Part shown: piece after piece, positions 1-64,000 of the stretch
Layout: every line of letters starts with the position of its first letter
Position numbering within the stretch: position 1 is the stretch's first letter
Source of the DNA: Sphingomonas phyllosphaerae FA2
Lineage (GTDB): Bacteria; Pseudomonadota; Alphaproteobacteria; Sphingomonadales; Sphingomonadaceae
Length of the DNA: 64,000 bases
Assembly (NCBI RefSeq): GCF_000427645.1
Contig: NZ_KE386571.1
Coordinates: forward strand, 3,058,895 to 3,122,894
Reading direction: 5' to 3'
The notes under the pieces: generated by a model
Seen by the model: only the letters and a program-made list of their open reading frames with translations
Told to the model about the DNA's origin: nothing
Database searches by the model: none
Translations under genes and position numbers: made by a program

Positions 1-2192
1 GCCTTCTCGATCGCCGCGACCAGTTCATAGAGCTTGGCGACCGCCTTGTTGAACGACAGCGCCTCGATCGCGGCCGCGACATCGGCGATCGTGCGGTGCA
101 GCTTGCGGTCGAGCGCGCTGTCGGCGCCCACGCCGGACTTTTCGCTTTCGAACAGCCGCCACAGCCGCTGGACGAAGCGCCACGCCCCCTCGATGCCGTT
201 CTCGCTCCACTCCAGATCGCGCTCGGGCGGCGAGTCGGAGAGCATGAACCAGCGCACCGCGTCCGCGCCGTACTGATCGACGATCGGCTCGGGATCGATC
301 GTGTTCTTCTTGGACTTGGACATCTTCTCGACGCGACCACGGATGATCGGGATCGCCCCGCCTTCCTCGGTCTGAAAGAACAATGCCCCGCCCTCGCCGA
401 CGCTGAGGTCGGCGGGCGATACCCAGAGCGCACCCGGCGGGCCGTCATGATCAGGGATGTCGAGCTTGTAGGTCTCGTGCGTCACCATCCCTTGCGTGAA
501 CAGCCCGGTGAACGGCTCGGCAAGGTCGATCAGCCCGACGTGGCGCAGCGCGCGCGTCCAGAAGCGCGCATAAAGCAGGTGGAGGATCGCATGCTCGACC
601 CCGCCGATATATTGCCCGACCGGCAGCCAGCTCTCCGCCACCGCCCGGTCGAAGGGCCGGTCGTCGGGTTGGCTGGCGAAGCGGATGAAATACCACGACG
701 AATCCGCGAAGGTGTCGAGCGTATCGGTATCGCGCAGCGCATCGGCCCCGCACGTCGGACAGGCGACATGCTTCCACCTCGGGTGGCGGTCGAGCGGGTT
801 GCCGGGGACATCGAAGGTGACATCCTCGGGCAGCTTCACCGGCAATTGCGCGCGCGGGACCGGCACTTCGCCGCACGTCGCGCAATGGATCACCGGGATC
901 GGCGTGCCCCAATAGCGCTGGCGGCTGACGCCCCAGTCGCGCAGGCGATAGACGGTCGAGCCCTGCCCCCACCCGCCCGCTTCGGCGCGCGCAATCACCT
1001 CGTGCTTGGCGGCATCGATGTCGAGCCCATCGAGGAACTGCGAATTCACCAGCCGACCGGGGCCGCTATAGGCCGCGTCCTCGTCGAACAACGGGTCGGT
1101 CTTGTCGCCATCGGCAACGACGCGGCGGATCGGCAAGCGGTATTTGGTCGCGAAGTCGAAGTCGCGCTGGTCGTGCGCCGGCACGCCGAACACCGCGCCG
1201 GTGCCGTAGTCCATCAGCACGAAATTGGCGATATAGACCGGCAGCTCGCCCGCGCCGAACGGATGCGTGGCGGTCAGTCCGGTTTCGTAGCCGAGCTTTT
1301 CCTGCGTCTCCAGCTCGGCGGCGGTGGTGCCGCCCTGCTTGCAGCGCTCGACGAACGCCGCGGCGTCGGCATCGCGTGCGGCGAGCGCCTGTGCGATCGG
1401 ATGATCCGCGGCCACCGCGACGAAGCTGGCGCCGAACATCGTGTCAGGCCGCGTCGTGAACACCTCGACCGATCCGCCATCCGACAAAGCGAAGCGAAAT
1501 TGCAGCCCCTGGCTCTTGCCGATCCAGTTCTCCTGCATCAGCCGGACCTTGTCGGGCCATTGGTCGAGCGACCCCAGCCCCTCGATCAGCTCGTCGGCGA
1601 ACTGCGTGATCTTGAGGAACCACTGGCTCAGCTTGCGCTTCTCGACCAGCGCGCCAGAGCGCCAACCGCGGCCGTCGATCACCTGCTCGTTGGCGAGCAC
1701 GGTCATGTCGACCGGGTCCCAATTGACCGCCGATTCCTTGCGATAGACCAGCCCGGCCTTGTAGAAATCGAGGAACAGCGCCTGTTCGTGCCCGTAATAA
1801 TCGGGCTCGCACGTCGCCAGTTCGCGCGTCCAGTCGAGCGCGAAGCCCAACCGCTTCAGCTGCGCCTTCATCGATGCGATATTCGCGCGCGTCCAGTTGC
1901 CCGGATGCACGCCCTTTTCCATCGCCGCGTTCTCGGCGGGCATCCCGAACGCATCCCACCCCATCGGGTGGAGCACTTCATGCCCGGTCATCCGCCGATA
2001 GCGCGCCAGCACGTCGCCCATCGTATAGTTGCGCACGTGCCCCATGTGGATCTTCCCCGACGGATAGGGGAACATCTCCAGCACGTAGCTCTTCGGCTTG
2101 GGGCTGTCGTCACGCGCGGCGAAGGTGGTGCGTTCATCCCAGACGCGCTGCCAGTGCGCGTCGGCCTTCAGGGCATTGAAGCGGGTGGTCAT
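1..2192 (-). CDS. leuS: Leucyl-tRNA synthetase, 3' end cut by window edge
   Basis: Class I aminoacyl-tRNA synthetase that charges tRNA-Leu in the cytoplasm. About 730 residues are visible from the ATG at 2192; the family is usually 840-870 residues, so the C-terminal anticodon-binding part lies outside the window. The class I HIGH signature appears as HMGH at residues 49-52 and KMSKS at about 623-627. The editing (CP1) domain lies between them. It starts 16 bp after the DUF3576 lipoprotein gene and is probably co-transcribed with it. A long open frame on the opposite strand is only a GC-rich shadow. Confidence 0.97.
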
Positions 2193-2208
2193 TGCGGTCG
2201 TCGTCGCC

Positions 2209-2661
2209 TCAGCCGGTTACCGCGCCGCGGCGCAGGTCGCGCGCACGCGTCAGGATGATGTCTTCCAGCTTCTGCGTCGTCGCGGCCTCGACCGGCGAGG
2301 CGACCCACTGCCCGCCGCGATTCACCTCGCGCAGCGCGGCGACGCGCACCGCATCGGCACGCAGATCCTGGTCGAGGATCGAGACGGTTACCTTCATGCG
2401 CTCGGTCGGGGTCTGCGGATTGACGTACCAGTCGGTGACGATCACGCCGCCATTAGAATCGGTCTGAAGCAGCGGCATGAAGCTGAGCGTGTCGAGCGTC
2501 GCGCGCCACAGATAGCTGTTGACGCCGATCGTCGTCACCTTCGACGCGGCGAGATCGCCCGCCGGCTTGCCGCCGCGCCCGCCACAGGCCGAAAGGCTCA
2601 ACGACAGGGCAACAGCGGCCGACAGGCCAGCCGCGAGGCGCAAGGGGCGGAACATCGGCAT
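2209..2661 (-). CDS. DUF3576 lipoprotein
   Basis: Exported lipoprotein of 150 residues whose body (about 45-145, with [17 protein letters not shown]) matches the alphaproteobacterial DUF3576 family. Function is unknown. A signal peptide ends in the lipobox LSAC around residue 25, so it should be lipidated and kept in the envelope. The start at 2661 is chosen for the AAGGA ribosome site about 7 nt upstream; a second in-frame ATG follows at 2655. It lies just upstream of leuS on the same strand, the usual alphaproteobacterial arrangement as I recall it. Confidence 0.85.
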
Positions 2662-2846
2662 CGTCCTTACAGGGAATTCGGGTAATCCTGCCCGCTCTAC
2701 CCGCACCGTCTGCGCCCGGCAAGCACGCCTCATTGTGGACATGATGCAACAGGTGCACGACAAACCGTCGCGGCGGTAATGGACTCGGAACGGATTCCTG
2801 TTAGGCCCGCTCCAATGGTCGGACAGATTCGTTCGGCAAAAAGGGG

Positions 2847-3572
2847 ATGGATACGATCGTGGCCGTACGGTGCCGCATCGCTGCAATCATCGGGGGGGGG
2901 CTGTTGGCCGCCGCCGTTGCAGCCGTGCCCGCGCTCGGCGCCGCCGATTCGGTCCAGCGGCCGGCCCGCAAGCTGATGTCCACCCCGCGCATCGCCGGTT
3001 CGTTCACGCCCTCCGCGGCCGATCCCAAGCTCGCGGCGCTCTTCGCGCGCGGCGGGCTCGACGCCAGCGGCTTCCGCTTCACCCCGTCTGAATCGCGGAT
3101 CGGCAACCGCGCGGTGACGGTGGCGGTACGTGCGCGCTCCAGCATGACCGCGCGCGACAATGCGCGCTATGCCTCGGCCAATCCGACGACGGTCGGGCTC
3201 GCCCCGATCGCCTATAATCTGGGCGTGTCGGTCGGCTGGAAGCGGTTCGCGATCTCAGGTGACGTCGCCAAGGTCGATCTGGCCGGCATCCCGGGCAGTC
3301 GCGAAGCCGCCGACGTCGCGGTCAGCTATTCGGGCGCCAAGTGGAGCGGCCGCGTCGGTGCCACCGCAGATCGCCCGCTGCCCGGCACCGTGCGCAGCCT
3401 TACCGAGCCGAACAGCTATTCGATCGACGTCGGTGGCAGCTATTCGCTCACCCGCAATCTCGATCTGACCGCCGGCATGCGGCTGAAGACCGATCGTGAG
3501 CGCCTGACCCGCGTCGATGACGACCGTCGCGACAGCCAGGCGATCTACGTGGGCACCGCCTTCCGCTTCTGA
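2847..3572 (+). CDS. Exported protein of unknown function, possible outer-membrane barrel
   Basis: 241 residues with an N-terminal signal peptide (hydrophobic residues 10-31, ending ALGA). The mature part is rich in alternating polar/hydrophobic strands with many Gly, Ser and Val, and ends in aromatic GTAFRF, as expected for an outer-membrane beta-strand with a terminal Phe. No named family is recognised. A purine-rich AAAGGGG precedes the ATG very closely. It stands alone, divergent from the DUF3576 gene, and is followed by a palindromic repeat. The barrel assignment is inference from strand periodicity and the C-terminal residue. Confidence 0.7.
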   Translation: MDTIVAVRCRIAAIIGGGLLAAAVAAVPALGAADSVQRPARKLMSTPRIAGSFTPSAADPKLAALFARGGLDASGFRFTPSESRIGNRAVTVAVRARSSMTARDNARYASANPTTVGLAPIAYNLGVSVGWKRFAISGDVAKVDLAGIPGSREAADVAVSYSGAKWSGRVGATADRPLPGTVRSLTEPNSYSIDVGGSYSLTRNLDLTAGMRLKTDRERLTRVDDDRRDSQAIYVGTAFRF

Positions 3573-3608
3573 GCCGACTGCTCATGCTACTGCCCGACCA
3601 ACTGCCAT

Positions 3609-3705
3609 CGTCGTCCCGGACTTGATCCGGGACCCCGCTTCTTCTTTAAGTCAGCGATGAAAAGCGCGACCTCGGATCAAATCCGGGGCGAAGGCCCGGA
3701 CGACG
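3609..3705. repeat. Family A palindromic repeat, copy 1
   Basis: Imperfect inverted repeat. The left arm CGTCGTCCCGGACTTGATCC is answered by a right arm ending CCCGGACGACG, with a T-rich centre. Two related copies lie at 9266 and 47979. The last codons and stop of the thiE-like gene fall inside the right arm. Confidence 0.8.
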
Positions 3706-4213
3706 CCGACCACGCATCGATCGCCGCATAGCCATCGAACCCCAGCGCCGCGATCCGCCGAAAGCGCCGTTCATCCATCCCGCCCAGCGCGATCACCGTC
3801 ACCGGCAACCAACGCGCGATCGCCGCCGCACGCCACAACCCCAGCGCCGCCGCGCCCGGATGCGACCGCGTCGCGAACACCGGCGACACCAGCACCACAT
3901 CGGCCCCCGCCCGCACCCCCGCCAGCGCCTCACGCCGATCATGCGCGGGCCACGTCACGATCCCCCGTCCGCGCCGCGCATGAACCCCCGTCGCACCGCG
4001 CAAGCGTGCCTCCCCCGCCACCACCAGCACCAGTCCACGCCGCCGCGCCACGCCGCGCACGCGCGCGAACAGCGCCCGACGCTCCCGCGGCGCAGTGCGA
4101 TAATGGCGGAAAATGACTCCCGCGCCACGCGGCAGCCGCTCCAGCGCCGGCCACAAGCCCGCGCCCTGACGCTCGTCGGTCATCAACCAGCGGACGGGGT
4201 GGCGGGCAGGCAT
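3677..4213 (-). CDS. Thiamine-phosphate synthase-like protein (ThiE/TenI family)
   Basis: 178-residue TIM-barrel protein of the ThiE/TenI group. GADVVLVSPVFATRSHPGA (about 115-133) is the family phosphate/Mg region and ALGGM (about 148-152) the second phosphate loop. It is shorter than E. coli ThiE (about 210), and the usual HLGQ element reads GVHARRG, so it may be a TenI-like or diverged ThiE rather than a proven thiamine-phosphate synthase. The C-terminal residues ASSGPSPRI and the stop are encoded by a palindromic repeat. The start at 4213 is only 22 bp from the divergent yggS start; an internal Met at 4183 is possible. thiC lies 40 kb away. Confidence 0.75.
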   Translation of the reverse strand: MPARHPVRWLMTDERQGAGLWPALERLPRGAGVIFRHYRTAPRERRALFARVRGVARRRGLVLVVAGEARLRGATGVHARRGRGIVTWPAHDRREALAGVRAGADVVLVSPVFATRSHPGAAALGLWRAAAIARWLPVTVIALGGMDERRFRRIAALGFDGYAAIDAWSASSGPSPRI

Positions 4214-4235
4214 GCCGCTCCCTATAGCGCGCACG

Positions 4236-4895
4236 ATGACCCCCGACGACCGTCTCGCCGCCACCCACGCCCGCATCGCGAGCGCCGCCCGCATCGCGCG
4301 GCGCGCGCCTGCCGACATCACGCTGGTCGCGGTGTCGAAGACCCATCCGCCCGAGGCGATCCGTCCGCTGCTGCTCGCCGGCCAGCGCGACTTCGGCGAG
4401 AACCGCGTGCAGGAAGCCGCTGCGAAGTGGCCTGCATTGCGTGAGGAATTCGCCGATTGTCGCCTGCATCTGGTCGGACAATTGCAATCGAACAAGGCCG
4501 CGGAGGCGGTTGCGCTGGCAGATGCGATTCACAGCATCGACCGACCGTCGCTGATCGCCGCCGTGGCGCGCGCGAGCGACGCGACCGGCCGCCGCCCGGA
4601 TTGTTTCGTTCAGGTCAACATCGGTGACGAACCGCAAAAGGGCGGCTGCGCGATCGCCGACCTCCCCGCCCTGCTCGCCGAGGCACGCACGGCGGCGCTG
4701 CCGATCGCCGGCCTGATGTGCGTCCCCCCCGCCGCGGTCGAACCCGCCCCGTATTTCGCGCTGCTGGCGAAGATCGCGCGCGACCACGGCATCGCGGGGC
4801 TCAGCATGGGCATGTCCGACGATGTCGAACAGGCGGTATCGCTCGGGGCCACCCACGTCCGCGTCGGCTCGGCGCTGTTCGGAGCGCGCGCATGA
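4236..4895 (+). CDS. yggS: PLP homeostasis protein, YggS/PROSC family
   Basis: 219-residue alanine-racemase-fold protein that binds pyridoxal phosphate and buffers the PLP pool. VAVSKTHP near residue 30 carries the PLP lysine; GENRVQEA, HLVGQLQSNK and the C-terminal GMSDDVEQAV and RVGSALFG are family signatures. ATG 4236 is preferred over the in-frame ATG at 4212 because family members begin just before the first helix (MTPDDRLA). It overlaps the following HAD gene by 4 bp (ATGA), indicating translational coupling. Confidence 0.93.
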   Translation: MTPDDRLAATHARIASAARIARRAPADITLVAVSKTHPPEAIRPLLLAGQRDFGENRVQEAAAKWPALREEFADCRLHLVGQLQSNKAAEAVALADAIHSIDRPSLIAAVARASDATGRRPDCFVQVNIGDEPQKGGCAIADLPALLAEARTAALPIAGLMCVPPAAVEPAPYFALLAKIARDHGIAGLSMGMSDDVEQAVSLGATHVRVGSALFGARA

Positions 4896-5560
4896 CCCGC
4901 TTCGACGCCCTGCTCTTCGACTTCGACGGCGTGCTGATCGAAAGCGAGGCCAGCGGCAATCGCCATATCGCCGATTATCTGACCGGCATCGGCTATCCGA
5001 CCACGCCCGAGCAATCGATGGCGCAATTCATGGGGCTGGCCGGCAAGGATTTCCTCGCTGCGATCGAGGCGCATATCGGCGCGCCGATCCCGCCCGACTT
5101 CCAGACCGCGCGCCGCGCCGAAGACGAGCGCTGCCTGCTGGAAGGGATCGAGGAAGTTGCCGGCGCGACCGCCTTCGTCCGTGCGCTACCCGCGACGCTG
5201 CCGCGCGCTGTGGTATCGTCCAGCCGGGTGCGCTGGATCGCCACGCATCTCGAGCATCTCGGCCTGCGCAGCGCCTTCGGCGAGCATCTCTATTCGGGCG
5301 CCGAACATGTCACCAACGGCAAGCCCGCGCCCGATCTCTATCTGCTTGCTGCCGAAAAGCTCGGCGTCGCGATCGAACGCTGTGCGATCATCGAGGATTC
5401 GCCGGTCGGCGCGACCGGTGCCGTGGCCAGCGGCGCATTCGTGATCGGCCTGGTCGCGGGCGCGCATTGCGCTCCCAACCACGGCGACCGCCTCCGTGCG
5501 ATCGGTGTCGATGCGGTCGCGAAGGATTTCAACGAGGTATCTAGCCTATTGGACCTCTGA
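4892..5560 (+). CDS. HAD-superfamily phosphatase (phosphoglycolate phosphatase-like)
   Basis: 222-residue haloacid-dehalogenase hydrolase. Motif I DFDGVL has its nucleophilic Asp near residue 10; motif II is the VVSSS stretch, motif III the Lys of NGKPAPDLY, and motif IV IIEDSPVGA. The alpha-helical cap between motifs I and II is the beta-phosphoglucomutase/phosphoglycolate type. It could act on phosphoglycolate, a sugar phosphate or a nucleotide; the sequence does not decide. It is coupled to yggS by ATGA overlap and followed immediately by a palindromic repeat. Confidence 0.88.
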   Translation: MTRFDALLFDFDGVLIESEASGNRHIADYLTGIGYPTTPEQSMAQFMGLAGKDFLAAIEAHIGAPIPPDFQTARRAEDERCLLEGIEEVAGATAFVRALPATLPRAVVSSSRVRWIATHLEHLGLRSAFGEHLYSGAEHVTNGKPAPDLYLLAAEKLGVAIERCAIIEDSPVGATGAVASGAFVIGLVAGAHCAPNHGDRLRAIGVDAVAKDFNEVSSLLDL

Positions 5561-5564
5561 TCGC

Positions 5565-5653
5565 CGTCATTGTGACCCCGGCGAAGGCCGGGGGAAGCAA
5601 TCCAGGGCGTCCTCATCCGGCTCTGGTTTGCTTCGCTCCGCTCGCAATGACGG
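5565..5653. repeat. Family B palindromic repeat, copy 1 (chimeric)
   Basis: Begins CGTCATTGTGACCCCGGCGA, then a second GC hairpin, then the GAAGCAATCCAGGGCGTCCT block and a right arm ending GCTCGCAATGACGG. The core matches the copy at 63691, but the left arm is the CCCCGGCGAAGGCCGGGG hairpin also found at 14217, so the element looks recombinant. It lies between two convergent genes. Confidence 0.8.
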
Positions 5654-5669
5654 GCCACAGCACCGCGCA

Positions 5670-6740
5670 TCACAATTGATGCCCGGTCCTGTCCCGCTTG
5701 GTCGCCAGATACCGTTCGTTGTGCGGATTGGCCGGCAACGCATGCGGAACGCGCTCGATCACCGCGACCCCCGCCGCCTCCAGCCCGGCGACCTTCGCCG
5801 GGTTGTTGGTCAGCAACCGCACCCGGTCCTGCCCCAACAGCCGCAGCATCCGCGCCGCGACCCCGAAATCGCGCGCATCGATCGCAAACCCCAGCCGGAC
5901 GTTGGCGTCGACGGTATCGAACCCCTGATCCTGTAACGCATAGGCGCGCAGCTTGTTGACCAGCCCGATCCCGCGCCCTTCCTGCCGCAGATACAGCAGG
6001 ACGCCCCACCCCGCCGCCGCGATCGCCTGAATCGCGGCATCCAGCTGCGGCCCGCAATCGCATTTGAGGCTGCCCAGCACATCGCCGGTCAGGCATTCGC
6101 TGTGCAATCGCACCAGCGGCGGCGTGCCGTCCGAGCTGCCGATCAGCAGCGCGATATGCTCGTCGGCGCTCTCCGGCGATCGGAACGCGACGATCTCGGC
6201 ATGTTCCGCTCCCGCCACCGGCAATCGCGCGCGCACCGCAATCTGCAGCGCCTGTGCATCTTCGTGCGCCGCGATCGCCCGCGCATCCACCACCTGCGCA
6301 GCCTCGCCGTCCCCGATCACGAACGCCGGCAACAATCCCGCGATTCTCGCCAGTTGCAGCGCCGCTCCCGCAGCGATCGGGGCCGAAACCGGGATCGTGC
6401 GAAACGGCCCCTTGAGCGGCGTCGCAAGATCCAGCTGCGGATCGGCCAGCGCGGTGGCCAGCGCCATGTCGAACCACGGCGCGTGCTCGACTACCACCGG
6501 CCGGTCGGGCACCGCGGCATCCAGCTGATTGGCGAGTTTCAGCGTGGCGGCGCGGCCGTTCGACAGCAGCACGTCGAAACGCCCATCGGATACGAACCGG
6601 GTCAGGCGCGCGGCATCAGCGGTTTCGATCGCCAGCAGCGTCAGCGGCGGCTCGCCCTCCGCCGTCACCGTGATCGGCCAGCCGCGCCGCATCGCATCGA
6701 TCGCTCGCGCCGCATCGCGGGCTTCGGCGGTCGGTGTCAC
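5670..6740 (-). CDS. ribA: GTP cyclohydrolase II
   Basis: 356 residues. The C-terminal half is a full GTP cyclohydrolase II domain: HSECLTGDVLGSLKCDCG supplies the three zinc cysteines, followed by RQEGRGIGL and LLTNNPAKV. This is the first committed step of riboflavin synthesis, opening GTP. The N-terminal part (about 150 residues) resembles the degenerate extra domain seen in sphingomonad RibA proteins and shows no clear DHBP-synthase active site. The start is the GTG at 6740, overlapping the xth stop as GTGA, so the two genes are translationally coupled. Confidence 0.9.
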   Translation of the reverse strand: MTPTAEARDAARAIDAMRRGWPITVTAEGEPPLTLLAIETADAARLTRFVSDGRFDVLLSNGRAATLKLANQLDAAVPDRPVVVEHAPWFDMALATALADPQLDLATPLKGPFRTIPVSAPIAAGAALQLARIAGLLPAFVIGDGEAAQVVDARAIAAHEDAQALQIAVRARLPVAGAEHAEIVAFRSPESADEHIALLIGSSDGTPPLVRLHSECLTGDVLGSLKCDCGPQLDAAIQAIAAAGWGVLLYLRQEGRGIGLVNKLRAYALQDQGFDTVDANVRLGFAIDARDFGVAARMLRLLGQDRVRLLTNNPAKVAGLEAAGVAVIERVPHALPANPHNERYLATKRDRTGHQL

Positions 6741-7519
6741 CACGCGAACTCGGTCATGATCGGTACGTGGTCGGACGGCTTCAGCCAGCTTCGGCACGGC
6801 TCGAAGACGGTGTGCGCGGTCGCGGTCCTCGCCACGTCGCCCGTCGCCCACATATGATCGAGCCGGCGGCCGCGATCGTTCTTGGTCCAGTCGGGCGAAC
6901 GATAGCTCCACCAGGTGTGCAGGCGCGCCGGGGCCGGATGGAAATGCCGCCCCAGGTCGACCCAGTCGTTCGACGCCTTCAGCCGGTCGAGCGCCTCGAC
7001 CTCGACGGGCGTGTGGCTGACGACCTTCAGCAGCGCCTTGTGGCTCCACACGTCGCTGGGCAGTGGTGCGATATTAAAGTCGCCGGTCAGGATCGTCGGC
7101 TCGGTCAGCCCTTCGGACCAGCGCGTCATCCGCTCGACGAAGTCCAGCTTCTGCCCGAATTTGGGGTTTACCTCGCGATCGGGGACGTCGCCGCCGGCCG
7201 GGACATAGACGTTCTCCAGCCGCACGCCGTTGGGCAGCCGCACCCCCAGATGCCGCGCCTCGCGATTGGCCTGCCAGTCGAGCCGGTCGTCGGCCGTGAC
7301 CGGCACGCGCGCGATAATCGCGACGCCGTGGTGCATCCGCTGCCCGTGCAACAGGATGTGATCGTAGCCGAGCGCGCGAAACGCCTCGGACGGAAAGTCG
7401 GTGTCGACCACCTTGGTTTCCTGAAGGCACAGCACGTCGGGCTGCGCCTCGCGGAGAAATTGCTCGACGATCTCGATGCGGAACCGGACCGAGTTGATGT
7501 TCCAGGAAACGATTTTCAC
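6737..7519 (-). CDS. xth: Exodeoxyribonuclease III (AP endonuclease)
   Basis: 260-residue Mg-dependent endonuclease/exonuclease/phosphatase-fold enzyme for base excision repair at abasic sites. Signatures are VSWNINSVRFR at the N-terminus, LCLQETKV (catalytic Glu), LTGDFNIAP and the C-terminal SDHVPI. GTG 7519 is chosen because homologues start MKIVSWNI; an in-frame ATG at 7543 would add 8 residues. Neither start has a strong ribosome site. It is upstream of and overlaps ribA. Confidence 0.93.
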   Translation of the reverse strand: MKIVSWNINSVRFRIEIVEQFLREAQPDVLCLQETKVVDTDFPSEAFRALGYDHILLHGQRMHHGVAIIARVPVTADDRLDWQANREARHLGVRLPNGVRLENVYVPAGGDVPDREVNPKFGQKLDFVERMTRWSEGLTEPTILTGDFNIAPLPSDVWSHKALLKVVSHTPVEVEALDRLKASNDWVDLGRHFHPAPARLHTWWSYRSPDWTKNDRGRRLDHMWATGDVARTATAHTVFEPCRSWLKPSDHVPIMTEFAW

Positions 7520-7603
7520 GGCGGTTAGGTAGCTTCGCCCCATGAGGTCGACAAGGCGTCAGGTCGACAAGGCACGCCGGCACGGCGGTTCCTGAACGAG
7601 AAA

Positions 7604-7622
7604 GGCCCCCGCTCCGGGGGCA
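7604..7622 (-). terminator. GC hairpin, likely lolA terminator
   Basis: On the minus strand GCCCCCGGAGCGGGGGC forms a tight hairpin followed by CTTTCT. It lies downstream of the lolA-like gene (stop 7776) and upstream of xth. The rest of 7520-7775 shows no gene that I can support. Confidence 0.55.
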
Positions 7623-7775
7623 TGGAGCGAGGGCCGACTCAGCGTTCGTCACGCAAGCGGTAGGCGAGAGACCGAGCAACAGGGGGAAAATCCCGGCGGC
7701 CCGCCGACCGTGTTCACATACCTAAAGGCTCCCGCCTTTCGGGAAGATGAACGAATTGGACAAAAGTGCCATGAT

Positions 7776-8387
7776 TTAGCTGGATCGCCCCTGCCGACGC
7801 GGATCGACCCAGCGGAACGTGCCATCGCTGACCGGCACGTTGAACTTCTGATCGGTCAGTCGGATCGTGGTGCGATTGCCCTGGCTGTCGAGCGCGGCCC
7901 AGCCCTGCAGCATCAACCCGCCCGGCGCGGCGGCACTGCGCGCGAACACCAACGTGATCCGGCCATATTCGGGATGTTTGGGGTCGTACGCCTCCACCGA
8001 CAGTACCCCCGGATTGGTCGACGGCACCACCTTCGCATACTTCGATATGTCGCGCGTGGGATCGAGCAGCACGCCCAGCGGCGAGTTGCCGATCGGCCAG
8101 CGCTGCACCTGCTTCACCGAATAATCGATGAAGGTCAGCGCCTTGCCATCGCCGACGATCAGCAGCGGCACACCCTTCTGATATTGGAAGCGGATCTTGC
8201 CCGGCTTCTTGAGCGTCAGTGTCCCGGTCAGCACCTGTCCGTTGCGATCGGTCTGGCTGAACGCTGCGGTCATCGAATCGAGCCCCGCGATCGAGCGTTG
8301 CACCGCGGCAAGGTCCGCGCCGGTTTGCGCCGCGACCGGCGCCGCCGCCGCGGCCAGTACGGCGAGCGGCAGAAGATAGTTCGACAT
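7776..8387 (-). CDS. lolA: Outer-membrane lipoprotein carrier LolA family
   Basis: 203 residues with a cleavable signal peptide (about 1-20, ending APVAAQ). The mature part is the LolA-type half-barrel: IAGLDSMTAAFSQTDRNG, LKKPGKIRFQY and a phase of short beta strands with hydrophobic lining. The expected role is ferrying lipoproteins across the periplasm from LolCDE to LolB. The start at 8387 has GGGAGA about 7 nt upstream. It lies downstream of terC on the same strand with a 65 bp gap. Confidence 0.85.
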   Translation of the reverse strand: MSNYLLPLAVLAAAAAPVAAQTGADLAAVQRSIAGLDSMTAAFSQTDRNGQVLTGTLTLKKPGKIRFQYQKGVPLLIVGDGKALTFIDYSVKQVQRWPIGNSPLGVLLDPTRDISKYAKVVPSTNPGVLSVEAYDPKHPEYGRITLVFARSAAAPGGLMLQGWAALDSQGNRTTIRLTDQKFNVPVSDGTFRWVDPRRQGRSS

Positions 8388-8452
8388 GTCGTCTCCCGAC
8401 CGAATGAATGGCGGCGTGATGGCGGGGCGGCATTGAACCGCCCCTGAACCCG

Positions 8453-9187
8453 TCAGGCGAACAGCGTCGCCAGCCCCGGGGTCGTTTCGCTGCCGACCCA
8501 CCCTTCGTGGATCATCCGCACCGCGACGAACAGGATCACCGCCAGCCCGATATAGGCGATCCAGCGATAGCGATCGATGATCCGCGCGATCAGGTTCGCC
8601 GCCAGCCCCATCAGCGCTACCGACAACAACAGCCCGATGACGAGGATGCCGGGATGCTCGCGCGCCGCGCCCGCCACCGCCAGCACGTTGTCGAGGCTCA
8701 TCGACACGTCGGCGACCGCGACTGCCCAGGCCGCGGCGGCGAAGCTCTTGACTGGCTTGACCGCCGCAGTGCCGTCGGCAGCTTCGATCTCCGAATGCCC
8801 GCCGCTGCGGATCTCGCGCCAGAACTTCCAGCTCACCCACAGCAGCAGCAACCCGCCCGCGAAGATCAGCCCGACGATCCCCATCAGCCAGGTGACGATC
8901 AACGCGAAGAAGATCCGCAGCACCAGCGCCGCGCCGATCCCGATCAGGATCACCTTCTTGCGCTGCTCGTCGGGAAGCCCCGCGGCCAGCGCGCCGACCA
9001 CGATCGCGTTATCGCCCGCCAGCACCAGATCGATCATCAGCACCGATCCGAACGCGGCCAGCGCGGCGGGATCGGACAGGTTCGAGAAGTCGGCGACGAT
9101 GTGCTGCCAGATGTCACCCAGCGAGCCGGGTCCCTGGATGGCCGCACCTGCAGAAGCCGCGGCGACAAGCGTGGCGATAAGGCTCAA
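8453..9187 (-). CDS. TerC-family integral membrane protein
   Basis: 244 residues with about seven hydrophobic helices. The paired acidic motifs LAGDNAIVVG (about 57-66) and SLDNVLAVAG (about 164-173) are diagnostic of TerC/YjbE-type proteins, which in other bacteria are linked to tellurite resistance or manganese export during metal loading of exported enzymes. The start codon is TTG at 9187 with GGGGAG upstream; no in-frame ATG lies near the N-terminus. I looked for a yybP-ykoY manganese riboswitch in the 80 bp upstream and saw no convincing one. Confidence 0.88.
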   Translation of the reverse strand: MSLIATLVAAASAGAAIQGPGSLGDIWQHIVADFSNLSDPAALAAFGSVLMIDLVLAGDNAIVVGALAAGLPDEQRKKVILIGIGAALVLRIFFALIVTWLMGIVGLIFAGGLLLLWVSWKFWREIRSGGHSEIEAADGTAAVKPVKSFAAAAWAVAVADVSMSLDNVLAVAGAAREHPGILVIGLLLSVALMGLAANLIARIIDRYRWIAYIGLAVILFVAVRMIHEGWVGSETTPGLATLFA

Positions 9188-9265
9188 TGTAGGTCACTCC
9201 CCGTCTGACCGCATCAATGATGCTGGCCCGCATAACGTTCCGGGCGGGGAATGCCATGGGGTTAC

Positions 9266-9420
9266 CGTCGTCCCGGACTTGATCCGGGACCCCGCTTCTT
9301 CTTCAACCGCGCGAGGTAAGAAGCGCCGCGGGCAAAGCCCGCGTCGTCGGTCGGGTGCGCAACCGCACCCGCCGGCCGAACCGGCGTGAGTCCTGCGCCA
9401 GCATGGCGCAGGCCACGCTC
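9266..9420. repeat. Family A composite multi-hairpin repeat, copy 2
   Basis: Starts CGTCGTCCCGGACTTGATCC like the 3609 copy, but continues into a chain of hairpins (GCGGGCAAAGCCCGC, GGGTGCGCAACCGCACCC, GCCGGCCGAACCGGC, CCTGCGCCAGCATGGCGCAGG). It ends 2 bp from the rho stop codon. The same mosaic recurs at 47979-48135. It may act as a terminator for rho. Confidence 0.75.
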
Positions 9421-9422
9421 GG

Positions 9423-10679
9423 TTATTGATTCATCGAATCGAAGAAGTCGTCGTTGGTCTTCGAATCCTTCATCTTGCCGAGCAGGAACTCCATCGCATC
9501 GACGGTGCCCATCTGCATCAGGATCCGGCGCAGCACCCACATCTTCGACAGCTGGCCCTTCTCGACCAGCAGCTCTTCCTTGCGCGTGCCGCTCTTGCCG
9601 ACGTCGATCGCCGGGAAGATGCGCTTGTCGGCCACCTTGCGGTCGAGGACGATTTCGGCGTTGCCGGTGCCCTTGAACTCCTCGAAGATCACCTCGTCCA
9701 TGCGGCTGCCGGTGTCGATCAACGAGGTCGAGATGATCGTCAGCGACCCACCTTCCTCGATGTTGCGCGCCGCGCCGAAGAAGCGCTTCGGCCGCTGCAG
9801 CGCATTGGCGTCGACACCGCCGGTCAGCACCTTGCCGGACGAGGGCACGACGGTGTTGTAGGCGCGGCCCAGACGCGTGATGTTGTCGAGCAGGATGACG
9901 ACATCCTTCTTGTGCTCGACCAGCCGCTTGGCCTTCTCGATCACCATTTCGGCGACCTGGACGTGGCGCGTCGCGGGTTCGTCGAAGGTGGAGCTCACCA
10001 CCTCGCCGTTCACCGTGCGCTGCATGTCGGTGACTTCCTCGGGTCGCTCGTCGATCAGCAGCACCAGCAGGAACACCTCGGGGTGATTATGTGCGATCGC
10101 GCGCGCGATGTTCTGCATCATGATCGTCTTGCCGACGCGCGGCGGTGCGACGATCAGGCAGCGCTGCCCCTTGCCGATCGGCGCGACGACGTCGAGCACG
10201 CGGCCCGACTTGTCCTTGATCGTCGGATCCTCGATTTCCATCTTCAGCCGCTCGTCCGGGTAGAGCGGCGTGAGGTTGTCGAAGTTCACGCGCTGGCGGA
10301 CGCGCTCGGGCTCCTCGAAATTGACCTGCGTGATCTTCACCAGCGCGAAATAGCGCTCGCCGTCCTTCGGCCCGCGGATCTCGCCCTCGACGGTGTCGCC
10401 GGTGCGCAGCCCGTGCTTGCGGACCTGATTCGGGCTGACATAGATGTCGTCCGGGCCGGCCAGATAATTCGCCTGCGCCGAGCGCAGGAAGCCGAAGCCG
10501 TCGGGCAGCACCTCGATCGTGCCCTCGCCCATGATCTGCTCGCCATTTTCGGCCTGCACCTTCAGGATCGCGAACATCAGATCCTGCTTGCGCAGCGTCG
10601 AGGCGCCCTCGACGCCCAGCTCCTCGGCAAGCTGCACCAGCTCGGCGGGGGCCTTCTTCTTCAAATCCTTGAGATGCAT
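9423..10679 (-). CDS. rho: Transcription termination factor Rho
   Basis: 418 residues, normal length. An N-terminal helix bundle is followed by the cold-shock-like RNA-binding domain ([14 protein letters not shown], about 54-67) and the RecA-type ATPase with Walker A PPRVGKT (about 180), Walker [13 protein letters not shown] and the secondary RNA-binding loops. It is the hexameric helicase that ends transcription at unstructured C-rich sites. It lies in the minus-strand block leaving the origin and is followed by a multi-hairpin repeat. Confidence 0.98.
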
Positions 10680-10867
10680 GTATCTGTCCGATGTGATCGG
10701 GGGTCGGGGAAAGCTCGGCCGGCGATGGAGAACGCTCGAGAAACGAAGCTGTAGAGGATGCGGCGCGCACCGAGGACCGGCGACGTCACGGGCGCGAGGT
10801 ATGAGTCATGCGGGGGATAGTCAAGCGCATCCGTCATTCCCGCGCGCCCGTCGTTCCCGCTCCCCTT

Positions 10868-10963
10868 CGTCATTCCCGCGCAGGCGGGAATCCAGACGCG
10901 CAGGTTCTCGAAAGAGTAACGGACCTCAGGGGTTCTGGATTCCCGCCTTCGCGGGAATGACGG
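10868..10963. repeat. Family C palindromic repeat, copy 1
   Basis: Left arm CGTCATTCCCGCGCAGGCGG and right arm CGCCTTCGCGGGAATGACGG are near-perfect complements around a 50 bp centre containing CCAGACGCGCAGGT. A truncated left arm (CGTCATTCCCGCGCGCCCG) sits just before it at 10831. The second full copy, in the opposite orientation, is at 59396 inside crtB. Confidence 0.85.
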
Positions 10964-10972
10964 GAGATCAGA

Positions 10973-11428
10973 TCAAAACGGCTTCACGATCACCAGGATC
11001 ACGATCAACGCGGTCGCGAGCGCCGGAATCTCGTTCATCATCCGCAGCGCCTTGTTCGACACGCCCGCCTGCCCGCGCGCCAGCTTCTTCGCATAGCCGA
11101 CCGCCCAGCCATGATAGCCCGACAGCAGCAACACGATCGCCAGCTTGGCGTGCAGCCACCCCAGCCCCGGCACGCCATCCGCCAGCCCGGCGTTGAGTGC
11201 CAGCGCGAGGCCCAGCACCCAGACGACGATCATCGCCGGCGTCAGGATGATCGCGCGCAGCTTGTTCTCGCGCTCGACCCAGCGCGCGGCATCCGCGGGG
11301 TCGGACAATCCCTCCTGATGATAGACCAGATAGCGCGGCAGCATGAACAACCCGGCCATCCAGAAGATCACGAAGATGACGTGCGCCGCCTTCACCCAAT
11401 CATAGGTCGCGCCCAGAAACCCGACCAT
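10973..11428 (-). CDS. hemJ: Protoporphyrinogen IX oxidase HemJ
   Basis: 151-residue four-helix membrane protein of the HemJ (UPF0093) family, the oxygen-independent-type protoporphyrinogen oxidase of most alphaproteobacteria. Conserved HVIFVIFWMAGLFMLPR near residue 15 and HAKLAIVLLLSGYHGW near 85 carry the heme-linked histidines. It starts 2 bp after the hemE stop, so both heme genes form one operon, adjacent to the origin. Confidence 0.9.
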   Translation of the reverse strand: MVGFLGATYDWVKAAHVIFVIFWMAGLFMLPRYLVYHQEGLSDPADAARWVERENKLRAIILTPAMIVVWVLGLALALNAGLADGVPGLGWLHAKLAIVLLLSGYHGWAVGYAKKLARGQAGVSNKALRMMNEIPALATALIVILVIVKPF

Positions 11429-11430
11429 GT

Positions 11431-12450
11431 TCAGCCCCTTACCCGTTGCAACAAATGTTCGACATGCGCGATCGGCGTATGTTGCCCGATCCCGTGGCCG
11501 AGATTGAAGACATGCGGCCGCTCCGGGAACGCCGCCAGCACCCGGTCGATCCCCGCGTCCAGCGCCGCCCCACCGGTCAGCAATGCGAGCGGATCGAGGT
11601 TGCCCTGCACCGGCAGCCCCACCGGCAGCACCGAATCCGCCCAATGCGGATCGACCGTCTCGTCCAGCCCGATCGCGTCGACCGCGGTGCCCGCGGCATA
11701 AGCGGCCAGCTTGCCGCCTGCGCCCTTCGGAAAGCCGATGATCGGCACCCCCGGGCAGCGTGCACGGACGCCGTCGACAATCGCGCGGTTCGGCGCGATC
11801 ACCCAGCGCTCGAACTGCGCGGGCGACAGGCTGCCCGCCCAGCTGTCGAAGATCTGCACCGCCTCCACGCCGCTCTCGATCTGCGTCGCCAGATAATCGA
11901 TCGTCATCGCGACGACCGCGTCGATGATCGCGCCGAACGCCGCCGGATCGGCATAGGCGAAACGGCGCGTCACTTCCTGATCGCGGCTGCCCTGCCCCGC
12001 CACCATATAGGTCGCGACCGTCCACGGCGATCCGGCGAACCCGAGGAAGGTCGTCTCCGCCGGCAGTAACCCGGCGACCCGCCGCACCGTCGCATAGACC
12101 GGATCGAGCCGCGTCGGCTCGGGAGTCAGCGCCGCCAGCGCCACGTCGACCAGCGCCGGGGCCAGCCGCGGTCCCTCGCCCGCGCCGAACGTCAGCTCCT
12201 GGCCCAGCGCCCACGGCACCATCAGGATGTCGGAGAACAGGATCGCACCATCGAATCCGAAGCGGCGGATCGGTTGCAGCGTCACCTCTGTGGCCGCGAC
12301 CGGATCGGTGGCGAGCGCGAGGAACCCGCCCTTCTCCGCGCGCAACGCCCGATATTCGGGAAGGTACCGCCCGGCCTGCCGCATCAGCCACGTTGGCGGG
12401 CGGTCGGCGCGCTCGCCGTTCAGGGCTCGCAACAGGGGTTTGTTAACCAT
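11431..12450 (-). CDS. hemE: Uroporphyrinogen decarboxylase
   Basis: 339 residues, normal length. It decarboxylates the four acetate chains of uroporphyrinogen III in heme synthesis. Signatures are PTWLMRQAGRYLPEYR (about 19-34), the catalytic-Asp ILFSDI, GFAGSPWT and the C-terminal GHGI. hemE flanking the chromosome origin is a known alphaproteobacterial arrangement (for example Caulobacter), which supports the oriC call next to it. The start at 12450 abuts the origin region. Confidence 0.97.
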   Translation of the reverse strand: MVNKPLLRALNGERADRPPTWLMRQAGRYLPEYRALRAEKGGFLALATDPVAATEVTLQPIRRFGFDGAILFSDILMVPWALGQELTFGAGEGPRLAPALVDVALAALTPEPTRLDPVYATVRRVAGLLPAETTFLGFAGSPWTVATYMVAGQGSRDQEVTRRFAYADPAAFGAIIDAVVAMTIDYLATQIESGVEAVQIFDSWAGSLSPAQFERWVIAPNRAIVDGVRARCPGVPIIGFPKGAGGKLAAYAAGTAVDAIGLDETVDPHWADSVLPVGLPVQGNLDPLALLTGGAALDAGIDRVLAAFPERPHVFNLGHGIGQHTPIAHVEHLLQRVRG

Positions 12451-12764
12451 CGTGTGCGATCCTTCTACCTTCTAGGTAAGATTCTAAGAGAGTCTGGTTG
12501 TTGATGCGGTAGGCGCGTGGATCGCGGGGGCTTATGCGTCACCACCGGAATTGCCAACAGCTTGACTCATCCGCCAACGCCGGACGCCGTCGGATTCGAC
12601 GCACACTGTCCACGTTTTTCACAGCCTGTGGATAAAATCCGGCGTTGGGGACGGCGCTGTGGATAAAATCGAGGTTGTCCACCGATCGGGGTCGCGCTTG
12701 GCGGGGCGATGAAGTTGGTCTAGCGGCTGTCCACGACTTATCCACAGATCGGTCCAGCCCGCTG
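12451..12764. other. oriC: Probable chromosomal replication origin (oriC)
   Basis: 314 bp without a gene between divergent hemE and the PPDK-regulator gene. DnaA-box sequences: TTTTTCACA 12615-12623, TGTGGATAA (reverse TTATCCACA) at 12627-12635 and 12658-12666, and TTATCCACA 12738-12746, plus weaker TTGTCCACC at 12675. Four GANTC sites, the CcrM methylation target in alphaproteobacteria, lie at 12480, 12490, 12564 and 12593. Flanking genes match known alphaproteobacterial origins. Transcription on both sides is directed away from the region. The unwinding element was not identified. Confidence 0.85.
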
Positions 12765-13595
12765 ATGCTCCGCCTCCACCTCCACCTGCTGTCGGACTCG
12801 ACCGGCGAGACGCTGGAGAACATCGCCAAGGCTGCGCTCGCGCAATATGACGATGTCGAAACCGTCCGGCACTTCTGGCCGATGGTGCGCACCGAGACGC
12901 ACCTCGACCGCATCCTTCAGGAAATTGCGCAGAATCCGGGGCTGGTGATTTTCACGCTCGTCAATCCGGTGACGCGCGCCGCGCTGGAGACGCGCTGCAA
13001 GGCGCTCGGGCTGCCCACCGTCGCCCCGCTCGATCCCGTCAACGACGCGTTGTCGATGCTGCTGGGGCAACAGGCCAAGGCGCGGCCCGGTCGCCAGCAC
13101 GTCCTCGACGCCGCCTATTTCGCGCGCGTCGACGCGATCCAGTTCACGATCGCGCATGACGACGGGATCGCGCACGAGGAATGGGAGGAGGCCGATATCC
13201 TGCTCGCCGGGGTCAGCCGCTCGTCGAAGACCCCGACCTCGATCTATCTCGCCAATCGCGGGTTCAAGACCGCCAACATCCCGATCGTGGTCGAGAGCCC
13301 CCCGCCGCGCGCGCTGTTCACGCTCAAGAATCCGCTGGTGGTCGGGCTGACCACCAGCACCGACCGATTGATCCAGATCCGCCGCAACCGGCTGCTGTCG
13401 CTCAACCAGGCGACCGAAACCAATTATGTCGATCAGGACGCGGTCGCGCGCGAGATCGCCTATGCGCGGCGAATGTTCGCCGATAACGGCTGGCCGGTGA
13501 TCGACGTCACGCGCCGCTCGATCGAGGAAACCGCCGCCGCGATCATCGCGCTCGTCAATGAACGCCGCGGGCTGGCGGCACGGAACACCGATTGA
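12765..13595 (+). CDS. Pyruvate,phosphate dikinase regulatory protein (PPRP, DUF299 family)
   Basis: 276-residue bifunctional serine/threonine kinase and phosphorylase that inactivates or reactivates PPDK (or PEP synthetase). The N-terminal LHLLSDSTGET and central GVSRSSKTPTSIYLA (P-loop, about 150-164) are diagnostic, as is NIPIVVESPPP. ATG 12765 fits family N-termini; an upstream in-frame ATG at 12645 would run through the DnaA boxes and is rejected. It is the first gene of the plus-strand origin operon and its TGA overlaps the maf ATG by one base. Confidence 0.93.
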   Translation: MLRLHLHLLSDSTGETLENIAKAALAQYDDVETVRHFWPMVRTETHLDRILQEIAQNPGLVIFTLVNPVTRAALETRCKALGLPTVAPLDPVNDALSMLLGQQAKARPGRQHVLDAAYFARVDAIQFTIAHDDGIAHEEWEEADILLAGVSRSSKTPTSIYLANRGFKTANIPIVVESPPPRALFTLKNPLVVGLTTSTDRLIQIRRNRLLSLNQATETNYVDQDAVAREIAYARRMFADNGWPVIDVTRRSIEETAAAIIALVNERRGLAARNTD

Positions 13596-14182
13596 TGCTG
13601 ATTCTCGCTTCGCAAAGCGCCTCGCGCACCACGATGCTCGCCGCCGCCGGCGTGCCCTTCACCGCCGAGCCGGCCTATGCCGACGAGGCGGCGCTGAAGG
13701 CGGCGATGGCCGGCCGGCACCCGCGCGACGTGGCCGATGCGCTCGCCGAGCTGAAGGCGCTCAAGGTCAGCGCGCGGCATCCCGGCCATCTGGTGCTCGG
13801 GTCGGACAGCCTCGCGGTGCTCGACGACGGCACGATCCTCGACAAGCCGACCAGCCGCGACGAGGCGCGCGATCACCTCACGCGCATGGCGGGCAAGCGC
13901 CACGATCTGGTCAGCGCGGCGGTGATCGCGGAGAACGGTCAGGCGGTGTGGCGGATCGTCGACAAGGCGAAAATGTTCGTCCGCCCGCTCTCGCCCGCGT
14001 TCATCGAAACCTATCTCGACGCCGAATGGCCGGCGATTGCGGGCTGCGTCGGCTGCTACCGGATCGAGGGGCCGGGCGCGCAATTGTTCGCGCGGATCGA
14101 CGGCAGCCAGTTCACCGTGCTCGGCATGCCGCTGCTTCCGGTGCTCGACTATCTGCGGGTCCGACAGGTGCTGCCGGCGTGA
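13595..14182 (+). CDS. maf: Maf-family nucleotide pyrophosphatase
   Basis: 195 residues. Maf proteins hydrolyse non-canonical or pyrimidine nucleoside triphosphates. The N-terminal LASQSASR holds the phosphate-binding SxSxR loop; LGSDSLAVLD and the following DKP carry the conserved acidic and Lys residues. The start is ATG 13595 (sequence TGATG with the upstream stop). Neighbours aroE, coaE and dnaQ form the classic origin-side cluster. Confidence 0.92.
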   Translation: MLILASQSASRTTMLAAAGVPFTAEPAYADEAALKAAMAGRHPRDVADALAELKALKVSARHPGHLVLGSDSLAVLDDGTILDKPTSRDEARDHLTRMAGKRHDLVSAAVIAENGQAVWRIVDKAKMFVRPLSPAFIETYLDAEWPAIAGCVGCYRIEGPGAQLFARIDGSQFTVLGMPLLPVLDYLRVRQVLPA

Positions 14183-14216
14183 GCGTCCGTCCCTCCGTGA
14201 CACCCCATTACGCCGT

Positions 14217-14240
14217 CACCCCGGCGAAAGCCGGGGTCCA
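14217..14240. repeat. Small GC hairpin repeat
   Basis: CACCCCGGCGAAAGCCGGGGTCC forms a perfect 7 bp stem in the 120 bp maf-aroE gap. The same hairpin, slightly changed, is the left part of the repeat at 5565. Confidence 0.6.
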
Positions 14241-14302
14241 TGTTTCCGCGAGCGCAGCGGTGGAGACGAGGTCACCGACGCCCGATCGGCCAAGGTAGCA
14301 TC

Positions 14303-15118
14303 ATGATCAACACCCCCTATGCCGAGGTGATCGGCGACCCGATCGCACATTCCAAATCGCCGCTGATCCACGGCTTCTGGCTCGAAAAGCTCGGGCTGAC
14401 CGCCGACTATCGCGCAACGCGGGTCGCCGGCGACGATCTCGCCGACTATTTCGCGCGCCGCACCGATGACGCCGACTGGCGCGGATGCAACATCACCGTC
14501 CCGCACAAGGTCGCGGCGCTCGATCACGTTCCCGACCCCGGCGACGTGCGCGGGATGATCGGCGCGGCGAACACCGTCTTCCGCGGTGAGGGCGGCGCGT
14601 TGATCGCGACCAACACCGATGCCGCCGGTTTCCTGTCGCCGATCGCCGATCTCGATCTGTCCGGCCAGCCGGTGGTGGTGGTCGGCGCAGGCGGCGCGGC
14701 GCGCGCGGTGCTGTTCGCGCTCGCGCGCAGCAACGTCGGCCGCGTGACATTGCTGAACCGCACCCCGCTGAAGGGCGCGGCGTTGCTGGCGCGGTTCGGC
14801 CTGAAGGGCGACGCGCTCCCGCTGACCGCACGGCTCCCCGCCGCGGCGCTGCTGGTCAACACCAGCGTGCTCGGCATGACCGGGCACGACCCGCTCGACC
14901 TCGACCTCGGCTCGCTCCCGGACGAGGCGGTCGTCTACGACATCGTCTACGCCCCGCTCGAAACCCCGCTGCTCAAGGCGGCGCGCGCGCGCGATCTGGA
15001 GACGGTCGACGGACTGGAGATGCTGATCGGCCAGGCCGCGGTCGCGTTCGAACTGTTCTTCGGCGCCGCCCCGCCACGCGAGCATGACGAGGAATTGCGC
15101 GCCCGCCTGCTCGCATGA
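14303..15118 (+). CDS. aroE: Shikimate dehydrogenase
   Basis: 271 residues. It reduces 3-dehydroshikimate with NADPH in aromatic amino-acid synthesis. The substrate-binding SKSPLIHG, catalytic Lys of NITVPHK (about 64-70), Asp of NTDAAGF and the dinucleotide loop GAGGAAR (about 130) are all present. The final ATGA overlaps coaE. The start at 14303 (ATCATGATC) has no strong ribosome site, though GGTAGCATC precedes it. Confidence 0.95.
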   Translation: MINTPYAEVIGDPIAHSKSPLIHGFWLEKLGLTADYRATRVAGDDLADYFARRTDDADWRGCNITVPHKVAALDHVPDPGDVRGMIGAANTVFRGEGGALIATNTDAAGFLSPIADLDLSGQPVVVVGAGGAARAVLFALARSNVGRVTLLNRTPLKGAALLARFGLKGDALPLTARLPAAALLVNTSVLGMTGHDPLDLDLGSLPDEAVVYDIVYAPLETPLLKAARARDLETVDGLEMLIGQAAVAFELFFGAAPPREHDEELRARLLA

Positions 15119-15708
15119 TCCTCCTCGGCCTCACCGGCTCGATCGGCATGGGCAAGTCGACCGTCGCGGCGATGTTCGCCGACGCCGGTGTGCCGGTCTT
15201 CGACGCCGACGCAACGGTGCATCGCCTGCAAGGCCCCGGCGGCGCACTGGTCACCGCGATCGAGGCGCGCTTCCCCCGCACCACCGGCCCGGCCGGAGTC
15301 GACCGCGCCGCACTGGGCGCCGCCGTGCTGAACGACGACGCAGCGCTGCGCGCGCTGGAGGCGATCGTCCACCCGGCGGTCCGCGCCGAGCGCGAAGCCT
15401 TCCTCGCCCGGCACCACGACTCGCCGCTGGTCGTGTTCGACATCCCGCTATTGTTCGAAACCGGCGGCGACCGCGACATGGATTTCGTCGTCGTGGTGTC
15501 CGCATCCGCCCCGGTGCAGCGCGAACGCGTGCTGGCGCGCCCCGGCATGACCCCGGCCCGGTTCGAAGCCATCTATTCCCGGCAGCTTCCTGACACCGAG
15601 AAGCGCGTCCGCGCCGATTTCGTGATCCCGACCGACGTGTCGCTCGACGAAACCCGCGCCGCGGTGATGCGCGTCATCGCTTGCGTGCAAGCCGGACAGC
15701 GCCGATAA
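15115..15708 (+). CDS. coaE: Dephospho-CoA kinase
   Basis: 197 residues, normal length. It phosphorylates dephospho-CoA in the last step of coenzyme A synthesis. Walker A GLTGSIGMGKST (about 5-16), the substrate Asp of VFDADATVH and the DIPLLFETG segment fit the family. It overlaps aroE by 4 bp and is followed 10 bp later by dnaQ. Confidence 0.95.
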   Translation: MILLGLTGSIGMGKSTVAAMFADAGVPVFDADATVHRLQGPGGALVTAIEARFPRTTGPAGVDRAALGAAVLNDDAALRALEAIVHPAVRAEREAFLARHHDSPLVVFDIPLLFETGGDRDMDFVVVVSASAPVQRERVLARPGMTPARFEAIYSRQLPDTEKRVRADFVIPTDVSLDETRAAVMRVIACVQAGQRR

Positions 15709-15718
15709 CGACGCGATC

Positions 15719-16408
15719 ATGCGTGAGATCGTCTTCGATACCGAAACCACCGGCCTCAGCTTTGTCGGCGGCGACCGTATGGTGGAGATCGGCTGCGTCG
15801 AACTGGTCAACCGCGTTGAAACGGGGCGAACTTTTCACGCCTACTTCCACCCGGAACGCGACATGCCCGCCGAGGCGGAGCGTGTTCACGGCCTGTCCGC
15901 GGCCTTCCTCGCCAAACATCCGGTCTTCGCCGCCGGGGTGGAGGCGCTACTCGATTTCCTCGGCGACGCGCCGCTGGTCGCGCACAATGCCGGCTTCGAT
16001 TTTTCCTTTTTGAACGGTGAGTTGGAACGCTGCGGCACTGCCGCGGTCTGTCGTTCGCGGATGGTCGACACGCTCGCGATCGCCCGCACGCGCCATCCTG
16101 GCGCGAAGCACACGCTCGACGCGCTCTGCAACCGTTACGGAATCGACCGCTCGCACCGCGTGCTGCACGGCGCCCTCCTCGACGCGCAACTGCTGGCGCA
16201 GGTCTATGTCGAGCTGATGGGCGGCCGGCAGATCGGGCTGGGGCTGGTCAGCGAGGCCGCGCCGATCGTCGTCGAACAGGTCGTCGCCGCGCCGGCCCGC
16301 ACCCGCCCGCTGCGGGTCTTTTCGCCGAGCGATGCGGAACTGGCCGCGCATGCTGCGTTTCTAAAGAAGGTCAAAGAGCCTTTGTGGGGGGTCGCCGCGT
16401 CCGAATGA
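15719..16408 (+). CDS. dnaQ: DNA polymerase III epsilon subunit (proofreading exonuclease)
   Basis: 229 residues. DEDDh-family 3'-5' exonuclease that proofreads the replicative polymerase. Exo I FDTETTG (6-12), Exo II HNAGFDFSFLN and Exo III HGALLDAQLL give the acidic metal ligands and catalytic His. The C-terminal 60 residues would form the alpha-subunit tether. It is the last gene of the origin-side cluster. Confidence 0.96.
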   Translation: MREIVFDTETTGLSFVGGDRMVEIGCVELVNRVETGRTFHAYFHPERDMPAEAERVHGLSAAFLAKHPVFAAGVEALLDFLGDAPLVAHNAGFDFSFLNGELERCGTAAVCRSRMVDTLAIARTRHPGAKHTLDALCNRYGIDRSHRVLHGALLDAQLLAQVYVELMGGRQIGLGLVSEAAPIVVEQVVAAPARTRPLRVFSPSDAELAAHAAFLKKVKEPLWGVAASE

Positions 16409-16463
16409 CGCGAACGTACCGCCGGGTCGCAAGGGGGCGAGCCGGCATAGATGGAGGAAAAAT

Positions 16464-17054
16464 ATGGATATCCGGATTTCAGGTCACCAGGTGGCGATCG
16501 GCGACGCGCTGAAGGCCCATGTGCAGGACCGACTCCAGGGTATCACCGACAAATACTTCGCGCGCGCCATCTCGGCGGAAGTGACGTTCGGCAAGGGGCC
16601 GCACGACAATGGCTTCACCTGCGACATCGTCGCACACGTCACGCGCGGACTGATCCTGAAGGGCCGGCACGACGCGCATGACGCGCACCTCGTTTTCGAT
16701 GGTGCCGCCGAGAAGATCGAGAAGCAGCTGCGTCGTTACGTCCGTCGGCTCAAGGATCGCCATGCCGTGCACGCGGCGACCGAGGAAACGCAGGACCGCA
16801 CCGGCTATGACAATGCCGGCTACACCCTCTTCGCCGAGCAGATCGGCGAGGACGAGGCCGGCGACGCGCCGCTGGTGATCGCGGAAACGCGCGTCGACGT
16901 GCCGGACGCCAGCGTGTCGGATGCGGTGATGATGCTCGATCTGCGCAACACGCAGGCATTGTTGTTCAAGAATGCGGGCACGGGTTCGTACAACATGGTC
17001 TATCGGCGCGGCGACGGTACGATCGGCTGGGTGGAGCCGCAGCGTGGTGGTTGA
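16464..17054 (+). CDS. hpf: Ribosome hibernation promoting factor, long form
   Basis: 196 residues, the long HPF type that dimerises 70S ribosomes into inactive 100S particles. The N-terminal S30AE domain (1-100, with MDIRISGHQVAIGDALKAHV) and the C-terminal dimerisation domain (about 140-192, ending NMVYRRGDGTIGWVEP) are joined by an acidic linker. Strong ribosome site GGAGGAAAA just before ATG 16464. It is followed by ptsN, the usual partner; rpoN, often upstream of this pair, is not here. Confidence 0.95.
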   Translation: MDIRISGHQVAIGDALKAHVQDRLQGITDKYFARAISAEVTFGKGPHDNGFTCDIVAHVTRGLILKGRHDAHDAHLVFDGAAEKIEKQLRRYVRRLKDRHAVHAATEETQDRTGYDNAGYTLFAEQIGEDEAGDAPLVIAETRVDVPDASVSDAVMMLDLRNTQALLFKNAGTGSYNMVYRRGDGTIGWVEPQRGG

Positions 17055-17063
17055 CCGGACCTG

Positions 17064-17534
17064 ATGGCGAGCGATCTCAGCGACCTGCTCGCCCCCGAAC
17101 TGATCGTCCTCGGATTGCCGGCCGCCTCCAAGAAGGCGTTGTTTTTCCAGCTGGGTGCGCTCGTCGCCCCCACGCTGGGGATCGACGCACGGGTGGCGGC
17201 CGAAGCGCTGGCCGCGCGCGAGAAGGAAGGCTCGACGGGTTTCGGGGACGGGGTCGCCATACCCCACGCGCGGATTCCGGAGCTGTCGCGCATCGTGCTC
17301 GCGGTCGCACGGCTCGCGCAGCCGCTCGATTTCGGTGCGCTCGACGATGCGCCGGTCGACGTCGTGGTGGCGATGTTCTCGCCTCCGCAAGCGGGCGCGC
17401 AGCATCTGAAAGCGCTCGCGCGGGTTGCTCGCCGCCTGCGCGACCGGGCGCTGGTCGCGAAGCTGCGCGGCGCGGGATCGCCCGATGCGATCTATGCGCT
17501 GCTGACCGATCATGGGGTCCGTGATGCCGCCTGA
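17064..17534 (+). CDS. ptsN: PTS IIA-like nitrogen-regulatory protein
   Basis: 156 residues. EIIA-Ntr, terminal phosphate acceptor of the nitrogen PTS; a regulator rather than a sugar transporter. The phosphorylated His is in AIPHARIPEL (about 70); GSTGFGDGV just before it is family-typical. It follows hpf by 9 bp and its end overlaps the next gene. Confidence 0.93.
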   Translation: MASDLSDLLAPELIVLGLPAASKKALFFQLGALVAPTLGIDARVAAEALAAREKEGSTGFGDGVAIPHARIPELSRIVLAVARLAQPLDFGALDDAPVDVVVAMFSPPQAGAQHLKALARVARRLRDRALVAKLRGAGSPDAIYALLTDHGVRDAA

Positions 17535-17976
17535 AGGTGCCGCCGCGCATTATCGCGCGCTCGAATCGCTCTATGCCGCCGCGCCGATCAATCGTTTCTT
17601 CGAATCGCGGCTCGAAGTCACCGCGCCGGGCGAGTCGCGTATCCATTTCTCGGTCGACGAGCGCCATTTCCACGCGGCAGGGGCCGCACACGGCACCAGT
17701 TATTTCAAGATGCTGGATGATGCCGCCTTCTACGCGTGCAACAGCCTCGTCACCGATCGCTTCCTGCTGACGACGCAGTTCAGCCTGTTGTTGACCCGCC
17801 CGTTGGGGGTGGGTCCGGTCGTGGCCGAAGGGCGCTGGATCAGCGGGCAGCGCCGCGTCTTCGTCGCGGAGGCGCGGCTCGTCACCGCCGACGGCGAAGA
17901 GGTAGCGCGTGGCACGGGGACGTTCATGCGTTCGCGGATCGCGCTCGCCTCGTTGCCCGGATACGCCGGGTCGTGA
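17524..17976 (+). CDS. PaaI-type hotdog-fold thioesterase
   Basis: 150-residue single-domain hotdog protein. HGTSYFKMLDDAAFYACNS (about 57-75) is the helix with catalytic residues of the PaaI/YiiD thioesterase group, followed by strands LLTTQFSLLLTRP and ISGQRRVFVAEA. Expected substrate is an acyl- or aryl-CoA. ATG 17524 overlaps the end of ptsN by 11 bp; an alternative ATG at 17512 adds 4 residues. Confidence 0.8.
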   Translation: MPPEGAAAHYRALESLYAAAPINRFFESRLEVTAPGESRIHFSVDERHFHAAGAAHGTSYFKMLDDAAFYACNSLVTDRFLLTTQFSLLLTRPLGVGPVVAEGRWISGQRRVFVAEARLVTADGEEVARGTGTFMRSRIALASLPGYAGS

Positions 17977-17978
17977 CC

Positions 17979-18302
17979 ATGCGTTTGCCGACGCATCTCG
18001 TGATCGGGGCGCTGCTCCGCCGCGTCAACGATTCGGGCGGGCTGGCGGTGGTGCGCGCGCGCGGCGAAGCGCAGGGCGGCGCGGTGCTGATTCTGATCGC
18101 CGAGGGACGCGGGCTGCACGCGGTGGAGCGGATGCGCGGACTCGACGATCGCGATATGTTGGTTCCCGCTGGCCCGTCGGGCGCCGATTCCGCGGGGATC
18201 GAGGAATATTGGCGGAATCGGCGTCGCGGCGATCCCGATCTGTGGGTTGTCGAACTGGACGTCCCGCACGCCGAACGGTTCGTCGCTGAAACGATCCTGT
18301 AG
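17979..18302 (+). CDS. DUF1491 family protein
   Basis: 107-residue cytoplasmic protein. It matches the small alphaproteobacterial DUF1491 family (LVIGALLRRVNDSGGLAVVRARG near the start; DPDLWVVELD near the end). Function is unknown. It starts 2 bp after the thioesterase stop, so it ends a tight hpf-ptsN-thioesterase-DUF1491 run. Confidence 0.8.
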   Translation: MRLPTHLVIGALLRRVNDSGGLAVVRARGEAQGGAVLILIAEGRGLHAVERMRGLDDRDMLVPAGPSGADSAGIEEYWRNRRRGDPDLWVVELDVPHAERFVAETIL

Positions 18303-18336
18303 CATTGACCCTGTTAACCTGTTGGCCGTAGCCGAG

Positions 18337-18368
18337 CCGCATCGACAACGTGCGTTGTGCCGATGCGG
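18337..18368. terminator. Strong hairpin between DUF1491 and sleB
   Basis: CCGCATCGACAAC and GTTGTGCCGATGCGG pair as an 8 bp outer and 5 bp inner stem with a small bulge. No T-tract follows, so it could be a Rho-assisted end for the upstream operon or a structured leader for the cell-wall hydrolase gene. Confidence 0.45.
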
Positions 18369-18477
18369 GGTGCGATCCCGACGGTGACGCAGTCGGGGGG
18401 GACCCGGGCGATATCGAATCAGCTCACGCTGCTTCAGCGATCGTTTCCGCGCACCCACCGCACAAAAATGATGTGGA

Positions 18478-19110
18478 ATGCCGTTCAGCTCGCGCCTCGC
18501 GACTTTCGCGACGCTTACTCTTTCGGTCCTTGCTCTGGTAGCGCAGAGTGCTCCCGGACTGGCTGCTGAACTTCCGGCGGTCCCCGCCGCGTCTACTGCG
18601 ATTCAACTCGCTCTCCCCGCCCAGGTTCCCTCGATCGCCCCGGCCGAAGCGGCCGTCCAGGAAGCGACCGTCACCCCGGCGCAGGTCGAAGAGCAGATCG
18701 CCTATCCCACCCTCGCCGCGGCTGTTGCCGATCAGTCGATCCGCTCGGACGCCGACGAGGATTTGCGCTGCCTCGCCGGCGCGATCTATTTCGAGGCACG
18801 TGGCGAACCGCTCAGCGGCCAGCTTGCCGTCGCGGAGGTGATCCTCAACCGCACCCGCTCGCACCGCTTCGGCGGCAGCGCCTGTGACGTGGTGACGCAG
18901 AAGGGCCAGTTCTCCTTCGTGCGTGGTGGCCGGATGCCCGAGGCGCCGTCCAACGACGACTGGCGCACCGCGATGGCCGTTGCCAAGGTCGCGCTCAAGG
19001 ATGCGTGGGAGAGCGATGCCTCCAACGCCCTGTATTTCAACCATCGTCGCGCCGGCCATGCCAATGGCGTCCGCGTCGCCTCGATCGGCAACCACATCTT
19101 TTATCGCTGA
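18478..19110 (+). CDS. SleB-like cell-wall hydrolase
   Basis: 210 residues: signal peptide 1-30 (ending GLAAE), a low-complexity Ala/Pro linker to about 100, then a Hydrolase_2 domain with LAGAIYFEARGEPLSGQ (catalytic Glu), AVAEVILNR and the C-terminal SNALYFNH...NHIFYR. Such enzymes are lytic transglycosylases or amidases acting on peptidoglycan. The start follows GTGGA closely. It is monocistronic. Confidence 0.88.
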   Translation: MPFSSRLATFATLTLSVLALVAQSAPGLAAELPAVPAASTAIQLALPAQVPSIAPAEAAVQEATVTPAQVEEQIAYPTLAAAVADQSIRSDADEDLRCLAGAIYFEARGEPLSGQLAVAEVILNRTRSHRFGGSACDVVTQKGQFSFVRGGRMPEAPSNDDWRTAMAVAKVALKDAWESDASNALYFNHRRAGHANGVRVASIGNHIFYR

Positions 19111-19174
19111 TCGCGGTCGAATGGCACGAACGAGGGCGTGGCTTTCGTTCGCGTGATGTTCTATCCGGGTGGCC

Positions 19175-19666
19175 ATGCTGACGCCTCCCGCAACCTGCCA
19201 TCGGGAAGAAACCGCGGCGCTGTGCGCGCTGGATGTCGCGCGCGGCGTGACTCGGATGTTCCTGCGGCATGACCTCACCGCCATCGCGGAAGTCCCGCTG
19301 GACGGCGGGCGTCGTGCCGACCTGATGGCGGTCGATCCACGCGGACAATTGGTGATCGTCGAGATCAAGGTGTCGCGCGCCGACCTGCTCGGCGATGGCA
19401 AGTGGCAGGATTATCTCGCGCATTGCGACCGCTTCTATTGGGCGGTCCCCGCCGGCTTCGATGCCTCGCCGATCGCGGGGGAGGCATTTCTGCCCGAACG
19501 GACCGGGCTGATCGTCGCCGATCGCTATGACGCGGCGATCGTGCGCGAGGCGCGCACCGATCCGCTCCCTGCCGCTACGCGGAAGCGCTGCACACTCGCC
19601 TTTGCGCGCCGGGCGGCGCGGCGCGTCATCGCGGCACACGATCCCGATGCAGTGACCGGTTTCTGA
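19175..19666 (+). CDS. mmcB: MmcB-family DNA repair protein
   Basis: 163 residues. It matches MmcB, a Caulobacter protein needed for mitomycin C survival. RRADLMAVDPRGQLVIVEIK (about 48-67) has the D...ExK pattern of PD-(D/E)XK nucleases, followed by WQDYLAHCDRFYWAVP. A GTG at 19169 would add two residues. It lies 60 bp after sleB, with a possible shared transcript. Confidence 0.85.
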   Translation: MLTPPATCHREETAALCALDVARGVTRMFLRHDLTAIAEVPLDGGRRADLMAVDPRGQLVIVEIKVSRADLLGDGKWQDYLAHCDRFYWAVPAGFDASPIAGEAFLPERTGLIVADRYDAAIVREARTDPLPAATRKRCTLAFARRAARRVIAAHDPDAVTGF

Positions 19667-19717
19667 CGGCCTGGATGGCGTCGTCGCCCCGTACGAGGTC
19701 CGGGGTGACGGATCGGA

Positions 19718-20329
19718 TCAGAATTTGGGGCCGGCGACCGGGCGCTGCGCCTTGGCGGGCGTCTCGTCTAGAATCTTGCCGATCACCGTCGCGCGCGGAT
19801 CGCGCTTCACATAGTCGCGCGCCGACATGCCGGCGACATTGTCGGGCTGGTCGGGATTGCCGCCCGCGGCCAGCACCGCGCGCACCAGCGCCAGGTCGCG
19901 GCGCTGCACCGCACGGATCAGCGGCGTCTCGCCGCCATTGTTGCCGAGGTTGGCGTTGGCCTTCGACGCGGCGAGGATCTGGATCAGGTCGGGCTGGTTC
20001 GCCTGCACCGCCAGCAGCATCGCGGTGTTGCCATCCCCGTCGCGCAGGTTCGGATCGGCGCCCTTCGCGAGCAGGTAGCGCAGATACGCCGCATCGCCGC
20101 GCTTGACGACGATATGGATCGCGCCCTCGCCATTGGTGATGTCGCGCGCGTTGATGATCGTCTGGCCGGGCTGGTCGAGCATCCCGATCACCGCATTGCC
20201 GTCACCTTTTCGCACCGCCTCCAGGAATTTGTAGCTTTGCGATTGCTGCTGAGCAGCGGCGGGCAGAGCGGTGGCGGCGACGGGCAGCGCGGCGAGCAGC
20301 GCGATGGTAAGGAGCGGGCGGCGAAGCAT
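19718..20329 (-). CDS. Exported ankyrin-repeat protein
   Basis: 203 residues with a signal peptide (1-26, ending LPAAAQ) and about four ankyrin repeats between residues 50 and 180 (for example GADPNLRDGDGNTAMLLAV and GGETPLIRAV). A periplasmic scaffolding role is likely; the partner is unknown. It is a lone minus-strand gene between mmcB and the divergent SCO gene. Confidence 0.85.
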   Translation of the reverse strand: MLRRPLLTIALLAALPVAATALPAAAQQQSQSYKFLEAVRKGDGNAVIGMLDQPGQTIINARDITNGEGAIHIVVKRGDAAYLRYLLAKGADPNLRDGDGNTAMLLAVQANQPDLIQILAASKANANLGNNGGETPLIRAVQRRDLALVRAVLAAGGNPDQPDNVAGMSARDYVKRDPRATVIGKILDETPAKAQRPVAGPKF

Positions 20330-20395
20330 CGGGTCAGTTCTCGCGAGGGCTGAGGGTTGCGTCGTCGCCTATAACCCATCACATCTGGCATCACC

Positions 20396-20983
20396 ATGAA
20401 CATGCGCCGTTTCGCCGCCACGCTCGCGCTGCTGCTCGCCGGGCCCCTTTCGGGCTGTGGCAGGGAGCCTGCTGGCCAGCCGCCGCTTGCCGGCGCGCGG
20501 ATCGGTGGTGCCTTTTCGCTGACCGATCAGGACGGTCGCACGGTGACGGATCGCGATTTTGCGGGGCGCTACCGGATCGTTTATTTCGGTTACACCTTCT
20601 GCCCCGACGTCTGCCCCACCGATGTGCAGAACATCGCCGCGGCGCTCAAGACCATCGAGCGCGACAACCCGGCGCTGGGCAAGCGGATCGCCCCGATCTT
20701 CATCACCGTCGATCCGGCGCGCGACACCCCGGCCGCGCTCAAGCGCTTCGTCACCGCTTTCCACCCGCGGCTCGTCGGGCTGACCGGCACGCCCGCGCAG
20801 ATCGCGAAGGTGGCCAAGGAATATGGCATCTATTTCGCGCGCGGCGCCGGCACCGCCGACGGCTATCTGATGGACCATAGCCGCCAGATCTATCTGTTCG
20901 ATCCCGACGGCAAGCCATTGGCGCTGCTGCCCGAGGGACCACCGGCGGCGATCGTCGCGGAGGTGAAGAAATGGGCGCGCTGA
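20396..20983 (+). CDS. SCO1/SenC family copper-metallochaperone lipoprotein
   Basis: 195-residue thioredoxin-fold protein that delivers copper to the CuA site of cytochrome oxidase or controls its thiols. Lipobox-like LSGC at about residue 20; the copper CxxxC is FCPDVCP (about 68-74) with the distal His in YLMDHSRQ. The start has two ATGs (20396, 20402). The last 13 bp overlap ycgN. Confidence 0.9.
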   Translation: MNMRRFAATLALLLAGPLSGCGREPAGQPPLAGARIGGAFSLTDQDGRTVTDRDFAGRYRIVYFGYTFCPDVCPTDVQNIAAALKTIERDNPALGKRIAPIFITVDPARDTPAALKRFVTAFHPRLVGLTGTPAQIAKVAKEYGIYFARGAGTADGYLMDHSRQIYLFDPDGKPLALLPEGPPAAIVAEVKKWAR

Positions 20984-21414
20984 CCGGTCGCTTCTGGGAG
21001 ACCACGCCACTCGACAAGCTCGATCGCGCGCAGTGGGAAGCGCTGTGCGACGGGTGCGGCAAATGTTGCCTGCACAAGCTGGAGGATGAGGAAACCGGCG
21101 AGCTAGTGCCGACCAACGTCGCATGCCGGCTGCTCGACCGGCGTAGCGGACAATGTTCGAACTATCGTCATCGCCGCGCCTATGTCAGCGAGTGCGTCCG
21201 CCTGACGATGGGCAACGTCCATGCGATAGACTGGCTGCCGTCCACCTGCGCCTATCGGCTGCGGGCGGCGGGCGAGCAATTGCCCGATTGGCATTATCTC
21301 GTTTCGGGCGATCGCGAGGCGGTGCACCGCGCCGGCCAGTCGGTGCGCGGCTGGACGGTCAGCGAGGACGATGCCGGCGAGCTGGAACTGCATATCGTCG
21401 ACCGCGAGCTGTGA
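20971..21414 (+). CDS. YcgN family cysteine-cluster protein (UPF0260)
   Basis: 147 residues. The CDGCGKCCLHK cluster (about 26-36) plus later Cys (CRLLD, CSNYR, CVRL, TCAYR) define the YcgN/UPF0260 family, likely binding iron-sulfur or zinc. Function is unknown. It overlaps the SCO gene at its start and ends GTGA into the protease gene: a three-gene translationally coupled operon. Confidence 0.88.
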   Translation: MGALTGRFWETTPLDKLDRAQWEALCDGCGKCCLHKLEDEETGELVPTNVACRLLDRRSGQCSNYRHRRAYVSECVRLTMGNVHAIDWLPSTCAYRLRAAGEQLPDWHYLVSGDREAVHRAGQSVRGWTVSEDDAGELELHIVDREL

Positions 21415-22088
21415 CCGAGGAGATTGCGGTGGTGCGCAACCCGCGCGCGCGCCGCACGCGATTGTCGTTCGATCCGGTCACCGGGCAGGCGCGGCTGACG
21501 CTGCCGCCGCGCGCATCGCTGGCCAAGGCCCTGGCCTGGGCACGTGCGCAGGAAGGATGGATCGCGCATCAGCGCGATCGGCTCCCGGAGGCCCGGCCGT
21601 TCGTGCCGGGCGCGACGATCCCCGTCGATGGTCACCTGCTGACGATCGAATGGCGCGCGGCGGCGCTTCGCACGCCGGCGATCGATGGTGATCGGCTGGT
21701 GCTCGGCGGTCCGGTCGAGAGCGTACCGCGCCGCATCGAGCTGTGGCTCCGCCGCCGCGCGCTGGCGTTGCTGGAGCAGGATACCGCCTTCTACGCCGCG
21801 CGTGCCGGCGTGACGGTCGGCGGGGTGACGATCGGCGACGCGCGCGGGCGTTGGGGCAGCTGCGCGCATCACGGTGCGATCCGTTATAGCTGGCGGCTGG
21901 TGCTCGCCCCACCGGAGGTACGACGCGCCACCGCCGCGCACGAGGTCGCGCACCGCGTTCACATGAATCACGCGCCAGCGTTCCACGCTTTGGTCGCCGA
22001 GTTGTACGGGCGCGATCCGGTAACCGAGCGCGCGTGGTTACGCGCGAACGGGGCGGCGCTTCATTGGTTCGGGCGTTCGCCCGACTGA
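21411..22088 (+). CDS. YgjP-like zinc metalloprotease (M48-type fold)
   Basis: 225 residues. HEVAHRVHMNHAPAFHAL (about 181-198) gives HExxH plus a distal His and Glu in ELYG, the zinc site of the YgjP/SprT-like family; RWGSC (about 146) is another family motif. GTG 21411 overlaps the upstream stop (GTGA). The 3' end overlaps the convergent PBP1A gene by 28 bp. Confidence 0.88.
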   Translation: MTEEIAVVRNPRARRTRLSFDPVTGQARLTLPPRASLAKALAWARAQEGWIAHQRDRLPEARPFVPGATIPVDGHLLTIEWRAAALRTPAIDGDRLVLGGPVESVPRRIELWLRRRALALLEQDTAFYAARAGVTVGGVTIGDARGRWGSCAHHGAIRYSWRLVLAPPEVRRATAAHEVAHRVHMNHAPAFHALVAELYGRDPVTERAWLRANGAALHWFGRSPD

Positions 22089-24238
22089 GCCGGGATGGTC
22101 GGGCGCGCCGGCGGCGCACCGCGCGCGGGCGGCGGCGTACGAACCGCATCGCGCCGCGGCTGCCCGGTTACGCGATCGAGCCATTCCTGATCCAGCCGCT
22201 CGTCGGGGCGCGGCTGCTGCGCCGGACGCGGCTGTTGCTGCTGCGGCTCATCACCCTGCGGCGGCAGCGGCTGCACCACCGGCCGTTCGGGGCCGAACAC
22301 CGTCCCCTGCTCCGGCGCGGGAACGGCGTCGGGGCCATAGCCCGCATCCTCGCCATAGGTCGCGTTGTCGGGCGAACCATAATAACTCTCGGCATCGGGC
22401 TCGAGCTGCGCCTCGGGCAGCGTCACCGCGGTTTCGAACTGCTCGATCGGGCGCTTGGCGACCGCCTTGACCATGAACTCGCGGAACGCGCGCGCCGGCG
22501 CGGTGCCGCCGTGCAACCCGGCGATCGGGCGCGCATCGTCACGCCCCATCCACACCCCGGTGGTCAGCCCCGACGAGAAGCCGAGGAACCAGCCGTCCTT
22601 GCTGCTGGTGGTCGTGCCGGTCTTGCCCGCCACTGGCCGCCCGATCTGCGCCGCGCGCCCGGTGCCGGTGTTGACCGCGGTCTGCAGCAGGTCGGTCATC
22701 TCGGCCGCGACGTTCGGCGCGACGAGCACCTGGCTGCGGTCGACCTCGTGGCGATAGATTTCCTCGCCATCGGCGGTGACGCGCGTGATCCCGAACGGCG
22801 TAATCGCCACGCCCTTGTTGCCGACGCTGGCGAAGGCACGCGTCATGTCGATCAGCCGTACGTCGGAGGTGCCGAGCACCATCGACGGATGCGTGTTGAC
22901 CGGCGTGCTGATCCCGAAGCGCCGCGCCATGTCGGCAACGGTCTGGAACCCGACCGCCTGCCCCAGCTTCGCGGCGATGGTGTTGAGCGAATAGGCGAAC
23001 GCGGTGCGCAGCGTGACGCTGCCCGAAAAGCGTCGCGAATCGTTGCGCGGGCTCCAGCCGTCGATCGTGACCGGTTCGTCGACCTCGCGGTCCTCTGGCG
23101 TCCGGCCCGCTTCCAGTGCGGCCAGATAGACGAACAGCTTGAACGACGAGCCCGGCTGCCGCTGCGCCTGGGTCGCGCGGTTATAGATCGAGCTGACGTA
23201 ATCGGTCCCGCCGACCATCGCGCGCACCGAGCCGTCGCGATCGATCGACACCAGCGCCCCCTGAGCACCCTTCGGCACATTGGCGCGTACCGCCGCATCG
23301 GCGTCGCGTTGCATCGCCGGGTCGAGCGTCGTCCAGACCTCCAGCGGCTTTTCGGTTTCGTCGATCAGCAGGTCGAGCTGTGGCAACGCCCAGTCGGTGA
23401 AATACCGGACGCTGTTCTGGCGCGGCGCGGGGGCGAGTTTCACCCCGACATCGTTCGCCTCACGCGCCTGATCGACCGAGATGAAGCCGTTGCGCACCAT
23501 CTGCTGGATCACGACCCCGGCGCGCCCGACCGCGGCCTGCGCATCGGCGGTCGGGGAGTAATTCGACGGCGCCTTGACCAGCCCGGCGATCACCGCCGCT
23601 TCGGGCAGGCTCAGATGGTCCGCGCCATGACCGAAGAACTTGCGGCTCGCCGCGTCGATCCCGTACGCGCCGCCACCGTAATAGACCTTGTTGAGATACA
23701 GCTCGAGGATCTGCTCTTTCGAGAACTTCCGCTCCAGCGCAAGCGCAAGGATGCCCTCGCGGAACTTGCGCCCGAACTTCTTTTGATTGTTCAGGAAGAT
23801 GTTGCGTGCAAGCTGCTGCGTGATCGTCGACGCGCCCTGCACCCGCCGCCCGCGTTCGTAATTGACGTATAGCGAGCGCGCGATCCCGACCGGATCGACC
23901 CCGACATGGCTGTCGAAGCGCCGGTCCTCGACCGCGATCGTCGCCTCGCGCATCACCGCGGGAATGCGATCATAGGTCAACCACTCGCCATAGCTCGGCC
24001 CGAGCGACACCAGCACCGACCCGTCGGCGGCATGGACGCGGATCATCTGCCCGTTTGGCGACGATTTGAGCGATTCAAAGCTGGGGAGCTGCGACCGCGC
24101 GATATAGACTGCGGTGAGCAATGCGGCGAACGCGAGCACGACCGCGCCAAGCACGAGTTTGACGGCAAGTCCTAACCGACGCCGCCACGGCGAGCGGGTC
24201 TTGGACGGAACGGAGCGGGAGGTGCGGGCGCGGGCCAT
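22061..24238 (-). CDS. Penicillin-binding protein 1A, bifunctional transglycosylase/transpeptidase
   Basis: 725 residues. A cytoplasmic basic tail and one membrane helix (about 22-45), then a GT51 transglycosylase domain (EDRRFDSHVGVD with catalytic Glu; TITQQLARNIF), then a transpeptidase with SSFK (acyl-Ser), YSLNT and KTGTT. The Pro/Gln-rich C-tail (after about 610) is low complexity. It polymerises and cross-links peptidoglycan in the periplasm. ATG 24238 is preferred; a TTG at 24280 adds 14 residues. Confidence 0.95.
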   Translation of the reverse strand: MARARTSRSVPSKTRSPWRRRLGLAVKLVLGAVVLAFAALLTAVYIARSQLPSFESLKSSPNGQMIRVHAADGSVLVSLGPSYGEWLTYDRIPAVMREATIAVEDRRFDSHVGVDPVGIARSLYVNYERGRRVQGASTITQQLARNIFLNNQKKFGRKFREGILALALERKFSKEQILELYLNKVYYGGGAYGIDAASRKFFGHGADHLSLPEAAVIAGLVKAPSNYSPTADAQAAVGRAGVVIQQMVRNGFISVDQAREANDVGVKLAPAPRQNSVRYFTDWALPQLDLLIDETEKPLEVWTTLDPAMQRDADAAVRANVPKGAQGALVSIDRDGSVRAMVGGTDYVSSIYNRATQAQRQPGSSFKLFVYLAALEAGRTPEDREVDEPVTIDGWSPRNDSRRFSGSVTLRTAFAYSLNTIAAKLGQAVGFQTVADMARRFGISTPVNTHPSMVLGTSDVRLIDMTRAFASVGNKGVAITPFGITRVTADGEEIYRHEVDRSQVLVAPNVAAEMTDLLQTAVNTGTGRAAQIGRPVAGKTGTTTSSKDGWFLGFSSGLTTGVWMGRDDARPIAGLHGGTAPARAFREFMVKAVAKRPIEQFETAVTLPEAQLEPDAESYYGSPDNATYGEDAGYGPDAVPAPEQGTVFGPERPVVQPLPPQGDEPQQQQPRPAQQPRPDERLDQEWLDRVTGQPRRDAVRTPPPARGAPPARPTIPAQSGERPNQ

Positions 24239-24347
24239 GTCAGCCCCGTGGCGGATAGCGGCTTGAGCGATGGTGAACAAGATGTTTGGCGGCGGATGAC
24301 CCGGCGCGCTTGCCCGCTGTCCCTACCGCCGGCTGCTATCTAAGGGA

Positions 24348-24695
24348 TCACACCGCCGGTGCGCAGTCCTGTGCGTCGCGCAACGCCTCCAGTTCGGCAA
24401 GGCGCACGGGATCGTCAGCGGCGAGGGCTTCCTCTAAATAGAAGCCGTCCGGAATGCTGCGTACCAACTCCTGTGCCTCAACGTCATATTCCTCGGCGAT
24501 CAAAGGAAATGCGTCCACAAGGTGACGAAGAAAGCCCTTCTCCAGATTTCCCATTTCTGCGGCCAAATACTCGAGTAATTTCGCGGCATCATCCGGGTTT
24601 ACGCTATCTTCATCAGCTGTTTCCAGGAAACAAACGTAATTCGCGATGATTCCCGCAACTTGTCTGGCAATAAGCCTTTCACGATCGACGTTCAT
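24348..24695 (-). CDS. Unrecognised 115-residue acidic protein
   Basis: Small soluble protein, mostly helical and strongly acidic (many Asp/Glu, e.g. FLETADEDSVNPDDAAK), without signal or membrane segment. No family recognised. Base composition differs from the neighbours: 56 of 120 bases are G or C in 24541-24660. It lies between the PBP1A gene and a tRNA gene, a common place for acquired DNA. Size and acidity recall contact-toxin immunity proteins, but no toxin gene is adjacent, so that is speculation. Confidence 0.6.
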   Translation of the reverse strand: MNVDRERLIARQVAGIIANYVCFLETADEDSVNPDDAAKLLEYLAAEMGNLEKGFLRHLVDAFPLIAEEYDVEAQELVRSIPDGFYLEEALAADDPVRLAELEALRDAQDCAPAV

Positions 24696-24939
24696 GATGC
24701 AACCATCCTGACTGTGTGTCGTGGCTACGACAATAAGCCTCGGCGATCGAAGTTGTGCTGATCCACTGACCCACCATGAGCGCCCACGTCCGCGTCGAAA
24801 AAACGACGCGGTTGGAAGTGAGTCCTATCGCCGGAGGTAGCAAGCCGCGAACCTGCATGCGTAGAGGGCAGGCACAAGCCGCCGCATAATGAGACCGGAT
24901 GGCCGTCACCGCCGCGATCGTTCGCATTTTTCAAAAAAC

Positions 24940-25026
24940 TGGTGCGGTCGAGAAGACTCGAACTTCCACGTCCTTTCGGACACAACGACCTCAACGTTGC
25001 GCGTCTACCAATTCCGCCACGACCGC
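24940..25026 (-). tRNA. tRNA-Leu (anticodon GAG)
   Basis: 87 nt including encoded CCA. The acceptor stem GCGGTCG pairs with CGACCGC, the anticodon stem-loop reads CAACG-TTGAGGT-CGTTG, and the long variable arm (GTCCGAAAGGAC) is typical of leucine tRNAs. The T-loop contains TTCGAGT. 24696-24939 upstream on the plus side shows no supportable gene. Confidence 0.95.
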
Positions 25027-25118
25027 ACGTGTTGTCCACCGGGCAGACCCGGCGTCTGGTAGGCGAGCGCCCCTAGCAAAGCCGATCGGGGCTGGCAACG
25101 CCCTTTATCGCATTGATC

Positions 25119-25874
25119 TCAGCTTGCCTCGCCGACGAAGCTGAGATCGAGCCGCTTGGAGCTGGCCGGCACGTCCACCTGCGCCGAGTTGAAGTCAATC
25201 GCACCGCCGGGCAGCAACGTCCGCTGCTGCGGGGTGATCGTCCAGCTGAAGACGATGCGGTTCTGCGAATCGCGCAGATCGGCGCGGATGTCGGGCACGC
25301 GCTGCCGCGTCGAGGACGGGTTGGTGATCCGCCCGCTGACCGCGAACAGCTCGGATCCGTTCGCCATCTTGCGGCGCTCGATCGGGTTGTCGGCGATCCG
25401 CAATGGCAGTTCCTCGGGGCCGATCGACAGGCCGATCTGCTGCGCGAGCCCCGGCGCGGTCGTCCACAGGATCACCGCCACCGCCGCCAGCATCAGCAGC
25501 CCGGCGGCGATGCTTGCGATCGTGCGGATACGTCCGCTGCTCCGAACCGGCGCGCGGAACGGCGGACGGTGCGCAAAGGCGTCGTAGCGGGCCGGCTCCG
25601 GCGCCGGTTCATCGACGATCGGTGGCGCGGACTGGAGCGGAAGGCCGGGCGGGGGTGCTGCGACCTCCGCTACCGCCGGTTCGGGCGGGGGCGGCGGTGT
25701 GGGCGTGACCTCATCGGGTGGCGACGCCGGCTCTTCGGCCAGCGTGTCGTCATAGCTGACGTCCTGATACCAGCTATGCCCGCAATTGGCGCAGCGCACC
25801 GTGCGCCCCGGCGGGGCGATCGCGTCGTCCGGCACCAGATAGCGGGCGCGGCATTCTGGACAATCGAGGATCAT
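25119..25874 (-). CDS. MJ0042-type zinc-ribbon membrane protein with DUF3426-like C-terminus
   Basis: 251 residues. The N-terminal zinc ribbon has CPECRARY (5-12) and CANCGHSW (28-35). A Pro-rich linker (about 50-100) leads to one membrane helix (about 118-138) and a periplasmic beta domain with VSGRITNPSSTRQ, as in DUF3426 proteins. It is divergent from ftsE with 115 bp between starts; this neighbour pair is common in sphingomonads as I recall. Function is unknown. Confidence 0.8.
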   Translation of the reverse strand: MILDCPECRARYLVPDDAIAPPGRTVRCANCGHSWYQDVSYDDTLAEEPASPPDEVTPTPPPPPEPAVAEVAAPPPGLPLQSAPPIVDEPAPEPARYDAFAHRPPFRAPVRSSGRIRTIASIAAGLLMLAAVAVILWTTAPGLAQQIGLSIGPEELPLRIADNPIERRKMANGSELFAVSGRITNPSSTRQRVPDIRADLRDSQNRIVFSWTITPQQRTLLPGGAIDFNSAQVDVPASSKRLDLSFVGEAS

Positions 25875-25989
25875 AGGCGCGGCACCGGCAGGACGAACGA
25901 ACTGAATCTAAGCACGCGTGCGACCTGCAAGGCAAGCGTGAGTCGCGATGCTTGAAGCCGCCGGGCGTGGCGTGCAAAGGCTGTGGCCG

Positions 25990-26697
25990 ATGGCGGCGAT
26001 CGTGCAGTTCGAGAACGTGGGCCTTCGCTACGACCAGGGCGAAGAGGTGCTGCGCGATGTCAGCTTCTCGTTCGTGCCCGGCGCCTTCTATTTCCTCACT
26101 GGCGCCAGCGGGGCGGGCAAGACGTCGTTGTTGCGGCTGCTTCATCTGGCGCAGCGGCCCAGTCGCGGGGTGATCCGGCTGTTCGGCGCCGATGTCGTCA
26201 CGCTGCCGCGCGCGCGGATGCCGATGCTGCGGCGTCGAATCGGGATGGTCTATCAGGACTTCCGCTTGGTCCCGCATCTCTCGGTCACGGACAATATCGC
26301 GCTGCCGCTGCGCATCGCCGACACGCCCGAAGACGAGGTTCGAGAGGCGGTCGGCGAGATGCTGGCCTGGGTCGGCCTGACCCATCGCGCCGGGGCAAAG
26401 CCGGCGACGCTGTCGGGTGGCGAGCAGCAGCGCGTCGCGATCGCGCGTGCGGTGGTGGCGCGCCCGGACATCCTGCTCGCGGACGAACCGACCGGTAATG
26501 TGGACGATGCGATGGCGGATCGGTTGATCCAGCTCTTCGCCTCGCTCAACCAGCTCGGTACGACGGTGGTGGTCGCGACACACGACCTGAACCTGCTCCC
26601 GCGCGTTCCCACCGCTCAGATGATGCGGATCGCGGCGGGGCGGCTGAGCCAACCGGCCGGCGGCCTGCGTGCGCCTGCGCGGCGCGAGCGCGCATGA
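25990..26697 (+). CDS. ftsE: Cell-division ABC ATPase FtsE
   Basis: 235 residues. Walker [10 protein letters not shown] (about 38-46), Q-loop, signature LSGGEQQR and Walker B ILLADEP. With FtsX it controls peptidoglycan hydrolases at the septum. ATG 25990 is chosen as the family N-terminus; an upstream in-frame ATG at 25948 lacks support. It overlaps ftsX by 4 bp. Confidence 0.94.
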
Positions 26698-27566
26698 CCG
26701 CCGCGACCGCCCGCCTGCTCGACACCGCGCGTGACGGCTGGACGATGACCGGCGTGCTGGCGGTGATGATCTTCCTGGCGGTGCTGGCGACCGCGAGCGG
26801 CGTCGGTACCGCGACCGCCGGCCGCGCGCTGGGTGCGGCGATCGAGGGGCAGGTGACGGTGCAGCTCGTCTCGGGCGATGCCGCGACGCGCGCGCGTCGT
26901 GCGACGCAGGCGGTCGCCGCGTTGCGCCGGCTGCCGGGCGTGTCGCGCGTGACCCCGGTGTCGCGCGTCGAGCTGGCACGGTTGCTCGGCCCGTGGCTGG
27001 GGAGCGCGGCTGGTGAGGATGATCTGCCGGTACCGGCACTGATCGACGTAACGGTGGTACCGAGCGGAGAGGTGGTGGGTAAAATCCGGCGCATCGTGGC
27101 ACCGCTCGACCCCGCCATGCGCATCGACGCCCACGGTTTGGCGCTGGAAGGTACCCGGGCGCTGCTGAAGACCGTCACCCTGCTCGCCGCGGCGATCGTC
27201 GCGCTGATGATCGCCGCGGGGATGGCGATGGTGCTACTCGCGACCCGCGCCGGTCTGACCGCACATCAGCTATCGATCGAGGTGATGCACCGTCTTGGCG
27301 CTACTGACGGGCAGGTCGCGACCCTGTTCTGCCGCCGGATGGCGCGCGATGCGGCGCTGGCAGCGGTGATCGGCGCGCCGACGGCCTGGGGGGTGATCCT
27401 GCTGCTTGGTCAGGCTGTTGCGGGGTCCGGGGCGCAGTTGCTCGGCGGGATGACTCTCGGACGCGCCGGCTGGGGTGTGGCGATCGCCTTGCCGATCGCG
27501 TTCGTCGCCTTGGCGGCGCTGGTCGCTTATCTGGCGGTACGCCGCGCGCTGGGGCGGCTGACATGA
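26694..27566 (+). CDS. ftsX: Cell-division membrane protein FtsX
   Basis: 290 residues. Four membrane helices (about 20-40, 160-185, 225-245, 260-280) flank a periplasmic domain, the FtsX/ABC3 layout. It passes the ATPase signal from FtsE to periplasmic murein hydrolase regulators. ATGA overlaps at both ends couple it to ftsE and to the DUF218 gene. Confidence 0.92.
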   Translation: MTAATARLLDTARDGWTMTGVLAVMIFLAVLATASGVGTATAGRALGAAIEGQVTVQLVSGDAATRARRATQAVAALRRLPGVSRVTPVSRVELARLLGPWLGSAAGEDDLPVPALIDVTVVPSGEVVGKIRRIVAPLDPAMRIDAHGLALEGTRALLKTVTLLAAAIVALMIAAGMAMVLLATRAGLTAHQLSIEVMHRLGATDGQVATLFCRRMARDAALAAVIGAPTAWGVILLLGQAVAGSGAQLLGGMTLGRAGWGVAIALPIAFVALAALVAYLAVRRALGRLT

Positions 27567-28099
27567 TCCGGCGTGTCGTCGCCTTGGCGTTGTTGCTGTG
27601 GATGCTGGGCTTTGCGGTGTTCATGCTGGCCCTGCCGCAGCCCGCCGATCCCGGGCTGCGCACCGACGGCATCGTCGTTCCGACCGGCGCGGCGGGCCGG
27701 ATCGCCCGCGGGCTCGACCTGCTCGAACACGGTCGCGCGCGGCGGATGCTGGTGACCGGCACGGCGCCAGGAGTCACGCGCGCCGATCTGACGCGGGTCG
27801 CGGGGCATGCCGCGACGATCGCCTGCTGCGTCGACCTCGGTGCCGAGGCGGTCGACACCCGCAGCAATGCCGAGGAAACCGCCGCCTGGGTGCGCGCGCG
27901 CGGCTATCGGTCGATCCGGCTGGTGACGTCGAACTGGCATGCGCGTCGCGCTGCACTGGAGCTTGGCCCGGCGCTGGGCGAAGGCGTCACGGTGGTGGTC
28001 GACGGAGTGGACGCACAGCCGACGCTGACTCAGGCATTTAATGAGTACAACAAGCTACTGCTGCGCCGGTTGGTGCTGTGGGGGGAGCGATTGCGGTGA
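27563..28099 (+). CDS. YdcF/ElyC-type DUF218 protein
   Basis: 178 residues. An N-terminal membrane anchor (about 5-25) and a DUF218 domain with GIVVPTGAAGRI, ARRMLVTG, NAEETAAW and RLVTSNWHARRA. ElyC/SanA-type homologues act in envelope polysaccharide or peptidoglycan precursor homeostasis. Position downstream of ftsEX and upstream of plsC fits an envelope role. It overlaps plsC as GTGA. Confidence 0.85.
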   Translation: MIRRVVALALLLWMLGFAVFMLALPQPADPGLRTDGIVVPTGAAGRIARGLDLLEHGRARRMLVTGTAPGVTRADLTRVAGHAATIACCVDLGAEAVDTRSNAEETAAWVRARGYRSIRLVTSNWHARRAALELGPALGEGVTVVVDGVDAQPTLTQAFNEYNKLLLRRLVLWGERLR

Positions 28100-28779
28100 A
28101 CTGGCTGCGCACGATCGTGTTTCGCGCGATCTTCTATCTTGCCTCGGTACCGATCGTCGCGACGACACCGATCGCGGCGCTGTTCGGGCAACGCGTGGTG
28201 ATCGCGCATGCCGATCGCTGGTCGCGGCTCCACCGGGTGCTGATGCGCCTGATCCTCGGCATCCGCGCGAAGGTGGAAGGCGAGGTGCCGGTCGGGCAAT
28301 TCCTCTACGTCGCCAAGCATGAAGCGATGTACGAGACCTTGGAGCTGCAACTGATCCTCGGCTCTCCGGCAATGGTGCTCAAGCGCGAGTTGATGCGCAT
28401 CCCGCTGTGGGGCTGGTCGGCAGTGCAATATGGCGCGATCGTCGTCGATCGCGAGGCGTCGGCCAAGGCGCTGCGAGCGATGATGAAAGAGGCGGCGGTG
28501 GTGCGCGCGACCGGACGCTCGGTGGTGGTCTATGCCGAGGGAACGCGAGTGCCGCATGGCGAGTCGCCGCCGCTACGTTCCGGCTTTGCGGGTCTGTACA
28601 AGGCGCTGGCGCTGCCGGTGGTACCGATCGCGCTAGACAGCGGGCGCTTGCTCCCGAAGAAGGGGGCGAAGAAACCGGGCGTGATCACGATACGGATCGG
28701 CGAAGCGATCCCGCCGGGGTTGCCGCGCGCCGAGGCCGAGGCGCGCGTCCATGCCGCGATCAACGCGCTCAATCATTGA
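28096..28779 (+). CDS. plsC: 1-acyl-sn-glycerol-3-phosphate acyltransferase (PlsC family)
   Basis: 227 residues. The N-terminal hydrophobic segment anchors it in the membrane; acyltransferase motif I is KHEAMYETLE (H-x4-E instead of the usual H-x4-D), motif III is YAEGTRVPHGE, and motif IV VVPIALDSG. It makes phosphatidic acid from lysophosphatidic acid. The GTG at 28096 overlaps the upstream stop. It is the last gene of ftsE-ftsX-ydcF-plsC. Confidence 0.88.
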   Translation: MNWLRTIVFRAIFYLASVPIVATTPIAALFGQRVVIAHADRWSRLHRVLMRLILGIRAKVEGEVPVGQFLYVAKHEAMYETLELQLILGSPAMVLKRELMRIPLWGWSAVQYGAIVVDREASAKALRAMMKEAAVVRATGRSVVVYAEGTRVPHGESPPLRSGFAGLYKALALPVVPIALDSGRLLPKKGAKKPGVITIRIGEAIPPGLPRAEAEARVHAAINALNH

Positions 28780-28783
28780 GCGA

Positions 28784-29314
28784 TCAGGCTTTTCCTTCAA
28801 GCTTCGCCTTCAGTCCGGCCAGCGCGCTGAACGCACCCGCCTCCTCCTCGCTGATCACTCCTGCCTGCTTCAGCACGGCGGCGGCGTCCGGGCTGCGCGG
28901 AAACGGATCGAGCGCGAGCGCCATCGTCTCCGCCGCCGCTTCGCCGAGGTCGATGCCGCCACCCTCGATCTCGATCGTATCGAGCGCGTCGCCGGAAAGT
29001 TCGACTTCCTCTTCGCCACCGGTCGCGGTGGCGGGCTCCACGAAGCGCAGCGCGACATCCTCATCGACCGTCGCCGGCAGCGGGGTGCCGGTAACGGTGC
29101 AGCTCTGCACCACCGCGGCGCTGACATGGCCGCGGGCGCTTACCGCGTTACCGTCGCGGCGGATCGCGAAGGCCGCGCTCAGGTGGTCGAGCGACACCAG
29201 GCCGAACCGGCGCGAAAGGGCGAGCCGCTCCTCGGCATTGGCCTCGATCGACACCTGACGATCTTCGCCGCCGATCATGTCGAGCCGCTCGACCCGCGAA
29301 AATTCCGTCGTCAT
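28784..29314 (-). CDS. DUF177 (YceD) family protein
   Basis: 176 residues. FSRVERLDMIG near the start, VVQSCTVTGTPLPATVDE in the middle and acidic ELSGDALDTIEIEGGGIDLGE are DUF177 features; the family is linked to 23S rRNA/ribosome biogenesis and often precedes rpmF elsewhere. Start 29314 is preferred since its ATGA overlaps the upstream stop and GGAAGG lies 9 nt before; 29320 is possible. Confidence 0.85.
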   Translation of the reverse strand: MTTEFSRVERLDMIGGEDRQVSIEANAEERLALSRRFGLVSLDHLSAAFAIRRDGNAVSARGHVSAAVVQSCTVTGTPLPATVDEDVALRFVEPATATGGEEEVELSGDALDTIEIEGGGIDLGEAAAETMALALDPFPRSPDAAAVLKQAGVISEEEAGAFSALAGLKAKLEGKA

Positions 29315-29820
29315 GCCCATCGTCCTTCCATCAATTGCAGCAGCGGGACGCCGTTCAGCGACTCGCGGAACGCGGTCAGCTCCCGACGCACATGCGTGAC
29401 CGCGGCGGCATCCGGCGCCTGTCCGCGGTAAAGATTGCGGACCAGCGCGGCGTCGAAGTCGCCACCTGCGAGCCCGTCGCGATACGCGCCCAGCCGGCCA
29501 CCAAGCATCCCCATCATCCGGCCGACATGTTTGCCGACCACCATGTCGCCGAAGCCGATCTGCCGCACCTGCGCGTCCATGTCGTCGACGAAACGCTCGG
29601 TCAGCCGTGCGATCGGCTCTGCATCGTGCGGGTCTTCCTCCAGCCGCAGCAGCACCATCGCCAGCACCGCCGCGACCATGTCGAACCGCCCGTCGAGCGT
29701 ATCGGGCACCGCGCCGTCCAGATACCAGTGCGGGGCACGGGCGCGGGCGATGACCGCATCGTACAGCGGCAAGGCGGCATCGCGATCGCGCCGTCCCAAT
29801 ACCTTCGTCAACCAGCCCAC
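29311..29820 (-). CDS. Ubiquinol-cytochrome c chaperone (CBP3 family)
   Basis: 169 residues. LYDAVIARARAPHWYLDGAVPDTLDGRFDM (about 19-48) is the alphaproteobacterial CBP3 signature; it aids assembly of cytochrome bc1. The start is GTG 29820 with AAAGGG about 11 nt upstream. It is co-transcribed with the DUF177 gene by 4 bp overlap. Confidence 0.88.
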   Translation of the reverse strand: MGWLTKVLGRRDRDAALPLYDAVIARARAPHWYLDGAVPDTLDGRFDMVAAVLAMVLLRLEEDPHDAEPIARLTERFVDDMDAQVRQIGFGDMVVGKHVGRMMGMLGGRLGAYRDGLAGGDFDAALVRNLYRGQAPDAAAVTHVRRELTAFRESLNGVPLLQLMEGRWA

Positions 29821-29939
29821 CGTTTCATCCCTTTGCCGTTCCGCGCGATCCATTCGGCCGCGCGCTTGTTTCGCCGCGCCGCTGGGCATATTGAGGCGGA
29901 CGGCCGCAATGTCCACGCGCGCCTGTGACCGGAGTATCG

Positions 29940-30407
29940 ATGCGCCCGCTGATCTTCCTTGCCCTGGCCGGCGTTCTTGCCGCGGGCTGTGCTCCGCTCC
30001 GCTCGCATCAGGGCTATATCGTCGATGCCGATCTGGTGAACGCGATCCAGCCGGGGGTCGACAATCGCCAGTCGGTGCTCGCCACACTGGGCACGCCCAG
30101 CTTCGCCAGTCAGTTCAACCAGGGTGACTGGTATTATATCGCGCGCGATAGCCGCAATTATGCGTTCAACGCCCCGCGTCCGAAGGATCAGCTGACGCTG
30201 CAGATCAGCTTCGACCAGGCGGGCAACGTCAGCGCGATCCGCAAGTCGGGTGTGGAGCAGGTCGTCAGCCTGAAGCCATATGGCAAGACCACCCCGACGC
30301 TGGGCCGCGAGCGTGGCTTCTTCCAGGATCTGTTCGGCAATATTGGTGCCGTCGGTGCGGCGGGTGCGCCGGGCGGGGCGGGGCCGACCGGGCGTAACGG
30401 CCAGTAA
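29940..30407 (+). CDS. bamE: Outer-membrane assembly lipoprotein BamE
   Basis: 155 residues. Signal peptide with lipobox LAAGC (about 15-19), then the SmpA/OmlA fold (VNAIQPGVDNRQSVLATLGTPS). It is part of the Bam complex that inserts outer-membrane barrels. The Gly/Pro-rich tail after about 130 is low complexity. ATG 29940 has GGAG 5 nt upstream. It is divergent from the CBP3 gene (119 bp). Confidence 0.9.
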   Translation: MRPLIFLALAGVLAAGCAPLRSHQGYIVDADLVNAIQPGVDNRQSVLATLGTPSFASQFNQGDWYYIARDSRNYAFNAPRPKDQLTLQISFDQAGNVSAIRKSGVEQVVSLKPYGKTTPTLGRERGFFQDLFGNIGAVGAAGAPGGAGPTGRNGQ

Positions 30408-30524
30408 TTTCGATCCTTTCTGATCGCTGACGCCCGCGTTCGCGGACCGTTCAGCGCCACGCCGGCAATGATCCTCCATCAACGGCGCGACACAGGGTCG
30501 CGCCGCCGCGAAGGAGGATCAGTG

Positions 30525-31070
30525 ATGCGTAACCTTGTCACCGCCGCTTTGCTTGCCGCCACCGCGCTGTCGGGCGTCGTGGCGTCGGCACCGGCCGCCG
30601 CACAGTCGCGCGAGGAATTGCGCCGGGACCGGCAGGACATCCGGCACGAGGCGCGGCAGCTCGACCGTGCCCGCGCCCGGGGCGACTGGCGCGACGTCCG
30701 TGAGCAGCGCCGTGACCTGCGGGAAGCGCGTCAGGAATATCGCGAGGACCGCCGCGACGTGCGCCAGCAACGCCAATGGCAGCGTGACCGGCGCGAGTGG
30801 CGCGCCGATATGCAGCGCTGGCGGGCCGGGCACCGCGATCTGTACGCGCGGGGTGGCTGGCAGGCACCGTTCCGCTACCAATCGTTCCGTCCCGGTGCGC
30901 GGATTGGCGCGAATTATTGCGGCGCGCGCTACGTAATTGCCGATCCGTGGCGCTATCGTCTGCCCGCGGCACCGCTTCGGGCACGCTGGGTGCGTCATTA
31001 TGACGACGCGGTGCTCGTCGATTACCGTCGTGGGATCGTTCTGGACGTCGTGCGCGGCTTCTACTTCTGA
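30525..31070 (+). CDS. RcnB-like exported protein
   Basis: 181 residues: signal peptide (1-26, ending PAAAQS), a long Arg/Asp/Glu-rich helical segment (about 30-115, highly charged coiled-coil-like), then an RcnB-type C-terminal domain (WRYRLPAAPLRARWVRHYDD, ending DVVRGFYF). RcnB links to nickel/cobalt handling in enterics; here the role is unknown. AAGGAGG 7 nt before ATG 30525 fixes the start. Confidence 0.82.
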   Translation: MRNLVTAALLAATALSGVVASAPAAAQSREELRRDRQDIRHEARQLDRARARGDWRDVREQRRDLREARQEYREDRRDVRQQRQWQRDRREWRADMQRWRAGHRDLYARGGWQAPFRYQSFRPGARIGANYCGARYVIADPWRYRLPAAPLRARWVRHYDDAVLVDYRRGIVLDVVRGFYF

Positions 31071-31082
31071 CGCCGGTGATTC

Positions 31083-31114
31083 GGCCGCGCCGCCAATAAC
31101 GCGGCGGCGCGGCC
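31083..31114. terminator. Long GC hairpin after the rcnB-like gene
   Basis: GGCCGCGCCGC and GCGGCGCGGCC pair perfectly (11 bp) around a short A/T loop, 13 bp after the stop. No T-tract. 31115-31292 holds a further weak palindrome but no gene. Confidence 0.55.
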
Positions 31115-31292
31115 GGTACCGGCTTGGGTCGGCACCGGTCCCGAAAGGGGGAAAGGGGACCGCACCGGCAACGTTCGGTCGCTAATTCGGTTCGTAGGTC
31201 AGAACGCTTCTTCGGCGTCGTTGCTTTTCTGCCACAGTCCCGCCATCGATGTGGCGGTCGTGGGGGGCAGGCAACATGGGTCGCGAGGCGCA

Positions 31293-32666
31293 ATGATGAT
31301 CGGGCCGGGCGCGCTGCTGGTCGCGTTCGACCGCGCCGTGGCGGAGCTGGCCCTGTTCGCGGCGGTCGTCATCCTGCTGGGCGGGGTGGACGATGTCCTG
31401 ATGGATCTGGTGTGGTGGCGCGTGCGGCGGCGCGAGCCGAACCGCGCCGATCTTCCCGCCGCGCCGCCGCTGCCGTTGGCGGTCTTCGTGCCGGCCTGGG
31501 ACGAGCAGCACGTGATCGGCGCGATGCTGCGCGCGACGCTGACGCGCTACGATCATCCGGATTACCGGCTGTACGTCGGCTGCTATCCCAACGACCCCGG
31601 CACCCTGGATGCGGTTGCCGAGGTGGCGTCCCACGATGCGCGGGTGCGCCGCGTGGTGGTCACGCACGATGGCCCGACCACCAAGGCCGATTGCCTGAAC
31701 CAGCTATGGCGTGCGCTGGTGTCGGACGATGTTGACAGCGGACGGGTGACCGCGGCGATCGTGCTCCACGATGCGGAGGATGTCGTCGATCCGGCCGAGT
31801 TGCGGGTGTTCGACGACCATCTGCGCGACGCGGCGCTGGTGCAATTGCCGGTGGTGCCGCTGATCGATGCGCGGCGGCGGCTGGTCTCGGGTCATTATGC
31901 CGACGAGTTTGCCGAATCGCATCGGCGCGACCTGGCGGTCCGTTCCGCGCTGGAAGCGGCGGTGCCGCTGGCGGGGGTCGGGTGCGCGATCCGGCGCGAT
32001 GCGCTGGAGCGGCTCGAGGCCGGCGGTGGCGCGCCGTTCGAGCCGCACAGCCTGACCGAGGATTACGAACTCGGCTTGCGGGTCGCCTCGCTGGGTTTGC
32101 GCGCGCGGTTCGTGCGCTGGCGCGATAGCGGCGGGCGGCGGTTGATCGCGACACGGGCGTATTTTCCCGACACGATCGACACCGCCGTGCGCCAGAAGGC
32201 GCGCTGGGTAACGGGAATCGCGCTGTCGGGCTGGGACCGTACCGGCTGGGGCGCGCGCGCACATGCTGCCGAATATTGGATGCGGATGCGCGACCGGCGC
32301 GGATTGCTGGCCGTGGCGGCGCTGGTCGCCGCCTATCTGGCGCTCGTCGGCTGGGGCATATCGTCGCTGGCCCATGCCGTTACCCGCAGCGAGGCGGCGG
32401 CGGTCGGCCCGGGACTGCGCGTGCTGTTGATGCTCAACACCGGTTTGTTGTGCTGGCGGCTGAGCGCGCGGGCACTGCACACCGCCGCCGAACATGGCTG
32501 GCGTGAGGGGTGCTGGTCGCTACCGCGCGCACTCGTCGCCAACTATATCGCGATGCTGGCGGCGCGACGCGCCCTGGTGCGCTATGTCGCGACCCTGTTG
32601 GGTGCCGCACCGCTCTGGGACAAGACCGCGCACCGCTTCCCCGAACAGCTGCCGGACGTGTCGTGA
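31293..32666 (+). CDS. NfrB-like membrane glycosyltransferase (GT2)
   Basis: 457 residues. N-terminal membrane segment (about 10-32), GT2 catalytic domain with VFVPAWDEQHVI, the metal-binding IVLHDAEDVV (DAED), TEDYELGLR and QKARWVTGI (QxxRW), then C-terminal helices (about 350-370 and 375-395). This set matches NfrB (phage N4 adsorption protein B), a cyclic-di-GMP-linked polysaccharide synthase in E. coli; here no MshEN domain is visible. It overlaps the next gene as GTGA. ATG 31293 is preferred over 31221. Confidence 0.82.
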   Translation: MMIGPGALLVAFDRAVAELALFAAVVILLGGVDDVLMDLVWWRVRRREPNRADLPAAPPLPLAVFVPAWDEQHVIGAMLRATLTRYDHPDYRLYVGCYPNDPGTLDAVAEVASHDARVRRVVVTHDGPTTKADCLNQLWRALVSDDVDSGRVTAAIVLHDAEDVVDPAELRVFDDHLRDAALVQLPVVPLIDARRRLVSGHYADEFAESHRRDLAVRSALEAAVPLAGVGCAIRRDALERLEAGGGAPFEPHSLTEDYELGLRVASLGLRARFVRWRDSGGRRLIATRAYFPDTIDTAVRQKARWVTGIALSGWDRTGWGARAHAAEYWMRMRDRRGLLAVAALVAAYLALVGWGISSLAHAVTRSEAAAVGPGLRVLLMLNTGLLCWRLSARALHTAAEHGWREGCWSLPRALVANYIAMLAARRALVRYVATLLGAAPLWDKTAHRFPEQLPDVS

Positions 32667-33679
32667 AAAGGGGCGGGCGACCGCTGCGCTTTCTGGTGCT
32701 GGTGTTCGGCGCGTGGATCGGGCTTCGGACCTGGCAGCTCTGGCCCGACCCGCCGGTGCCGGAGATGTTCCGGCAGGTCGTACGACGGAGCGCGACGCTG
32801 CGCGATCCACCGCGAACGGTGATCGTGTCGCGATCCACGAGCGACGTCGCCCCGGCACCTTCGGCACCGCCGAACCAACAAGCGGTCGCAGCGCTGCGGT
32901 TCGCGGCGGGAAGTGCGGCGGCGGACGTCGTTGCATCGGCGGCGCAGGTCGATCCTGCGGAAAAGGAACGAGCTTCATCAGCCTATACCCTCGGGCTGCT
33001 CGGGATGGTCCGCTACGGTACCCCTGCGCCGCCGGCATCCGGTGCGCGGCGCTGGTCGGCGAGCGGCTGGGCAATGCTGCGCGAAAGCGGCGCAGGGGGC
33101 GGGGTGGCGACGCCACAATTGGGCGGTTCGCAAGCGGGGATCAGGATCGCCCGGACACTCGACCAAGCGAGCCGTCTTGCCCTCGTCGCGCGGGTCGCAG
33201 CGGCGCTCGATACCCGCCAGCAGGAAGCGGCGCTCGGTCTCGACTGGCAACCGACCGCCTTGCCGGTACGCATCGTCGCGGAACGGCGGATCGGGCTTGC
33301 CAACCAACGTGGTGGCACGGCCATCGGGCTGGTCGGTGGGGCGACCGATCGGCCGCTGCCGGGCGGCCTTCGGCTCGACGGCTATGCACAGGCCGGGGCG
33401 CTGATCCGCGATCGCGTCGAAGGTTATGCCGATGGCGCGCTTCACCTCACCCGGCAGGTCGTGAGCAGGGGCGGGAGGACGACCATCGCGCTGGGGCTTG
33501 GCCTGTGGGGCGGGGCGCAGCGCGACGCGGGACGATTGGATATTGGGCCCGCAGCGACGCTCGATCTACCCGTCGGAAGCGCGTCGCACCTGCGACTCGC
33601 GGTCGAGTGGCGGCAGCGTATCGTCGGCGATGCGCGCCCGGCGTCCGGGCCGGCGCTGTCGATCGGCACCGACTATTGA
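32663..33679 (+). CDS. Exported protein resembling the NfrA C-terminus
   Basis: 338 residues. N-terminal membrane/signal segment (about 7-22), a Pro/Ala-rich linker, then from about 115 a beta-rich domain (LGLDWQPTALPVRIVAERRIG, LRLDGYAQAGALIRDRVEGYADG, LRLAVEWRQRI) like the C-terminal part of NfrA (N4 adsorption protein A), but without TPR repeats. Probably the outer-membrane/export partner of the glycosyltransferase. Start GTG 32663 overlaps the upstream stop. Assignment is by pattern, not search. Confidence 0.65.
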   Translation: MKRGGRPLRFLVLVFGAWIGLRTWQLWPDPPVPEMFRQVVRRSATLRDPPRTVIVSRSTSDVAPAPSAPPNQQAVAALRFAAGSAAADVVASAAQVDPAEKERASSAYTLGLLGMVRYGTPAPPASGARRWSASGWAMLRESGAGGGVATPQLGGSQAGIRIARTLDQASRLALVARVAAALDTRQQEAALGLDWQPTALPVRIVAERRIGLANQRGGTAIGLVGGATDRPLPGGLRLDGYAQAGALIRDRVEGYADGALHLTRQVVSRGGRTTIALGLGLWGGAQRDAGRLDIGPAATLDLPVGSASHLRLAVEWRQRIVGDARPASGPALSIGTDY

Positions 33680-33719
33680 TGGCATCGCGCCCGCGAAACG
33701 GCTAGCGCTTCGAGCCGTC

Positions 33720-34634
33720 ATGGACATCTATCTGCCGATCGCGAACCTGTCGGTGAACGCACTGGTGATGATCGCGCTGGGCGCGGGCGTCGGCCTGCTG
33801 TCGGGGATGTTCGGGGTCGGCGGCGGGTTCCTGACCACGCCGCTGCTGATCGTTTACGGCATCCCGCCGACCGTCGCCGCGGCCTCGGCCGCCAGCCAGG
33901 TGACGGGCGCGAGCGTGTCGGGGGTGTTTGCGCATTTCCGGCGCGGCGGGGTCGATACGCGAATGGGGACGGTGCTGGTGATCGGCGGCGTCATCGGCTC
34001 GCTGTTCGGCGCGTGGTTGTTCCGACTGCTCCAGCAATGGGGACAGATCGATACGACGATCGCGATCACCTATGTGCTGCTGCTCGGTTCGATCGGCTTC
34101 ATGATGCTGAAGGAAGCGGTCGACGCGATCCTGATCGCCAAGGGGCGGCGGAGCGCACCGGCGCGGCGGCGGCGGCACCATCCGCTGGTCGCCAGCCTGC
34201 CGTTCCGCACGCGCTTCTATGCCTCCGGGCTGTACATCTCGCCGCTTGCGCCGCTTTTGCTCGGCTTCTTCACCGGCATCCTGACGATCCTGCTCGGGGT
34301 CGGCGGCGGGTTCGTGCTGGTGCCGGCGATGATCTATCTGCTCGGCATGTCGACCGCGGTGGTGGTGGGGACCAGCCTGTTCCAGATCCTGTTCGTCACC
34401 GCCGCCGCCACGCTGGTGCACGCGACCACCACCAAGGCGGTCGATATCGTGCTGGCGGGATTGCTGCTGATCGGATCGGTGGTCGGTGCGCAGGTCGGCG
34501 CGCGCTTCGCAGCCAAGGCGCGGCCGGAATATCTGCGGCTCGCGCTCGCGCTGATGGTGCTGTTGGTGGCGGGGCGGATCGCGCTGGGGCTCGGCTGGCG
34601 GCCCGACGAAATCTATACGGTCGAGCTGTCGTGA
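33720..34634 (+). CDS. TauE/SafE (TSUP) permease
   Basis: 304 residues, about eight membrane helices. Two inverted halves each carry the GxxxGxxxGVGGGF-type motif (SGMFGVGGGFLTTP near 30-43; TILLGVGGGFVLVP near 190-203). TSUP proteins export or import sulfite, sulfonates, or C2 anions. It overlaps the next gene as GTGA. Confidence 0.88.
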   Translation: MDIYLPIANLSVNALVMIALGAGVGLLSGMFGVGGGFLTTPLLIVYGIPPTVAAASAASQVTGASVSGVFAHFRRGGVDTRMGTVLVIGGVIGSLFGAWLFRLLQQWGQIDTTIAITYVLLLGSIGFMMLKEAVDAILIAKGRRSAPARRRRHHPLVASLPFRTRFYASGLYISPLAPLLLGFFTGILTILLGVGGGFVLVPAMIYLLGMSTAVVVGTSLFQILFVTAAATLVHATTTKAVDIVLAGLLLIGSVVGAQVGARFAAKARPEYLRLALALMVLLVAGRIALGLGWRPDEIYTVELS

Positions 34635-35386
34635 GGGCCGCGCTGCTGCTGGCCGTCGCGCCGCTGCTGATGGCGCAGGCCAAGCCGGTGCTGGTGCCCG
34701 ACGTCTCGCAGCGCGAGATCGACATCGCCTATAGCTTCGCCGGGGCCGAGCTGCTGTTGTTCGGCGCGATCATCTACCCCGGCGGCCGGACGCCGACCGA
34801 CACCAAGGGCGCGGACGTCGTGGTGGTGGTGAAGGGCCCGACCCAGTCGATCGTGATCCGCGAGAAGGAGAAGGTCGCCGGCATCTGGGTGAATGCCGGG
34901 CGGCTGCGGTATCGCTCCGCGCCGTCCTTCTATGCGGTCGCCTCGTCGCGGCCGCTGAACGAGCTGGTCGATGCGCGCACCCGCGCGATCTACGAACTTG
35001 GGCTGGGCAGCCTGCAATTGTCGCCCGCGTCCGCCGCGCCGTCGGACGTGCAGGATCGCTTCACGCGCGGGCTGGTCGAGCAACGCGTGCGCACCGGGCT
35101 GTTCTACGAAGCGCCGCGCGCGGTCGAGATCAGCGATGGCGTGCTGTACCGCGCGCGCGTCTCGATCCCGGCGCGGGTGCCGGTCGGGCGCTTCACTGCC
35201 GAAACCTTCCTGGTGCGCGACGGGCGCGTGCTGGCGGTGGCGGTGCGCGATATCGATATCCGCAAGAAGGGGTTCGAGCGGTTCGTCGCGCAGGCGGCCG
35301 ATCGCCACGAATGGCTGTACGGCGGTGCGGCGGTGCTGCTTTCGGTTGCGCTCGGCTGGGGCGCGGGGCGGCTGGCCCGGCGCTGA
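34631..35386 (+). CDS. TIGR02186 family membrane protein
   Basis: 251 residues: N-terminal signal (about 1-17), a periplasmic beta-rich domain (LVPDVSQREIDIAYSF, LLLFGAIIYPGGR, KGPTQSIVIREKEKVAGIW) and one C-terminal membrane helix (about 230-245). This is the alphaproteobacterial TIGR02186 family, which co-occurs with a TSUP permease as here. Function is unknown. Start GTG 34631. Confidence 0.82.
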   Translation: MRAALLLAVAPLLMAQAKPVLVPDVSQREIDIAYSFAGAELLLFGAIIYPGGRTPTDTKGADVVVVVKGPTQSIVIREKEKVAGIWVNAGRLRYRSAPSFYAVASSRPLNELVDARTRAIYELGLGSLQLSPASAAPSDVQDRFTRGLVEQRVRTGLFYEAPRAVEISDGVLYRARVSIPARVPVGRFTAETFLVRDGRVLAVAVRDIDIRKKGFERFVAQAADRHEWLYGGAAVLLSVALGWGAGRLARR

Positions 35387-35458
35387 GCGCGTCCACCCGA
35401 TCTTTACGGAACACGCGGTAGGGCAGGCACTTCACAGGCCTTGGACGTGCTTTCGCCC

Positions 35459-37132
35459 ATGAACGACATTCCCGGCTCGCACGCCTTCGACGCCGCAATC
35501 GCCGCTGCCTTCTCGGGCGCGGGACCGGCGGAGGACGACGCCAGGGCAATCGGCTACGTGTGCCAGATCGCGGGGGGGCGTGGCGAGCTGTTGCTCGATC
35601 GCGCCGCGCTCGACGGCTTGCGCGCGCATCGCGATCCGGTGCTGGCGATGGCCGGGCAAGTCGGCGGACAGGTGAAGGTGCGGGTCGGCGCGACGTGGCT
35701 GATCGCGACGACGCGTGCGCTGCGGCTGGCCGACGATCGCGGCGAGGCGGTGATCGCCGAAGTCGATTTTCTCGGCGAGGGCGACGAGGAACGGTTGACC
35801 GGACGGATGCAGCGCTTCCGCCGCGGGGTGACCAGCTATCCGATCCCCGGCGCGCGGGTGTTCGCGGTCGACGGGCATGAATTGCGCGAGATCTATGCCG
35901 CGCGCGGGCGGGCGGCGATCGAGATCGGCACCGTCCATCCCAGCCGCGACGTGCGCGCCTCGCTGTATGTCGATGCGATGCTCGGCAAGCATTTCGCGCT
36001 GCTCGGCTCGACCGGCACCGGCAAGTCGACCGCCGCCGCGCTGATCCTCCACCGCATCTGCACGCTGGCGCCGCAGGGGCATATCGTGATGATCGACCCG
36101 CACGGCGAATATGGCGCGGCGTTCGGCGAGGCGGGCGCGCTGTTCGACGTGTCCAATCTCCAGATGCCGTACTGGCTGATGAACTTCGAGGAACATTGCG
36201 AGGTGTTCGTCACCTCGACCGGGGCGGCGCGGCAGGTGGATGCCGACATCCTCGCCAAATGCCTGCTCGCCGCCAAGGCCAAGAGCCGGGCGGGGCAGGA
36301 GATCGCCAAGCTGACCGTCGATGCGCCGATCCCATACCTGCTGAGCGACCTGATGCAGATTCTGCAGCAGGAAATGGGCAAGATGGACCGGGCGGGGGAT
36401 ACCTCGCCGTACCTGCGGCTGAAGAACAAGATCGACGAGGTGCGCGCCGATCCGCGTTACGGCTTCATGTTCTCCGGCATGCTGGTCGGCGATACGATGG
36501 CGGCGTTCGTCCAGCGCATCTTCCGTCTGCCCGGCGACGGGCGGCCGATCTCGATCATCGACGTGTCGGGCGTGCCGAACGAGATCACCTCGGTGGTGGT
36601 GGCGGTGCTGGCGCGGATGGTGTTCGATTTCGCGATCTGGTCGCGCGGCGAACCGCAGCGGCCGATCCTGCTCGTCTGCGAGGAAGCGCACCGCTACGTC
36701 CCCGCGGATCCGGCGGCGCGCGGGTCGGTGGCGCGGATCCTCGGGCGGATCGCCAAAGAGGGGCGCAAGTATGGCGTCGCGCTGGGGCTGGTGACGCAGC
36801 GGCCGTCCGATCTGTCGGAGGGGGTGTTGTCGCAATGCGGCACGATCATCTCGATGCGACTCAACAACGATCGCGATCAGGCGTTCGTCCGCGCCGCGAT
36901 GCCCGAAGGTGCGCGTGGCTTCCTCGACGCGCTTCCGGCGCTGCGCAACCGTGAGGCGATCGTCTGCGGGGAGGGTGTGGCGATCCCGATCCGCGTCGCG
37001 TTCGACACGCTGGAGGAGGGCCGGCGTCCGGCGTCGGACGATCCGGTCTTCTCCGCGCTGTGGCGCGAGACGGGGGGCGAGGAAGCGATGATCGCGCGCA
37101 CCGTCCAGCGCTGGCGCGCGCAGGGGCGTTAG
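35459..37132 (+). CDS. HerA-like DUF87 ATPase
   Basis: 557 residues. N-terminal HAS-barrel-type beta domain (about 20-150), then RecA/FtsK-like ATPase: Walker A GSTGTGKST (about 185), HGEYG, Walker B ILLVCEEAHR and arginine-finger region SMRLNNDRD. HerA pumps DNA with NurA in archaea; bacterial relatives also occur in defence. No nurA, nuclease or defence gene lies next to it here. ATG 35459 chosen; a TTG at 35441 adds 6 residues. Its end overlaps the convergent DUF1810 gene by 4 bp. Confidence 0.85.
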   Translation: MNDIPGSHAFDAAIAAAFSGAGPAEDDARAIGYVCQIAGGRGELLLDRAALDGLRAHRDPVLAMAGQVGGQVKVRVGATWLIATTRALRLADDRGEAVIAEVDFLGEGDEERLTGRMQRFRRGVTSYPIPGARVFAVDGHELREIYAARGRAAIEIGTVHPSRDVRASLYVDAMLGKHFALLGSTGTGKSTAAALILHRICTLAPQGHIVMIDPHGEYGAAFGEAGALFDVSNLQMPYWLMNFEEHCEVFVTSTGAARQVDADILAKCLLAAKAKSRAGQEIAKLTVDAPIPYLLSDLMQILQQEMGKMDRAGDTSPYLRLKNKIDEVRADPRYGFMFSGMLVGDTMAAFVQRIFRLPGDGRPISIIDVSGVPNEITSVVVAVLARMVFDFAIWSRGEPQRPILLVCEEAHRYVPADPAARGSVARILGRIAKEGRKYGVALGLVTQRPSDLSEGVLSQCGTIISMRLNNDRDQAFVRAAMPEGARGFLDALPALRNREAIVCGEGVAIPIRVAFDTLEEGRRPASDDPVFSALWRETGGEEAMIARTVQRWRAQGR

Positions 37133-37536
37133 CCGCCGAGCAGGCGCAGCGTCGCGTCGTCGGGGCCGTCGAAGAAGGCGTGCAGCGTGTCGCGGACCGC
37201 GGGGGGCGCGCCGGCACGGTCGAACAGGGTCAGCGACGAACGCAGCTTCATCGCATCGATCCCGCCCATGATCGCTTCGGCCGGGCGGTCGCGATGACGG
37301 TCGAGCGCGGCGACGCAGGCGAGATAGCGCGGGCCGAGCAGCGGGTGCGCGAGGTAGGCGCGGGCTTCGGCGAGATCGTCGATCGCATAGTGGCGCGCGG
37401 TGGCGCTGTGGCCGAGGCCAGCGATCTGCGGGAAGATGAACCACATCCAGTGGCTTTGCTTGGCGCCGCGCGTCAACTCGGCGAGCGCGGTGTCATAGTG
37501 AGTGGCCTGGGCGGAGACGAAGCGGTCGAGGTCCAT
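37129..37536 (-). CDS. DUF1810 family protein
   Basis: 135 residues. FVSAQATHYDTALAEL, WMWFIFPQIAGLGHS, HPLLGPRYL and DAMKLRSSLTLF are all DUF1810 signatures (the YbiA-neighbour calpastatin-like family). Function is unknown. ATG 37536. Confidence 0.88.
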   Translation of the reverse strand: MDLDRFVSAQATHYDTALAELTRGAKQSHWMWFIFPQIAGLGHSATARHYAIDDLAEARAYLAHPLLGPRYLACVAALDRHRDRPAEAIMGGIDAMKLRSSLTLFDRAGAPPAVRDTLHAFFDGPDDATLRLLGG

Positions 37537-37580
37537 GCCGCCTGCAACGCGCCGGGGGCCGCGGCGGTGCCGCGCCGCGG

Positions 37581-37688
37581 TCAGACGACCGGGGCGGTGA
37601 CGGCGTCGACGTAGAGCAGCAGGGCAGTGGTGGCGAAGCTGGCGGCGCTGAGCAGCAGCGACCGGACAAGCGTGGGATAGTTGTTCAT
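37581..37688 (-). CDS. 35-residue membrane peptide, second of a tandem pair
   Basis: Short reading frame: a polar N-terminus (MNNYPTLVRS), one hydrophobic helix, ending DAVTAPVV. GGAGC lies about 9 nt before ATG 37688. It aligns along its length with the peptide encoded just upstream (shared RSLLLSAASFAT / QSLLSVAAAFAV core and TAPVV / VTPIA end). No family recognised. Expression is inferred from the ribosome site and the paralogue. Confidence 0.6.
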   Translation of the reverse strand: MNNYPTLVRSLLLSAASFATTALLLYVDAVTAPVV

Positions 37689-37703
37689 CGACACGGGCTC
37701 CGC

Positions 37704-37814
37704 TCAGGCGATCGGGGTAACGGGAACGGCGGCGCTGACCATCACGGCGGCGACGGCGAAGGCAGCGGCAACCGACAGCAGCGACTGGCGAAGGGCGGTG
37801 AAACGGATCGTCAT
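37704..37814 (-). CDS. 36-residue membrane peptide, first of a tandem pair
   Basis: MTIRFTALRQ then a single hydrophobic segment (about 11-31) ending VPVTPIA. AAGGAG about 9 nt before ATG 37814 is a strong ribosome site. Homologous to the 35-residue peptide 15 bp downstream. Too short for standard gene finders. Probably a membrane-inserted or signal-peptide-like microprotein; function unknown. Confidence 0.65.
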   Translation of the reverse strand: MTIRFTALRQSLLSVAAAFAVAAVMVSAAVPVTPIA

Positions 37815-37961
37815 GGCAGGGCTCCTTGGTGAAGGCCGGTCGATCCGGCCCATGCCAGGGTCTTTGCAGAACCCGTGCCAAATGCTTCCCCGAGGGGGCC
37901 GGCGCATTTTACGACGCGAGTTGGTGCGATCCGCCAGCCCGATCGGGCAAGATGCGCCAGA

Positions 37962-39014
37962 TTACGGCGCAGTCTCCGACGTGATCGTCCGCGCACGGCC
38001 CTGATCCTTCGCGCGGTACAAGGCGGCGTCGGCGCGTGCCATCAACGCGGCGCGTCCTTCGCCGACGCGTCCCTCGGCCACGCCGGCCGAGAAGGAGACG
38101 ACCCCGATCGATTCGCCCGTCTCGCGGACGCGGGGACGGCGCTCCGAAATCGTGCGGCGAACGCGTTCGATCACCTGTGCGGCTTCGTCGAGCGGCACGT
38201 TCTCGAACAGCAGCGCGAATTCCTCGCCACCGTAGCGCGCGACCATCATCCCCTTTTCGGCTGCCAGCGTCTGCGCGACCATGCGGATCACGCGGTCGCC
38301 GACCGCGTGGCCGAAATTGTCGTTCACCTGCTTGAAGTGATCGATGTCGCAGATGGCGACGGTCACCGGGGTGTCGCGGTGGAGCGAGGCGAACGTCTCG
38401 TCGAAGGCGCGGCGATTCGGCAGGTCGGTGAGCGGATCGGTGCGCGCCGAGCCGCGCGCCTCGTCCAGCGCGGTGCGCAGCTCGTCGGTTTCGCGCAGCG
38501 CGGTGTCGAGCCGCGCCTCGGCGAGCTGGACGCGCCCGATCATGTCGGCGGTCAGCTGCGTGATCGCCTCGATCCCCGCCTCCGCGCCCATGTCGCGCAT
38601 CGTATCGGCGGAACGTTGCAGGTCGCGGCCGAAATCGTTGGCCTCGGCATGGACGATGCGCATCGCATCGCCGAAGCCCTCCAGCTGGAACATCATCCGT
38701 TCGAGCAACGCCTGTTGCGTGTCGACGTCGCCGCTCATCGTCGCATCGTCGTCCGCGGAGTCGATCGGCGCGCCGCTGACGGTCGTTCCGCCCAGGCTTT
38801 CGATGTCCTGGCTGGTCAGCCGCACGCCACCGTCGGTAAGTTCGGCAACGCGCTGGGCGATCAGCCCGGTGGCGTTGGCGACCACTTCGTACGCGAAGGC
38901 ATAATGCGCCGGATCGGGGCTGAGGCGGTGCGCGGCGAGGAACGCCCCGATTCGGGCGAACAGGCGATCTCCCCCGTTCGCTTGCCCGATATCGATCGCC
39001 CTGCTCGCCATCAT
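37962..39014 (-). CDS. Diguanylate cyclase (GGDEF)
   Basis: 350 residues. The N-terminal 170 residues are helical with no recognised sensor; a coiled-coil stretch (about 150-175) leads to a GGDEF domain with DPLTDLPNRRAF, CDIDHFKQVNDNFGH and the active-site GGEEF. RxxD-type inhibitory site is not evident upstream of it. It makes cyclic-di-GMP; no EAL domain. Start ATG 39014 (another at 39011); GTG 39023 possible. Confidence 0.9.
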   Translation of the reverse strand: MMASRAIDIGQANGGDRLFARIGAFLAAHRLSPDPAHYAFAYEVVANATGLIAQRVAELTDGGVRLTSQDIESLGGTTVSGAPIDSADDDATMSGDVDTQQALLERMMFQLEGFGDAMRIVHAEANDFGRDLQRSADTMRDMGAEAGIEAITQLTADMIGRVQLAEARLDTALRETDELRTALDEARGSARTDPLTDLPNRRAFDETFASLHRDTPVTVAICDIDHFKQVNDNFGHAVGDRVIRMVAQTLAAEKGMMVARYGGEEFALLFENVPLDEAAQVIERVRRTISERRPRVRETGESIGVVSFSAGVAEGRVGEGRAALMARADAALYRAKDQGRARTITSETAP

Positions 39015-39088
39015 CCGCCCCACATCGCCCCGAATTCCGGGATCGAAGCAGTACGCGGCAACTCCTAAGATATAATAACTGCTTGCTT

Positions 39089-39622
39089 TCAGTGGCCTGT
39101 GAGGCGGTGCACCGCGTCGAGCGAGCGCGTGACGTGTTCGGCCGGATTCATATCGGAATAGACCGAGGCGATCCGCCCGTCGCGACCAATGACATAGCTG
39201 GTGCGGCTGGTGACTTGCCGGCCCTTGATTTCCTTGCCGAGTGCGACGTCATAGCCGGCGACGACCTTCGGACCGGCGCTCGCGACCGCGAACTTGCCGG
39301 CGCATTCGCTCGACGAGAATCGCTGCAGGTCGGGGACGTTGTCCGCCGACATGCCGATCACGGTCGCGCCGGCAGCACGAAAGGCGTCGACCTTCTCGGC
39401 GAAGGCGCGCGCCTCGGCATTGCAGCCGCCGGTGAACGCGGCGGGGAAGAAATATAGCACGACCGGCCCGCGCTTGAGCTGTTCGGACAAGCGCACCGGC
39501 ACCACCTTGCCCGCGATCGCGCCGCGGGTGGAGAAGTCGGGTGCCTTGGCACCGGGCGCGAGCGTCGCGGCGGCGGGGGCGGCGAGGGTCAGGGCAGTGA
39601 CGGCAGCGAGCAGACGGCGCAT
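39089..39622 (-). CDS. Exported peroxiredoxin (AhpC/TSA, BCP-like)
   Basis: 177 residues. Signal peptide 1-19 (ending APAAAT), so it acts in the periplasm, unlike cytoplasmic BCP. The thioredoxin fold has the peroxidatic Cys in FTGGCNAEA (about 68) and a possible resolving Cys in SSECAG (about 106). It reduces peroxides. Divergent from crtY by 112 bp. Confidence 0.85.
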   Translation of the reverse strand: MRRLLAAVTALTLAAPAAATLAPGAKAPDFSTRGAIAGKVVPVRLSEQLKRGPVVLYFFPAAFTGGCNAEARAFAEKVDAFRAAGATVIGMSADNVPDLQRFSSSECAGKFAVASAGPKVVAGYDVALGKEIKGRQVTSRTSYVIGRDGRIASVYSDMNPAEHVTRSLDAVHRLTGH

Positions 39623-39734
39623 CGGGACGACTCCGGCAGGAGGAGGTTGATCCACAAGCCATATCATCGCCCGCCGGTTCCGCCAGCCTGCGCCGGGCTT
39701 CCGCAACGCACGGCAATAGGATAGCGCAAGCGTC

Positions 39735-40892
39735 ATGCCGGCCACCCACAAATGCGACCTTGCGATCGTCGGCGGCGGCCTGTCCGGCGCGCTGATCGCG
39801 CTGGCGGTGCAGGCGCGGCACCCCGCGATGGATGTGCGGCTGGTCGAGGCCGGCGAGACGATCGGCGGCAATCATTTCTGGTCGTTCTTCGGCGCGGACC
39901 TGCACGGGGCCGAGCAGGCGCTGGTCGCGCCGGTGATCGCGCATGGCTGGCCCGACTATGACGTACGCTTTCCGGGTCATGCGCGGACCTTGGCGCAGCC
40001 GTATTTCACCGTCCGCTCGGCGGCGCTCGACGCGCATGTCCGGCGGATGTTGCCGCGGCGGGCGCTGATGACGGGCCGATCGGTGCTGGCGTGCAGCGCG
40101 ACCGCGGTGGTGCTGTCGGACGGCGACCGGCTGAGCGCCACCGGCGTGATCGATGCACGCGGCGTCGGGGATGTGTCACTGCTGAGCGGAGGGTGGCAGA
40201 AATTCGTCGGGCACGAGCTGCGCGTTACGGGCGGGCATGGCGTGACGCGCCCGGTGGTGATGGATGCGACGGTGCCGCAGCTCGACGGCTATCGCTTCGT
40301 CTATCTGCTGCCGTTCACCCCTGACACGTTGCTGGTCGAGGATACCTATTACAGCGATTCGGCCGTGCTCAACGACGCGGCGATTGCGGCGCGGGTGGCT
40401 GAGTATGCGCGCGAGAAGGGCTGGCAGGCCGAGGTGATCCATCGCGAGCGCGGCGTGCTGCCGGTGGTGAGCGGCGGCGACTTCGCGGCTTATTGGCAGT
40501 CGAGCGGCGCGAAGGTCGCCAAGGCCGGGGTGCGGGCCGGGCTGTTCCACCCGACCACCGGCTATTCGCTGCCCGATGCCGCCAGGATCGCGGTGCTGAT
40601 CGCCAATCAGCGCGATCTTTCGGGCAAGGCGCTCCACGACCTGACTTTTCGCCACGCCGCGCGTTCGTGGCGGCAACGAGGTTTCTACCGGATGCTCGAC
40701 CTGATGCTGTTCAAGGCTGCCGACCCCGACCAGCGCTATCGCGTGCTGGAGCGCTTCTATCGCCTGTCGCCCGAACTGGTGGCGCGCTTCTATGCCGCGC
40801 GTTCGACCGGGCTCGACAAATTGCGCGTGCTGAGCGGGAAACCGCCGGTGCCGGTCGGCCGCGCGATCGCCGCGCTGGGAGGCCGCGCATGA
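39735..40892 (+). CDS. crtY: Lycopene beta-cyclase
   Basis: 385 residues. FAD-binding GGGLSGAL at 13-20, NHFWSFF near 51, YRFVYLLPFTPDTLLVEDTYYSD (about 188-210) with the catalytic acidic residue, and TTGYSLPDA near 277. It closes both ends of lycopene to beta-carotene, a step of sphingomonad yellow pigment synthesis. It overlaps crtI (ATGA). Confidence 0.94.
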   Translation: MPATHKCDLAIVGGGLSGALIALAVQARHPAMDVRLVEAGETIGGNHFWSFFGADLHGAEQALVAPVIAHGWPDYDVRFPGHARTLAQPYFTVRSAALDAHVRRMLPRRALMTGRSVLACSATAVVLSDGDRLSATGVIDARGVGDVSLLSGGWQKFVGHELRVTGGHGVTRPVVMDATVPQLDGYRFVYLLPFTPDTLLVEDTYYSDSAVLNDAAIAARVAEYAREKGWQAEVIHRERGVLPVVSGGDFAAYWQSSGAKVAKAGVRAGLFHPTTGYSLPDAARIAVLIANQRDLSGKALHDLTFRHAARSWRQRGFYRMLDLMLFKAADPDQRYRVLERFYRLSPELVARFYAARSTGLDKLRVLSGKPPVPVGRAIAALGGRA

Positions 40893-42364
40893 CGCGCCGA
40901 GCAGTGGTGGTCGGCGCGGGATTCGGCGGGCTGGCGCTCGCGATCCGGCTGCAATCGGCGGGGGTGGCGACGACGATCGTCGAGTCGCGCGACAAGCCTG
41001 GCGGGCGCGCTTATTATTGGGAGCAGGAGGGGTTCACCTTCGACGCCGGGCCGACCGTCATCACCGATCCGGCGTGTCTGGAAGAATTGTGGGCGCTGTC
41101 GGGGCAGAAGCTGGCCGACGACGTCACGCTCGACGCGGTGCAGCCCTTCTACCGGCTCAACTGGCCCGACGGGACCAATTTCGACTATACCAACGACGAC
41201 ACCGTGCTGCGCGCCGAGATCGCGAAGCTGAACCCGGCGGATGTCGCGGGCTATGGCCAGTTCCTCGAATATGCCGCGGGCGTGTATCACGAGGGGTATG
41301 AGAAGCTGGGCACCGTCGCCTTCCTCGACTTCGCGTCGATGGTGAAGGCGGCGCCGGCGCTGGCCAAATATCAGGCGTGGCGCTCGGTCTATTCGATCGT
41401 GTCCAAATATGTGCAGGACGAGCGGCTGCGGCAGGCGCTGTCGTTCCATACCCTGCTGGTCGGCGGCAATCCGATGACGACCAGCGCGATCTATGCGCTG
41501 ATCCACAAATTGGAGCGCGATGGCGGCGTGTGGTTCGCGCGCGGCGGGACCAATCGGCTGGTCGCGGGGATGGTCGCGCTGTTCGAGCGGCTGGGCGGCA
41601 CGCTGCGGCTGTCGGACCCGGTGACGAAGATCGAGACGCTGGGCGACCGCGTGACCGCGGTGGAAACCGCCAGCGGCTGGCGCGAGCCGGTCGACATGGT
41701 CGCGGCCAATGCCGACATCATGCACGTCTACCGCGACCTGCTGCCGGAATCGGGCGCGGCGCGGCGGACCGCGGCGCGGCTGGAGCGCAAGCGTTACTCG
41801 CCATCGCTGTTCGTGGTGCATTTCGGGGTGAAGGGGACGTGGCCGGGCATCCCGCACCACATGATCCTGTTCGGGCCGCGCTATAAGGGGTTGCTCGACG
41901 ACATTTACGAGCACGGGATGCTCAGCGAGGATTTCTCGCTGTATCTGCACCACCCGACCGTCACCGATCCGTCGCTGGCGCCCGAGGGTGACTCGACCTT
42001 CTACGCGCTGGCGCCGGTGCCGCATCTCGGCAAATATACCGGCGACTGGGAGACGGTGCGGCCGATCCTGGAGAAGCGCATCCTCGACGAGGTCGGGCGG
42101 CGGCTGATCCCCGACATCCACGACCGGATCGTGACGAAGTTCAGCTATGCGCCGACCGACTTCGCGCACGACCTGAACGCGCATATGGGCAGCGCGTTTT
42201 CGCTGGAACCGATCCTGACGCAAAGCGCCTATTTCCGGGTGCATAACCGCGATGACGCAATCCCGAATTTGTTCTTCGTCGGTGCGGGGACGCATCCGGG
42301 GGCGGGGATTCCGGGGGTGGTCGGGAGTGCGAAGGCGACGGCGGCGTTGATGCTGCGGGCGTGA
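40889..42364 (+). CDS. crtI: Phytoene desaturase
   Basis: 491 residues. N-terminal VVVGAGFGGLALA Rossmann motif, KPGGRAYYW, and the C-terminal signature FFVGAGTHPGAGIPGVV. It desaturates phytoene to lycopene, feeding CrtY. It is coupled to crtY; crtB, which makes phytoene, lies 17 kb away on the opposite strand. Confidence 0.95.
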   Translation: MTRRAVVVGAGFGGLALAIRLQSAGVATTIVESRDKPGGRAYYWEQEGFTFDAGPTVITDPACLEELWALSGQKLADDVTLDAVQPFYRLNWPDGTNFDYTNDDTVLRAEIAKLNPADVAGYGQFLEYAAGVYHEGYEKLGTVAFLDFASMVKAAPALAKYQAWRSVYSIVSKYVQDERLRQALSFHTLLVGGNPMTTSAIYALIHKLERDGGVWFARGGTNRLVAGMVALFERLGGTLRLSDPVTKIETLGDRVTAVETASGWREPVDMVAANADIMHVYRDLLPESGAARRTAARLERKRYSPSLFVVHFGVKGTWPGIPHHMILFGPRYKGLLDDIYEHGMLSEDFSLYLHHPTVTDPSLAPEGDSTFYALAPVPHLGKYTGDWETVRPILEKRILDEVGRRLIPDIHDRIVTKFSYAPTDFAHDLNAHMGSAFSLEPILTQSAYFRVHNRDDAIPNLFFVGAGTHPGAGIPGVVGSAKATAALMLRA

Positions 42365-42512
42365 GCCTGGCGCTTGCGGAGCCTTTCCGATCGGCTGGAA
42401 CGCGGAACGCCGCCAGTCGACGGTGAGTGACGGATCGAACTCGCCAAAGGGGGCGGTGGCGATCACTTGCGAACAACATAATTGAAAGCTTTGTCTGTCA
42501 ACACCGCGCTGG

Positions 42513-43556
42513 ATGGCACGGTCGTTGGCAGTCAGCGCAGCAGAGCAACGCAACAACTTCAATTTGTTGCGTCTGGCTTGTGCTATCGCCGTCATCGTGT
42601 CGCATTCGTTTCCACTCACGACCGGTGTCACCGAGTCGGAGCCCCTTTATCAGCATGGCCTTACACTTGGAGGCTATGCGGTCATCGTCTTTTTCGGGAT
42701 CTCCGGCTTTCTCATTGCCGGCAGCTTCGAACGAAAATCCGATGTTATGCGGTTCGCTGTTGCACGCGCGCGACGTATCTACCCAGCCCTAACCGTCGTG
42801 CTGTTGGTATCGACATTGTTGCTGGGCGCAGCGGTGACCGATTTGCCTTTAATCAGCTATTATCGCCAGTTTGGTACGTTCGAATACCTTGCGAATAATT
42901 TTATGTTCGATACCACTATCAAAGGATTGCCGGGCGTGTTCGTCGACAATCCGCATCGGTACACTGTCAATGGTTCGCTATGGTCATTGCCCCTTGAGGT
43001 GATTTGCTACTGCCTGTTGTACGGTATTGGTCGTGCGGGTCTGATGACACCGCGACGTTGCTTGATCTTCCTCCTGCCCGGGCTGGCGCTATGCAGTTTC
43101 TGGCGCATTGCCGGCGTAGCGGGTACCCTGCCGCACGTGATGCCCAGCTTCCTGACGGGTATGGCGCTCTACGTTTACCGAGAACGCATCCCGGCGAGCG
43201 TGCCTTTGCTCATTGCCTTGACGGCGGCGTGCTTCGCGACGCGGAACCTCGCAATCCATGAGGAGCTGGTTCGGGTGACGATCGCCTACGGCGCGCTGTG
43301 CTTTGCTACCGGGAGCAGCGCGGCGGGCCGCTATGTCGCGGCTAAAGGCGATTACAGCTATGGACTGTATCTCTACGGATGGCCCGTCACGCAGGCGATT
43401 GTCTTTGCGCTGCCGTGGATGACCGTGGCCGGTGTCTTGACCCTCACGCTGCCAATTACAGCGGCGTTGGCGTGCGCTTCATGGCATCTGGTCGAACGAC
43501 CGGCCCTTCGGGCACGGGTTCCCGGTCCCAAGGCAGGAGCGGTACTAGCGGTCTGA
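42513..43556 (+). CDS. Membrane acyltransferase (Acyltransferase_3 family)
   Basis: 347 residues, about ten membrane helices. FNLLRLACAIAVIVSHSFPL holds the catalytic R...H/D-like residues; FGISGFLIAG and NGSLWSLPLEV are OafA/Acyltransferase_3 signatures. It O-acylates a surface sugar. The gene is AT-rich beside its neighbours (22 of 60 bases are G or C in 42841-42900) and separates crtI from thiC, suggesting acquisition. 42365-42512 shows no gene. Confidence 0.88.
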   Translation: MARSLAVSAAEQRNNFNLLRLACAIAVIVSHSFPLTTGVTESEPLYQHGLTLGGYAVIVFFGISGFLIAGSFERKSDVMRFAVARARRIYPALTVVLLVSTLLLGAAVTDLPLISYYRQFGTFEYLANNFMFDTTIKGLPGVFVDNPHRYTVNGSLWSLPLEVICYCLLYGIGRAGLMTPRRCLIFLLPGLALCSFWRIAGVAGTLPHVMPSFLTGMALYVYRERIPASVPLLIALTAACFATRNLAIHEELVRVTIAYGALCFATGSSAAGRYVAAKGDYSYGLYLYGWPVTQAIVFALPWMTVAGVLTLTLPITAALACASWHLVERPALRARVPGPKAGAVLAV

Positions 43557-43592
43557 ACCGACAAGTCGCGCCACCCAGCCGGAAGCTCCAGC

Positions 43593-45590
<1,998 letters not shown>

Positions 45591-45623
45591 CGGTATAGGC
45601 GCGTCGGGGGCGCGACAGCAACG

Positions 45624-45660
45624 AAAAAGGCCGCACTCCGCGCGATGCGGAATGCGGCCG
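45624..45660 (-). terminator. Rho-independent terminator of the ferritin-like gene
   Basis: On the minus strand CGGCCGCATTCCGC pairs with GCGGAGTGCGGCC and is followed by TTTTT (45628-45624). It lies after the stop at 45683 and before the thiC riboswitch, insulating the latter. Confidence 0.85.
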
Positions 45661-45682
45661 AGAATGAGGTCGATGAAGCGGA

Positions 45683-46738
45683 TCAGCTTGCCTTGGTGAA
45701 GTCGCCGCTGGTGCGCAGCGCCTCGATCGAATTGTTGGTGCCGGCCGGGAAGAAGCCGCCCGACGTCTTGGCCGCGTCGGTCAGATAGACGATGTTGTGG
45801 ACCTGCAGCGTCGAGCGGCTGAACGCGACGCCGTTGGCATCGGCGGGAACGATGTTGGCCACCTCCGCACCGTTGACCGTGGCGGTGATCCCCTGATCGA
45901 GATCCTTGCGATCGGTGGCGGTGTCGGTCGGCTTGCCGTCTAGGGAGTCTCGCGCGTCGGAGATCTTGTTCGCCTTGACCCGCGCTTCCGATCCGCGGCG
46001 GTAAAGCTCGGCGCGGATCAGCCCGGCGTGATACGCCTCGGCAGCGAGGATGCCCGCGGCGGCTTCCAGATAGATCGCGCTGCTGATCAGCGGTGACGCG
46101 CCCTTGTATGCAGTCACCCCGACATCTTCGAACAGATAGGCGGCGAGCAGGAAATTGTCGTCGTTGAGATAGGGATCGAATTCACCGTTGGCGTCGGCGA
46201 TCCCCGCCGCGCGCGCGGCGGCGCTGAACGCCCCTGTCGTCCCGCCGTCGATGTTGATCGCCGGCTGATGGATCACCTGCGCCGCGTTGACCGAGGTGAT
46301 GACGGCGCGCAGCGCGTTGACGTGCGCCAGTTCGTCGGCGGCGATCTCCCGCGCATAGCTGGCGATGATCGGATCGGTGAAGGTGACCTTGCGCCCTCCG
46401 GTCACGCCGCCGCGCTGGCCGACCGTCCCGGTCAGGCTCGCTTCGGGCAGCGACCGGCCGAAGGCGGCGAAGGAGTAGAATTGCGCCTCGAGATATTCGA
46501 GGTTGAGCGCCAGTTGCAGGATGGCGACATCGGTCGTCACGCTGCCCGTGGCGGTCGGCGTCGGCGTGGGGGTCGGGCTGGGCGTGGTGCTGTTGTTGTT
46601 GTCGCTGCCGCACGCCGACAGCAGCGCGAGGCCGCCCGCGGCGGCGGTGCCGGCGCCGGCCAGCTTGAGGAAGCGGCGGCGCTCGGCGCGGCGAAGCTCG
46701 GCCAGTTCGAGCGCGGCGAAAACGGAATCCTTGATCAT
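45683..46738 (-). CDS. Tat-exported ferritin-like lipoprotein
   Basis: 351 residues. Twin-arginine signal RRRFLKLAG (about 21-29) followed by lipobox LLSAC, then a Thr/Pro/Ser-rich linker (about 48-66) and a ferritin-like domain (Ferritin_2/desiccation-related type): NLEYLEAQFYSF, ADELAHVNALR, YLFEDVGVTAYKG, AAEAYHAGLIR give carboxylate/His ligands of a possible di-metal site. C-terminal part is beta/loop rich. Role unknown; likely oxidative or desiccation protection at the envelope. Paralogue of the next gene upstream. Confidence 0.85.
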   Translation of the reverse strand: MIKDSVFAALELAELRRAERRRFLKLAGAGTAAAGGLALLSACGSDNNNSTTPSPTPTPTPTATGSVTTDVAILQLALNLEYLEAQFYSFAAFGRSLPEASLTGTVGQRGGVTGGRKVTFTDPIIASYAREIAADELAHVNALRAVITSVNAAQVIHQPAINIDGGTTGAFSAAARAAGIADANGEFDPYLNDDNFLLAAYLFEDVGVTAYKGASPLISSAIYLEAAAGILAAEAYHAGLIRAELYRRGSEARVKANKISDARDSLDGKPTDTATDRKDLDQGITATVNGAEVANIVPADANGVAFSRSTLQVHNIVYLTDAAKTSGGFFPAGTNNSIEALRTSGDFTKAS

Positions 46739-46801
46739 GGCGTCATTCCCTAATGCGGGGCGTATGGGGCAAAGGCGGGAGGCGGTGCGCGCCGTCTCGC
46801 G

Positions 46802-47860
46802 TCAGGCCGATGCCGCGCTCGTCTTGATGTTGCCGTTGACCCCGGCCGGGAAGAAGCCGCCGCTCGTTACCGCCGACTGGTTGAGATAGACGATGTTGAG
46901 CACCTGCAACGGCGTGCGGCTGAACGCGATGCCGTTGGTGTTGAGCGGAGCGATGTTCGACACGTCGAGCGTGACGCCATTGTCGACGACCGTGCCGGTC
47001 GCCAGCCCGCTGTCGTCTACCGGGCCGATGCCGCGCACCAGATCCTCGGTCGGATTGCCGTCCACCGTGTCGCGTACCTTGGAGATGGCGGTGGTCGCCT
47101 CGATCAGCCGGAGCGAGGGCGTCTGGAGCCCCTTGCGATACAGGACCGAGCGGATGATCGCGGCATGATACGCCTCGACCGCGAGGATGCCGGCTGCGGC
47201 CTCCAGATAGATCTTGCTGTTGATGAGCGCAGGCGCCGCACCCTTGTAGGCGGTGACGCCGACGTCCTCGAACAGATAGGCGCCGAGCAGGAAGTTCTCG
47301 TCCGAGGCATAAGGGTCAAACGCCACGCCGTTGCCGACCAGTCCCGCGGCGCGCGCCGCCGTGCTGAACGCGCCGGTCGCGCTGGTGCCGAGATCGATCG
47401 TGGGCTGCGCGAGGAGCGACGATGTCGTGAACTGTGAGCGCAGGAAGCGGACGTGCGCCAGCTCGTCCTGGTAGATTTCCTGCGCATATTGCTGGACGAT
47501 CGGGTCCTTGAACCCGACCGCGCGACCCCCGGTGGCCGCGCCTGCTGTCCCAACCGCGCCGCTGATGTCGGCGGCGGCGAGACCGCTGCCGGTGACCGCG
47601 AAGGCGTAATAGTTCGCCTCGAGATATTCGAGGTTCAGCGCGAAATTGAGCACGTCGACTTCGGTATAGGTCGACGTCGGGGTGGGGGACGGCGATGGCG
47701 AGGGGGACGGGGTGGGCGTGGCGGTCTGCGCCTGCGCGGTGCCCGACAGCGTCGCGGCCGCAGCCGCGGCACCCAGCGCGCCGGTGAAGAAGGCGCGGCG
47801 CGAATCGCGGCGACGCACGCGCGCGTCGAGCGTCTCGATCAGCTGCTCGCTATCGGTCAT
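46802..47860 (-). CDS. Tat-exported ferritin-like protein, paralogue
   Basis: 352 residues. Signal with SRRAFF and ending GTAQAQ (signal-peptidase I type, no lipobox), a Pro/Ser/Thr repeat linker (about 46-62), then a ferritin-like domain aligned along its length with the downstream gene: NLEYLEANYYAF, QDELAHVRFLR, YLFEDVGVTAYKG, AVEAYHAAIIR; both end near GGFFPAG. So one copy is soluble periplasmic and one lipid-anchored. Gap to the downstream gene is 63 bp; likely one operon. Confidence 0.85.
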   Translation of the reverse strand: MTDSEQLIETLDARVRRRDSRRAFFTGALGAAAAAATLSGTAQAQTATPTPSPSPSPSPTPTSTYTEVDVLNFALNLEYLEANYYAFAVTGSGLAAADISGAVGTAGAATGGRAVGFKDPIVQQYAQEIYQDELAHVRFLRSQFTTSSLLAQPTIDLGTSATGAFSTAARAAGLVGNGVAFDPYASDENFLLGAYLFEDVGVTAYKGAAPALINSKIYLEAAAGILAVEAYHAAIIRSVLYRKGLQTPSLRLIEATTAISKVRDTVDGNPTEDLVRGIGPVDDSGLATGTVVDNGVTLDVSNIAPLNTNGIAFSRTPLQVLNIVYLNQSAVTSGGFFPAGVNGNIKTSAASA

Positions 47861-47978
47861 GGCAGGCTCGTCCCTTCTATTACTCGCGCCGGTACGCGGC
47901 GTTGATGCGCGTGATAGGCCAGCATCGCGCGAGGGGCAAAGACGGGATGATGTTTTTTGGGATGCGCGCCATTCGCTT

Positions 47979-48135
47979 GTGGTCCCGGGCTTGATCCGGG
48001 ACCCCGCCTTCTATCGACTGAGGTAAGGAATGGTAGGCCCGCCGCGGCGAAGCCGCGTCGTCGGTCGGGGCAGTGCCCCGCCGGCCGATCTTGGGCGAGG
48101 TCGACGGAGCTGTGCTCCGGCGCCCCGCCCTGCGA
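47979..48135. repeat. Family A composite multi-hairpin repeat, copy 3
   Basis: GGTCCCGGGCTTGATCCGGG then a chain of hairpins (GCCGCGGCGAAGCCGCG, GGGGCAGTGCCCC, GCCGGCC) that mirrors the 9266 copy. It ends 1 bp from the mipA stop codon, the same position as the rho-side copy. 47861-47978 holds no gene. Confidence 0.75.
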
Positions 48136-48136
48136 T

Positions 48137-49018
48137 TTAAAACGTATACCCTACACCAATCGCCGCCAGCCACTGGCTACGCGACCCCGCGATCGACACC
48201 ACCGGCGTGTCGCCGAAGTCGTTGAGCATCTTCTTGTAGGTGACGCCGCCGATCGCCTTCCACCCCTTCAGCAGATTGCCGGTCAGTGAATAGGTGCCCG
48301 CCATGCCGACCGTCCAATGCTTCCACCCGCCGCGGGTGCGATATTGCGGCAGCCCGCTGGCCAGCGACTGCGCGGCGTCGACGTCGAAATAGGTGCGCGC
48401 GAAGCCGCGCTCGACGCGCTCGGCCGAGGCGAAGAGGCCAACGCCGGCCTTCAGGCTGAGCGGCGTGAAGTAATTGACCGATGGCGACCAGATGCCGCTG
48501 TCGTGGACGCCGCTGACGTCGTGGCGATAGCTGAGCGAGGCGGACAGCTTGTCATAGGGGCTGGTGAGGATGCCGGTCTTGCCAAGCCCGACATAGCCGC
48601 CCAGCTCGATCGCGGTGTCGCGCTCGCCCAGCGCGCGGATGCGACGGTCGTCGATCGCCTTGTTGTTGGTGCGGTTGAAGTTGATGACGCCGATCGGTCC
48701 GGCCTGCACGTCCCAGCTCGGCCCCGAGGCGTTCGGGATCAGATCGACCGACGCACGGTTGCCGATTACCTGGAATGCGAAATTATGGAACGAGCCGATC
48801 GCCGCCGGGCCGGGGACGACGCGGTAATTGTCCGAGCCTTCGTAGTCCGGCAGATACGCCGCCGCGACCGCGACGGTCACCGTATCGCCGACCAGCGCCG
48901 GATCGGGTGTCGGGTTGGGCTCGGCCGGAACCGAGGCACTCTGCGCGAACGCGGGCATCGCAAGGCAGGCAAGCGCGGCGGCGAGCAGCGCACGAGCGGC
49001 GGAACAGTTGACGTACAC
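48137..49018 (-). CDS. MipA/OmpV family outer-membrane protein
   Basis: 293 residues. Signal peptide 1-25 (ending PAFAQS), then a beta-barrel with VAVAAAYLPDYEGSDNYR near 52-69 (family signature), YGGYVGLGKT-like strands and a final aromatic GVGYTF. MipA relatives scaffold murein enzymes or act as porin-like channels. GTG 49018 has AAGGGG 8 nt upstream; upstream in-frame ATG at 49072 has no ribosome site. Confidence 0.87.
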   Translation of the reverse strand: MYVNCSAARALLAAALACLAMPAFAQSASVPAEPNPTPDPALVGDTVTVAVAAAYLPDYEGSDNYRVVPGPAAIGSFHNFAFQVIGNRASVDLIPNASGPSWDVQAGPIGVINFNRTNNKAIDDRRIRALGERDTAIELGGYVGLGKTGILTSPYDKLSASLSYRHDVSGVHDSGIWSPSVNYFTPLSLKAGVGLFASAERVERGFARTYFDVDAAQSLASGLPQYRTRGGWKHWTVGMAGTYSLTGNLLKGWKAIGGVTYKKMLNDFGDTPVVSIAGSRSQWLAAIGVGYTF

Positions 49019-49080
49019 GTAAATTCCCCTTTGGTCTGCGCGCCCAACCGTTCGCGGGGAATTTTGCTCCATGTTGTTGG

Positions 49081-49542
49081 TTACAGCATGTAGCGCATCC
49101 GGATCTGTTGCTCTTCGGCATCAGTGGTCAGCGAGAAGCGCGCCGCCGAGAAGCGCGGCGGGCCGAAGCGGATCGCGGGGTTGCGCGAGAAGCCGAAGCC
49201 TTCCTTGGGGATGCCCGCGAACGTATCCAGCTTCTTGTTGCCGTTCTCGTCGTGGATCACCGCCACCGCATAGTCGCCGCGCGGCAGCGCGGGGAAGCGG
49301 ATGCTGGTCTGCCCGGCGGGCACCGAGCGCGTCACCGCGTCGCGATCGTCGACGCAGTTCGGGAAATTGTCAGGATCGGCGGTCAGGCACAGCCGCAGCA
49401 TCCCCTTGGCCGAGCGCAGATGATCGATCTCCACCTGCAGCGAGCCGACCGGCGCCGCCCCGATCAGCGGCACCGCCAGCAACGCCAGCCCCATCGCGGC
49501 GCGCCGCTTTCGCGTGATCGCGCGCGAAATCGCCGAGCCCAT
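49081..49542 (-). CDS. DUF2141 exported protein
   Basis: 153 residues. Signal peptide after a basic start (RAITRKRRAAMGLALLAVPL), then the DUF2141 beta domain: GMLRLCLTADPDNFP, GDYAVAVIHDENGNKKLDT, GIPKEGFGFSRNP. Function is unknown. Start 49542 gives a proper basic n-region; 49494 would not. At its 5' end it overlaps the desaturase frame by 173 bp. Confidence 0.85.
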   Translation of the reverse strand: MGSAISRAITRKRRAAMGLALLAVPLIGAAPVGSLQVEIDHLRSAKGMLRLCLTADPDNFPNCVDDRDAVTRSVPAGQTSIRFPALPRGDYAVAVIHDENGNKKLDTFAGIPKEGFGFSRNPAIRFGPPRFSAARFSLTTDAEEQQIRMRYML

Positions 49543-50242
49543 CGTCCGTGCCGCAGAGCCGGTCCCAGAAGCGGAAATAAAGGCCATAGTTACATCCGTA
49601 CCGTTCATGGTGCCGCTGGTGATGGCTGGCGGTAATCAGCCACCGGCCTACCCGTCCCCCCCACATGAACCGCGGGAACATTTCCCAGCCCATATGGTTG
49701 GTCACCCCCATAATCGTCATGACCGTCAGCACCACCCCCAGTGCGGTGACATGGATCGGAATCGCGAAGACCAGTAGCGGAATGGCAACAGCGCCGGTCA
49801 CCGCCTCGATCGGATGAAAGGCCATCGCGGCCCATGCCGTCGGCGGGCGGCTGGCGTGATGCACCGCATGCGCCAGCTTGAAGACGCGCGGGCGATGCAT
49901 CCAGCGATGCGTCCAGTAGAACCACGTATCGTGCGCGATCAGATACAGCAGCACCGATACCGGCAGATACCATAAGGGAAAGGCATGGACGTCGCCGTAG
50001 ATCCGCGTCCAGCCACGGTTCTGCCAGCCCCAGGCGATGATCCCGGCGGGCACGCCGTAGATGCCGGCCGAGGCGAGGCTCCACAGGATCTCGCGGCGAA
50101 TCTGCGGGTCGAGCCCGGCATACAGCCGCGGGTGCTTCAGCCGCGTGGCGAGCGCGAAGCCGGCGCTCGCGGCCAGATAGCGTACGCCGACGATGACGCT
50201 CATCGCCAGCGCCGACAACAGGATAGCGATCGTGGCGGACAT
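49370..50242 (-). CDS. Sterol desaturase/fatty acid hydroxylase superfamily membrane enzyme
   Basis: 290 residues, about five membrane helices. Di-iron histidine boxes HDTWFYWTHRWMH, HAVHHAS and SHHQRHH are complete. Possible substrates are lipids or carotenoids; it is too long for CrtZ. After about 240 the sequence becomes Ala/Gly/Arg-rich and unlike the family, while the same DNA codes the DUF2141 start in another frame, so the true end is uncertain. Confidence 0.8.
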   Translation of the reverse strand: MSATIAILLSALAMSVIVGVRYLAASAGFALATRLKHPRLYAGLDPQIRREILWSLASAGIYGVPAGIIAWGWQNRGWTRIYGDVHAFPLWYLPVSVLLYLIAHDTWFYWTHRWMHRPRVFKLAHAVHHASRPPTAWAAMAFHPIEAVTGAVAIPLLVFAIPIHVTALGVVLTVMTIMGVTNHMGWEMFPRFMWGGRVGRWLITASHHQRHHERYGCNYGLYFRFWDRLCGTDDGLGDFARDHAKAARRDGAGVAGGAADRGGAGRLAAGGDRSSALGQGDAAAVPDRRS

Positions 50243-50288
50243 GGCATGGCTTCTAGCGCATCGCCGACGGGCGCGATAGGCAGGGGCC

Positions 50289-51107
50289 ATGCCTGTACGT
50301 CCCGCCGATATCGCGCTCGCCCACCGCCTCGCCGACGCCGCTGGCGCGGTGATCCGACCCTATTTCCGCCAGCCGGCCGGGCTGGAATTGAAGGAAGATC
50401 GCTCGCCCGTGACGCGCGCCGACCGTGAGGCGGAGGAGGCGATGCGGCGGCTGCTGGACGCCGAATGCCCCGGCGACGGGGTGGTCGGCGAGGAACATGG
50501 CGTGAAGGACGGCGTGACCGGGCGGCAATGGGTGCTCGACCCGATCGATGGCACGCGCAGCTTCACCGCCGGACGCGCGATCTTCGGGACGCTGATCGCG
50601 CTGGTCGAGGATGGCTGGCCGGTGCTGGGGATCATCGACCAGCCGGTGCAGCGCGAACGCTGGACGGGCGTGACCGGGCGGCCGACGCTGCTCAACGACG
50701 CGCCGGTGCAGACGCGGGCGTGTCCGGCGCTGGAGGGGGCGATTGTCGCCACGACCAGCCCGCATCTGTTCGAGGACGCCGATGTGCCGCATTTCATGGC
50801 GCTGGTGACGGCGGCGAGCGGCGGCGCGCCGCGGCAGGGGCCGGTCTATGGCGGCGACTGCTACAATTACGGGCTGTTGGCGAGCGGGTTCCTCGACATC
50901 GTCTGCGAATCCGGGCTCAAGCTGTATGATTTCGCGGCGCTCGCGCCGATCGTCGAGGGCGCGGGTGGGCGGATGTGCGATTGGAACGGGGACCCGCTGA
51001 CTGCCGACAGCGCCGGACATGTGCTGGCGATCGGCGACCCGGCGCGCGCCGACGAGGTGCTGGAGGCACTGCGCAACGTCGCGGGGCATGACCACCACGA
51101 TCACTGA
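50289..51107 (+). CDS. Inositol-monophosphatase-family phosphatase, HisN type
   Basis: 272 residues. WVLDPIDGTRSF (about 81-92) is the metal-binding DPxDGT motif with HisN-like RSF; GEEHG and the C-terminal GLKLYDFAALAPIVEGAGG (about 210-228) complete the metal site. It is most likely histidinol-phosphatase or inositol-1-phosphatase. The C-terminus is His-rich (GHDHHDH). It is 46 bp from the divergent desaturase start. Confidence 0.85.
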   Translation: MPVRPADIALAHRLADAAGAVIRPYFRQPAGLELKEDRSPVTRADREAEEAMRRLLDAECPGDGVVGEEHGVKDGVTGRQWVLDPIDGTRSFTAGRAIFGTLIALVEDGWPVLGIIDQPVQRERWTGVTGRPTLLNDAPVQTRACPALEGAIVATTSPHLFEDADVPHFMALVTAASGGAPRQGPVYGGDCYNYGLLASGFLDIVCESGLKLYDFAALAPIVEGAGGRMCDWNGDPLTADSAGHVLAIGDPARADEVLEALRNVAGHDHHDH

Positions 51108-51130
51108 AAATACTGGCCGGATGCAGCAGC

Positions 51131-52678
51131 TTAGAACTTGGACACCGTGAATTTGTCGACGTCCAGCCAGCCGCCTTTGCCGGCGGGATTGTAGCAGGAC
51201 AGCGCGAACTGGACGCCCTGGAAGGTGCCGGTCTGCCAGTCGAATACCAGCGGTACCGTGCCGCCGAGGGGCATGAAGCGGCGGCCGTCTTCGCTGTAGG
51301 AGAGCGTCGCGGTCTTCGCGGGGAAGTCCATGTCGGTGCGCAGCCACAGGCGCGTGCCGCGGAAGCGGTGTGCGGGGACACGAAGGTCGACGTGGGGGCC
51401 GTCCTTGCGGTCCTCGGTGACGCGCATGGTCAGAAAATAGGTGCCGCCGCGGACCGCCAGTTGCGCGCTGTACTTGCCCAGGGTGCCAAAACCACAGACA
51501 TCGCCGCGTTTCAGCCCGCGCGTGTCGATCAGCACCTCGCCCCGCGCGCGCGGCGCCTGACCTTTCTGGACGAGCGTGTTGCGCGCCCACCAGAACTGAT
51601 CGCCGGGCGCGGCATGGAGGCGGAGCCAGCCGGGGCGCTCGGCAAGCGACCAGAGGTGGTCGAGCGGATTGTGGTTCCACTGCCATTGGCGACCGAGCGT
51701 GCGGGAGGCGAAATCGTCGCTCGATGGCGGTTCGGTGAAGGGCTGACCCGCGATCGGCTTGCGCGCGACATCGGGGACGCGGCCGGGGGCATCGGGCGTG
51801 CCCCAGACCGGCCAGTCGTCGCGCCAGAACACGGGGCTGATGTTGGTAACGCGCCCGATCGCACCGGAATCGCGCATCACGAAGCCGTACCAGCCGCCGC
51901 CGGGCAGATCGACCAGCGCGCCCTGGTGGCCGCCGGTGGTGTCGTCGATCTGCGGGCGCGTTTCCCACGGGCCCTCAAGGCTGCGGGCGCGGGAGACAGT
52001 GAGTGCGAGTTTGCCGGGGATCGCGTTGAACAGATAATAGAAGCCGTTACGCTTGAGGAGCTTCGATCCCTCCGCGCCCTTGTTGTAGTAAATGACGCGC
52101 GACGCGGTGATCCGCGTCAGGTCGCGATTGAGCGTGTGGAGCGTGATCGTCCCGTCGCTGCCGATCGAGGTCGCGAGATAAACGGCCCCGTCGTCGTCGA
52201 AGAACAGCGCGGGGTCGAACGCGGCGCGGTCGAGCGTCACGTGGGTCCACGGGCCGCGCGGATTGGTGGCGCGATAGATGCGCGTATGCTGCCCGACCGG
52301 CGTGACCGCGACGTAGAACACGCCGTTCCGGTGGCGCAGACTGGGGGCATAGAAGCCGTGCCGGTACGATCCGCCCGCGGCGAGATCGAAGGTCGGCGAT
52401 CCATCAAGCCGCGGGATCAGGTGCGAGACGATGTCCCAGTTCACCAGATCGCGCGAGTGAAGCAGCGTGATGCCCGGCGCGTTCGCGAAGGTGGTGCTGG
52501 CGAAATAGAAGTCCGCGCCGACCCGGATGATGTCGGGATCGGGATAGTCGGCGTTGAGCGGTGGATTGGCATAGGTGCCGTCGCCGCGATCGCTACGCCA
52601 GACCTGCGCCGTGGTAGCGGACGCAGCGAGCACCAGCATGGCGGCGCCAGTGGTGCAACGCAGCAACAGCCGTGTCAT
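51131..52678 (-). CDS. Exported glycoside hydrolase family 43 enzyme
   Basis: 515 residues. Signal peptide 1-25 (ending ATTAQV), GH43 five-bladed propeller with PDPDIIRVGADFYFAS (general-base Asp), DPALFFDDDGAVYL and EGSKLLKRNGFYYLF (acid Glu), then a C-terminal beta-sandwich (about 310-515) like beta-xylosidase C2 domains. Likely beta-xylosidase or arabinofuranosidase on plant polysaccharide. ATG 52678 is preferred over TTG 52687. Divergent from the TonB receptor. Confidence 0.9.
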   Translation of the reverse strand: MTRLLLRCTTGAAMLVLAASATTAQVWRSDRGDGTYANPPLNADYPDPDIIRVGADFYFASTTFANAPGITLLHSRDLVNWDIVSHLIPRLDGSPTFDLAAGGSYRHGFYAPSLRHRNGVFYVAVTPVGQHTRIYRATNPRGPWTHVTLDRAAFDPALFFDDDGAVYLATSIGSDGTITLHTLNRDLTRITASRVIYYNKGAEGSKLLKRNGFYYLFNAIPGKLALTVSRARSLEGPWETRPQIDDTTGGHQGALVDLPGGGWYGFVMRDSGAIGRVTNISPVFWRDDWPVWGTPDAPGRVPDVARKPIAGQPFTEPPSSDDFASRTLGRQWQWNHNPLDHLWSLAERPGWLRLHAAPGDQFWWARNTLVQKGQAPRARGEVLIDTRGLKRGDVCGFGTLGKYSAQLAVRGGTYFLTMRVTEDRKDGPHVDLRVPAHRFRGTRLWLRTDMDFPAKTATLSYSEDGRRFMPLGGTVPLVFDWQTGTFQGVQFALSCYNPAGKGGWLDVDKFTVSKF

Positions 52679-52710
52679 TCTCGCCAAATTTCCATCCTCT
52701 TATTTATATG

Positions 52711-52723
52711 ATCGTATAACGAT
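52711..52723. promoter_or_regulatory. Short palindrome in the GH43/receptor divergent region
   Basis: ATCGTATAACGAT is a near-perfect inverted repeat (ATCGT / ACGAT, 3 bp centre) 33 bp before the GH43 start within an AT-rich stretch. It could be an operator for a repressor controlling both genes; no regulator gene is in the window, so this is speculative. The rest of 52679-52939 holds no gene. Confidence 0.35.
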
Positions 52724-52939
52724 TTTGCGTGTTGTCGCCGCCGCTTATGAAACACGCCGTTACACATGAAAGGTGATGTTGCTAATCCGCCACAGTGAGG
52801 ATCAGCTTTACGCCAAATCAGCTTCACATTGGCCTTTACGACCATCCCCAGATTGACAGCGCAGAGCGCCCTGATAGCGATAACGTCAATCATGTCGCAA
52901 ACATGAACAAGACGGCGCGTCGCCGTCACGGAGGAGGGG

Positions 52940-55900
52940 ATGATGAAGGGAAGCCATGTCATGGGCGCGCTCGCGCGTTCGTCGTCGGTGTGGGCATTGG
53001 CGGTAGCGGCAGCGTTGCCGGGCGTCGCGATGGCGCAGACCAGCGGCCAGAGCACGACCGAAAGCCCGACCAACGCACAGCCGGCTGATGCTACGCCAGT
53101 CGGTCAGGATCCGGCACCGGGCGCCGACGACATCGTCGTCACCGGCGTGCGCGCCAGCCTTGATCGCGCGATCGCGATCAAGCGCGATTCGCCGGGTGTC
53201 GTCGATGCGATCAGCGCCGAAGACATCGGCAAGTTCCCCGACACCAACCTCGCCGAATCGCTGCAGCGCATCACCGGTGTGTCGATCAATCGCGTCAACG
53301 GCGAAGGCTCGCAGGTCGCGGTTCGCGGCTTCTCGGGCGGTTTCAACCTCGTCACGATCAACGGCCGTCAGCTGCCGGCCACGAACATCGACACCAGCGG
53401 CGGCAATCTGTTTGCACGTGGTGCGGGCCGTTCGTTCGACTTCCAGAACATCGCGTCGGAAGGCGTCAGTGGACTGGAAGTGTACAAGACCGGGCGCGCC
53501 TCGGTGCCGACCGGCGGCATCGGCGCGACGATCAACATCGACACGCGCAAACCGCTGAATTCGCGCGAAACCGGCGTGACCGGATCGATCGGCGTGAAAG
53601 CCTTGTACGATACCTCGGTCGAGAAGTCCGAGGACACCAAGCATCGCGTGACCCCGGAAGTCTCCGGCCTGCTGAATTATCGTAACGAGGAAGGCACGTT
53701 CGGCGCGGCGGTGTTCGGCAGCTACCAGCTCCGCTACTCGGCCTCGGCGCAGTCGAACCCGAACTACTGGAACGTCATCAAGACCTCGGACTTCTTCAAT
53801 CCGGGGACGTTCATCAACTCGACGACCGTGATCGACGGCGCGCGTCCGACCGCGCCGTATGTGCTGGTCCCGAACGACAGCCGTTACCAGTTCTCGGAAA
53901 ACCGCCGCGAGCGCATCAATTTCCAGGGCGTGTTGCAGTTCAAGCCGACCGATAATCTGGAATTCACGGTCGACAGCCTGTTCGCGCAGAACCGTCTGCG
54001 TGAATCGCGCAGCGAGCAGACGAACTGGTTCAACCGCCCGTTCAGCGAAGTCCGCTTCGACGACAACCCCAACATGGCGACCGCGATCTTCCTGCGCGAT
54101 TACCTGCCGACCAGCCCGAAGGACGAAGGCTTCGAGCAGCAGCAGGCGGCGACCAAGGCGCGGCTCGGCTCGGTCGGTCTGAACGCCAAGTGGGAATTCG
54201 CGTCGAACCTGACGCTGACCGTCGACGGGCACCATTCGGTGTCGACCTCGTCGCCGGACAACCCCAACGGCACCACCGCGACCACCGTCGCGCTCGGCGC
54301 GCCGGTGATCCAGGGCCATTCGCTCGACTTCAGCACCGGCTTCCCGCAGCAGGCGCAGGTCATCAACGATTGCTATCGCGCGACGCCCGCGGATCAGCCC
54401 AAGGGCAATTGCAACGGCGTGCTCGACATCGGTGATCTGGGCTCCGCACCGGCGCGCACGATCATCTCGCGCCAGACGCAGCGGATCGACCAGATCCAGG
54501 CGCGATTGGGCTGGGATCTGGGCGGCGGCAGCCGCTTCGACGTCGGCGGTTCGTACACCGACTCGAAGATGCATTCGACGCAGACGCAGACGCAGCAGAC
54601 GCTGGGCGACTGGGGCCTCCAAAACCCGGGCATCATCCAGCAGCTCGCGCCCGAGCTGGTCAGCCAATATTGCCTGACCTGCAAGTTCGACCACTTCAAC
54701 CCGGCGTCCGAAGGCGCGTCGCTGATCGCGTTCCGCGGCAATGCGATCGACCTCTACAACGTGCTGAGCCCCTATTACTCGCAGCGCGGCGCGCCGCCGG
54801 CGCCGTCGGCCCCGGCTGACGACACCGTGCAGGAGAAGATCTGGTCGGTGTTCGGCCAGTTCACCTGGAACGGCGAAGTCGCCGGCAAGGCGGCGAACCT
54901 CGTCATCGGTGCGCGTTACGAGCAGACCCGCGTCGTCTCGGACGCGGTGCAGACATACAACAATATCGTCTGGACTGCGGACAACGACTTCCGCGGCGAT
55001 GCCAGCGGCGTGTTCACCGCGATCCGCCAGCGCGGCAGCTACGAGAATCTGCTGCCGTCGGTCGACTTCAGCATCGAGCCGATCACCAACGTGAAGGCGC
55101 GTGTGTCGTTCAGCCGCACGCTGGCCCGCCCGGATTATGGCAATCTGTTTGCGACCGCCTCGGCGGGGGCACCGGGTCGTCCGACCGCGCTGGGCGGCAT
55201 TCCGACGGGCAGCACCGGCAACGCAAACCTGCTGCCGCTGCTGTCGGATAACTTCGACGTGTCGCTGGAATGGTATTACAAGCCGTCCAGCTTCGTATCG
55301 GTCGGCTTCTTCGACAAGCGCGTCGCCAACTTCCTGGGCACGGGCATCGTCAACCAGAACCTGTTCGGGCTGCGCGATCCCAGTTCGGGCGCGGCGGGGT
55401 CGCGTTCCGGCACCGCGGCGGCGTTCCTGCGCGCCAGCGGCTATGACCTGAGCGACGTCAACCTGTTCACCTATTCCGCGCTGCTGGTGCAGAATGGTGG
55501 CAATCAGGCGGCGGCGACCACGCAGTTCAACGCCAATTATGTCGCGGGACGCGGGTTGCAGCAGACGTTCGTCGACCAGATCCTGTCGCAGGTCGACATC
55601 TCGTCCGACGCCAACGATCCGCTGTTCAACTTCTCGGTCTCGCAGCCGATCAACAACCGCGAGGGCAAGATCCACGGCTTCGAGCTGGCGTGGACCAACT
55701 TCTTCGGCAACACCGGTTTCGGTTTCGCGGGGTCGTTCACGAAGGTGAGCGGCGACGTGAACGTCGATCCGTACGCCGACCCGACCGTGAACATCTTCGC
55801 GCTGACCGGTCTCGGCAACAGCGCCAACGCGACGGGCATCTACGAAAAGAACGGCATTTCCGCCCGTATCGCCTACAACTGGCGCGACAAGTATCTGGCG

Positions 55901-56122
55901 GCGACCAACCAGGGCGGGAACCGCAACCCGTTGTTCGTGGCGCCGTTCGGCACGCTGGACGTGAACATCAGCTATGACGTCAACGACCAGATCGCGGTCA
56001 CGCTGGAAGGGATCAACCTGACCAGCGAGAGCGTGAAGACCTATGGCCGTACCGAGCGCAACCTGGTGTTCGCGCAGGAGCTGAAGCCGCGCTTCCTGCT
56101 GGGGGCACGCTACAAGTTCTGA
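52940..56122 (+). CDS. TonB-dependent outer-membrane receptor (Caulobacter-type)
   Basis: 1,060 residues. Signal peptide 1-32, a Ser/Thr/Pro linker, then the plug (about 63-190): DDIVVTGVRASL (TonB-box region), DIGKFPDTNLAESLQRITGV and QVAVRGF, then a large 22-strand barrel ending LGARYKF. This is the oligosaccharide-receptor group of sphingomonads. Likely imports sugars released by GH43. GAGGAGG before ATG 52940 (another ATG follows). Followed by a terminator. Confidence 0.95.
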   Translation: MMKGSHVMGALARSSSVWALAVAAALPGVAMAQTSGQSTTESPTNAQPADATPVGQDPAPGADDIVVTGVRASLDRAIAIKRDSPGVVDAISAEDIGKFPDTNLAESLQRITGVSINRVNGEGSQVAVRGFSGGFNLVTINGRQLPATNIDTSGGNLFARGAGRSFDFQNIASEGVSGLEVYKTGRASVPTGGIGATINIDTRKPLNSRETGVTGSIGVKALYDTSVEKSEDTKHRVTPEVSGLLNYRNEEGTFGAAVFGSYQLRYSASAQSNPNYWNVIKTSDFFNPGTFINSTTVIDGARPTAPYVLVPNDSRYQFSENRRERINFQGVLQFKPTDNLEFTVDSLFAQNRLRESRSEQTNWFNRPFSEVRFDDNPNMATAIFLRDYLPTSPKDEGFEQQQAATKARLGSVGLNAKWEFASNLTLTVDGHHSVSTSSPDNPNGTTATTVALGAPVIQGHSLDFSTGFPQQAQVINDCYRATPADQPKGNCNGVLDIGDLGSAPARTIISRQTQRIDQIQARLGWDLGGGSRFDVGGSYTDSKMHSTQTQTQQTLGDWGLQNPGIIQQLAPELVSQYCLTCKFDHFNPASEGASLIAFRGNAIDLYNVLSPYYSQRGAPPAPSAPADDTVQEKIWSVFGQFTWNGEVAGKAANLVIGARYEQTRVVSDAVQTYNNIVWTADNDFRGDASGVFTAIRQRGSYENLLPSVDFSIEPITNVKARVSFSRTLARPDYGNLFATASAGAPGRPTALGGIPTGSTGNANLLPLLSDNFDVSLEWYYKPSSFVSVGFFDKRVANFLGTGIVNQNLFGLRDPSSGAAGSRSGTAAAFLRASGYDLSDVNLFTYSALLVQNGGNQAAATTQFNANYVAGRGLQQTFVDQILSQVDISSDANDPLFNFSVSQPINNREGKIHGFELAWTNFFGNTGFGFAGSFTKVSGDVNVDPYADPTVNIFALTGLGNSANATGIYEKNGISARIAYNWRDKYLAATNQGGNRNPLFVAPFGTLDVNISYDVNDQIAVTLEGINLTSESVKTYGRTERNLVFAQELKPRFLLGARYKF

Positions 56123-56149
56123 TCGGTCGCGACGATCGACGTTACGGGG

Positions 56150-56180
56150 AGGGCCATCGCTTGCGGTGGCCCTTTTCGTT
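56150..56180 (+). terminator. Rho-independent terminator after the receptor gene
   Basis: GGGCCATCGC and GCGGTGGCCC form a stem with a TT loop and are followed by TTTTCGTTT. It lies between the receptor stop and the SapC start (56196), so it should separate or attenuate receptor and downstream gene expression. Confidence 0.85.
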
Positions 56181-56195
56181 TGGAACAAGGGTGCC

Positions 56196-56897
56196 ATGAC
56201 CTTTACGACTCTCGACAATGTCGACGATGCCGAGCTGCGCGTCGCGGTGCGCGCCGGGGCGGCGTTCGGCGATCATGCCAATCTGCTCCCGATCATGCCG
56301 ATCGAGTTCGAGGAGGCGCAACGCGAGCTGCCGATCGTGTTCCGCCGCAGCGAGGACGGAGACATCCGCGCCTATGTGCTGCTGGGGCTCGACCGCGGCG
56401 AAAATCTGTTCCTCGACGGGGATCGCTGGACGACGCGCTTCGTGCCCGCGTTTCAGCGGCGGGGGCCGTTCGCGCTGGCGCGTGGCGCCGATGGCGACGC
56501 GGTCGTGCAGGTGAATCGCGACGATCCGCGCGTCGGGGTGGCGGACGGTCTGCCGCTGTTCCGCGATCATGGTGGCGATGCGCCGTATCTGGAGCATGTT
56601 CGCGCCGCGCTGACGCTGCTGGCCGAGGGGGCGCAGAGCGAGCGGGCGATCCATGCCGATTGGGCGGCGGCGGGGTTGCTGCGCGGCGTGACGCTGCGGA
56701 TCGATCTGGGCGATGCGGGCGGCTATGAGGTGAGCGACGTGTTGACGATCGATCAGGCGGCGCTTGCCGCGCTGTCGGGCGCGACGCTGGAGCGGCTGCA
56801 CGCCAACGGCTTGCTGCGTGCGGCGACGATGGCGGCGGCGTCGCTCGGCAATATCGAACGACTGGTCGAACTGAAGACGATCAAGGAGGGGGCATGA
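56196..56897 (+). CDS. SapC family protein
   Basis: 233 residues, cytoplasmic. NLLPIMPIEFEEAQRELPIVFRR (about 29-51) and GPFALAR fit the SapC family, recurring in TonB-receptor loci of Caulobacter and sphingomonads. Function is unknown. ATG 56196; it overlaps the cupin gene by 4 bp. Confidence 0.87.
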   Translation: MTFTTLDNVDDAELRVAVRAGAAFGDHANLLPIMPIEFEEAQRELPIVFRRSEDGDIRAYVLLGLDRGENLFLDGDRWTTRFVPAFQRRGPFALARGADGDAVVQVNRDDPRVGVADGLPLFRDHGGDAPYLEHVRAALTLLAEGAQSERAIHADWAAAGLLRGVTLRIDLGDAGGYEVSDVLTIDQAALAALSGATLERLHANGLLRAATMAAASLGNIERLVELKTIKEGA

Positions 56898-57919
56898 CCG
56901 CGGCGATCACGGAGCGGCGCGTGCGGGAGATCGCGGCCGACGATCCGGCGGCGCGCGATCTGGCGGCGCTGGTCGCGGCGGGCGCGCCCGTGGTGGTGCG
57001 TGGGCTGGCGGCCGGGTGGCCGCTGGTTGCCGCGGGGCGCGAGGGGCCGGCGGCGGCGGTCGACTATCTGCGGGGCTTCTACAACGGGCAGCCGGGGGTG
57101 GGGTATACCGCGGCGGCGGCGCATGGCGGTCGATATTTCTACGACGAGACGCTGACGCGGCTCGACTTCGATGCCGAACGTGTCGCGCTCGACGATTATA
57201 TGGCGCGGATGCTGGCGGCGCTGGACGGTGAGGGCGCGCCGTCCTTCTATATCGGGTCGACCGATCTGGAGCGGTTCTTCCCCGGATGGAGCGCGGAGAA
57301 CCCGTTGGAACGGGCCGATTTCGCGCGCGTGCTGCGCAGCATCTGGATCGGCACGCGCACGACCGCGCAGGCGCATTACGACATGTCGAACAACATCGCG
57401 GTCTGCGCGGTCGGGCGGCGGCGGTTCACGCTGTTTCCGCCCGATCAGGTCGCGAACCTCTATCCGGGCCCGCTCGAACCCACGCCGGGTGGGCAGGTGG
57501 TGTCGCTGGTCGATTTCCGTGCGCCCGATCTCGATCTTTTCCCCGGCTTCGCGGAGGCGCGCGCGGCGGCGCAGGTTGCCGAGCTGGAGCCGGGCGATGC
57601 GGTCGTCTATCCGGCCTTGTGGTGGCACCATGTCGAGGCGCTGGCGCCGTTCAACGTGCTCGTGAACTATTGGTGGAACGACGCAGCGGCGTTCATGGAT
57701 ACGCCGATGAACACCTTGCTCCATGCGCTGCTCAGCCTGCGCGACCGCCCGGCGGACGAGAAGCAGGCGTGGCGCGCGTTGTTCGACTATTACGTGTTCG
57801 GCGATGCGACGCGCGCGGCGGCGCATCTGCCCGAGGCGGCGCAGGGCGCGCTCGCCCCGCTGGACGATGCGCGGGCGCGGCGGTTGCGCGGCGATTTGTT
57901 GAGGAAGCTGAACCGATGA
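56894..57919 (+). CDS. Cupin-like (JmjC-type) oxygenase-like protein
   Basis: 341 residues. PVVVRGLAAGWPL, a HxD (AHYDMSN about 157-163), FTLFPPDQVANLYPGP and the distal His of LWWHHVEAL form a plausible iron facial triad of the cupin_8/JmjC family, often hydroxylases. It sits between SapC and the halogenase with overlaps at both ends, so the three proteins probably work together. Confidence 0.85.
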   Translation: MTAAITERRVREIAADDPAARDLAALVAAGAPVVVRGLAAGWPLVAAGREGPAAAVDYLRGFYNGQPGVGYTAAAAHGGRYFYDETLTRLDFDAERVALDDYMARMLAALDGEGAPSFYIGSTDLERFFPGWSAENPLERADFARVLRSIWIGTRTTAQAHYDMSNNIAVCAVGRRRFTLFPPDQVANLYPGPLEPTPGGQVVSLVDFRAPDLDLFPGFAEARAAAQVAELEPGDAVVYPALWWHHVEALAPFNVLVNYWWNDAAAFMDTPMNTLLHALLSLRDRPADEKQAWRALFDYYVFGDATRAAAHLPEAAQGALAPLDDARARRLRGDLLRKLNR

Positions 57920-59379
57920 CGGGTGTGCGGCGGGTGGTAATCGCGGGCGGCGGCACCGCCGGGTGGCTGGCGGCGGCGATGCTGACCAGGCAACTCGGCG
58001 GGATGGTCGACGTGACGCTGGTCGAATCGGAGGAGATCGGCACGGTCGGCGTCGGCGAATCGACGATCCCGACGGTGCGCGCCTTCCACCAGTTGATCGG
58101 GGTCGACGAGCGCGACTTCGTCCGCGCGACCGGCGCGAGCTTCAAGCTGGGGATATCGTTCGAGGGCTGGTCGCGGCCCGACGAGCGCTATCTCCATTCG
58201 TTCGGGTCGATCGGGCAATCGACGTGGATGGCCGACTTCCACCATTTCTGGCTGGAGGCGCGCGCGCAGGGCAGCGCCGAGGAGATCGGCCGCTATTGCG
58301 TCGAGCATGAGGCGGCGCGCGCGGAGAAGTTCGCGGGCGGCGCGGAGGGGGGGCTCAACTACGCCTATCATTTCGATGCGGCGCGCTATGCCCGCTATCT
58401 GCGCGAACGCTGCGAGGCGGACGGGCTGACGCGCGTCGAGGGGAAGATCGCGCGTGTCGAGCGCGATGGCGAAAGCGGCGACATCGCGGCGCTGGTGATG
58501 GAGGATGGCACGCGGATCGCGGGCGACCTGTTCCTCGACTGCACCGGCTTCCGCGCGCTGCTGCTCGGCGAGACGCTGGGCGTCGGCTATGAGGATTGGG
58601 CTGAGTGGCTGCCCACCGACCGCGCGATCGCGGTGCAGACCACGGCGACCGGGCCGGCGGTGCCTTATACGCGCGCGATCGCGCATGATGCCGGGTGGCA
58701 ATGGCGGATACCGCTCCAGCACCGGCTGGGGAACGGGATCGTCTACGCCAGCGATTACCTGAGCGATGACGAGGCGCAGGCGCGCTTGCTGGGAAGCGTG
58801 ACCGGCGAGACGCTGATCGCGCCGCGCGTGATCCGTTTCCGCACCGGGCGGCGGGTGAAGGCGTGGGAGCGCAATTGCGTCGGACTGAGCCTGGCGGGTG
58901 GGTTCGTCGAGCCGCTGGAATCGACGAGCATCCACCTGATCATGATCGCGCTGACGCGGCTGCTACAGTTGTTCCCGTTCGACGGGGTGAGCGAGGCGGC
59001 GGCCACGCGCTTCAACGACATGGCGCGGCGCGAGATCGAGGGCGTGCGCGACTTCATCATCCTGCATTATACGCTCAACCAGCGGGACGAGCCGTTCTGG
59101 AAGCGGATGCGCGACATGCCCCTGCCCGACTCGTTGGCGACGCGGATCGCGTTGTTCCGCGAGGGCGCGCAGGCATTTCAGGCGAACGACGAGCTGTTCA
59201 CGATCACCTCGTGGGTGCAGGTGATGCTGGGGCAGAAGCTGACGCCACTCGCGCATAATCGCGTGGCGCGGATGATGCCCGAGGGGCGGTTGCAGCAGAC
59301 TCTGGGGCAGATGGCAGCGAAGATTGCCGGCGCAGTGCGCGAACTGCCGTCGCATCAGGCATATCTGGATCGGGTTTGA
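57916..59379 (+). CDS. Flavin-dependent (tryptophan-type) halogenase
   Basis: 487 residues. GGGTAGWLAA (FAD motif, 10-19), GVGESTIPT, the chloride-tunnel Lys of FKLGI and WQWRIPLQHRL (the WxWxIP motif) are intact, so halogenation is chemically plausible. Receptor-associated relatives in sphingomonads and Brevundimonas have unknown natural substrates. Start overlaps the cupin stop. The plus-strand block ends just before crtB. Confidence 0.88.
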   Translation: MTGVRRVVIAGGGTAGWLAAAMLTRQLGGMVDVTLVESEEIGTVGVGESTIPTVRAFHQLIGVDERDFVRATGASFKLGISFEGWSRPDERYLHSFGSIGQSTWMADFHHFWLEARAQGSAEEIGRYCVEHEAARAEKFAGGAEGGLNYAYHFDAARYARYLRERCEADGLTRVEGKIARVERDGESGDIAALVMEDGTRIAGDLFLDCTGFRALLLGETLGVGYEDWAEWLPTDRAIAVQTTATGPAVPYTRAIAHDAGWQWRIPLQHRLGNGIVYASDYLSDDEAQARLLGSVTGETLIAPRVIRFRTGRRVKAWERNCVGLSLAGGFVEPLESTSIHLIMIALTRLLQLFPFDGVSEAAATRFNDMARREIEGVRDFIILHYTLNQRDEPFWKRMRDMPLPDSLATRIALFREGAQAFQANDELFTITSWVQVMLGQKLTPLAHNRVARMMPEGRLQQTLGQMAAKIAGAVRELPSHQAYLDRV

Positions 59380-59384
59380 GTTCG

Positions 59385-60434
59385 TCACCCAGTACCGTCA
59401 TTCCCGCGCAGGCGGGAATTCAGAACCTCTGACGTTGCGTTTCTGTCGACGGACCTGCGCGTCTGGATTCCCGCCTGCGCGGGAATGACGGGAGGGGGGC
59501 AGCGGGGCCGAGTCCACAGGCGGGGATCGCGTGGGGTGTCGGGTAGCGACTGACGTCGTGCCGCCTTCAGTCCCGCGCGTGCGATCCACGCCAACTTCGC
59601 CCCTTTCGAGGTGGTCACCCGGTGATCCCACGCGCGCGGCCCGCGCGCCGCAACTTCGCGCGCGATGTCGCCGTAGATCCCGGCCGCCGCCAGCACCGCC
59701 CAGGCCGAGCGGAACGACAGCGCCTTGGTGCCGATCGCTGCGCTATCCTCATGAAGCTGTGCGCGCGTCGCCAGTCGCCTGGCGAGCACCGCCAGCCGCT
59801 CGCGATAGGGCGGCTTCATATGTTCGCCCGGCGGCATGTCCATTTCGACCAGCCAGTCGACGGGCAGATAGCAGCGATTGACCCGCGCATCTTCCTCGAT
59901 ATCGCGCGCGATGTTCGCCAGCTGAAACGCAAGCCCGAGATCGCAGGCGCGGTCGAGTGTTGCGTCGTCGTCGGGCGACACCCCCATCACCACCGCCATC
60001 AACAAGCCGACCGCGCCCGCGACATGGTAGCAATAACGGTAGAGATCGTCCGCGCTGCGCGGGCGCCAGTCCTCGGCATCGAGCTGGAAGCCGTCGATCA
60101 CGTCATGGACGAAGCGGCGCGGTAGACCCGTCTCGCGCGCGACGACGCCGAGCGCGTCGAACGCCGGATCGCCGGTCGGCTCGCCATCGAGCGCGGCGTC
60201 GCTGAGCGCCCGTACCCGCGCGACCCGCGCGCGCGCGTCGGTGACGATCGTGCGGTCGTGGCCATGATCCTGCCCGTCGACGAGATCGTCGCAGGCGCGG
60301 CACCACGCGTAGAGCAGCCACGCACGCTCGCGCACCACCGGCGCGAACAGTTTCGAGGCGGCGGCGAAGCTCTTCGAGCCGCGCGCGATCGACAGCCGCG
60401 CGGTTTCGACCAGCGCCGCGCGCGTGTCGGTCAC
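59385..60434 (-). CDS. crtB: Phytoene synthase with repeat-encoded tail
   Basis: 349 residues. It joins two geranylgeranyl diphosphates to phytoene. Signatures are FAAASKLF, YAWCRACDDLVDG (Asp-rich metal site), LAFQLANIARDIEEDARVNR (second Asp site) and FRSAWAVL. The last 37 or so residues (from PPPVIPAQAGIQ to LRGNDGTG) are translated from a palindromic repeat and are unlikely to be part of the fold. Coupled to the LOG gene by ATGA overlap. Confidence 0.93.
   Translation of the reverse strand: MTDTRAALVETARLSIARGSKSFAAASKLFAPVVRERAWLLYAWCRACDDLVDGQDHGHDRTIVTDARARVARVRALSDAALDGEPTGDPAFDALGVVARETGLPRRFVHDVIDGFQLDAEDWRPRSADDLYRYCYHVAGAVGLLMAVVMGVSPDDDATLDRACDLGLAFQLANIARDIEEDARVNRCYLPVDWLVEMDMPPGEHMKPPYRERLAVLARRLATRAQLHEDSAAIGTKALSFRSAWAVLAAAGIYGDIAREVAARGPRAWDHRVTTSKGAKLAWIARAGLKAARRQSLPDTPRDPRLWTRPRCPPPVIPAQAGIQTRRSVDRNATSEVLNSRLRGNDGTG
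59396..59491. repeat. Family C palindromic repeat, copy 2, inside crtB
   Basis: CGTCATTCCCGCGCAGGCGG ... CGCCTGCGCGGGAATGACGG with a centre (GGACCTGCGCGTCTGG) that is the reverse of that of the 10868 copy. It is fully inside the crtB reading frame and supplies the C-terminal tail. Confidence 0.9.
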
Positions 60435-61012
60435 AGGTCGGAGGCGGCCATGCGCACGATCGGCTGCGTCGGTACGTGCGCCGCCATCCGGTCGAGCAAC
60501 CCGCCGAGCGTCTCGTCGACGATCAGCAACTCGCGGTGCTGCGCGCGCAGGAAGCCGACCTCTCCCATCTTCTCCCAGAAGGCGACGATCGCGTCATAAT
60601 AGCCGCCGGCGTTGAGCAGCCCGACCGGATCGGCGTGATAGCCGAGTTGCGCCCAGCTGAGCGCCTCCCACAATTCGTCCATCGTGCCGGTGCCGCCGGG
60701 CAGGGTGACGAAGCCGTCGGCGAGATCGGTGAACATCTGCTTGCGCTGGTGCATCCCCGTCACGACGTGGAGTTCGGTGAGGCCACGATGCGCGACCTCG
60801 GCATCGACCAGCGCCTGTGGGATGACGCCGATCACCTCACCGCCCGCCGCCAACGCGGCATCGGCGATCGCGCCCATCAGTCCGAGCCGCCCGCCGCCGT
60901 AGACGACGCCGATGCCGCGTGTGGCGAGCGTGTGCCCGACCTCACGCGCGAGATCGAGGTAGAAGGGGTCGGCGGGGGTGGCGGAGCCGCAATAGATGGC
61001 GAGGCGCTTCAT
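60431..61012 (-). CDS. LOG family protein (nucleoside monophosphate phosphoribohydrolase)
   Basis: 193 residues. LAIYCGSAT, GVVYGGGRLGLMG and PGGTGTMDELWEA are the TIGR00730 signatures; the last one holds the catalytic Glu. Bacterial members split AMP or cytokinin-like nucleotides. Start ATG 61012 begins MKRLAIY as in homologues; upstream extension to 61048 rejected. It leads the crtB operon. Confidence 0.9.
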   Translation of the reverse strand: MKRLAIYCGSATPADPFYLDLAREVGHTLATRGIGVVYGGGRLGLMGAIADAALAAGGEVIGVIPQALVDAEVAHRGLTELHVVTGMHQRKQMFTDLADGFVTLPGGTGTMDELWEALSWAQLGYHADPVGLLNAGGYYDAIVAFWEKMGEVGFLRAQHRELLIVDETLGGLLDRMAAHVPTQPIVRMAASDL

Positions 61013-61116
61013 GGCGAACGCGCTACGGGATCGGCGCGGGCGGGGCAACCGGGGTGGTGGGGTGTGGGCGATCGTGGCAGGATAACGCGCTGGAAGCGGC
61101 AGACGAGGGGAACGGT

Positions 61117-61533
61117 GTGACGACGGAGGCGGGTGGGCGCGAGGCGCGGTCGCCGCTTGTCCTGCGCACCATCTACGCGCTGTGCCTGCTCGGGGCGACG
61201 TACAACCATTGGGTGATCATCGTCCGTCACGAGCTGCTGTGGGACTATGACGGCTTGCCCGTGGTGAGCGCGATCTTCTGGACGTCACTGGCGTTCCTCG
61301 ATCCGGCGGCGGTGCTGCTGCTGTGGCGTCGCCCGCGCGCCGGCGTGGCGGCGACGATGGCGATCATCGTGGTCGACGTCATCCACAACCTGTCGATCAT
61401 GGCGCTCTATTATCCGCCGCTGTCGCGCACCTTGCTCGAAACGCCGGGCGTGATCGCGCAGATCGTGTTCATGGTCTTCGTGCTGGGGACCGCGCGCATC
61501 GCAACGCCGCGCGGAGAGCGAGCGAATGGTTAG
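61117..61533 (+). CDS. Four-helix membrane protein of unknown function
   Basis: 138 residues: four hydrophobic helices (about 15-35, 50-70, 80-100, 115-132), short polar ends. No family recognised. GTG 61117 with GAGGGG about 5 nt before; the frame is open further upstream without a better start. Divergent from the LOG gene. Confidence 0.6.
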   Translation: MTTEAGGREARSPLVLRTIYALCLLGATYNHWVIIVRHELLWDYDGLPVVSAIFWTSLAFLDPAAVLLLWRRPRAGVAATMAIIVVDVIHNLSIMALYYPPLSRTLLETPGVIAQIVFMVFVLGTARIATPRGERANG

Positions 61534-61586
61534 CGTGTGCGAGGAAAGAACCGGTGCTCGGCAGGGGCGGCAATCGATGCGAACTT

Positions 61587-61991
61587 TCAGTCGGCGTCGG
61601 GATCGATCAACTTGCCGGCCAGCTTGACGGCAACGGTCAGCGGATCGCGGCCCTGCCCATAACCATAGGCAGCAGCTTCCTTCGTCGAGCAAGTTCGCTG
61701 CCCGGCAAACATGCCGCATGGGGCAGCTGGCGTGAGCGCCGCCACGCCGGTCGCACGATCATCCCGCGCTTGCCGAGCGGCTGAACGCTCGACCGGGAGT
61801 GGCAGCCTGTATCGACCCTCGTGCTGCCCGCAGACCGTTATTTCCTCGGGCGAGGAGGCGGTATCGTCGCAGCCGGAAACCACCGACAGCTTGAAGTGAT
61901 CGACCGACTTGCCCGCTTTCGACAGATCGAAGCCAGTCGAAGTCGTCGTTGTTGATAGTGAGATTTGCAAAGCAACAATCATCCACATCAT
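61587..61991 (-). CDS. Exported hypothetical protein
   Basis: 134 residues. Short N-terminal hydrophobic segment (MMWMIVALQISL), then a polar body with ITVCGQHEGRYRLPLP, a VCG-x-RYRLP pattern seen in sphingomonad exported hypotheticals, and a second Cys pair (PCGMF, RTCST). Function unknown. No clear ribosome site; start 61991 or 61988. 61992-62170 holds no gene. Confidence 0.6.
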   Translation of the reverse strand: MMWMIVALQISLSTTTTSTGFDLSKAGKSVDHFKLSVVSGCDDTASSPEEITVCGQHEGRYRLPLPVERSAARQARDDRATGVAALTPAAPCGMFAGQRTCSTKEAAAYGYGQGRDPLTVAVKLAGKLIDPDAD

Positions 61992-62170
61992 GCCGTCAAG
62001 GTAACATCACCGACGAGCGCTGCCAACGAAGATGTGAGGTGAGTGAACGCGCTCAGCGGAAGCAGTTTCGTGCAGCATTCGACCGGCAAGAATTTTCGCT
62101 TGCCCGTTGAGAAGTGGCAACTATTCCGGTGTGTACTGGTGACGCATCTCAGTTAGGCCGCAGCGTACCA

Positions 62171-62872
62171 CTATTTACCGTTCAGCGGCGGGACGCTCCA
62201 GTCGATCGTGCCGCGGCCGTGCGCTTCCAGAAAGGCGTTGGCCTTGCTGAAATGGCCCGAGCCGAACCAGCCCTTGTAGGCTGATAGCGGCGAGGGATGC
62301 GGCGCGGTGAGGATCAGGTGGCGGTCACCGCCGGACGCAGTGACGAGCGGCGCCTTGGCCTGTGCGTGGCTGCCCCAGAGCATGAACACGGTCGGTGCGG
62401 CCTGTTCGGCGACCGCGCGGATGATCGCGTCGGTCAGTTGCTCCCAGCCGCGCCCGCGATGCGCGGCGGCGCGGCCCTCGGCGACGGTCAGCACGGTGTT
62501 GAGCAGCAGTACGCCCTGCCGCGCCCAATGTTCGAGGAAGCCGTGGGTCGGCGGCGCGATGCCGCAATCGGTGGCCAACTCGCGATAGATGTTGGTGAGG
62601 CTGGGCGGGGGCTTAACGCCCGGGCGGACCGAAAAGCACAGACCATGCGCCTGCCCTGCGCCATGATAGGGGTCCTGCCCGAGGATCACCACGCGCACAT
62701 CGGGCAGCGCGGTGAGTTCGAGCGCGCGGAAGCGGTCGGCGGCGGGCGGGAAGATCGTCGTGCCGGCCTGTTCCTCGGCGGCGAGGAAGCGGGTGAGCGC
62801 CGCCATCGTCTCGCTGGCGAGCGGCGCGGCGAGGGCGTCGCGCCACGTCGGATCGAGCGTCGGGGTGTTCAT
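62171..62872 (-). CDS. ung: Uracil-DNA glycosylase
   Basis: 233 residues. GQDPYHGAGQAHGLCFSV (about 66-83) carries the water-activating Asp; LLNTVLTVAEG and HPSPLSAYKGWFGSGHFS the catalytic His and DNA-intercalating loop. It removes uracil from DNA. ATG 62872 is the family start; it lies 5 bp after the cyclophilin gene, in the same operon. Confidence 0.96.
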   Translation of the reverse strand: MNTPTLDPTWRDALAAPLASETMAALTRFLAAEEQAGTTIFPPAADRFRALELTALPDVRVVILGQDPYHGAGQAHGLCFSVRPGVKPPPSLTNIYRELATDCGIAPPTHGFLEHWARQGVLLLNTVLTVAEGRAAAHRGRGWEQLTDAIIRAVAEQAAPTVFMLWGSHAQAKAPLVTASGGDRHLILTAPHPSPLSAYKGWFGSGHFSKANAFLEAHGRGTIDWSVPPLNGK

Positions 62873-62877
62873 GCGCG

Positions 62878-63525
62878 TCAGCCGTCGCGGCGGTGTTCGA
62901 GCAGCCACGGGCGCGGGCGGCCGGTCGGCTTCGGCGTGCCGTCGAGCCGGACCGAGCGTGTTACCACGACCGGGCGCAGCATCAGCGTGCCGTTCATTTG
63001 TTGTCCGGTCGGCTCGGCGAGGATGCGCTTGACGGTCTTCTGCCCGGCGACGACGCGCCCGAATGCGGCATAGCCGGGGTCGCGCGGGCTCCAGTCCATG
63101 TACGCCGCCGGGCCGACGGTGATGAAGAAATTGCCGTTCGCCGACCCCGGCGGCCCCTTGCGCGCCATCGAGATCGTCATGTCGAGATGGCGGATGCCGG
63201 TCTTCTTCGTCGATTCGTGCGGGATCATGTCGAGGAAGCGGCGCGCGTCGGTGCGGATGCCCGACTGGATGAAGCCGGTGCCGGGCAGCTTCTTGCTGCG
63301 CGCGGTGCGGTAGAAGCTGACGCCATCGAAGCGGCCGTCGTCGACGTAGCGGAGGAAATTGGCGGTGGTGAGCGGCGCGTGGCGCTGATCGAGCGCGAGG
63401 ACGATCGGGCCATCGGCGGTTTCCAGTCGCACGCGCACCCAGCCCGGCGTAGCGCGGTCGGCGCGCTGTGCCTCGGCGGGAGCGGCGACGGCGAGAAGGG
63501 CGAGCAGCGGGAAAAGGCGACGCAT
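62878..63525 (-). CDS. Periplasmic peptidyl-prolyl isomerase (cyclophilin type)
   Basis: 215 residues. Signal peptide 1-19 (ending PAEAQ), cyclophilin fold with APLTTANFLRYVDDGRFDG, SFYR, NGNFFITVG and FGRVVAGQ. It lacks the classic FHR active-site Arg/Phe set in part (reads SFYR). Assists folding in the periplasm. ATG 63525; the longer upstream frame runs through a repeat and is not used. Confidence 0.88.
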   Translation of the reverse strand: MRRLFPLLALLAVAAPAEAQRADRATPGWVRVRLETADGPIVLALDQRHAPLTTANFLRYVDDGRFDGVSFYRTARSKKLPGTGFIQSGIRTDARRFLDMIPHESTKKTGIRHLDMTISMARKGPPGSANGNFFITVGPAAYMDWSPRDPGYAAFGRVVAGQKTVKRILAEPTGQQMNGTLMLRPVVVTRSVRLDGTPKPTGRPRPWLLEHRRDG

Positions 63526-63565
63526 CGCGCGGATGTACGGACGCGCGCGTGCGATCGCAACGTCG

Positions 63566-64000
63566 TCAGAGGCCAAGCCAGACGAGCGGTTGGGGGAGCG
63601 CGATTGCGGCATAGTCGACCTGCAGCACGCGGCGGCGACGGTTTCCTTGTGCGGCGGCGGAGGCGTGGAGGATCGGGGTGGCGACCGCACCGTCATTGCG
63701 AGCGCAGCGAAGCAATCCAGGGCGTCCTGGTCCGGCACTGGATTGCTTCGCTGCGCTCGCAATGACGGACTAGCTTTGGCCGGCGTGGCGATCAGGCGTG
63801 CTCGATGTCCTGCTTGGTCGACCACGGACCGTGGCCGGGGACGTCGGCGCGGGCGCGAAACGCGATGGTGCGGTCCTGATGCCAGCCGAGCGACCAGTTG
63901 GTGACGGGGGTCTTGTCGAACAGAATCGCGCGGACCGACTCCGCGAGCGGGCCGAGGTGGCGCGCGGCGATGGCGTGGATCGGGCCGGTGGCGAGGAGGG
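63566..64000 (-). pseudogene. Disrupted phytanoyl-CoA dioxygenase-like gene, 5' end outside window
   Basis: Two fragments of one PhyH-type gene. From the window edge, NWSLGWHQDRTIAFRARAD (HxD iron ligands in WHQD) runs to DIEHA and a stop at 63792. The C-terminal part, in another frame, resumes about 63690: GAVATPILHASAAAQGN with the distal His, RRRVLQVDYA and the stop at 63566. The middle (about 60 residues in relatives, by memory) is missing and a family B repeat occupies 63691-63768. Non-functional as it stands. Confidence 0.8.
63691..63768. repeat. Family B palindromic repeat, copy 2, inside the phyH-like gene
   Basis: CGTCATTGCGAGCGCAGCGA and its inverse CGCTGCGCTCGCAATGACGG enclose GAAGCAATCCAGGGCGTCCT and CACTGGATTGCTTCG. 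Same core as the 5565 copy. It interrupts the dioxygenase-like gene. Confidence 0.9.

Follow-up and report, generated by a model that had tools for sequence, protein, structure and literature searches.

A putative chromosomal replication origin between hemE and the COG1806 gene in Sphingomonas phyllosphaerae FA2

Where does replication of the Sphingomonas phyllosphaerae FA2 chromosome begin? An original prediction placed the origin in the gap between hemE and the gene encoding the PPDK regulatory protein (COG1806). We analysed this locus within a window of 64,000 nucleotides (C1:3058895-3122894) belonging to contig C1, which accounts for 3,799,314 bases of the two-contig assembly of 3,920,299 bases. 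The GC content of positions 12451-12764 is 58% as compared to about 67% in the surroundings. Mechanical calling of open reading frames starts COG1806 at a TTG codon at 12645, that is within the array of DnaA boxes described below. However, similarity of the COG1806 protein to its relatives begins at the ATG at 12765 or close to it, and 12451-12764 is therefore best read as intergenic, which agrees with the claim that the gap is free of genes. Pfam analysis yielded the gene order rho, UPF0093 (hemJ-like), hemE / COG1806 (Kinase-PPPase), maf, aroE, coaE, dnaQ-like and hpf-like, based on the domains Rho, UPF0093, URO-D, Kinase-PPPase, Maf, shikimate dehydrogenase, CoaE and RNase_T exonuclease. 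The order maf-aroE-coaE-dnaQ on the side opposite to hemE was thereby recovered as predicted. Searching Rfam with positions 10000-17500 (E values up to 1) returned two matches, both far under the gathering scores and neither within the proposed origin. A single tRNA gene was detected in the window; it encodes tRNA-Leu (GAG) and is located at 24940-25026 on the minus strand. The features of the locus are compiled in Table 1.

Table 1. Features of the proposed origin region and its boundary genes (positions in the window)
Feature	Position	Strand	Basis or remark
oriC candidate	12451..12764	none	intergenic, hemE / PPDK-regulator (COG1806) gene, 314 bp
hemE (uroporphyrinogen decarboxylase), left boundary	11431..12450	-	PF01208; start codon at 12450
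PPDK regulatory protein / COG1806 / DUF299 gene, right boundary	12765..13595	+	PF03618; ATG at 12765
AT-rich stretch, candidate unwinding element	12462..12501	none	60% AT
GANTC (CcrM-type) site	12480..12484	none	motif scan
GANTC site	12490..12494	none	motif scan
Conserved element GGGCTTATGCG...TGCCAACAGCTTGAC, candidate hemE promoter	12528..12566	-	conservation
GANTC site	12564..12568	none	motif scan
GANTC site	12593..12597	none	GATTC 15-40 bases past TTGAC in 28/30 aligned sequences
DnaA box 1	12615-12623	+	TTTTTCACA, 2 mismatches
DnaA box 2	12627-12635	-	TTATCCACA, perfect
DnaA box 3	12658-12666	-	TTATCCACA, perfect
DnaA box 4	12675-12683	+	TTGTCCACC, 2 mismatches
Conserved element GCTTGGC...CTAGCG, candidate COG1806 promoter	12696..12726	+	conservation
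DnaA box 5	12738-12746	+	TTATCCACA, perfect

The gap carries five DnaA-box-like 9-mers, which span exactly 132 bp (12615-12746) and all lie within two mismatches of the consensus, three of them being perfect. The four boxes plus a weaker one that had been described for this stretch are thus confirmed in number and position. In this genome, boxes 1 and 4 match the consensus poorly, which speaks against oriC; the position of box 1 is occupied by TTATCCACA or a one-mismatch version of it in many congeners, and box 5 reads GTTNTCCACAG in 27 of 30 aligned sequences. The perfect box TTATCCACA occurs only five times in the entire assembly, three times at the array and once each at C1:2682943 and C1:3358134, both of which are possible DnaA-regulated or titration sites. 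As a control, the same letters in reversed order occur 17 times. Uniqueness of the cluster was assessed genome-wide for perfect boxes and, for looser boxes (up to two mismatches, ending in CACA), in 200-bp stretches of the window and of 39 sampled segments of 20 kb. By this looser scan the array scores four boxes, and no 200-bp stretch away from it contains more than two.

Chromosome-scale features were evaluated using these 39 stretches of 20 kb, most of them about 100 kb apart, together with the window. Cumulative GC skew, calculated as the running sum of the skew per piece with equal weight given to pieces of unequal length, reaches its minimum in the piece that ends at the hemE/COG1806 locus and its maximum in the 1.10-Mb sample, the antipode of the locus being at 1.17 Mb. 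That is, the sampled skew switches at the locus with the terminus opposite, although several single samples have skews near zero, weak or wrong-signed. The GC-skew check that accompanied the prediction, carried out here by sampling, hence came out in its favour and not with a minimum far off. Within 83 kb around the locus, the local minimum falls at window position 16190; its offset of 3.5 kb to the right of the array is, in our judgement, within the resolution of skew. One sampled stretch (C1:3200001-3220000), some 130 kb to the right of the locus, has a GC content of 49.8% as compared to about 67% in most samples and is perhaps a recently acquired island. The orientation of GGGNAGGG, which we take to be a KOPS-like motif, likewise switches between the chromosome arms, with 53 forward and 7 reverse occurrences on the right arm and 11 forward and 62 reverse on the left arm (21 pieces each). 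Two parS sites, each one mismatch off the searched palindrome, are present at C1:3052656 and C1:3054911, 17-19 kb from the proposed origin. One is located at the start of mnmG and the other just ahead of parA, in a neighbourhood that we read as mnmE-mnmG-rsmG-parA-parB, with Pfam run on mnmG, parA and parB. Sites for parS were found in 13 of 14 relatives searched, and in the 12 with an origin match they lie 6-20 kb off that match. No dif site was detected near the presumed terminus using a single pattern; a candidate at C1:2527197 (3 mismatches to this pattern) was rejected as weak and far from the skew maximum.

Of 61 genomes in the genus, 50 (its own included) contain DNA matching the gap, leaving 11 of 60 congeners without a DNA match. 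The best 30 of the 50 matching genomes (own included), chosen by similarity, were fetched and aligned. A template of the box spacing fits 28 of the 29 fetched relatives with 6-16 mismatches of 45. The own genome scores 4, and among 234 controls, each a stretch of 3.3 kb, the lowest score is 20. The sole misfit, L070, scored 21, i.e. chance level; its best fit lies elsewhere and it was anchored by hand in the alignment. Since the fetched relatives had been chosen by similarity and several of them are near-copies of one another, we added a survey anchored on hemE. It comprises 80 named loci, 79 of them testable (L094 excluded), which were sorted by record titles and hemE identity into 62 sphingomonad and 18 other loci; L085 and L090 were counted as sphingomonad although their titles name other genera. 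Among the loci listed, hemE identity is highest for Sphingomonas endophytica (93%). COG1806 adjoins hemE in 66 of the 79 loci, namely in 58 of 61 sphingomonad and 8 of 18 other loci. With the last box free to slide and a cut-off of 16 mismatches or fewer, the five-box spacing fits 25 and misfits 36 of 61 sphingomonad loci and fits none of the 18 others, no control scoring below 18. Sphingopyxis-titled loci score 15-16 and Novosphingobium-titled loci 18-20, the latter corresponding to the control level (lowest 18). The fixed spacing is therefore a property of only part of the sphingomonad group. Near-perfect boxes were counted in the 500 bp next to hemE and, as a control, in a stretch at a distance of 1-1.5 kb, dropping four of the 80 loci whose upstream DNA is short (L078, L087, L094, L110). 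At least two such boxes are present beside hemE in 41 of 58 sphingomonad loci versus 2 of 58 controls, and at least one in 55 versus 5; 17 loci have fewer than two and 3 have none. Among the 18 other loci, at least two are present in 3 and at least one in 8, as compared to 0 and 0 in the control.

Besides the boxes, the gap contains an AT-rich segment above the genome average, whose AT content is reached by 213 of the 84,240 overlapping 40-bp windows sampled; the aligned columns 12465-12504 contain 66-76% AT in the 30 sequences. Moreover, the alignment of 30 sequences shows two non-DnaA elements with a degree of conservation similar to that of the boxes; in the hemE-anchored set they are less conserved. 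The element closer to hemE includes, on the minus strand, TTGGCA at 12552-12557 and GCATAAGC at 12530-12537. Its part CCAACAGNTTGAC (12554-12566) is present in 27 of 30 aligned sequences; in the hemE-anchored survey it was found in 18 of the 58 sphingomonad loci and nowhere among the 18 others. For the second element, the strict form TTGGC..GTTNCGCTAG (about 12698-12723) was found in 25 of 30 aligned sequences, the own genome carrying a variant, and a looser form in 28 of 30; among the hemE-anchored loci, the strict form recurs in 6 of the 58 sphingomonad ones and is absent from the 18 others. Given these frequencies, both elements are confined to the genus and groups neighbouring it. They may represent outward promoters of hemE and COG1806, in which case transcription from the candidate COG1806 promoter would start just before DnaA box 5. 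As a simple sigma-70 and terminator scan of 12300-12900 found nothing, the promoter reading rests on conservation and on a Caulobacter-type promoter consensus.

GANTC sites are dense in the region: four in 314 bp versus 1.15 per kb of sampled DNA is an about elevenfold excess, judged against a control that is not matched for intergenic DNA. The same limit of the control applies to the count of equally rich windows (32 of 16,640 overlapping windows, the origin's own among them), to the 145 sites in 10.8 kb of alignment, where base-composition shuffles give 38 on average, and to the loci beside hemE, with means per 350 bp of 4.6 versus 0.6 in the control for sphingomonads and 1.9 versus 0.6 for the others. 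A RAMA-domain protein encoded by a 377-aa ORF around C1:783623 looks like a CcrM-like methylase. GANTC is reported to be enriched in intergenic DNA of alphaproteobacteria and to be present in Caulobacter origins (PMC3973325), and its density here is thus not new in kind. CtrA is described as dispensable in Sphingomonas melonis, though influencing replication there (PMC8116508). In our data, the exact CtrA site TTAA-N7-TTAA is absent from the window and present in 1 of 30 aligned sequences; allowing up to one mismatch, sites occur in 3 of 30 versus 1.1 in shuffles. The window's only TTAACCAT (12443-12450) was rejected as a CtrA site because it runs into the start of hemE and is shared by just 2 of the 30 sequences in the alignment. 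IHF sites were found in 0 of 30 aligned sequences by a strict and in 2 of 30 by a loose consensus, though degenerate sites may be present. Hence, neither CtrA sites nor strict IHF sites are conserved, and the hallmarks of a CtrA-gated Cori of the Caulobacter type were not found.

Origins linked to dnaA are common among bacteria, and replication might accordingly be suspected to begin beside this gene, a view that also underlies the practice of opening sequence records at dnaA. A single match to the DnaA ATPase family was found, however; it is at C1:1243372-1243857, in a gene with three DnaA domains that lies 1.83 Mb from the proposed origin, corresponding to 0.96 of a half-chromosome, towards the skew maximum. 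Nor is there a perfect DnaA box within 1 Mb of dnaA, and we regard a start beside this gene as extremely improbable. Rather, because it is nearly opposite the origin, dnaA should be copied among the last genes. In 12 relatives, the distance amounts to 0.20-0.93 of a half-chromosome when contigs are treated as chromosomes and the best match is taken as dnaA, setting aside weaker DnaA-family matches in some of them. In two relatives (G008 and G010), dnaA lies less than 1,000 bases from the contig start, and a weak match to the origin-region DNA (E 7e-6 and 5e-4) is found 1.2-1.5 Mb from dnaA, with parS 6-10 kb from the match. In line with this, dnaA is reported not to be kept close to the origin in Sphingomonadales (PMC8116508).

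Alternatively, the box cluster could serve to titrate DnaA or act as a regulatory site, in the manner of datA or DARS, or could belong to a divergent hemE/COG1806 promoter under DnaA control, with replication starting elsewhere. This would account for the two conserved promoter-like elements that the aligned congeners show within the region and for the location of box 5 where the COG1806 transcript would begin. Promoters within an origin are compatible with origin status, however, and a mere regulatory site would leave unaccounted for that sampled skew and KOPS-like motifs switch at this locus, that parABS is 17-19 kb away and that the assembly holds no second cluster of perfect boxes; we therefore consider it very unlikely. 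Even less credit, practically none, is due to a chance grouping of 9-mers in an ordinary intergenic gap. The window as a whole contains seven one-mismatch boxes, a count matched in 1 of 100 shuffles, which taken alone is only suggestive; against chance stand the rarity of the perfect box genome-wide, the spacing conserved in congeners and the presence of boxes beside hemE across species. Taken together, the minimum of the sampled skew, the polarity of the KOPS-like motif, the nearby parABS system, the sole cluster of perfect boxes, conservation in congeners and a location shared with the Caulobacter origin and the predicted sphingomonad origins support the original prediction, and we estimate the probability that 12451-12764 is the chromosomal replication origin (oriC) at roughly 97%. 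We infer from these sequence features that replication probably does fire at this locus.

Initiation at the proposed oriC would involve binding of DnaA to the five-box array, followed by opening of the DNA by the DnaA oligomer in or beside the AT-rich stretch (about 12462-12504) near hemE. Opening would allow helicase loading and the formation of two forks, which would move away from each other and meet again near 1.1-1.2 Mb. Bound to the two parS sites, ParB may then direct segregation of the copied origins. With less certainty, the divergent hemE and COG1806 promoters within the origin, and methylation of GANTC sites by the CcrM-like protein, may tune initiation.

The place of this origin is already known for the group. 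The origins of Caulobacter and Rickettsia are reported to lie between hemE and COG1806 (PMC1914354), and the proposed hemE-side location as in Caulobacter agrees with this, as the boundary genes are the same. In Sphingopyxis granuli TFA, Ori-Finder placed oriC near hemE, with well-conserved putative DnaA boxes and a putative DUE, and an oriC near hemE is stated to be predicted for most of the Sphingomonadaceae that DoriC includes (PMC4741004). Our candidate shares the locus of these Sphingomonadaceae origins, which are described there as predictions only, and differs in nothing that would alter its kind. Caulobacter crescentus Cori resembles it in its boundary genes, in its five reported DnaA boxes, equalling the five found here, and in combining an AT-rich stretch with GANTC sites (PMC1914354, PMC3973325), whereas the five CtrA sites and the IHF site reported for Cori (PMC1914354) are not conserved here. 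The origins of Rickettsia prowazekii and Wolbachia likewise have hemE as a boundary gene; unlike the present locus, which retains COG1806, Wolbachia is reported to have lost this neighbour and to carry CtrA and IHF sites (PMC1914354), which are not conserved here. As hemE-type origins have already been published (PMC4741004, PMC1914354), the finding is correct and ordinary, that is, an ordinary alphaproteobacterial origin.

What our analysis adds is the spacing of the boxes and the two conserved elements embedded in the origin region of congeners, and we claim no novelty for the elements. It is conceivable, albeit rather doubtful, that the genus employs a variant of its own, in which a five-box array of fixed spacing is combined with two outward promoters (one starting at box 5) and dense GANTC sites and lacks direct CtrA and IHF sites. 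Methylation and transcription would then gate DnaA instead of direct CtrA binding, and dnaA would be copied among the last genes. As a warning, a sequence record that starts with dnaA is no marker of oriC in Sphingomonas. Finally, the position of the origin would fix the replichores and thereby the gene-dosage map of the chromosome.
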